From a virus: a stretch of 23,263 nt of DNA. This document shows positions 1 through 23,263 of this stretch, piece by piece. The translations under genes and the position numbers were made by a program. The stretch's first letter is position 1. The number at the start of each line of letters is the position of its first letter. The notes beneath the pieces are model-generated. The model was not told the origin of the DNA and did not search any database. It saw nothing but the letters and a program-made list of their open reading frames with translations. The DNA lies in IMG/VR virus record IMGVR_UViG_3300040751_002840, positions 1 to 23,263 of that record, one strand, 5' to 3'.

Positions 1-124
1 CCCTGATCTCTCGGTGAAGGCTTGCATGGGCGGCCTGCACGCACGCAGCCGCTCTCGGTCGTTCGGTGTCAATGGCGTGCGGGTCTGCCGCGAACCATGT
101 CAGTAGTGCTGCCAGCCAACGCAT
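1..124 (-). CDS. Hypothetical secreted or membrane protein, 5' part only
   Basis: An open frame starts with ATG at 124 directly after the TAG of the preceding gene (TAGATG) and runs off the left edge. A GGAG seven bases upstream is a good ribosome binding site. The visible part is about 41 residues, beginning MRWLAALLTWFAADP, a short hydrophobic N-terminus that could be a signal or anchor. The rest is Arg/Ala rich and I do not recognise it. It continues the run of small proteins with hydrophobic N-termini that surrounds the cysteine peptidase, so it may belong to the same cassette. The start and coding phase are well supported; the function is unknown. Confidence 0.6.
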   Translation of the reverse strand, partial: MRWLAALLTWFAADPHAIDTERPRAAACVQAAHASLHREIR

Positions 125-376
125 CTAAAGGCTCCGCGAGTGGTCGAGCATCTCAAAGCCGTCCTGACCCACGCAGGTCTGGTATTGCTGCTCAATCTCT
201 GGTGGTGCTGGTTCCAGAAATACCATCGCCCGCAAGCCCCAGCGGGCAGCAGTCGACAGGAAACGCAGGAAGGGCCGCTCTGCTCTCGTGCCTGTCTCGT
301 TCGCCACGAGCGAGCCGAGTGCAAACGCTAAGAGGGCGACCACGCCAAAGACTTTGAGTCGTTCCAGTTTTCTCAT
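125..376 (-). CDS. Small single-pass membrane protein (83 aa)
   Basis: This 83-residue protein starts at an ATG that overlaps the TGA of the peptidase gene (ATGA), so the two are probably translationally coupled. Residues 8-25 (KVFGVVALLAFALGSLVA) form one hydrophobic segment after a basic N-terminus: a signal anchor or uncleaved signal. The remainder is soluble-looking, with a single Cys, and ends in a charged tail. I recognise no domain. Sitting directly after a membrane-anchored protease suggests a joint role, perhaps as an accessory, inhibitor or holin/spanin-like factor; that is inference from position and topology only. Confidence 0.7.
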   Translation of the reverse strand: MRKLERLKVFGVVALLAFALGSLVANETGTRAERPFLRFLSTAARWGLRAMVFLEPAPPEIEQQYQTCVGQDGFEMLDHSRSL

Positions 377-1452
377 CGTTCCATTCCAAGCCAGTTATCG
401 TGGCTGATGTCTCGCCACTTAAATTCCACTTCGGCGATTGCCCACGAATCGCCTTGAGCCAGTATTCGCTCGACGGTTTCACGCTCTGCCCAGAACGTGC
501 CATCAGGTTGATCGTCGGGCCACTTTCCACCGTCGACGTAGTTGCCCCATGAGTTGATAATGAGGGCACCGTCGCGGGGGTCACTGCCTCCGCCGTTTTT
601 CTTGAACCGGATTCCGGCAAGGCACATCTGGTGCATCCAAGTGCCGCTCGCCTTACAGAAGCCGTCCTCGTCGCGTGTCTTGGTGAAGCCCTGACTGCTT
701 GCGATGGTCACGGGGTAGCCCGAGGTGATCGCTGCGACGAGCTCCTCCCAAGTCCTGACGTTGACGACGTGCTTGCACGGCGTCTCTGTTGCCACGCGGT
801 CAAGGCGTCCGTTGTCATCTCGTCCACCGCAGCCATACGCTCCCCACTGCTTTGCCCGGTCGCGTGAGTAGTCGCGGAGGTCGTGCTGCTTGTATTCGCG
901 GCGGTAAATTACGCCCCAATCTCTGAGCCACTTTGCGGCAGAGTAGCCGGTCGAGCCATCAGACCAACCGCCGACAGGTCGCTCACCGCTGCCGTCTTTG
1001 CCTCGGGCCTCGACGCGACTTCCGCCGTACAGTGCTTCGGTGCTCGGGAACGTCGGGCACTCGTCACGCTCGCCTAGTTGCCACTCAACAGCCTCGGCAC
1101 AGTAGACGGCATGAGCAGCACCCCACGAGACGCAGTCACCGATCCCCTGCCGTTGCGGTGCAAACGGTTTCCCGTAACGCTCGCGGCTGGCGGCATCCAT
1201 CGCCCGGTAGAGAAACGTGTCGACCTCTTCGGCCTTCTGCATCGCATCAGGTGCGGCATCGGCGAAAAATCGCACGTCGAGCGATTCAAGGAACTCAGCC
1301 GCTCCAACCGGGTCTGGTTGGTACCCAAACTGGTCGGAGGCGGCACCCCACCCCCCCCCTTTTTTTTCGTGGCCGTTCCAGAGAGCGAGGCCATAGAGCG
1401 TGATGAGAACGGTGGCGAGTCCGATTCGCCAACCAGGTCTACCGGATGACAC
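373..1452 (-). CDS. Papain-family (C1-like) cysteine peptidase with N-terminal membrane anchor
   Basis: Papain-like proteases hydrolyse peptide bonds with a Cys/His/Asn triad and an oxyanion Gln. With the start chosen here (359 aa) all four are visible in the right order: Q102 and C107 in QGIGDCVSWG, H274 in MHQMCLAG, and N300 in LIINSWG. Residues 8-25 form a hydrophobic segment, so the enzyme is probably tethered to or exported across the inner membrane. I chose GTG at 1452 because it overlaps the stop of the upstream gene and has GAGAGGG nine bases upstream; an in-frame ATG at 1605 would bury 55 codons inside the neighbouring gene. No clear inhibitory propeptide is seen. Near the N-terminus the coding strand carries A8 followed by G9 (residues about 30-34). 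The gene lies among small anchored proteins. Family assignment is confident; a role in lysis or envelope entry is inference. Confidence 0.85.
   Translation of the reverse strand: MSSGRPGWRIGLATVLITLYGLALWNGHEKKGGGWGAASDQFGYQPDPVGAAEFLESLDVRFFADAAPDAMQKAEEVDTFLYRAMDAASRERYGKPFAPQRQGIGDCVSWGAAHAVYCAEAVEWQLGERDECPTFPSTEALYGGSRVEARGKDGSGERPVGGWSDGSTGYSAAKWLRDWGVIYRREYKQHDLRDYSRDRAKQWGAYGCGGRDDNGRLDRVATETPCKHVVNVRTWEELVAAITSGYPVTIASSQGFTKTRDEDGFCKASGTWMHQMCLAGIRFKKNGGGSDPRDGALIINSWGNYVDGGKWPDDQPDGTFWAERETVERILAQGDSWAIAEVEFKWRDISHDNWLGMER
1351..1367 (-). repeat. A8-G9 homopolymer run inside the peptidase gene
   Basis: On the coding (minus) strand eight A residues are followed directly by nine G residues, encoding a KKGGG stretch just after the membrane segment. 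The reading frame is intact through it. Runs of this kind are prone to polymerase slippage and can support transcriptional or translational frameshifting. Sequencing error in run length is also possible. Confidence 0.8.
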
Positions 1453-1885
1453 GGGTGGCGGCCCTCTCGATTTCGCGGTAGGCGGCAATCCATCTGGCAA
1501 GCTGCTCAGGCCCGACAGGCCCGCCAGCGTTGCCGAGCTTCCTGTCAAGGTATTCGCCCACTCGCCTGGCAAGCTCTGGATGAACCTGCCCGAGGCTGCG
1601 GCCATCGCAGCGAAACAGCCGGGCCTGTGTCCGCAGGTGGTCGAGGGCCAGCCCGGTCGTCAGCACCGGCTCGGCCTGCATCTGGTCAAACTCGATGCAG
1701 TCGGCCAGCTCACCGGCGAGGGCCGCGACAATGGCGGCATCGTCGGCGGCAGTCTCACCGATGAACGCACCGGCAAGGTCGAGCTCGCCCGGTGGTGGCG
1801 TCGGTGTTGGCGTCGGCTGGCGGTCGCCTGACAACAGCAACCACGCCGCGAGGATCGACAGCAGCACGACCATACGCAGCCTCAT
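1439..1885 (-). CDS. Membrane-anchored protein with Pro/Thr linker (148 aa)
   Basis: The start ATG overlaps the TGA of the upstream gene (ATGA), and the end overlaps the GTG start of the peptidase. After a basic MRLR start, residues 5-19 form a hydrophobic segment, followed by a PTPTPTPPP linker and then a mainly helical domain of roughly 110 residues with regular Leu/Ala spacing and a few Cys. No lipobox Cys follows the hydrophobic stretch, so it looks like an anchor or a cleaved signal rather than a lipoprotein. I recognise no family. Its topology (anchor, extended linker, external domain) and its coupling to the protease gene suggest a partner acting in the periplasm, possibly spanin-like. 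That is inference. Confidence 0.75.
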   Translation of the reverse strand: MRLRMVVLLSILAAWLLLSGDRQPTPTPTPPPGELDLAGAFIGETAADDAAIVAALAGELADCIEFDQMQAEPVLTTGLALDHLRTQARLFRCDGRSLGQVHPELARRVGEYLDRKLGNAGGPVGPEQLARWIAAYREIERAATRVIR

Positions 1886-2130
1886 TCCTGGTCACTCCCT
1901 GCGGACAGTGCAAGCGTCAGAACATCGCAGGCGGCAGCCTGATCCTCGTCAAGGTGGTTGGTGTGCATTAGCCGAGTCCGCACCGTTTGCAGTGATGACA
2001 CGGCGTCGAGGTAGCTGGCAGGCTTTGGCCGCGTGTCGAGCCCTTCAAGGCTCGGCAGCAGTCCCGCCTTCTTGTTGGTCGGCCAGAGGGCAACAGCAGC
2101 GGCAGCAACCGCGAGCAACCAGGTCATCAT
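1882..2130 (-). CDS. Small N-terminally anchored protein (82 aa)
   Basis: Both ends overlap neighbours through ATGA junctions, strong evidence of a translated, coupled gene. It begins with a hydrophobic stretch (MMTWLLAVAAAAVALW), then a lysine pair and a soluble tail of about 60 residues ending in acidic residues. This is one transmembrane segment with the tail on one side. No family is recognised. Size and position before the anchored protein and the protease would suit a holin-like or regulatory membrane protein, but a single-span protein with a long tail is not a typical holin. Confidence 0.7.
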   Translation of the reverse strand: MMTWLLAVAAAAVALWPTNKKAGLLPSLEGLDTRPKPASYLDAVSSLQTVRTRLMHTNHLDEDQAAACDVLTLALSAGSDQE

Positions 2131-2501
2131 TCGTCAGCTTTCCTCACTAGGGGCAGAAGGGCATCAACCGCACCGGCAGCAGCCGTGCGGATCAGTGAAC
2201 GGAGGGTCGGCTTGATGAGCCACCACACTGGCCGAAGCCCGAGCGGCACGACAAGATCAGCGAACTCGTCAAACAACGTCGCGGCCAGGTCGGCCACGAT
2301 CTGCTTCTTCTGGTCGCCTGCCAGCTCCAGTTCGTCAACGGCAGCAATCGCCAACCGCATAGCAGCGACGATCAACTCGGCGAGCTCGGCAATCGTCAGC
2401 CCGTCGCTGACCTGACGCCGAACCTGCTCGATGTAGGCGGCTACCTTGTCGTGAAGGTTCAACTTCTGGCTGGCGATGTTGAGCGGGTAACTGCTAATCA
2501 T
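2127..2501 (-). CDS. Hypothetical helical phage protein (124 aa)
   Basis: I use ATG at 2501 because GGAG lies nine bases upstream; a TTG two codons earlier would sit only three bases from the same GGAG. The protein looks all-helical, with an acidic middle (residues about 40-80) and a C-terminal half containing VWWLIKPTLRSLIRTAAAGA, which could be an amphipathic or membrane-associated helix. It overlaps the preceding gene by eight bases and couples to the following one through ATGA. I believe similar uncharacterised proteins occur in other phages, but I cannot name a family. It could mark the boundary between the replication genes and the membrane-protein cassette. Confidence 0.65.
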   Translation of the reverse strand: MISSYPLNIASQKLNLHDKVAAYIEQVRRQVSDGLTIAELAELIVAAMRLAIAAVDELELAGDQKKQIVADLAATLFDEFADLVVPLGLRPVWWLIKPTLRSLIRTAAAGAVDALLPLVRKADE

Positions 2502-2736
2502 CGGCAATATCTCCGAGCAGCTCGTCTTGGATAGTCTGGTAGGCGATGTGCCATAGCAGACGCATGGTCGACCGGGCCTTTTTCTTATTGCTTCGGAACG
2601 GCCCGAAAAGCTCGTGCTTGCGTATTACTCCACCGCCCCCGGCAAGTATCAGCTCGTAGCTCTTGCCGTCCGTTTGCAGAATGACCGTGGCAATCGGGTC
2701 ATTCATCTCATAGGTATCTTCAGGCTCGTCAGCCAT
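2494..2736 (-). CDS. Hypothetical protein (80 aa)
   Basis: A small acidic protein with a basic KKK patch in the middle. Its start codon lies inside the end of the RusA gene, with GAGG six bases upstream, and its end overlaps the next gene. Residues about 15-45 look like a beta hairpin around GGGG, followed by a helical region. There is no signal sequence or recognisable domain. Co-transcription with the resolvase makes a DNA-metabolism accessory role possible, but nothing in the sequence shows it. Confidence 0.65.
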   Translation of the reverse strand: MADEPEDTYEMNDPIATVILQTDGKSYELILAGGGGVIRKHELFGPFRSNKKKARSTMRLLWHIAYQTIQDELLGDIADD

Positions 2737-3322
2737 AATCAGCCTCAGCGTCGAATATATCTCTGTAGTTTATCATTCGACGCTCCTGAACTGACGGCCT
2801 GCGGTTTACATCGCGGGCTTCACGCTCGGCGACAGTCCACTGGCGGCTTATCGTGTTTCGACGTTTCTCAATCACGTCGGGGGTCGGCTCGATGTCACAG
2901 ATGGTGATATATGCTCCCGCCTCTTCGCCGGGCTTTGCCCATCGTCGACGTACTGTCAACTCGACGACCTGCGAATCATCAGCCCAAGCGATCTGGTTCA
3001 AAGCGTCCTCAATGCCTTTTGCGAGGTTGGTGGCATCGCCCCGCGAATAGGGGAAGGCCGGAGCATCTGGACGCACGACCCCTACCCCCCCCCTGTTTTT
3101 GATATGGCTTTTTGGCCGTTGAAATACTGCCTCGATCCCGAGCCAGACCGGCCCCTCGCGAAGCGGCAGCCCGCTGGCACGAGCAGCGGCCTCAACCGCT
3201 CGCCGGTATTGAACGATTCTGGAGGCGTAGTAGACGTGCCCGCTCCTAGTAACCCGTGGCCGCGATTGCGGCACGGGATCGCCGGGAACGACGAACTCGC
3301 TTTGATATGGGTCGGCATCCAT
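2729..3322 (-). CDS. rusA: RusA-like Holliday junction resolvase
   Basis: RusA enzymes are small metal-dependent dimers that cut Holliday junctions formed during phage recombination and replication. The family core is recognisable: an N-terminal beta strand with GDPVPQSRPRV (residues 14-24), then GDATNLAKGIEDALN (95-109) and ADDSQVVEL (114-122). In E. coli RusA the motif DLDN supplies two catalytic Asp; here the first is D96 but the second position is Thr98, while the downstream Lys102 and Asp115/Asp116 are kept. The protein is longer than classical RusA (197 versus about 120 aa) because of a basic C-terminal tail after residue 140. The coding strand contains a G9 run (3085-3093). It lies in the same leftward operon as RecT and the clamp. 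Family assignment is secure; activity is uncertain because of the Thr. Confidence 0.88.
   Translation of the reverse strand: MDADPYQSEFVVPGDPVPQSRPRVTRSGHVYYASRIVQYRRAVEAAARASGLPLREGPVWLGIEAVFQRPKSHIKNRGGVGVVRPDAPAFPYSRGDATNLAKGIEDALNQIAWADDSQVVELTVRRRWAKPGEEAGAYITICDIEPTPDVIEKRRNTISRQWTVAEREARDVNRRPSVQERRMINYRDIFDAEADYG
3085..3093 (-). repeat. G9 homopolymer run inside the RusA-like gene
   Basis: Nine consecutive G residues on the coding strand, in frame, encode part of RGGVGV just upstream of the catalytic GDATN motif. This is the second G9 run in the leftward operon. It is a potential slippage site. Confidence 0.75.
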
Positions 3323-3348
3323 GCCTGTTACATACCTTGGGCGTCAAG

Positions 3349-3828
3349 TTATGGAAGCAAAGAGGCTGAAACGTAACAGTCGCCGCAGTAGGTGAAGCAG
3401 CGTATAGAGCCTGCTTCGTCGTTGTAACTCACCGGCTCCGCACGTTTCTCAGCAAGGTGCCGCTTCCTACACTCTGCCGCTCGCTCTGCGATCTCTTCCT
3501 GCGTCGGGTCGCGTTCTATGTGCTTATATTCCGGCACCTTACGCGGCAGCCCCATCAGCTTCGCCTGTTCGCGGACGAACTGACGCGAGCTGCCGAGCTC
3601 AAACGCGATCTGCTGCGGTGTCATGTCGGTGTAAAGCCACAGACGACGCAGAAGCTCCCGGTCATATTGCCGATAGTCTCGCGGCGGCAGCCCCATGCGA
3701 GCAGAAATCTTCTGGAGCGTTGCCCGTGGCATCCCGAGCAGGCTGGCAATCTGAGCAACCGACAGCCTGTTGTCAGGCCAGAGCTCTCGCAGTCTTGCCT
3801 CGTCAAATTCTCTACGCTTCGGCATCAT
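3349..3828 (-). CDS. Tandem helix-turn-helix DNA-binding protein (159 aa)
   Basis: Two similar halves are visible. Residues about 6-50 (core LSVAQIASLLGMPRATLQKI) and 54-98 (core MTPQQIAFELGSSRQFVREQ) each read as a helix-turn-helix ending in a 'MGLP' motif, so the protein appears to arise from an internal duplication and probably binds DNA at two adjacent sites. The C-terminal third is charged, then ends with three closely spaced Cys (CFTYCGDC), perhaps an incomplete metal site. The start ATG overlaps the preceding stop (ATGA). A transcriptional regulator, for example of late genes, or a small-terminase-like DNA-binding protein are both possible; the sequence does not decide. Confidence 0.7.
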   Translation of the reverse strand: MMPKRREFDEARLRELWPDNRLSVAQIASLLGMPRATLQKISARMGLPPRDYRQYDRELLRRLWLYTDMTPQQIAFELGSSRQFVREQAKLMGLPRKVPEYKHIERDPTQEEIAERAAECRKRHLAEKRAEPVSYNDEAGSIRCFTYCGDCYVSASLLP

Positions 3829-4181
3829 TCCACCTCGCTTTCCTCGTCTGAATCATCAAACTCAATAGGTGGCACATATTCATTCCAAAGGGCCACAGTA
3901 ACGCCTCCTCCGGGGCGGTGGTGCATGGCCTGAAGTATCCCGAGGTCTAAAAGCTCAACGAGCTTCTTCTTGACGTTGACTCCTCCGCAAATTTCGGCCT
4001 TGTCAAAGTCAATGAATATATTGAGGCCTTGTGCGGCCATGCCGTCATTAGGATGCGGCTCTACATTAGCCCGGGCAAAATGTATTTCTTCGTATATAAA
4101 AAAGAGCAAGCCGTGCAATCCTTTTTTGGTTAGTTCTCGGTTGAGCTTTTCGCCAAAAGAAGGCATAAAGAATTCTTGCAT
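3825..4181 (-). CDS. Hypothetical protein with acidic tail (118 aa)
   Basis: The start ATG is fused to the clamp gene's stop in a TGATG junction, with a G-rich ribosome binding site (GGGGGTGG) shortly upstream; a TTG one codon earlier is less likely. The protein has an alpha/beta look, with a hydrophobic segment LHGLLFFIYEEIHF (about 22-35) too short and charged to be a membrane span, and a strongly acidic C-terminus (DDSDEESEVE). Base composition is more AT-rich than the neighbours, which may mean a separate origin. No family is recognised. Placement directly after a sliding clamp suggests a replication accessory role, by position only. Confidence 0.65.
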   Translation of the reverse strand: MQEFFMPSFGEKLNRELTKKGLHGLLFFIYEEIHFARANVEPHPNDGMAAQGLNIFIDFDKAEICGGVNVKKKLVELLDLGILQAMHHRPGGGVTVALWNEYVPPIEFDDSDEESEVE

Positions 4182-5278
4182 CAATCCACCCCCATCGGCA
4201 TGACAACGCCTGTTGAATCCTCGGTGCGGAATACCAGAGCAGAGCTCGCGTCGACCGCTTCCACCTCGACCGGCTCGACCGCATCGACGCGGCGAAGGAA
4301 TGCCACGCAGTAGCTCGGGTCAACTTGGATCGTCACCTCGTCGCCAGCCTCAATCGGCTCTAACTCGACGCGGGCATTCCCGGCTTCGCTCGATGTTGCC
4401 TCGACCACGATCACCTGCCCTAGCGTCAGCGTGACGGCCTTGGTCGTCTCGCTGGTGCAGATGCTCGCCTGCCGGATGGCTTCGCAGAGCCTGTCGGCCC
4501 TGACAGTCGTCGGCGTTGCCCGGCCCTCGGTCGGGATGACCTTTTGCCACGCAGGGAACTTGCCATCGACCGTCCGAGCGTAGATTTTGCTCGCTGGGCC
4601 GCCAGCACTGAGGCTGCACAGCACCTCGGCACCGCTCCGCTCAATCTGCACCTCGCCCTCGTCGTCCAACTGCGAGGCCAGATGAGCCACTAACTGAGCA
4701 GATCGCTCAGTGAGCAAAACCGAGCAATCGTCGACGGCCTGGTCGATCTCGATCCGGTGCAGGTGCAGGCGGCGGCCATCGGTCGCCACAAGATGCACCA
4801 CGCCGTCGATGACCTGGATCAGCACCGAGGCCAGAGCGTACCGGGCAGAGTCGCGGTCGCAGGCGTCGATAACAGCCGCGATTCCACGAGCCAACTGGTC
4901 AGCCGGGATGCGGGCCACTGGCGACCACTCCGCCGGTGCCATTTCGGGCCATTCCTCCGGCGACCTCGTAGGAAGCCTCCAGACGCCCCTAGAAGCCCGT
5001 ATGGTCGCCTGCCCGTCCTCGGGCTCAATCACCACCTGTTCACCCGTACAGGCCCGTGCTAGGGCGTCCAGGCGAGCAAACGGCAGGAGGAGCGTGTCCC
5101 CGCCGTAGATAATCGGCACCTCAAGGCGAATCTCGCCATCGGTGGCCTCCAGCCGCCCGGGAGCCAGGCTGACGCAAGTCAGCACCTCGCGTATCGCTCG
5201 CCTCGGCACCACGCGGCCCGCAAGCGAAAGCGTCTGGATCAGATCAGTCCTTTGAACAAAATCACAAACCACCGTCAT
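4181..5278 (-). CDS. dnaN: DNA polymerase III beta subunit-like sliding clamp
   Basis: Beta clamps are ring-shaped dimers that tether DNA polymerase and other enzymes to DNA. At 365 aa this has the normal full length. The hallmark stretch RYALASVLIQVIDG followed by LVATDGRRLHLH (about residues 145-175) is clear, as are the domain-three features and a C-terminus reading VVMPMGVD, equivalent to the MPM-x-L end that lines the protein-binding pocket. A perfect AGGAGG precedes the ATG. It lies between a 65-aa gene downstream of the initiator and an unknown acidic-tailed protein. No polymerase gene is visible here, so the clamp probably recruits the host polymerase or other clamp-binding proteins. 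Divergence from a typical host clamp suggests an old phage-adapted copy. I am confident of the family. Confidence 0.9.
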   Translation of the reverse strand: MTVVCDFVQRTDLIQTLSLAGRVVPRRAIREVLTCVSLAPGRLEATDGEIRLEVPIIYGGDTLLLPFARLDALARACTGEQVVIEPEDGQATIRASRGVWRLPTRSPEEWPEMAPAEWSPVARIPADQLARGIAAVIDACDRDSARYALASVLIQVIDGVVHLVATDGRRLHLHRIEIDQAVDDCSVLLTERSAQLVAHLASQLDDEGEVQIERSGAEVLCSLSAGGPASKIYARTVDGKFPAWQKVIPTEGRATPTTVRADRLCEAIRQASICTSETTKAVTLTLGQVIVVEATSSEAGNARVELEPIEAGDEVTIQVDPSYCVAFLRRVDAVEPVEVEAVDASSALVFRTEDSTGVVMPMGVD

Positions 5279-5459
5279 AATCTCTTCCCTCCTGTTGAAG
5301 AAATTCGACCCGCTCTAGTTCCTGAGCCACTCTCAGGCACCTTCTGGCGAGCCTGTCAATCGTCACCGCCGCCGCTTCCAGCAGCAGCCTGTCTTGGTCA
5401 TCGCAGGAGTCCTCCCACGCACGTTTCAGAAGTTTTGTTGTCAGCGTGTCAATTCGCAC
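5262..5459 (-). CDS. Small helical protein between initiator and clamp (65 aa)
   Basis: The gene starts with GTG preceded by GGAG about ten bases upstream, overlaps the initiator gene by 11 bases at its start and the clamp gene by 17 at its end. The clamp's strong ribosome binding site lies in its last codons. It is predicted to be almost entirely helical (TTKLLKRAWEDSCDDQDRLL and a following heptad-like stretch), possibly a small coiled coil. No known family is recognised. The overlaps support translation. Confidence 0.65.
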   Translation of the reverse strand: MRIDTLTTKLLKRAWEDSCDDQDRLLLEAAAVTIDRLARRCLRVAQELERVEFLQQEGRDYDGGL

Positions 5460-6258
5460 GGCTTGTCTCCAGTGCTCGCCTTGTTCTTTCCAGTGCGGCC
5501 TTAGTAGCCGGGTCGAACTCTCTCACTGGTGGCCGGTCATCGAACGCGGCCCTGCCATTTTTTCTAGGAGGGGCGTCAAATTCCCCAGCGATGATCTTTT
5601 CCAGCCAGCCGGGCTTGATGAACTGCGAGAGCGTGACGGGTGTTGAGAAGTACCGGCAGCCGGGCAGGCGAGCGATTGCCTGACGGGCATCGGCCAGCCA
5701 CTCGTCGTCGCGTTCCTCGTCGTCCCACTCGACTGGCGGCTTGGAGGGCGTCCAGCGTTTGCCTGGGCCAGCGTTCCACTCCTCGCGGAAAGATTTCCAA
5801 AACTCGGGAGGAGAGAATTCTCTTTTCTTCTCCTCTCTTTTAGTCCTCCCGGCAGGCGGACATTTGTCCGCAACTTCGCGGACATTTGTCCGCTTGGCAG
5901 GCGGACATTTGTCCGCGTTTCTGCGGACAGACTTCCGGCGAGCGTCTAAAAGCCGCTTTTTTGCGGCATTTGTGAAGCGTTCCTCCCAACCTGGGATGGT
6001 CACAGAATCGCTGGTTGTGGTCAGCCATCCGGCCTTTTCAACGTCAGCCCAGAATGCCTCGTCGCCCCCGGCAACCGATGGCAACATCTGCGGGGGCACG
6101 CTGATCGTGCCGTCTGCGGTGACGTGCCACGCCCAGGCCCACAGCCTGACCATCCTGCCGATGACCACCTCTGGCTCGATGCCGTTTGCGGTGGCAATCG
6201 TCAGCACCTCCGGCTTCATGCCAATGTTGCAATCTATCGGGATCCATTCACCAGCCAT
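5449..6258 (-). CDS. Phage replication initiator / replisome-organiser-like protein
   Basis: The N-terminal half (MAGEWIPIDCNIG..., residues 1-105) resembles winged-helix replication proteins of phages, which begin with a 'W-P-I-D' strand, carry RMVRLWAWAWHV-like helices and an 'E-x-A-G-W-L' segment (75-79), and bind the phage origin. A basic linker (residues about 100-145, many Lys/Arg) joins a C-terminal domain (150-225, with PEFWKSFREEWNAGPG and YFSTPVTLSQFIKPGWLEKI) likely to contact the host helicase or its loader. I chose ATG at 6258 in a TGATG junction because GGGGGA lies at good spacing; an ATG at 6264 has none. Length is 269 aa. Iteron-like repeats lie inside the linker coding region, the same layout as lambda O with its internal origin. 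Initiator assignment comes from architecture and context, not a named motif. Confidence 0.72.
   Translation of the reverse strand: MAGEWIPIDCNIGMKPEVLTIATANGIEPEVVIGRMVRLWAWAWHVTADGTISVPPQMLPSVAGGDEAFWADVEKAGWLTTTSDSVTIPGWEERFTNAAKKRLLDARRKSVRRNADKCPPAKRTNVREVADKCPPAGRTKREEKKREFSPPEFWKSFREEWNAGPGKRWTPSKPPVEWDDEERDDEWLADARQAIARLPGCRYFSTPVTLSQFIKPGWLEKIIAGEFDAPPRKNGRAAFDDRPPVREFDPATKAALERTRRALETSRAN
5806..5850. other. Purine/pyrimidine-asymmetric stretch next to the iterons
   Basis: A 12-base purine run (5806-5817) is followed by a 24-base pyrimidine run (5818-5841) on the plus strand, with gggagga (5806-5812) and tcctccc (5844-5850) as outer inverted arms around a gagaattctc palindrome. It begins immediately downstream of the iterons relative to the gene. 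In lambda the iterons are also followed by an easily melted, strand-asymmetric region, so this is a candidate unwinding element. Confidence 0.45.
5856..5929. repeat. Iteron-like near-palindromes; candidate replication origin inside the initiator gene
   Basis: Three identical copies of gcggacatttgtccgc lie at 5856-5871, 5878-5893 and 5901-5916, with a half copy (gcggaca) at 5923-5929. Start-to-start spacing is 22, 23 and 22 bp, about two helical turns, so all sites face the same side of the DNA. Each copy has 7-bp arms around a 2-bp centre. Copies one and three encode A-D-K-C-P, but copy two is read in another frame (encoding R-T-N-V-R), so conservation is at DNA level. This is typical of initiator-binding iterons. 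Confidence 0.75.
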
Positions 6259-6728
6259 CACCATTCCCCCATCGGCCTCAACTCGCTCTGCGGCACCCAC
6301 CACGCTGGCCTGGTGCTCCTTTGGCTTGCTCTCCGCCACTCGTCCCGCCGTGCCTCCATCCCGACAATCCAACCGGCCAGCCGTACCGATTCATCGCCGA
6401 CGATGGCGAGCAGATAGCGTCGATCTGGGGCGTCGTTGTCCCGCACTATCAGGTGGCCGTCAGCGTGTCGCGTGCTGCGAACTTCAACGTCGCCAAGGCA
6501 GTCAGGCACGCGGTGAAACGTGCCGACAGACGGCACGAAGAATCGCCCAGACCATTTGCCAACAGCGAGCTCCCCGGCGGCCCCGGTGATCTCCTCGGCA
6601 ACCCGTTCGACCATCGAGCGGCGGTAGGTCGTCGCGTGATCAAGCCGCTGGGCTGCCGATGCGACGATGCGGAGCCAGGCCGCGTCGACGACGGCTGACC
6701 ACTCAGGCAGTGTCAGTGTGATTTCCAT
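6258..6728 (-). CDS. Uncharacterised phage protein, possible PD-(D/E)XK nuclease fold
   Basis: ATG at 6728 has AGGAGG six bases upstream, giving 156 aa; the longer frame to 6758 lacks support. Residues 50-58 (AAGELAVGK) and 78-90 (LGDVEVRSTRHAD) resemble the E...D...E-x-K pattern of PD-(D/E)XK enzymes, here E53, D80, E82 and R84 in place of the usual Lys. The C-terminal part (RLAGWIVGMEARRDEW, then PAWWVPQSELRPM) matches my recollection of a widespread uncharacterised phage family. The gene follows a 55-aa gene and the methyltransferase and precedes the initiator. It might be a nuclease partner for the RecT-type protein. Coding is certain; the fold is a suggestion. Confidence 0.75.
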   Translation of the reverse strand: MEITLTLPEWSAVVDAAWLRIVASAAQRLDHATTYRRSMVERVAEEITGAAGELAVGKWSGRFFVPSVGTFHRVPDCLGDVEVRSTRHADGHLIVRDNDAPDRRYLLAIVGDESVRLAGWIVGMEARRDEWRRASQRSTRPAWWVPQSELRPMGEW

Positions 6729-6870
6729 CCCGCTCCTCCTTGAGCTTCTTGACTTCAACCAGTAGCCGCAGAATCCAGCCTGCGAGGTGGCCGCTTGTTC
6801 CTGTCCAGCAGTTCGCCGCCCCGTACTTGCGGGCGATCTGCTCGGCTTGTTTGAGTTCGTCGTCTGTCAT
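6703..6870 (-). CDS. Very small protein (55 aa)
   Basis: ATG at 6870 overlaps the methyltransferase stop (ATGA) and the frame ends with TGA at 6703, inside the next gene. The strong ribosome binding site of that gene (AGGAGG) lies within its codons KEERD. The protein begins MTDDELKQAEQIARKYGA, has the segment NCWTGTSGHLAGWILRLLVE, and ends in a charged coiled-coil-like tail (EVKKLKEERD). It is probably a small helical protein. The overlaps on both sides and normal amino-acid make-up support it as real. No family is recognised. Confidence 0.65.
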   Translation of the reverse strand: MTDDELKQAEQIARKYGAANCWTGTSGHLAGWILRLLVEVKKLKEERDGNHTDTA

Positions 6871-8000
6871 GCCATCGCCTCAAACAACGCCACTGATTGC
6901 CGGGCGTCAAGAATTCTTCGCTCGGCTAGTTCGATGTAGTCGGGGTTTAGTTCGCACCCGATAGCGTTGCGGCCCAACTCTGCCGCCACGGCGAGCGTCG
7001 TGCCGCTGCCTGCGAATGGGTCAAGCACTGTGCCGGGCATGGCGACAGATGCAGCACAGTCGCAGGCGGGAGCCCATCCAAGAGTGGAGACGGTCGTGAT
7101 GTGCCTCTGGGGATCCCGGTTGCCGTCAACAAGAGCGTCCCCCGTGGTCTTTGTCACCTTGCCGGGCCTTGTCGCAAAACGGTCGCGTTGGGTGATCCTC
7201 TCGTAGGCAGCACCGCACACGGGGCAGCACTGATCGGGGCATCCTGCCTTGATGCAAGGCTCGACCAGATCGGCAGGCATAACCGCGAAATGAGCCCCGC
7301 TGTAAGGCTTCGTGCTGATTTTCCAAACTGATCGCTTGTTAGCCTTTTCGTACTCTTTAGATACGTTTCCCGATTTTGTTGCATGAAAATCGCTTTTGTC
7401 GTCTCCGTATTTATTGCCGCCGAAGCGCATGCCTTCGCTGCTTGATGTCGCACTTTCCTTGATCGCCTCCGCGTCGTAGTAATACCGATCACTCTTTGTA
7501 AGCAAGAAAACGTACTCATGCGCCTTAGTGCAGCGATCCCGCACGCTCTCGGGCATCGGGTTGGGCTTGTGCCAGATGATGTCCTGCCGCAGCCACCAGC
7601 CATCCGCCTGCAAGGCGAAGGCGACACGCCACGGGATGCCGACGAGGTCTTTGGGCTTGATTCCGTCGCCACGCTTTGTAGGAACACCCGAAACGCGAAC
7701 TGCAGGCCCGCCGTCGTTCGCGTTTTTGCCACCGCTCTGAGCGTTTCCTGAATAGCTATCCCCCAGGTTCACCCAGCAAGTCCCATCATCCCGCAGCACC
7801 CGCCGCACCTCGCGGAACACCTCCACCATGCGGGCAACGTAGGCGTCGGGCGTTTCCTCTAAGCCGATCTGCCCGTCGTGGCCGTAGTCACGAAGCCCCC
7901 AGTAGGGCGGCGATGTAACGCAACAGTTTACGGTTGCGTCGGGCAGAGTCCGCAGCCCTGCGATGCAATCGCCGGGAATTATTCGTTGCTTGGTTGCCAT
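6867..8000 (-). CDS. Beta-class DNA methyltransferase (N4-cytosine or N6-adenine)
   Basis: The enzyme transfers methyl from S-adenosylmethionine to an exocyclic amine in DNA. The catalytic motif IV TSPPYWG lies at residues 29-35 and the AdoMet-binding motif I DPFAGSGTT at 327-335, the circularly permuted order typical of the beta class. Between them is a variable target-recognition region, and before motif I a Cys cluster (CPDQCCPVCG plus an upstream Cys and a later CDC) that could bind zinc. ATG at 8000 has GGAGG six bases upstream; a GTG at 8006 overlaps that site. No restriction endonuclease neighbours it, so it is probably an orphan phage methylase protecting against host restriction or marking DNA. 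Length is 377 aa. The target sequence is not predictable. Confidence 0.93.
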   Translation of the reverse strand: MATKQRIIPGDCIAGLRTLPDATVNCCVTSPPYWGLRDYGHDGQIGLEETPDAYVARMVEVFREVRRVLRDDGTCWVNLGDSYSGNAQSGGKNANDGGPAVRVSGVPTKRGDGIKPKDLVGIPWRVAFALQADGWWLRQDIIWHKPNPMPESVRDRCTKAHEYVFLLTKSDRYYYDAEAIKESATSSSEGMRFGGNKYGDDKSDFHATKSGNVSKEYEKANKRSVWKISTKPYSGAHFAVMPADLVEPCIKAGCPDQCCPVCGAAYERITQRDRFATRPGKVTKTTGDALVDGNRDPQRHITTVSTLGWAPACDCAASVAMPGTVLDPFAGSGTTLAVAAELGRNAIGCELNPDYIELAERRILDARQSVALFEAMA

Positions 8001-8018
8001 TGGCACCCTCCATGATTA

Positions 8019-8123
8019 TCAAAGCGTCGTCGTCGTCCATAAATCCTCGCGGCCCGAGTCGAACGGGCCTCCACGCCATCCGTGACGAGGCTGCCAGTGC
8101 CGCTCGCGGAGACGAAAGCTCAC
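8019..8123 (-). CDS. Possible 34-aa small ORF before the methyltransferase
   Basis: In the 210-base gap between the 86-aa gene and the methyltransferase, one frame has a protein-like, Trp/Arg/Gly-rich reading (core RERHWQPRHGWRGGPFDSG) and ends with TGA just before the methyltransferase ribosome binding site. The only start codon is GTG at 8123, without a clear ribosome binding site, although the frame stays open upstream to about 8190. It may be a small gene with an unusual start, the remnant of a longer gene, or chance. The rest of the gap (8124-8209) holds no gene that I can support. Confidence 0.25.
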   Translation of the reverse strand: MSFRLRERHWQPRHGWRGGPFDSGREDLWTTTTL

Positions 8124-8209
8124 TGGCTGCGGGTGTTTCCAGCCACCGCCCGCTGGGCTCCCAGTGCCGCTGGCAAGTGCGGCTTATGGCCTCTGGGTTG
8201 CCGGTCGCG

Positions 8210-8470
8210 TTATCCGTCAGACTCAGGCGGTGCCCGGTGATCTGCTGGCCGTGTCCGCATCGCTTCGGCCAGCTCTTTCGTTCGGGCCAGGTGGGCCTGG
8301 TACTCGGCAGTACCTCTCCACAGCTCGCGATACTTGTTGGCGTCCTCGATGGCGTAGCGAAGCTGACGGTCGATGGTTTCAAGTGCCGTCACCGTTTCCC
8401 AATCGTGGCAACCGCGTGCCTCGTTGTAGAGCCTGACGAAAACCGGATCGGTGCATGTGATGCCGTTCAT
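8210..8470 (-). CDS. Hypothetical helical protein after RecT (86 aa)
   Basis: The start ATG overlaps the RecT-type gene's TGA (ATGA), so it is coupled to it. The protein starts MNGITCTDPVFVRLYNEARG and continues as a highly charged helical region (residues about 25-70, rich in Glu, Arg and Ala), suggesting a coiled coil, before a short Pro-containing tail. The family is not recognised. Coupling to the annealing protein suggests a recombination accessory. It is not long enough for a known exonuclease partner such as lambda Exo or YqaJ. Confidence 0.7.
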   Translation of the reverse strand: MNGITCTDPVFVRLYNEARGCHDWETVTALETIDRQLRYAIEDANKYRELWRGTAEYQAHLARTKELAEAMRTRPADHRAPPESDG

Positions 8471-9279
8471 GCTGCGACCTCCTCTTGGCTGATGAGCATC
8501 TCGGCCTTGCCCCTAATGAGGCTGGCGATCTCCTCGCCCTGGGCGTCTGTCCACTCGCCACTCTCAACCTTCTCGCTGACGCGGCGGCGTAGGCCGTCGA
8601 GTTGGTCAAGGTGCGTGACCGCGTTGACTGCCAGCCGTGCCTTGGCAAGTGCGTCGTTTTCTTCGATGGGTTTCGGCCCCTCGTCGTCGAACTTTGGCCG
8701 CACCGCTGGCGTCTTCCGTGGCTCCTGTTTCACCGGCTCAACGTGCGTGTAGTCCTGGGCCTCCTCGGCAGTGACAAGGCCACGCAGAACGTCAGGGAAA
8801 GCGTCACGCAGAGCGAATCCACGGGCTCGCATTTGCAGCATCCGTTTGGGGTATTGCTGCCACGGGCCAGACTTGCCCCACAGGCTCGCTTTCTTGGCGT
8901 CCGCAACGCTGAACGTGCTGACGGTCGGCTGAGGGTCGCCGCGACGCTTCGCCTCGCAGATGGCGACCATGTTGTCGCCGTCGCCCTCAATCCGCTCGCT
9001 GACGTACTCACACACGGGTGAACCCTTGGCGAGTGCTATGGCGGCATCTCCGTAGATGCTCGGGCGACCGTTCACCACCGCGATGCTCTGCACGCTCTGC
9101 ATCGGGCCGAGGCCCAATTCTGCCCCGTGCTGGACGGCCAGCACGCAGTCGGCAGGCTTGCCCCTGAAGTCCTTCGGCACGAAGCTCGACTCGGCCAGCA
9201 TCTTGCCGAAGGTCATGGCCTCGCTGATCGTCTGAAGTGCCAGCCCACGCGGCTGGGTTGTTGATAGTGCTGTGCTCAT
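8467..9279 (-). CDS. recT: RecT-family single-strand annealing protein
   Basis: RecT-type proteins coat single-stranded DNA and pair complementary strands during phage recombination. The diagnostic segments are GLGPMQSVQSIAVVNGRPSIYGDAAIAL (about residues 55-82; quoted in two parts, GLGPMQSVQSIAVV and NGRPSIYGDAAIAL), TFSVADAKKASLWGKSGPW (121-139), and YPKRMLQMRARGFALRDAFP (142-161). The C-terminal third (about 175-270) is charged and variable, as usual. AAAGGA six bases before ATG supports the start. At 270 aa it is of normal length. It heads a coupled pair with the 86-aa gene, about 100 bases after the first gene of the early operon. No adjacent exonuclease is evident. Assignment is strong. 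Confidence 0.88.
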   Translation of the reverse strand: MSTALSTTQPRGLALQTISEAMTFGKMLAESSFVPKDFRGKPADCVLAVQHGAELGLGPMQSVQSIAVVNGRPSIYGDAAIALAKGSPVCEYVSERIEGDGDNMVAICEAKRRGDPQPTVSTFSVADAKKASLWGKSGPWQQYPKRMLQMRARGFALRDAFPDVLRGLVTAEEAQDYTHVEPVKQEPRKTPAVRPKFDDEGPKPIEENDALAKARLAVNAVTHLDQLDGLRRRVSEKVESGEWTDAQGEEIASLIRGKAEMLISQEEVAA

Positions 9280-9358
9280 CTAATTCCTTTCGATTTCTGG
9301 AAAATGAAACCCGGCTTCGGCCATCCTTAGCGTCAGCCGGTCGTGCGTCCTTGCTGCT

Positions 9359-9375
9359 CCCGGCATCCTGCCGGG
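9359..9375. other. Hairpin between the 84-aa gene and recT
   Basis: The sequence cccggc-atcct-gccggg forms a 6-bp GC-only stem with a 5-base loop in the 107-base gap between the two early genes. There is no T run after it in either direction, so it is not a standard terminator. It could act as an mRNA processing or stability element. The remainder of the gap holds only the recT ribosome binding site. Confidence 0.35.
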
Positions 9376-9386
9376 CCTCCTAGTGG

Positions 9387-9641
9387 TCAGAATGGGCTCA
9401 GGTCGTCTGCCTGTGCCTCGCGGATCACCCGCCCGCTGCCGGGTACATGAATCGAGAGCAGATAGGTGCCCTCGGCCTCGTCGCGGTCGATCACAATGCC
9501 GGTTGCCCACTCGTCATCGTTGGGACGCCAAGTCGCCCGCTGGCCGATCATCAGGCCTGTCGGGATTGCGGGGCGTCCGTAGGTGTCTGTCATCCCGCCG
9601 ATTGCTGCGGCGGCCTCGTCGTCTCCGGGCATCCATTCCAT
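9387..9641 (-). CDS. First gene of the leftward operon, hypothetical (84 aa)
   Basis: ATG at 9641 has AAGGAG seven bases upstream; the frame is open further but that part overlaps the promoter. The protein starts MEWMPGDDEAAAAIGG and contains IPTGLMIGQRATWRPND followed by alternating strands and a GRVIREAQADDLSPF end, which together suggest a small beta-barrel-like fold. I recognise no family. As the promoter-proximal gene of the operon it could be a regulator or anti-host factor, but this is by position only. Confidence 0.72.
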   Translation of the reverse strand: MEWMPGDDEAAAAIGGMTDTYGRPAIPTGLMIGQRATWRPNDDEWATGIVIDRDEAEGTYLLSIHVPGSGRVIREAQADDLSPF

Positions 9642-9663
9642 TTGGGGTCTCCTTCGGGTTGGT

Positions 9664-9680
9664 GTACGGGCGTACCGTAC
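9664..9680. promoter_or_regulatory. Perfect dyad overlapping the -10 of the leftward early promoter
   Basis: gtacgg-gcgta-ccgtac is a perfect inverted repeat with 6-bp arms. It covers the -10 box and extends to the start region of the promoter driving the early operon. The geometry suits a dimeric repressor that blocks RNA polymerase. Confidence 0.55.
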
Positions 9681-9701
9681 TGGGGTTAAAAAATCTGTCA
9701 A
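9674..9701 (-). promoter_or_regulatory. Leftward early promoter
   Basis: On the minus strand a perfect -35 TTGACA (9701-9696) is followed after 16 bases by TACGGT (9679-9674) as the -10 box. It lies just upstream of the 84-aa gene and after an intrinsic terminator, which is the right place to start the early operon. The weak -10 and the overlapping dyad suggest regulated use. Confidence 0.6.
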
Positions 9702-9704
9702 ATC

Positions 9705-9720
9705 AAAAGCGAGGGGATTA
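9705..9720. repeat. 16-bp direct repeat, copy 1
   Basis: aaaagcgaggggatta, identical to 10197-10212 and in the same orientation. This copy lies just upstream of the -35 box of the leftward early promoter. It could be an activator site or an arm-type site for the integrase or excisionase. Confidence 0.6.
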
Positions 9721-9727
9721 GAGTCTT

Positions 9728-9744
9728 GTTCATACGTCGGAACT
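9728..9744. promoter_or_regulatory. Operator-like repeat 1
   Basis: gttcatacgtcggaact is 15/17 identical to 9871-9887, differing only at two central bases. Each copy contains a GTTC...GAAC dyad separated by eight bases, as expected for a dimeric HTH repressor. It lies between the early promoter and the upstream terminator. Confidence 0.5.
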
Positions 9745-9750
9745 ACTGAG

Positions 9751-9822
9751 TTAAAAAAAATCGCCAGCCGCTAGTAGCCGGGCGATTGCTGCAAGCAAGT
9801 TGATCCAAAGTTCGACATTCAT
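9751..9822 (-). CDS. 23-aa hydrophobic micro-ORF running through a terminator
   Basis: ATG at 9822 is preceded by an AGAGGA-type ribosome binding site at good spacing. The ORF encodes MNVELWINLLAAIARLLAAG followed by DFF and stops with TAA. The C-terminal codons form the hairpin and T8 run of the intrinsic terminator, so translation would affect the hairpin. The peptide could form an amphipathic helix. It may be a leader peptide or a small membrane-active peptide; chance remains possible. Confidence 0.35.
   Translation of the reverse strand: MNVELWINLLAAIARLLAAGDFF
9753..9786 (-). terminator. Intrinsic terminator (minus strand)
   Basis: Read leftward, ATCGCC (9786-9781) pairs with GGCGAT (9765-9760), with an inner GCT/AGC pairing, and is followed by T8 (9760-9753). 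This would end transcripts coming from the Xis-like gene or the short promoter before they reach the early operon. Confidence 0.65.
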
Positions 9823-9864
9823 TTTCGCGTCCTCTTGGCGTCTTGCCTCTCGTCAACGTGCGGG

Positions 9865-9894
9865 AGGCTAGTTCATTTGTCGGAACTTCGTCAA
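9865..9894 (-). promoter_or_regulatory. Possible second leftward promoter with internal operator
   Basis: TTGACG (9894-9889) and TAGCCT (9870-9865) are separated by 18 bases, and the second operator-like repeat fills the spacer. It would produce an RNA of about 100 bases ending at the T8 terminator and carrying the micro-ORF. The -10 match is weak. Confidence 0.35.
9871..9887. promoter_or_regulatory. Operator-like repeat 2
   Basis: gttcatttgtcggaact matches the copy at 9728-9744 at 15 of 17 positions, and an extra flanking A makes 5-bp arms (AGTTC/GAACT). It sits between the -35 and -10 of a possible promoter. The surrounding bases 9895-9941 are AT-rich with A/T tracts and a weak ccgc/gcgg hairpin, possibly bent DNA. 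Confidence 0.5.
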
Positions 9895-9941
9895 GAGGAA
9901 ATTAAATAATTTTTTTCCGCTGTTTTTTGCGGGGTTTTTGG

Positions 9942-10136
9942 CTACCGTCTACCAGCACGGGTGCTGAGTTGTTTTCGCAATTCGACAACATCGGCACGCT
10001 TTACGAGCCACAATCGCTCGTTGAGCTGCTTGCCGCTCAACTTCTTTGCTCGCAGGAGTCGGCAAATGTATTCGCGGGAGCATCCGGCCAGTTCGCTCGC
10101 TTCGGTGACGGTGATCATGCCATCTATGGTAGCCAC
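9942..10136 (-). CDS. Excisionase-like helix-turn-helix protein
   Basis: The core (MITVTEASELAGCSREYICR then LLRAKKLSGKQL and WLVKRADVVELRKQL) matches the MerR/excisionase-type HTH family: short proteins that bind and bend attachment-site DNA to direct the integrase toward excision. I chose GTG at 10136 because AGAGGTGG lies just upstream; GTG at 10145 overlaps that site, and ATG at 10118 (58 aa) is an alternative without one. It is divergent from the integrase gene, a common arrangement. A terminator lies about 160 bases downstream. A small repressor role cannot be excluded. Confidence 0.72.
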   Translation of the reverse strand: MATIDGMITVTEASELAGCSREYICRLLRAKKLSGKQLNERLWLVKRADVVELRKQLSTRAGRR

Positions 10137-10159
10137 GGTGTCCACCTCTGGGAAATGTC

Positions 10160-10187
10160 TTGAGAATTATCGGGCTGCGTCTATTGA
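10160..10187 (+). promoter_or_regulatory. Possible integrase promoter
   Basis: TTGAGA (10160-10165) and TATTGA (10182-10187) are spaced by 16 bases on the plus strand, just upstream of the second 16-bp repeat copy. It would give a leader of nearly 190 bases before the integrase start. Only partial matches to consensus. Confidence 0.35.
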
Positions 10188-10196
10188 GCGTTCTGG

Positions 10197-10212
10197 AAAA
10201 GCGAGGGGATTA
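10197..10212. repeat. 16-bp direct repeat, copy 2
   Basis: Identical to 9705-9720. Related inverted pieces follow: aatccc at 10242-10247 and the near-palindrome gggattccc around 10278-10286. These sites upstream of the integrase gene could be arm-type binding sites. The attachment core itself is not identifiable from this sequence alone. Confidence 0.5.
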
Positions 10213-10379
10213 AAGGCGACTTGCCGCCAACTCTTGGTTAGAATCCCTTTAGTCCTCAAACCTTTAACGGACGGGGTGGGATTCCCCTATTGAGGATTAG
10301 TGGACAGTTGTTCACCGAGTGGGTAGGATGCCCGCCCGTGCCTTCTGGCATGGAAGCCGCAAACTCGGAGAATCCACCA

Positions 10380-11297
10380 ATGCCAACTACTTTGAAGCGT
10401 TTTCTGCTCGATACTTACGGCCCCCTAAAACAGCTCTCTACGCGGTCGGTGACACTGTATTGCCACTCTATTGACCGCTTCGCAGATTGCCTCGGCCGGG
10501 AGCCAACTCTGGACGATTTAAACGACCTGGCAGTGAGCCAGTTCATCGCTTGGCGGCTTGAGACGCCGCACCGTGGCAAGATCGTCCGCAGGACGACCGT
10601 CAGGAAGGATCGGGCTCAGTTGCTCTCTCTAGCTGGGCTGGCTTTCCGCAAAGGTCTGATCAAGGAGGACGTGGTTTTGCCACCATTCCGGGCGGCTGGT
10701 CGGCTGCCGGTCGCCTACACGAAGGAAGAACTGGGCCGAATGATCACCGAGGCGGACGTGACCCGAGGGCGAGTCGCTGGCATACCAGCGGGAGAGTGGC
10801 ACGGCAGCCTGCTCAGATTCCTTTGGGAGACTGCCTGCCGGATTGGCGAGACTCTGGCCGTCGAGTGGCAGAACGTCGACCTGGACGGCAGGCGTGTCCT
10901 GTTGCCATCAGAGACTCGCAAGCTAAAAACCAGAGACTTAGTGCGGCAGATAAGCCCTGCCCTCGCAGATCGCCTCAGACGCCGTCAGCAGCCATCTGGG
11001 CAGGTATGGCCGTGGGATCGCCCGAAAGAATCTCTCTGGCTTGCACTCGGTCAAATCTGCAAGCGTGCCGACGTTCAGCCTCGCGGGTTCCACTCCATCC
11101 GCAAATCAGCGGCGAGCTATTACGCGGCGGCTGGCGGCAATCCTGTCGACCTGCTCGACCACTCGGACGGCGGCGAGCTCTACCAGCAGCACTATCGGGA
11201 TCAGCGGATTGCCGGAACCGGCCCAGCCGCAATCGAGATTTTGCCTAGCCTTGAGATTCCCGGTACAGCACCAGATCAGTCGAACGTCAACCGTTAG
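10380..11297 (+). CDS. int: Tyrosine recombinase (phage integrase)
   Basis: Tyrosine recombinases join phage and host DNA through a covalent phosphotyrosine. With ATG at 10380 (GGAG ten bases upstream; 305 aa) the catalytic residues appear in order: R154 in TACRIGETLA, a Lys in ETRKLKTRD (about 181-183), H238 and R241 in FHSIRKSA, H261 in LLDHSD, and the nucleophile Y272 in YQQHYRD. Residues 1-100 form the SAM-like core-binding domain (TLYCHSIDRF). The frame is open back to a TTG at 10290, but upstream starts lack a ribosome binding site. It is the only plus-strand gene in the window; its stop overlaps the convergent DUF6378-like gene by 11 bases. No separate arm-binding domain is obvious. 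Confidence 0.92.
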   Translation: MPTTLKRFLLDTYGPLKQLSTRSVTLYCHSIDRFADCLGREPTLDDLNDLAVSQFIAWRLETPHRGKIVRRTTVRKDRAQLLSLAGLAFRKGLIKEDVVLPPFRAAGRLPVAYTKEELGRMITEADVTRGRVAGIPAGEWHGSLLRFLWETACRIGETLAVEWQNVDLDGRRVLLPSETRKLKTRDLVRQISPALADRLRRRQQPSGQVWPWDRPKESLWLALGQICKRADVQPRGFHSIRKSAASYYAAAGGNPVDLLDHSDGGELYQQHYRDQRIAGTGPAAIEILPSLEIPGTAPDQSNVNR

Positions 11298-11613
11298 CGT
11301 TTGTGGCTTGTTCGCACTCCGCCAGGCAGGCAGCGTAACCCGCCAAATCTATTGGCGTGTCGGCTGTTTTTGCTGGCCCTTGGTGTCGGGCAATTTTGTC
11401 GAGCGTCATGATGATCGCCCAATCCGAGGGCGTCAGCGGACGGTTGAGCACTCCGGCAAACGCAGCATTTACCATGCCGACGGTTTTTGAGAAATGGTCG
11501 GCTGGCGGGCCGTAGTTTGTGCGTCGTTGCCGCACGGTTTGGCGGGCCTCCTCAAGCAGTTGTTCTGCGGGTGGAGGCTCGCCAGCATGGTCAGTTTTGG
11601 TCAATGTCGGCAT
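11287..11613 (-). CDS. DUF6378-like phage protein (108 aa)
   Basis: The conserved pattern of this family is visible: LLEEARQTVRQRRTNYGPP, then a Phe-x-x-T stretch, LTPSDWAIIMTLDKIAR, and a closing DTPIDLAGYAACL. It looks like a helical bundle related in pattern to MazG-type nucleotide pyrophosphohydrolases, but catalytic Glu clusters are not obvious, so no reaction is assigned. I chose ATG at 11613 with AAGG eight bases upstream; a longer frame to 11799 would overlap the phosphoesterase gene by 140 bases. It is the last gene of the late operon and converges on the integrase. Confidence 0.75.
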   Translation of the reverse strand: MPTLTKTDHAGEPPPAEQLLEEARQTVRQRRTNYGPPADHFSKTVGMVNAAFAGVLNRPLTPSDWAIIMTLDKIARHQGPAKTADTPIDLAGYAACLAECEQATNANG

Positions 11614-11659
11614 CCGCGAGCCTTGGCAGCAATCGGCCTCGGTCACGTCACAGGCGGCC

Positions 11660-12670
11660 TCAGCGACGGGCGGCAGCGGAGCGGTTGCGTGACGCTCGTT
11701 TCGCCTTGCCACCGCCTTTCGCAGGTCGTCGTTTGCTCGGCTTAGGCTGGGAGCGTACTGGTCTTGGCTTGGCGTTTCCGTCACTGTCACTGTCTGCATC
11801 TGGCACCTCGTATGGTCGGTCGTGGAAGCTGGCGTTGAGTTCTGTAGCGTCTGAGTTCCACCTTAGCAGCAGCCACCAGCCGCCGAGGGGCCGTGCACCG
11901 ATGCCCTTCTCCACTGCCCAGCCATCGGTCACGCTCTCACGCTTGTAGGTCGATGATCGCACCAGATGCACGGGCCGAGTCCGGCAGAGGCCGCTGCTGG
12001 TGATTCGTTGCCGATGGGCTTCGATGAATGTCCGTTGATGAACGTGACCGGCGACGATGGTATCAGCGTCTACCTCAGCGAGGTACTGAGCGAATTGCCC
12101 AGCCCCGCGAGTTGTGCCACCGCCACCCCCGAAGCCGTGGTGATACCATAAGCGATGCAACGCCGTCTGCTTTCCGCGTTGGGCTCGGAATAAAACCCAG
12201 CCCGCGTAGCCGCCCTGACGAACCGGCGAGCCTGCAACGCGGAGGCGTTCGACCAGCCGCGTCGTCAGGCACGTCTCCTGCCGCTTCCGCACCGCTGACT
12301 CGTGATTGCCTGGGCTGACCAGTGCCATTTGTTCCCGGTACGGGTCGAGCCACTGACCGCACTGGCTCACAATTTCGTCGAAGTAGTTTCCGCTCTGAAG
12401 CTCGGGCCGAACGTCGTGTTTGCCGTTGCTGCGAGGGTCGAACTTTCCGCCCATCGCGTCGAAGCCATCGCCGAGGGAAAGCACCGCAGCGTTTAGCCGC
12501 TTGGCTTCGGCTAGGTCACGACTGAGCCGGTCGCGGTCACACTTGATGCTATCCCAGTGCCAATCCGACGAGATCAGCACCCAGAGGCGAGATGCAAATG
12601 TGACGCGGCAGACTCCGCTTTCAAGCGTCTCAGTCGTCCAGTGGTCGCTTTTGTTCTTCCGGCGTTGCAT
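11660..12670 (-). CDS. Calcineurin-like metallophosphoesterase
   Basis: These enzymes use two metal ions to hydrolyse phosphate esters, including DNA ends, nucleotides or phosphoproteins. All signature blocks are present: D36-x-H38 in SSDWHW, GD67-68 in LGDGFD, GNHE (121-124), HH (177-178) and GHVH (208-211). The C-terminal 50 residues are a basic Lys/Arg/Ser tail that could bind nucleic acid. ATG at 12670 has AGGA eight bases upstream; ATG at 12679 is an alternative. It overlaps the preceding gene by about 40 bases. The substrate cannot be told from sequence. The location at the end of a late operon is unusual for a DNA-repair type enzyme. Confidence 0.85.
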   Translation of the reverse strand: MQRRKNKSDHWTTETLESGVCRVTFASRLWVLISSDWHWDSIKCDRDRLSRDLAEAKRLNAAVLSLGDGFDAMGGKFDPRSNGKHDVRPELQSGNYFDEIVSQCGQWLDPYREQMALVSPGNHESAVRKRQETCLTTRLVERLRVAGSPVRQGGYAGWVLFRAQRGKQTALHRLWYHHGFGGGGGTTRGAGQFAQYLAEVDADTIVAGHVHQRTFIEAHRQRITSSGLCRTRPVHLVRSSTYKRESVTDGWAVEKGIGARPLGGWWLLLRWNSDATELNASFHDRPYEVPDADSDSDGNAKPRPVRSQPKPSKRRPAKGGGKAKRASRNRSAAARR

Positions 12671-12992
12671 TTGGTGCATCCTGTCCGGTTAGTTTCCGCA
12701 AGGCCTCGGCAGCACGCTGGCCGAGCCTGTTCAACGCTTCTTGACGTTTGGCGCAGCCGCAGTCTTTGCCGACGAGCTTGCTGACTCGCTCTTTTGTAAT
12801 ACCCACCGAAGCAAGCCCGTCTGCCACGCGGTCGCCGAGGCCTTTTCTTGGCTGCGGGTAGGCAGGGTGCGTCTCGTCAACAGTAATGATGCCGCCGCCG
12901 TGCTCACGCACGATGCAGGCACGCACGTCGGCGAGCGTCGTCCCACGCTGTGCCGCACGCTGCGCAAGATGTTTAATTCGGCATTGAATCAC
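12630..12992 (-). CDS. Hypothetical phage protein with Cys motif (120 aa)
   Basis: It starts with GTG overlapping the TGA of the Cys-rich protein gene (GTGA). The N-terminal part is a compact helical unit with a few Cys. The middle GLGDRVADGLASVGITKERV followed by KDCGCAKRQEALNRLG (about residues 51-93) matches my memory of a conserved but uncharacterised phage motif in which 'CGC..RQ.ALN' is constant. Other members of that group carry upstream Cys residues that could complete a metal site; here only a few Cys are visible. It could be a small Zn-binding virion or assembly factor. Confidence 0.7.
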   Translation of the reverse strand: MIQCRIKHLAQRAAQRGTTLADVRACIVREHGGGIITVDETHPAYPQPRKGLGDRVADGLASVGITKERVSKLVGKDCGCAKRQEALNRLGQRAAEALRKLTGQDAPNATPEEQKRPLDD

Positions 12993-13945
12993 GGCAAAGG
13001 ATTCTCCAGCAGTTCACAGTCGTCACAGTCTCCATTCCAAAGCCACGTCCCGCCAGCGTCCTCGCAGTCCGACTGGCTCTGCAATCCGCCGTCGACGCCT
13101 GCGGTGCAGCCGCCGTCCGACTCGCAGCAAACTCCGCAGTCAACGGCGACCTCTGGATAGCAAATAGGCGGGCTTTTTGGTGGTGTAACTCTGAAGGTCA
13201 GTGATGGGGCGTCGTGAAAAGGATATTCAGGGTTCGTGTAATAGACGGGGTCATTGTCCGCGCCCCGACCATCATCACAAGGCGTGACCAAAGAGGCATC
13301 AACTACTGCAATTCCGTCGAGGTAGGCTGATGGGTAGGTGAACATGCCGTCACAAATCGACTGAGGATAAGCAGAAGGTTTTATCGGATATACGGGGGGG
13401 GAAATGTAGTTTTTGTAAAAGACTCGCAGTCGAACCAAACCACCGGAACGCTCCCACCAAATTTCGTTTGCCAGTAAAATGATGCCAAGGCAAACATTAA
13501 GAGTCGCAGTCACGTTTGATGGTGTCTCAAGCGACCAACCGTTTCCTGAAGCGTTGCCCTGGTAGGTTGCCGCGTTGCCGCTAACCCCGGAAAGCGTGAA
13601 TGTAATCGGCGGCAATTCAGGCAGAGCGTTCATGTAGTCCGTCGCGTTGTCGCCGCATTCGCGATAACCGCCTGAAACAAAAATGCCAGAAATTCGTTCC
13701 TGAAACTGAAAAGTTTCTGGGGGGGCCACGTCGCAAGGCGCGTCCAAGCTCACGCCTCCGCAGGTGTTAGGTTGCAACCAAAAACAGCAGCAACCACGCG
13801 GGCATTCCTTGCCAACTGCTGTCCATCCTTCGGGCGGTTCATCACCATCTGCCACGCAACGAAAAGATTCTTCGCCGTCGTAGTAGCACGTCGAGTCTGG
13901 GTAGTCGCCACAGCACTCACAAGGCCCAAGGTCGACCGTTGGCAT
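12989..13945 (-). CDS. Cys-rich late protein with C-terminal CC/GGTW motif (318 aa)
   Basis: ATG at 13945 forms a TAATG junction and has AGGAGG ten bases upstream; the GTG at 13954 directly abuts that site. The N-terminal 75 residues are extremely Cys-rich (PCECCGDYPDSTCYY, then ECPRGCCCFWLQPNTCGG). A middle region of about 170 residues is beta-rich and Tyr/Pro-rich. The C-terminal 50 residues contain CGVCCESDGGC, a later Cys and DAGGTWLWNGDCDDC, a motif that recurs in planctomycete extracellular proteins. Many disulfides are likely, so the protein is probably exposed on the virion, perhaps a tail tip or decoration protein. Role inferred from position in the tail operon. Confidence 0.7.
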   Translation of the reverse strand: MPTVDLGPCECCGDYPDSTCYYDGEESFRCVADGDEPPEGWTAVGKECPRGCCCFWLQPNTCGGVSLDAPCDVAPPETFQFQERISGIFVSGGYRECGDNATDYMNALPELPPITFTLSGVSGNAATYQGNASGNGWSLETPSNVTATLNVCLGIILLANEIWWERSGGLVRLRVFYKNYISPPVYPIKPSAYPQSICDGMFTYPSAYLDGIAVVDASLVTPCDDGRGADNDPVYYTNPEYPFHDAPSLTFRVTPPKSPPICYPEVAVDCGVCCESDGGCTAGVDGGLQSQSDCEDAGGTWLWNGDCDDCELLENPLP

Positions 13946-14316
13946 TAGCTGCACCCCTCCTGCTTTGGCAGCGTTAGGTTCTGCGTAGTCACAGAAGCGA
14001 GGTCAGAGAGTCTGACGGTTTGCTCGGTATAGCCGACAAGAGATGCTAGGTCTGCCGTTGTCACCGTTAGATTGCCATTCACACAAGCAACGCCGGTCAC
14101 AACCGTGCCTGTTGGGCTTACCTGTGAAAGAAGCGTGAGATTTCCTGAAGGTTCAACGAGAGACAGCTCCTGGCAAACCGTCTCTGGCTTGTCAGCGTCA
14201 GGTGGTAGCGGGTCATCTGGGTCTTGCGTCTCATCGAGACTGTATTGCTCGACCCACTTGACCGCTGCCGCGATGCGGGCCGCTGAGTCCTCGTCAAATA
14301 CTACGTTCTTCGCCAT
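13945..14316 (-). CDS. Hypothetical structural protein (123 aa)
   Basis: ATG at 14316 has AAGGAG seven bases upstream (inside the preceding 28-aa gene) and the stop overlaps the next start in TAATG. It begins MAKNVVFDEDSAARIAAAVK, a short helix probably used for assembly, followed by an acidic/Pro linker and a beta-rich C-terminal region (about 50-123) with regular Thr/Val strands. Similar starts occur in uncharacterised phage tail-region proteins. Likely a minor virion component. Confidence 0.68.
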   Translation of the reverse strand: MAKNVVFDEDSAARIAAAVKWVEQYSLDETQDPDDPLPPDADKPETVCQELSLVEPSGNLTLLSQVSPTGTVVTGVACVNGNLTVTTADLASLVGYTEQTVRLSDLASVTTQNLTLPKQEGCS

Positions 14317-14380
14317 AGGGGCACTCCTTGCAGCCGAGATGACAACACTGGCCGCGTGCTAGCAGAACCTCGCGGGTCAT
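14294..14380 (-). CDS. 28-aa Cys-rich mini-protein (DUF5522-like CPY motif)
   Basis: The peptide MTREVLLARGQCCHLGCKECPYG plus five more residues matches the short family pattern 'LL.RG.CC...C..CPY', known from small bacterial proteins. Quoted in two parts: MTREVLLARGQCC and HLGCKECPYG. The ATG overlaps the preceding stop (ATGA) and the last codons contain the ribosome binding site of the next gene, so it is placed precisely between two genes. Four Cys could bind a metal or Fe-S cluster. The longer frame up to 14494 is an Arg-rich shadow of the 42-aa gene. The function of the family is unknown. Confidence 0.62.
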   Translation of the reverse strand: MTREVLLARGQCCHLGCKECPYGEERSI

Positions 14381-14505
14381 CGCCCGAGGAGCTTCAGAGC
14401 CCACTTCGGCAGCTTGTCGGCGTTCTCGTTCCCTCGGTCGTCGCGGAGCATCGCCTCTGCGATCCCGGCGGCGATTGTCGCTCCGATTATCCACAACGCT
14501 CGCAT
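14377..14505 (-). CDS. 42-aa small membrane protein
   Basis: ATG at 14505 lies in the last codons of the upstream gene (19-base overlap) with GAGG eleven bases before it; the stop overlaps the next ATG (ATGA). The sequence starts MRALWIIGATIAAGIAEAML, one hydrophobic helix, followed by RDDRGNENADKL and a PKWALKLLGR amphipathic end. The tight coupling on both sides supports expression. It could be a small anchor or holin-like peptide; no family is recognised. Confidence 0.6.
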   Translation of the reverse strand: MRALWIIGATIAAGIAEAMLRDDRGNENADKLPKWALKLLGR

Positions 14506-14942
14506 GGTTCTGTTACCTCAATCTCGATCAGTTCGATGTCATCCGGCCCAGCAGCCTGGTAGATGATTTCCTCGCCGTTGTTCTGTGACCACAGCTTCCA
14601 TCGCACCCAGACGCGGACGAGCTTTCTGACCACATTACCGTCAGAGTCAAGATGCTCGATCCTGAACTCGCGGGCCTCCTCGCCAAAGTTTCGCCAGTCG
14701 ATGATCGTGAAGCCGGGCACATCACGCCACCATTTCGTCAGCCGCTCAGTAGCGATGCGAGTGACGGCCTCAGCGTTGTACTTTGGCGGGTGAAATATCG
14801 AGCGGTACGCCCACGAGAGCAGCCAGACCTTGTGGCCGACGACTTGCGGATATGCCGCGAAGCCGAGGGCCGCACCGCCGATGATTAGGAGGAGCGGATA
14901 GACGACGGCCCTGGCGATGGTGCGGACGTGGATTAGTGTCAT
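14487..14942 (-). CDS. Single-pass membrane protein (151 aa)
   Basis: ATG at 14942 overlaps the TGA of the sulfotransferase-like gene (ATGA); the frame is open further upstream but that part lies inside that gene. After a basic start, residues about 15-32 (VYPLLLIIGGAALGFAAY) form a transmembrane helix. The remaining 115 residues are a soluble alpha/beta domain (PGFTIIDWRNFGEEAREFRI and VVRKLVRVWVRWKLWSQ) ending in CERCG. No family is recognised. It is unusual among the structural genes and may work at the host membrane during assembly or entry. Confidence 0.72.
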   Translation of the reverse strand: MTLIHVRTIARAVVYPLLLIIGGAALGFAAYPQVVGHKVWLLSWAYRSIFHPPKYNAEAVTRIATERLTKWWRDVPGFTIIDWRNFGEEAREFRIEHLDSDGNVVRKLVRVWVRWKLWSQNNGEEIIYQAAGPDDIELIEIEVTEPCERCG

Positions 14943-15505
14943 CGCACCTGCTCCCACAGCGCAACGTCTTTGGCGTACCACTCGCGCACACGGGCGGCCT
15001 GAGCACCAGAGAGCGTCGGCTTGTCCTGCGATTCGTGGATTTTTGGCAGTGGCACTCGCAACCCCAGTTCTGCCGCTGCATCGTTTACCGCAGTCACCGG
15101 AAAATAGGTGATGTCGCCACAAAACCTAGACTGCGGAAGAAAATGATAGTTGACCGCCAGCCGCCCTCCGCGATTTACACCGTACTCTCCGCGCTCGCTT
15201 TGCAGCTCGTCCAGCGTTGCATCGACATCGTCAAGCCCGACCTGAGCCATTGAGGAACGGAATCGCTCCACGGGGCAGCGGACGACCTGCACCACTGGCC
15301 TGTCGGCATTGAATCGCCAAGGAAGAAGGTGATGGTGCTGGGCGTTGTCCGCGCTTTTCCCTTCTGGGTAGCTGGCCTCTGTGATCGTCTTTTCTATATC
15401 AGGGTAGTAGGCGCGAATCACCTCACGCACAAGCGACGAACTGCACGCCTTTGCGTTGAACGCCAGCAACTTTTCACCGCAAACGAAATACTGCGTGTAG
15501 ATCAT
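14939..15505 (-). CDS. Sulfotransferase-like protein (188 aa)
   Basis: Sulfotransferases move sulfate from PAPS to sugars, lipids or proteins. Two PAPS-binding signatures are recognisable in diverged form: FNAKACSSSLVREVI (16-30) resembles the 5'-phosphosulfate loop 'PK.G(T/S)(T/S)L', and VVRCPVERFRSSMAQ (73-87) resembles the 3'-phosphate motif 'RDPVERF.S'. The C-terminal half (HFLPQSRFCGD, later KIHESQDKPTLS and VREWYAKDVALWEQV) also fits the family, where the last helix commonly reads 'Y..D..L'. It is short (usual 200-300 aa). The start is in a TGATG junction. It could modify tail proteins or host surface polymers. Family assignment is fairly good; catalytic competence is unproven. Confidence 0.68.
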   Translation of the reverse strand: MIYTQYFVCGEKLLAFNAKACSSSLVREVIRAYYPDIEKTITEASYPEGKSADNAQHHHLLPWRFNADRPVVQVVRCPVERFRSSMAQVGLDDVDATLDELQSERGEYGVNRGGRLAVNYHFLPQSRFCGDITYFPVTAVNDAAAELGLRVPLPKIHESQDKPTLSGAQAARVREWYAKDVALWEQVR

Positions 15506-16314
15506 CAGCTGCCGTACACCGTGTAGCCCTTGGCCGTGGCGATGCTTGGCGTGTCCCCGCTCGTTCCTGGGTTGCCACGGACGATAAGGGGGTTCGTGCC
15601 GCCATAGCTTGAGACGCTGCCAAGGTCGGTGTAAAGGTTATCGAGTGCGGTGGCATCAAGCTGCTGGCCCGCTACATCTAACCCGCCGCCAGCGTATGTT
15701 GTCGGGCCGCCGCCGCCGCCCGTGTAGTGGATTTGCGTGCCGACTGCCCTAATCTCACGGATCGTGCTGGGCAGTGAACTGCTAGTATTCGCCGATTGTC
15801 CGGTCTTGGTGTATCCGCTCCCGTATGCAGAAGACGAGAATGCCGCGAGTGCGTAAAGGATAGTCAATCCGCTGACATCTATCGCGTCCACATCGCTCGA
15901 CGTGTCCAGCAGGCCGAGAACGGTTAGGTTGCCAGTCGGAGTTCCGCTTGAGTTGCAGGAGTAGACCTCGATGACCTTTTGAGATGATGAAGACATTCCG
16001 CTAAGAGTCGCCGGTCTGTATCCATGCAGATAATAGCTGTGAACGCTATAAGCGTAGTTATAGCCGCCACCGCCAATCACTGTAGTTGTTCCGTCGGTAA
16101 TGGCAAACGACGACGATGTGCTGGCGGCACCGACAACGATACTGGTCGTGCTGGCTGGCAAGTAAATCCTTGCCCTGTTGTCGGTGTTCGGTGTTATCGG
16201 CGTATAACTTCCTCCCGCCGCAAACACACTTGTGCCTCCAAGATAAGCCGCAGTGACTGCGTTGCTGCCGACATAGGCACCCGAGATGGCACCGCTTCCG
16301 AGGTTGATTGGCAT
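15505..16314 (-). CDS. Tail or fibre-associated structural protein (269 aa)
   Basis: It begins MPINLGSGAISGAYVGSNAV then TAAYLGGTSVFA, a short repeated 'G-x-Y-x-G/A' unit known from phage tail-region proteins. A Ser/Thr/Gly-rich beta domain follows (30-170), then a C-terminal module (about 200-269) with DATALDNLYTDLGS, NPLIVRGNPG and IATAKGYTVYGS. This last part resembles the single leucine-rich-like turn common at the ends of phage structural proteins. GAAAGGG precedes the ATG at good spacing. It is probably a virion surface component. Confidence 0.72.
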   Translation of the reverse strand: MPINLGSGAISGAYVGSNAVTAAYLGGTSVFAAGGSYTPITPNTDNRARIYLPASTTSIVVGAASTSSSFAITDGTTTVIGGGGYNYAYSVHSYYLHGYRPATLSGMSSSSQKVIEVYSCNSSGTPTGNLTVLGLLDTSSDVDAIDVSGLTILYALAAFSSSAYGSGYTKTGQSANTSSSLPSTIREIRAVGTQIHYTGGGGGPTTYAGGGLDVAGQQLDATALDNLYTDLGSVSSYGGTNPLIVRGNPGTSGDTPSIATAKGYTVYGS

Positions 16315-16326
16315 TGTCGCCCTTTC

Positions 16327-16569
16327 TCAGGTGATAATGTAAAGCGTCGAGGCGTCGGGAGTGATGGCATCATACTCAGATTGCGTGCAGCTCAGAATGT
16401 TTGTTATAGCATCGCCCCCGGTCACGCCGCTTGGGTCACTGAAAAGCCGGGCGATGGCTTGCAGCGTTACCTTATTTGTCGCGGTCGCCGCAGCGTTGCT
16501 TACTGCGGCAACGTCTGCCGCAGCCGGTGATGCGTTCGCTGTGAGTTCTGAAATCTTTACATCGGCCAT
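16327..16569 (-). CDS. Small phage structural protein (80 aa)
   Basis: It starts MADVKISELTANASPAAADV, the 'ISELT...P...D' opening shared by many phage tail-fibre proteins, followed by NAAATATNKVTLQAIARLF, and ends with CTQSEYDAITPDASTLYIIT, the 'Y..I.PD..TLY.I' module also common in tail-region proteins. Here the two normally separated modules form a compact stand-alone protein. The gene lies one base after the preceding stop. Likely a connector or fibre base. Confidence 0.72.
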   Translation of the reverse strand: MADVKISELTANASPAAADVAAVSNAAATATNKVTLQAIARLFSDPSGVTGGDAITNILSCTQSEYDAITPDASTLYIIT

Positions 16570-16570
16570 G

Positions 16571-16819
16571 CTATACCTCCAGCAGGTTGCCTGTTTCTGT
16601 CACGATTGAGTCGCCCGCCTCGGTGGCAAGGCTATTGAAATGCCGAGCGAGGAAGTCGCCCGTTTCTGTTTTGAGTGTGTCACCTGTCTCGGTGGTCATC
16701 CTGAATGTCTCGAAGACTACACCACCACCACTACCAAGGATGGCGGGTGGCGTGACAACGCCAAGCGGCACAACTGCCGCCATGAATCCCAGACCTTTTC
16801 CCACGAAGCCAACCGCCAT
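16571..16819 (-). CDS. Small protein with TETGD repeats (82 aa)
   Basis: The start is in a TGATG junction. The N-terminal half is Gly/Val-rich and hydrophobic (GFMAAVVPLGVVTPPAILGS). The C-terminal 42 residues contain four repeats of about ten residues built on 'TE(T/A)G(D/N)xL': TETGDTLK, TETGDFLA, TEAGDSIV and TETGNLLEV. The same unit occurs in the adhesin two genes upstream. The repeats may form a beta-helical or stacking element of the tail. No family is named. Confidence 0.68.
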   Translation of the reverse strand: MAVGFVGKGLGFMAAVVPLGVVTPPAILGSGGGVVFETFRMTTETGDTLKTETGDFLARHFNSLATEAGDSIVTETGNLLEV

Positions 16820-17097
16820 CAGAATGCCTGAACGCCGAGGGTCGTTGTCCCGCTCGCCACGATGGCCGTGACGCCGCTTTTAAACATTCGGGCCTGGTTG
16901 TCTTGGTCGACCACGAACGAGGCACCGGCGGCCAACTGGATGCCGTTTGTGGCACTCAGCGGATCGCCGCCAGCGACGACCTTCAGCCAGACGGTTTCGG
17001 CTCCGTTGTTACTTAGAGCGACGAACTGATACGGGCGGCCTGTCGGTGCTGCAAGCACCTCAGTCGGGGATGTTGTCACTGTTACTGCTGAGATCAC
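16819..17097 (-). CDS. Hypothetical structural protein (92 aa)
   Basis: It begins with GTG at 17097, with AAGGAG ten bases upstream. The protein (MISAVTVTTSPTEVLAAPTG then beta-rich strands with NNGAETVWLKVV and QLAAGASFVVD) looks like a small beta-sandwich of phage tail type. The first 15 codons are duplicated 112 bases upstream. The stop forms TGATG with the next gene. A minor tail or decoration protein is likely. Confidence 0.7.
   Translation of the reverse strand: MISAVTVTTSPTEVLAAPTGRPYQFVALSNNGAETVWLKVVAGGDPLSATNGIQLAAGASFVVDQDNQARMFKSGVTAIVASGTTTLGVQAF
17054..17096. repeat. 43-bp imperfect direct repeat, copy 1
   Basis: Matches 17166-17208 at 39 of 43 positions, offset 112 bp. It covers the first codons of the 92-aa gene; the partner covers the start of the 49-aa ORF. 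A local duplication followed by divergence is the simplest explanation. Confidence 0.8.
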
Positions 17098-17209
17098 TTG
17101 TGCTGTGCTCCTTTATCTTTATCTTCATTTTACCATTAGGCCCAATCGTAGACGCGAACGTGACCAGCACCTCAGTCGGGGATGTCGTTACTGAGACTGC
17201 TGAGATCAT
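17060..17209 (-). CDS. 49-aa ORF made by duplication of the next gene's start
   Basis: ATG at 17209 has AAGGGA nine bases upstream. The first 15 residues, MISAVSVTTSPTEVL, differ at one position from those of the following 92-aa protein, after which the sequence diverges (FASTIGPNGKMKIKIKEH) and then reads through the following gene's start in another frame to TGA. It may be a truncated paralogue, or a small gene whose start was overwritten. It contains the next gene's ribosome binding site. Confidence 0.45.
   Translation of the reverse strand: MISAVSVTTSPTEVLVTFASTIGPNGKMKIKIKEHSTSDLSSNSDNIPD
17166..17208. repeat. 43-bp imperfect direct repeat, copy 2
   Basis: Partner of 17054-17096 with four differences. 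Because the 112-base offset is not a multiple of three, the upstream frame cannot stay in register across both copies. Confidence 0.8.
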
Positions 17210-17233
17210 CGGAAATTCCCTTCTCTAATGAGT

Positions 17234-19024
17234 TCAATCGGTCGAGAAAAAATAGACTTTTTGAGCATTGGTGCCAGCTGCAATCAGACTGCCGTCGTTG
17301 GTTATATCCACAGCATTCCCCAACCTATCGTTCACAACTTCTGTCGAGATTGACGAACCAACGAGCTGCCACACGTTGCCCTGAAGCTCGTAGGTTCTCA
17401 CCACACCAGCATTACCTTGTGCATTTACATCTTCAAGATAGCTGCCGACTACCACCCGCGAGCCGTCACCGCTTATTTTGGTTTTGACGCCGAATGCGTC
17501 ATCACCATCGCCAACAATGTCGCCGCCAACCTGCTCCCATGCACTGCCAGACCAGTCGTAAATCTTGACGACACCCACACCGCCTGCGCAGATTCGGTTC
17601 CCATCGGAAGAGCTCGATACGGATAGTCCAAGTGATTCGCCAGACGAGCTTCCAGTGATGTCTGATCCTCGCTGCTGCCACGACGTGCCGCCCACCCAGT
17701 CAAAAACTTGAAACTTCCCACTGCCAGCAGGTGTCTGCGCTGACTGCGGCTCTCCGATAACCAGCACCTCTCCGCTGGATGAAAGTGCAACTCTTCCAAA
17801 CCCCGAGTCAGTCCCGCTGCCAGACAGCGTAGCCCCAGCCTGCTGCCATGCGCTGCCGTCCCAGTCGTACGCACGAACTATCCCGCGATCTGGGGAGCCT
17901 GTACCGTCATCGCTGTCAAGCCAGCCGAGTGCAATTCGCGAGCCAGACTCCGACAAGGCCAACCCTCTCATTCCGCCAAGTGGGTTAAACTGATCCCCGT
18001 CAAGGTCGAGTCCTCGCTGCTGCCAGTCGGTGCCGTCCCAAGCAAAAACCCTGGCGTGCCCCTGCCTGCTGTACGTTTCCGAGTTGTATTCTGCAATCGC
18101 GGCAACAACAGAGCCGTCACCGTTGGACGCAACATAGCCGCCAAACCTGTCACCGTCAGCCTCGCCAATGAGCTTAGAGCCAATCTGCGACCAAGAGCCG
18201 TTCGTAAACCCATACACAGAGAGAGTGCCGTTTGCCGTAGACCCACCATTGTTGTCAAGGTAGGCACCGATCACAGCCACGTCCCCGTCATCGTCTAGCG
18301 CGACCGCAGACCCGAATTGCGAAGCTGTCGGCTGTGAAATGTTTCCGCCGACCTCCGCCCAAACCTGCGGATCGCCGTCGTGAAGAAGATTGTCGCCAGT
18401 CTCAGTTAAGAGTGTGTCTGAGTTTTCGGCGAGGATTCTGTCTGCCGTCACTGTCAGCGTTGCCACATTGCTCGTTACATCGTCCGCACCAGCGGCTGAG
18501 ATTACTGCGCGATACTGGGTGCCGCTGTCGACTGCCGACACTCCAGAAAGTGAATAAGTCGTGCCTGTCGATCCTGTGAGCGTGTCCCACGTCGCACCGC
18601 TGTCGTCACTGTTTTGCCATTGGTAGGTAGGCGTTGCGCCGTCGCTGACTGTGGCCGAGATGGTGAAGTTTCCGCTGCCCCCAGATGCGAGTGTAAGGCT
18701 TTGCGGCTGCGTGTCGATTGTAATTGTCGGCGGTATGACCCCAAAGGGTGACAACGCGGCCCGTCGCCATTCGGTGCCGTCGTGTAAAAAGAAATAGCCG
18801 CTCCCGTAGGCAATCTCTCCGGCGTTGCCGGTTGAGTTGCTCGCCGCTGGCTCGGTTGCCCATGTTATGCCGCCAGTAGCGACGTTCTGCGCCGTGAAAG
18901 CATCAGAAAAAGCAGACCAGACGAGGTTCCCGCTAGCATCACGAGATGCAACGCGAAAAACATACTGCTGACCCTCTTGCAGGCTGCTAGTGGAAGCCGT
19001 GTTCTTTGCGGTCGAGATCTGCAT
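17234..19024 (-). CDS. Tail adhesin with Ig-like domain and beta-propeller repeats (596 aa)
   Basis: Domains in order: an N-terminal fibronectin-like strand region (1-50, QQYVFRVASRDASGNLVW), a linker, an Ig-like domain (about 100-195, with TIDTQPQSLTLASGGSGNFT and PTYQWQNSDDSGATWDTL), a TETGD-type unit (about 200-215), then about seven repeats (220-596) of the kind 'DGD..V.GA....G..G.V.VY...G..WQQ.G..I.G', typical of FG-GAP-like propeller proteins. The start is in a TGATG junction. Such proteins bind glycans or proteins on the host surface, so this is a strong candidate for a receptor-binding component. Length and Asp/Ser/Gly-rich composition fit. Confidence 0.82.
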   Translation of the reverse strand: MQISTAKNTASTSSLQEGQQYVFRVASRDASGNLVWSAFSDAFTAQNVATGGITWATEPAASNSTGNAGEIAYGSGYFFLHDGTEWRRAALSPFGVIPPTITIDTQPQSLTLASGGSGNFTISATVSDGATPTYQWQNSDDSGATWDTLTGSTGTTYSLSGVSAVDSGTQYRAVISAAGADDVTSNVATLTVTADRILAENSDTLLTETGDNLLHDGDPQVWAEVGGNISQPTASQFGSAVALDDDGDVAVIGAYLDNNGGSTANGTLSVYGFTNGSWSQIGSKLIGEADGDRFGGYVASNGDGSVVAAIAEYNSETYSRQGHARVFAWDGTDWQQRGLDLDGDQFNPLGGMRGLALSESGSRIALGWLDSDDGTGSPDRGIVRAYDWDGSAWQQAGATLSGSGTDSGFGRVALSSSGEVLVIGEPQSAQTPAGSGKFQVFDWVGGTSWQQRGSDITGSSSGESLGLSVSSSSDGNRICAGGVGVVKIYDWSGSAWEQVGGDIVGDGDDAFGVKTKISGDGSRVVVGSYLEDVNAQGNAGVVRTYELQGNVWQLVGSSISTEVVNDRLGNAVDITNDGSLIAAGTNAQKVYFFSTD

Positions 19025-20286
19025 CAGTCATGCTCCACTATTATGGCTACCGTGGCCCGCTTTTTCGTTTGCCGAATACAGGGAAGATTGGTTCCGCCTC
19101 CTGTCACCTGATGCGGCTGGATCGGGAAGCAGTTTTCTTCCCTTCGTCTTGAGCTGTACTCGTAGACAGGCTCGCTGTGTCCAGGAAACTCTAGTGGCCC
19201 TGAGGGAGCCTCGGAAACTACAAAAACCTCATCGACTCCATCGTAGATGTTTTCGCTCCCAGCACCAGCAGCCGCAGAAAACTTATGGCTGTAGAACCTC
19301 GATGATGTCACCTGACTCCTGCCAGACAGGTAGTAGCTTGATACGCCAGTGCTATATCTCGTGAGCCGTACAAGCACCCCATTTCTCCGCAGGAAAACCG
19401 CTGCATCTGAGTTAATCTCGTTATCCAAGACTTCAATATAAATAGTTCCGCCGCTCCGCCGGTTGGGCCGAATTTTTACTTGACTTTGATCGAGAGTGCC
19501 GACAAGCACCTGCTGGCCGTTAACTGCCTTTCCTGATGCTACTTGGATTGCCACCGGCTCGCTGTCGAAGCCGTCCCGCCACTCCACATCAGATGCGTTG
19601 GCGAAACTCCGCCACTGATACCCAGTGCCAGCAGATGGTATTGTCTGCAATGGCGGCGGGGCGGTGCGAAACTCCGTGATTATGCCAGTCTCAGGGCTGG
19701 TGGTTCTGCGGACCTCAATGACAAAAATGAGCGGGGCCGGGCCAGTAATAGGGAGGTTAAATAGTACGTTTTGGCCGTTTGAGTTTGCATTTGCGAACGG
19801 GAACTGCCTCTGACCCGTGCCTGTAAAGGCGTTTACAATCCTAGAGACGCGACGAGGGTTGTCGTCGACTGTTATCTCTGAGAGTGTTACTTCATACGGC
19901 TGGCCGGGTACAAATGGGCCAGCCTCATACGAAATATTAAACACGCCGCCAGCGTGATAAGTGTTGAGGTAGTCTTTCATTCCGCCCAAAGTCAAGGCCT
20001 CCAAACCTTGATTAGGGTCGTCAATAAGCGCAGGGTAGCCGCTGAAGCCGTAAGAGGTGGTCAGCACGTCTGTCTGGCAGGCGTCAATGTAAGACGGCGA
20101 ATCGCCCGACAAGAAATTGCGATCTGTGATTTTCGCATGTGCAAGCCACCAATTTGTCGCCTGCACCACAAAGCCGTCTGAGTGGTTATTAAATACAAGC
20201 TCGGGCTTGTCAAATCTTGGCTGCTCATTCTCGCGCGGCCATGCTCGCGGGTGCGGCCTCAACTGAGGAAACATCTGGGACGCCAT
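19024..20286 (-). CDS. Large tail-region structural protein, unknown fold (420 aa)
   Basis: The start is in a TAATG junction and the stop overlaps the adhesin start. It contains PRFDKPELVFNNHSDGFVVQ near the N-terminus, a middle section with DYLNTYHAGGVFNISYEAGP and EVTLSEITVDDNPRRVSR, and a beta-rich C-terminal half with many Arg/Ser/Tyr (KIRPNRRSGGTIYIEVLD). No membrane segment or catalytic motif is visible. Position between a fibre protein and the adhesin suggests a tail-tip or baseplate component. Confidence 0.72.
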   Translation of the reverse strand: MASQMFPQLRPHPRAWPRENEQPRFDKPELVFNNHSDGFVVQATNWWLAHAKITDRNFLSGDSPSYIDACQTDVLTTSYGFSGYPALIDDPNQGLEALTLGGMKDYLNTYHAGGVFNISYEAGPFVPGQPYEVTLSEITVDDNPRRVSRIVNAFTGTGQRQFPFANANSNGQNVLFNLPITGPAPLIFVIEVRRTTSPETGIITEFRTAPPPLQTIPSAGTGYQWRSFANASDVEWRDGFDSEPVAIQVASGKAVNGQQVLVGTLDQSQVKIRPNRRSGGTIYIEVLDNEINSDAAVFLRRNGVLVRLTRYSTGVSSYYLSGRSQVTSSRFYSHKFSAAAGAGSENIYDGVDEVFVVSEAPSGPLEFPGHSEPVYEYSSRRREENCFPIQPHQVTGGGTNLPCIRQTKKRATVAIIVEHD

Positions 20287-21818
20287 TAGACAACCTCAAA
20301 AACCTCGGAGTAGGAACCGGTTCCGCCCGGATTCTCTGCGACAGTCCGAACGAAACTAAACCCGCTCGGCACGTTGGAAATCGAGATTTCTCCGACCTCG
20401 CCAATATCACTCACCAGCACGCCTAAGCTCTTTGTCCAGCCCGCCGAACCAGCAGAGTCGGTGGCGACCTCGGCGTAAAGCGTCACGGCAGAATCAGGGT
20501 AAAAGCCAAGTGCGTGCGGCCTTATGTCAACTGCTACAGTTACGTCCAAGTCCGTGCCGCTGTAACTGCCAGAAATGAATGCGGGAGCGACCGGCGAACC
20601 GTGCTGCGACAGTGTAATGTTCTGCACGCCTGTGGTCGCTACGGTTGTGCCGCTCGCGTCGGCGAACTCCGCGTACATCGGAAAGGTGCCGGGGGCTGTA
20701 AAGTTGTTGCCGAGGTAAATGCCTTCTGCGAGAAAATAGGAGCCGCCAAGAACTCCCATTTCCACTTCGACCTGTTCGTAAGCAACGGGCGAAAGCGTTG
20801 GGGACGCAAATAAACGGAAATCCGTTACTGTTGCCGTATCTAAAGCAAGGTTCATCGCTATCGCACCGCTTGCGTCTACAGAGAGAGGTGCCTGCCCTGC
20901 TACGTTTTGCTGTATGCCTACCGGCAAAATTTCTACTTCATAGTCGCCTGCATAGAACTCTTGCCGCGACCAAAAAAAGTTTTGCGATCCATCGGCAGCC
21001 AGAAGCGTTGCCAAGTCTTTTGGAGCAGTTACCGCCCCGCCGCTCGGCACCCAGCCAGTGCCTCTGTAAAATAGCAAGTCTCCGACGGAGGCACCAAAAT
21101 CACTGACGCCATCAATGGCCGAGAAACTCCCAGGCGTGACATTTGCTTCTGGATTATCCGACCACGACAAAACGCCGCTGCCGTCCGTTGTCAAAACCTG
21201 ATTTGCCAGGCCGTCTGACGTTGGCAGAGTCAACGTGTATGTTGCAGCTGCGGAGTGCGGCGGGCTTTTAATTGTGATGCCGTGCGTGTTCTGTTCGCAG
21301 TTGAGCGTTAGGCTGGCACTGCCTGCGGTGCCACCGTTGAGCGTGACGCTGCCCGTGCTGGCGTCCAGCGTCAGGTCTCCTGTGACGGTGGCGGTGCCCT
21401 TCGTGATCTCCTCAAACGTCGGCAGGTTGTGAACGTGGTCTGCCCTCGCCGCCTCGCCTGACGTGCCGATGGCAGCGGTGCCCAGGTCAGCACCTGCGGA
21501 CGTTGAAAGTGTCAGGGCACTGTCAGACGTGGGGACCCACGCCGTGCCATCGTAGGCGAGAACTTGGCCCACAACTGGCGTGCCGAGCGAGACGTCACCC
21601 AAGTCTGCAAGTTTCGCAGCCGCTGCGGCCGTGCTGCTGATCGTCGCGGTGTTGTTGACCGTGACGATAGAGATGCCAGTGCCCGCAGCAAGGGCAACGT
21701 CTGTTCCTGCCGGGCCGATGCCGCCTGTGACCTCCAGTGTGACATTCTGCGAGCTCGTCGAGCCCACAGAGAATGTGCCACCCGATGAGGCTGGCGTGAC
21801 GTTGATCGAAATGCTCAC
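20286..21818 (-). CDS. Tail fibre protein (510 aa)
   Basis: Several fibre-type motifs are seen: LADLGDVSLGTPVVGQVLAY followed by DGTAWVP (about 70-96; a second similar GDLLFYRGTGWVPSG near 240), GTSGEAARADHVHNLPT (about 118-134, the 'HVH' collar signature), and TYTLTLPTSDGLANQVLTTD with GSGVLSWSD (about 190-220), a repeat found in many phage fibres. The N-terminal 60 residues begin with a beta-rich anchor. The C-terminal 200 residues form a beta domain of unknown type that may bind the receptor or join to the adhesin. Confidence 0.82.
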   Translation of the reverse strand: MSISINVTPASSGGTFSVGSTSSQNVTLEVTGGIGPAGTDVALAAGTGISIVTVNNTATISSTAAAAAKLADLGDVSLGTPVVGQVLAYDGTAWVPTSDSALTLSTSAGADLGTAAIGTSGEAARADHVHNLPTFEEITKGTATVTGDLTLDASTGSVTLNGGTAGSASLTLNCEQNTHGITIKSPPHSAAATYTLTLPTSDGLANQVLTTDGSGVLSWSDNPEANVTPGSFSAIDGVSDFGASVGDLLFYRGTGWVPSGGAVTAPKDLATLLAADGSQNFFWSRQEFYAGDYEVEILPVGIQQNVAGQAPLSVDASGAIAMNLALDTATVTDFRLFASPTLSPVAYEQVEVEMGVLGGSYFLAEGIYLGNNFTAPGTFPMYAEFADASGTTVATTGVQNITLSQHGSPVAPAFISGSYSGTDLDVTVAVDIRPHALGFYPDSAVTLYAEVATDSAGSAGWTKSLGVLVSDIGEVGEISISNVPSGFSFVRTVAENPGGTGSYSEVFEVV

Positions 21819-22210
21819 GGTGCCCTCACAGTAAAGCTGCCTGATATGTAGGTGCGGGTGACGGCACCGGGGGCCACGCCTCGCAAAAACCAGCGGTAAG
21901 CTGTCGCCTCGTCGAGCCCTGCCGTAGTTGTCTCATCCAGTGCAAGGTTAAGCTGCCCATTGGCGGCGTCGATGACTGTGACAGTGAACGTGGCAACCGT
22001 TGTCCCCTGAGTTACCAGACCCCCGGGGTAGTTGCTATTGACCGTGCGAGCAGATGAAAAAATTTCAGCCGACCAGGTGAAATTGGTCAGGTCAATGCTC
22101 CAATCAAGAGTCATGCCAAATTCGTCGCCCTTGAGCACGACCAAGTCCAGGCTGGCTGGCAGTACGCTATAGCTGTAGTCACTGGCCGAGGTGCTTATCA
22201 CTGGGCTCAT
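21815..22210 (-). CDS. Baseplate-type small protein (131 aa)
   Basis: The start and end overlap neighbours with ATGA junctions. The pattern LVVLKGDEFGMTLDWSIDLT then FTWSAEIFSS, FTVTVIDAANGQLNLALDE and AYRWFLRGVAPGAVTRTYIS followed by GSFTVRA is the 'KGD.F.L...W...L.G..F.A.I...' fold shared by small phage baseplate or fibre-network proteins (BppU N-terminal-like). It is probably a beta-sandwich that links fibres to the tail tip. Confidence 0.75.
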   Translation of the reverse strand: MSPVISTSASDYSYSVLPASLDLVVLKGDEFGMTLDWSIDLTNFTWSAEIFSSARTVNSNYPGGLVTQGTTVATFTVTVIDAANGQLNLALDETTTAGLDEATAYRWFLRGVAPGAVTRTYISGSFTVRAP

Positions 22211-22836
22211 GTTGGCGGGTCTCCAAAGTATGAAAGAAAGTCCGCCGTCTGATAGACGCTGAACGTGAGGAAGTCAGCCTCGGCGGTTGCACCCTTCAAG
22301 GTGCCGTCGCTGTTCAGCGGCAGCGGCTTCGGTGTCGGCACTGCATTGCCGTTGGCGTCTTGTATCGTGATACGTCTTTTTTCTCTGCCGACGATTATGT
22401 CCTGGTCGGCTATGTAGACAATCTGATTCAGCCCCACGTCAGGAGCCTGCACGGCCCACGTCTCGGGCCGATAGGCAAACGAAAACGACACAGACCAATA
22501 GTCGACAATCTCATTTCCGACCAGCTCGCTCTGTTGTTGTGCTGAAATGCTCGTGCAAAGCCAAGTACGCTCGGCACCGTCAGCCCACTCGGTAGCGTTC
22601 GTGCGATTCACCAACGTCGTCGCCAGTGCAAACGGCGAGCCCGAGCGGTTGCCTCGCACCGTCATCGTGATTTCGCCCTGCCGTCGCTTCAGCCCTGTGA
22701 TCGCGTCACCGGCTGAATTGGTGATTTGCTTCTGAGCACCGCCGACGTAGTGAAACGCCGCTGGCACGGTCGTGCCGCTCGCAGAGAGCGACCAAACGTC
22801 GGGCCTGTTCAGCGGGTTTGGGTCTTTCACACTCAT
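22207..22836 (-). CDS. Tail-region structural protein (209 aa)
   Basis: Coupled through ATGA on both sides. It contains LNRPDVWSLSASGTTVPAAF, LVNRTNATEWADGAERTWLC, VDYWSVSFSFAYRPETW and ITIQDANGNAVPTPKPLPLN, all consistent with a mixed alpha/beta tail-tip or baseplate protein. I recall similar proteins from uncharacterised phages without an assigned role. Probable function is tail assembly, from context. Confidence 0.7.
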   Translation of the reverse strand: MSVKDPNPLNRPDVWSLSASGTTVPAAFHYVGGAQKQITNSAGDAITGLKRRQGEITMTVRGNRSGSPFALATTLVNRTNATEWADGAERTWLCTSISAQQQSELVGNEIVDYWSVSFSFAYRPETWAVQAPDVGLNQIVYIADQDIIVGREKRRITIQDANGNAVPTPKPLPLNSDGTLKGATAEADFLTFSVYQTADFLSYFGDPPT

Positions 22837-23072
22837 CGCACCACGTTCTCATATCGGATCGTGTATTCAGTTTGCTGCGGGTCGCCCTGGTAGCCGCTGC
22901 GGGCCGTCACGCTGACGCAGGTCATAGCCGCGAACTCAGGATGAGCCTCGCCCAATACTGGCAGCGATTCTTCTACCGTAACATCTGGCGTGTCCACGAA
23001 CTTCCGCTCTGCCGTAGGCGTGCCGCCTCGGCTTCGCGTGAAGGTTCGCGGGTGTATTTCGATCATGCCCAT
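22833..23072 (-). CDS. Small tail-region protein (79 aa)
   Basis: ATG at 23072 follows the TAA of the preceding gene directly (TAAATG) and the stop overlaps the next start (ATGA). The protein begins MGMIEIHPRTFTRSRGGTPT and ends YTIRYENVVR; the middle contains VTVEESLPVLGEAHPEF. Mostly beta, without Cys clusters or membrane segments. A minor tail component by position. Confidence 0.68.
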   Translation of the reverse strand: MGMIEIHPRTFTRSRGGTPTAERKFVDTPDVTVEESLPVLGEAHPEFAAMTCVSVTARSGYQGDPQQTEYTIRYENVVR

Positions 23073-23263
23073 TTAGAAGCTCGCCAGCACGAAGTTTGCG
23101 CCAAAGTTCTCGGCAGCATTTCCAATCCGTTCGAGGATTGGCGTCTGCTTTTCCAGTTCTTCTGTTGGGTCAGGAATGTCTAGGGATGGCACGTCTGCAC
23201 CTTCCCCAAAACCGAAAAGGTCTTTTATGAATCCGGTCGCCTTTTCAATTCCTTCTTTTGCAG
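23073..23263 (-). CDS. C-terminal part of a tail protein, probably tape measure (partial)
   Basis: The frame enters from the right edge and ends with TAA at 23073, giving 63 residues: KEGIEKATGFIKDLFGFGEG, then ADVPSLDIPDPTEELEKQTP and ILERIGNAAENFGANFVLAS plus a final Phe. The amphipathic helices and the 'E.L..Q..ILERIGNAAEN' type of repeat resemble the C-terminal end of tape-measure proteins, which set tail length. Its place directly before small tail-tip genes supports this. Only the end is present, so the call is tentative. Confidence 0.55.
   Translation of the reverse strand, partial: AKEGIEKATGFIKDLFGFGEGADVPSLDIPDPTEELEKQTPILERIGNAAENFGANFVLASF

Follow-up and report, generated by a model that had tools for sequence, protein, structure and literature searches.

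Tailed-phage lysis is understood as the work of a holin, a peptidoglycan hydrolase and a spanin. The window analysed here, one IMG/VR record of 23,263 bases (23.3 kb) and a fragment of a virus genome, encodes a membrane-anchored protease in a cassette of small membrane proteins, and the question arose of what such a protease does for a phage.

Gene content of the cassette

The cassette comprises five overlapping genes on the minus strand (125-2501), neighbours sharing 4 to 14 bases. This confirmed an earlier note on this DNA, which had described a papain-type protease with a membrane anchor in a tightly coupled series of small genes. The first gene, c3 (2127-2501, 124 aa), marks the slot in all variants and encodes a protein with internal hydrophobic segments only. 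It is followed by c28 (1882-2130, 82 aa), which is conserved within the window lineage and also in some other lineages, and by c2 (1439-1885, 148 aa), which encodes an anchored, all-helical protein directly upstream of c0. The protease itself, c0 (373-1452, 359 aa), is a membrane-anchored, papain-type (C1-like) cysteine protease whose GTG start lies inside the end of c2; its own end is overlapped by c1 (125-376, 83 aa), whose product combines an N-terminal hydrophobic segment with an amphipathic stretch. N-terminal anchors, previously ascribed to most of the proteins, were found in c1, c0, c2 and c28 but not in c3. A longer open reading frame (373-1605) merely extends the protease to a start placed too far upstream; the 359-aa start is preferred because it agrees with the alignment and places the nucleophile at C107.

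The cassette is flanked by a gene for a RusA-type Holliday junction resolvase (2729-3322, minus strand; PF05866, E 3.5e-21). Positions 4181-5278 encode a phage DNA polymerase III sliding clamp with all three Pfam domains, which is conserved in relatives (c12). A tract of the form A5-8, G8-9, T(G/A)GGG recurs in the window lineage on the coding strand of two genes, those for the protease and for RusA (window 1346-1367 and 3079-3093; G001 25314 and 26100; G002 29859, 31585 and 32349), and is almost missing from other lineages; its run of Gs is preceded by A AAA AAA, which looks like a -1 slippery site.

Residues, fold and topology of the protease

Q102 (1147-1149), C107 (1132-1134), H274 (631-633) and N300 (553-555; all minus strand) were invariant in an alignment of 22 c0 relatives; the catalytic C107 had been numbered correctly in the earlier note. 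The AlphaFold2 model of c0 had a mean pLDDT of 82, and a Foldseek search of the PDB gave xylellain as the best match (E 3.2e-10), with cathepsins next. With the catalytic Gln, Cys, His and Asn in this order and a papain fold, c0 fulfils two of three requirements for C1 membership, but the C1 family profile did not recognise it (Pfam gave no family at E 1 or below), and a profile of the 22 sequences had its best sequence match in cathepsin L at E 0.17. By profile, c0 is C1-like and not a C1 member. The single cassette proteins gave no significant match in PHROGs and likewise no assignment in Pfam. While c0 has the papain fold and the Q-C-H-N residues in common with xylellain (3OIS) and other C1 papain peptidases, it differs from them by an identity of only ~16%, the missing Pfam C1 match, the membrane anchor and the location in a phage cassette.

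The N-terminal membrane helix seen in the model comprises residues 7-28 (1369-1434, minus strand). A hydrophobic segment recurs at the N-terminus of c0 relatives, its sequence being little conserved. Arginines precede the helix, which suggests that the N-terminus is inside and the enzyme domain outside, a topology inferred from the model. The SAR endolysins P1 Lyz and phage 21 R likewise carry an N-terminal membrane helix on a lytic enzyme; their hallmark is that the weak helix leaves the membrane and the enzyme is thereby activated. Unlike these, c0 is a papain-type protease instead of a lysozyme, and only the presence of the helix was demonstrated.

Distribution and conservation

Relatives of c0 are encoded in at least 582 viral contigs, and none was found in INPHARED by tblastn. 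A single-sequence scan of 84,980 species genomes found nothing, but an alignment-based scan found nine loci, including four planctomycete MAGs and Blastopirellula marina DSM 3645; in this genome set, two distant homologues lie in Mucilaginibacter chromosomes, outside a phage setting. The protease was present in 11 of 392 sampled Planctomycetota genomes, a frequency consistent with occasional prophages. Synteny was counted at 142 loci, with the loci having enough flank as denominators: c2 adjoins c0 in 128/134 loci, c3 accompanies it in 91/102 and c1 is located downstream in 107/122. The gene order c3-(c28)-c2-c0-c1 recurs in long relatives. Given this co-occurrence and the number of contigs with a relative, the cassette is not a chance arrangement.

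c2 is also present in planctomycete chromosomes; a known papain-inhibitor fold was considered for it and rejected, as no PDB match had an E below 1. The cassette is often followed by c71 or c55, the latter a three-helix protein of the Transgly_assoc type (PF04226), which lies within the cassette in about half of the loci (46/95). This type is presumably listed among the putative holins in TCDB. Elsewhere c55 is a holin candidate; within the window the choice is limited to c1, c28 and c3.

Genomic position

Classical lysis genes are found in lambdoid phages with a RusA-type gene upstream and the terminase downstream, and also after tail genes. The cassette occupies either of these slots: it lies between RusA and terminase, or it closes the tail operon next to the integrase. 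By position it thus qualifies as a lysis module. Records of the window lineage have dnaN first, then RusA and the cassette, with the terminase next in G001; in G003, G004, G005, G007, G008, G010 and G014 the cassette closes the late operon beside the integrase. Within one terminase class, c0 was encoded upstream of the terminase in 16/16 contigs with at least 4 kb of upstream sequence. The cassette is on the same strand as the late genes. The lysis cassette of lambda type (holin S, endolysin R, spanins Rz/Rz1) sits on the terminase side of the nin/Q region and shares with the present one the place between a RusA-type gene and the terminase, the overlapping genes for small membrane proteins and the single enzyme. 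Here, however, the enzyme is a protease, and the window has no recognised holin, no lipoprotein spanin and no peptidoglycan hydrolase. Many contigs (of L190-L266) start within ~60 bases of c121, the gene before the terminase, which suggests defined genome ends.

Hosts and their cell walls

A prophage-like region of B. marina DSM 3645 (L086, 6018-20721) contains the cassette, then a gene for an exported thioredoxin-like protein, then terminase, portal and capsid genes, and it also encodes an RNA-polymerase alpha-CTD-like protein. Since cassette and phage genes lie within B. marina, the host of this prophage is a planctomycete. The planctomycete context assumed before therefore holds for relatives (the B. 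marina prophage and several MAGs), but for the window itself a planctomycete host is only inferred.

Cysteine-rich YTV proteins are reported from planctomycete cell-wall preparations, and peptidoglycan synthesis genes are reported to be missing in most Planctomycetales (PMC8567305, PMC10632474); the walls reportedly withstand boiling SDS (PMC3422733). YTV wall proteins were encoded in 11/11 c0-positive planctomycete genomes versus 37/392 in the sample (hypergeometric test, 1e-12). The penicillin-binding transpeptidase domain PF00905 was missing in 4/4 hosts of close homologues and present in 377/392 genomes (1e-6); within YTV-positive genomes this association had a Fisher p of 0.005. These tests are not independent, because the host genomes are related; phylogeny was ignored and kinship confounds them. 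A protease module fits such hosts, since their walls are made of cysteine-rich proteins and the closest ones are without the standard wall-crosslinking enzymes. However, peptidoglycan and sensitivity to lysozyme are reported for those planctomycete sacculi that have been tested (PMC4432640), and a protease alone might therefore not suffice.

Search for peptidoglycan hydrolases and head proteases

No peptidoglycan hydrolase was found in the window, which bears out the earlier note. Since the window is only a 23.3-kb fragment, the absence was tested in relatives. G004 and G005 carry 127-base terminal repeats and were therefore taken as complete circular genomes. They encode portal, terminase, capsid with head protease, integrase and a signal-peptide trypsin, and a Pfam search of their proteins revealed no peptidoglycan hydrolase. 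Twelve further long records (genes of at least 110 aa) had none among the 25 families listed, and Amidase_2, Phage_lysozyme, SLT and M23 were absent from 22-29 viral records, positive controls being included. A canonical endolysin elsewhere in the genome, which would have refuted the earlier proposal, was thus not found in two complete and twelve long relatives. G004 and G005 represent one lineage, the window lineage is without a proven complete genome, and a hydrolase without Pfam resemblance could escape detection. No holin was identified in the window, and c1, c2, c28 and c3 of the window have no lipobox as expected for a spanin.

A protease used only in capsid maturation would also have spoken against the proposal. 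This was not supported: relatives have a separate head maturation protease and an S78 prohead protease, the cassette lies outside the head genes, and c0 fails the criteria for a prohead protease, which are a gene alongside those for portal and capsid and an enzyme of S78/S14/U9 type. Besides the C1 protease, G003, G004 and G005 carry the signal-peptide trypsin, c80 (L142:14352-15134 and L148:18623-19405, minus strand), close to the terminase; the trypsin match of G433 equals that of c80 in strength.

Replacement by other proteases in the same slot

At 80 loci of the c50 class, c0 was found in 45, the sequence was too short in 28, and c0 was missing from the expected place in seven, two of which carry it elsewhere in the same record. 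In G424/G425 and G426, c3 is kept; after it come genes for small membrane proteins, one for a 289-aa product and one for an exported trypsin-like protease (PF13365, E 7e-20). The close relatives G423 and G426 share their flanks, with the C1 cassette in G423 and the trypsin cassette in G426. The trypsin arrangement is the same in contigs that reach far enough (13 contigs, loci L437-L449); at L369:826-3980 it consists of c3, small genes, a cysteine-protease-like gene, the exported trypsin and two TM proteins. The 289-aa companion is called cysteine-protease-like only from its Q/C/H motifs; homology to c0 was not supported (probability 4.6%).

A third type was found in G427, where c3 is kept and followed by an exported 190-aa protein (L363:2212-2784, minus strand) and an exported thioredoxin-like protein. 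The 190-aa protein has invariant C48, C51, H128 and N146-148; it had no match in Pfam and only short, doubtful PDB matches to designed proteins. Its gene is present in 48 viral contigs (loci L450-L497), with the thioredoxin-like gene beside it in nearly all that are long enough, but most of these pairs lie among head-tail genes and not in the c3 slot. A lipid desaturase-type gene (L363:597-1124, minus strand; PF10520, E 2e-38) adjoins the exported cysteine-protease-like gene. None of the loci of these two types carries c0. In the records inspected, c2 and c1 were missing wherever c0 was missing while c3 was retained; this joint absence makes it probable that c2 and c1 are partners of c0. For G422 and G441, which are fragments, the slot content was not assigned.

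Discussion

We consider it probable that the cassette is a lysis module of Planctomycetota phages, in which an envelope protease takes the place of the endolysin and attacks a protein-rich envelope; lysis is inferred. The basis is genomic: the genes, residues, fold, synteny, slots, prophage, the absence of recognisable hydrolases in the relatives examined and the protease replacement were observed. Gene position and the replacement by unrelated proteases, which had not been foreseen, favour lysis. The earlier idea that the protease may replace or assist an endolysin is supported by position, absent hydrolases and slot replacement, but lysis and substrate remain inferences. Points against lysis are that there is no experiment, that the window has neither holin nor lipoprotein spanin, that the Mucilaginibacter homologues are not in phages and that the third type lies mostly among head-tail genes.

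Two rivals stand out, a peptidoglycan endopeptidase with a papain fold and a protease serving lysogenic conversion. CHAP and NlpC/P60 enzymes cut the peptide cross-links of peptidoglycan, and c0, with its papain-like fold and its location in the same slot, could do so in an otherwise conventional lysis; lysozyme-sensitive sacculi of planctomycetes (PMC4432640) would provide the substrate. We regard this as unlikely, since the nearest folds are xylellain and cathepsins and not NlpC/P60 or CHAP, the full C1 set of Q-C-H-N is kept, a wall-binding domain is missing, the hosts of close homologues are without the PBP transpeptidase and trypsin-like enzymes occupy the same slot. To our knowledge, trypsin folds are not known as peptidoglycan hydrolases. 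A cassette expressed in lysogens could instead alter the cell surface, either by digesting receptors and thus excluding superinfection or by cleaving host envelope proteins. These phages are temperate and have integrases, conversion genes are often located next to the integrase, as the cassette is in some lineages, and several of its proteins are anchored; but its near-universal retention with partners across hundreds of contigs argues for an essential late function, it occupies two separate lysis-type positions on the late-gene strand, and the complete genomes have no other lysis enzyme, which leaves conversion a rather unlikely reading.

The other two explanations carry less weight. If c0 only assisted a conventional, unrecognised endolysin, for instance as a spanin-like disrupter of the outer membrane or of wall proteins, this would agree with the several steps needed to lyse diderm cells, and the relatives' genomes do contain conserved small genes of unknown function; however, Pfam gave no candidate hydrolase in the two complete genomes, and we think this very unlikely. 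Maturation of virion proteins (capsid, scaffold or tail) is the least credible: phages use proteases in head maturation and the cassette adjoins structural genes in several relatives, but the head proteases mentioned above are separate, c0 has a membrane anchor and in most lineages the cassette is not beside capsid genes. Chronic release without lysis, reported for a deep-sea planctomycete phage (PMC10945688), was also considered as a possibility.

A lysis module built on c0 might work as follows, the topology and the late expression being inferred, as are the substrate, the trigger and the lysis. c3, c28, c2, c0 and c1 would be expressed late from one operon; the N-terminal helix of c0 would insert into the inner membrane and expose the papain domain to the periplasm. 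Its near-constant neighbour c2 may be an inhibitor, chaperone or adaptor. At the lysis trigger, c0 would cleave cysteine-rich proteins of the wall or envelope. The membranes would be permeabilised or coupled by c1 and c3 or by a holin-like neighbour, and the cell would burst. In the variants, the exported thioredoxin beside the cysteine protease could act as a reductant for disulfides in the wall or in the protease itself. The c3-marked slot is filled by an anchored C1-like protease, by a trypsin-like protease with a cysteine-protease-like companion, or by an exported cysteine-protease-like protein with thioredoxin. Because these fillings differ, the conserved function of the slot could be proteolysis with disulfide reduction and not peptidoglycan hydrolysis; whether Planctomycetota phages achieve lysis by digesting a protein wall rich in disulfides is a question on which we find ourselves evenly divided.

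No protease lysis cassette for planctomycete phages was found in the literature searched, subscription papers and preprints being outside its scope. The pseudomurein endoisopeptidases PeiW and PeiP of methanogen viruses are a comparable case of phage peptidases acting in the lysis of a host whose wall is non-standard, but they cut an isopeptide bond in a peptidoglycan-like polymer, belong to another family and have no such anchored cassette (PMC4592898). If our reading is true, a lysis module built on a protease would be a different solution to lysis, matched to hosts whose wall composition has been under dispute for decades. It would explain the missing endolysin annotation in abundant phages and could provide enzymes for opening planctomycete cells, and the wall dispute would become testable from the phage side, by asking which polymer must be cut for phage release.
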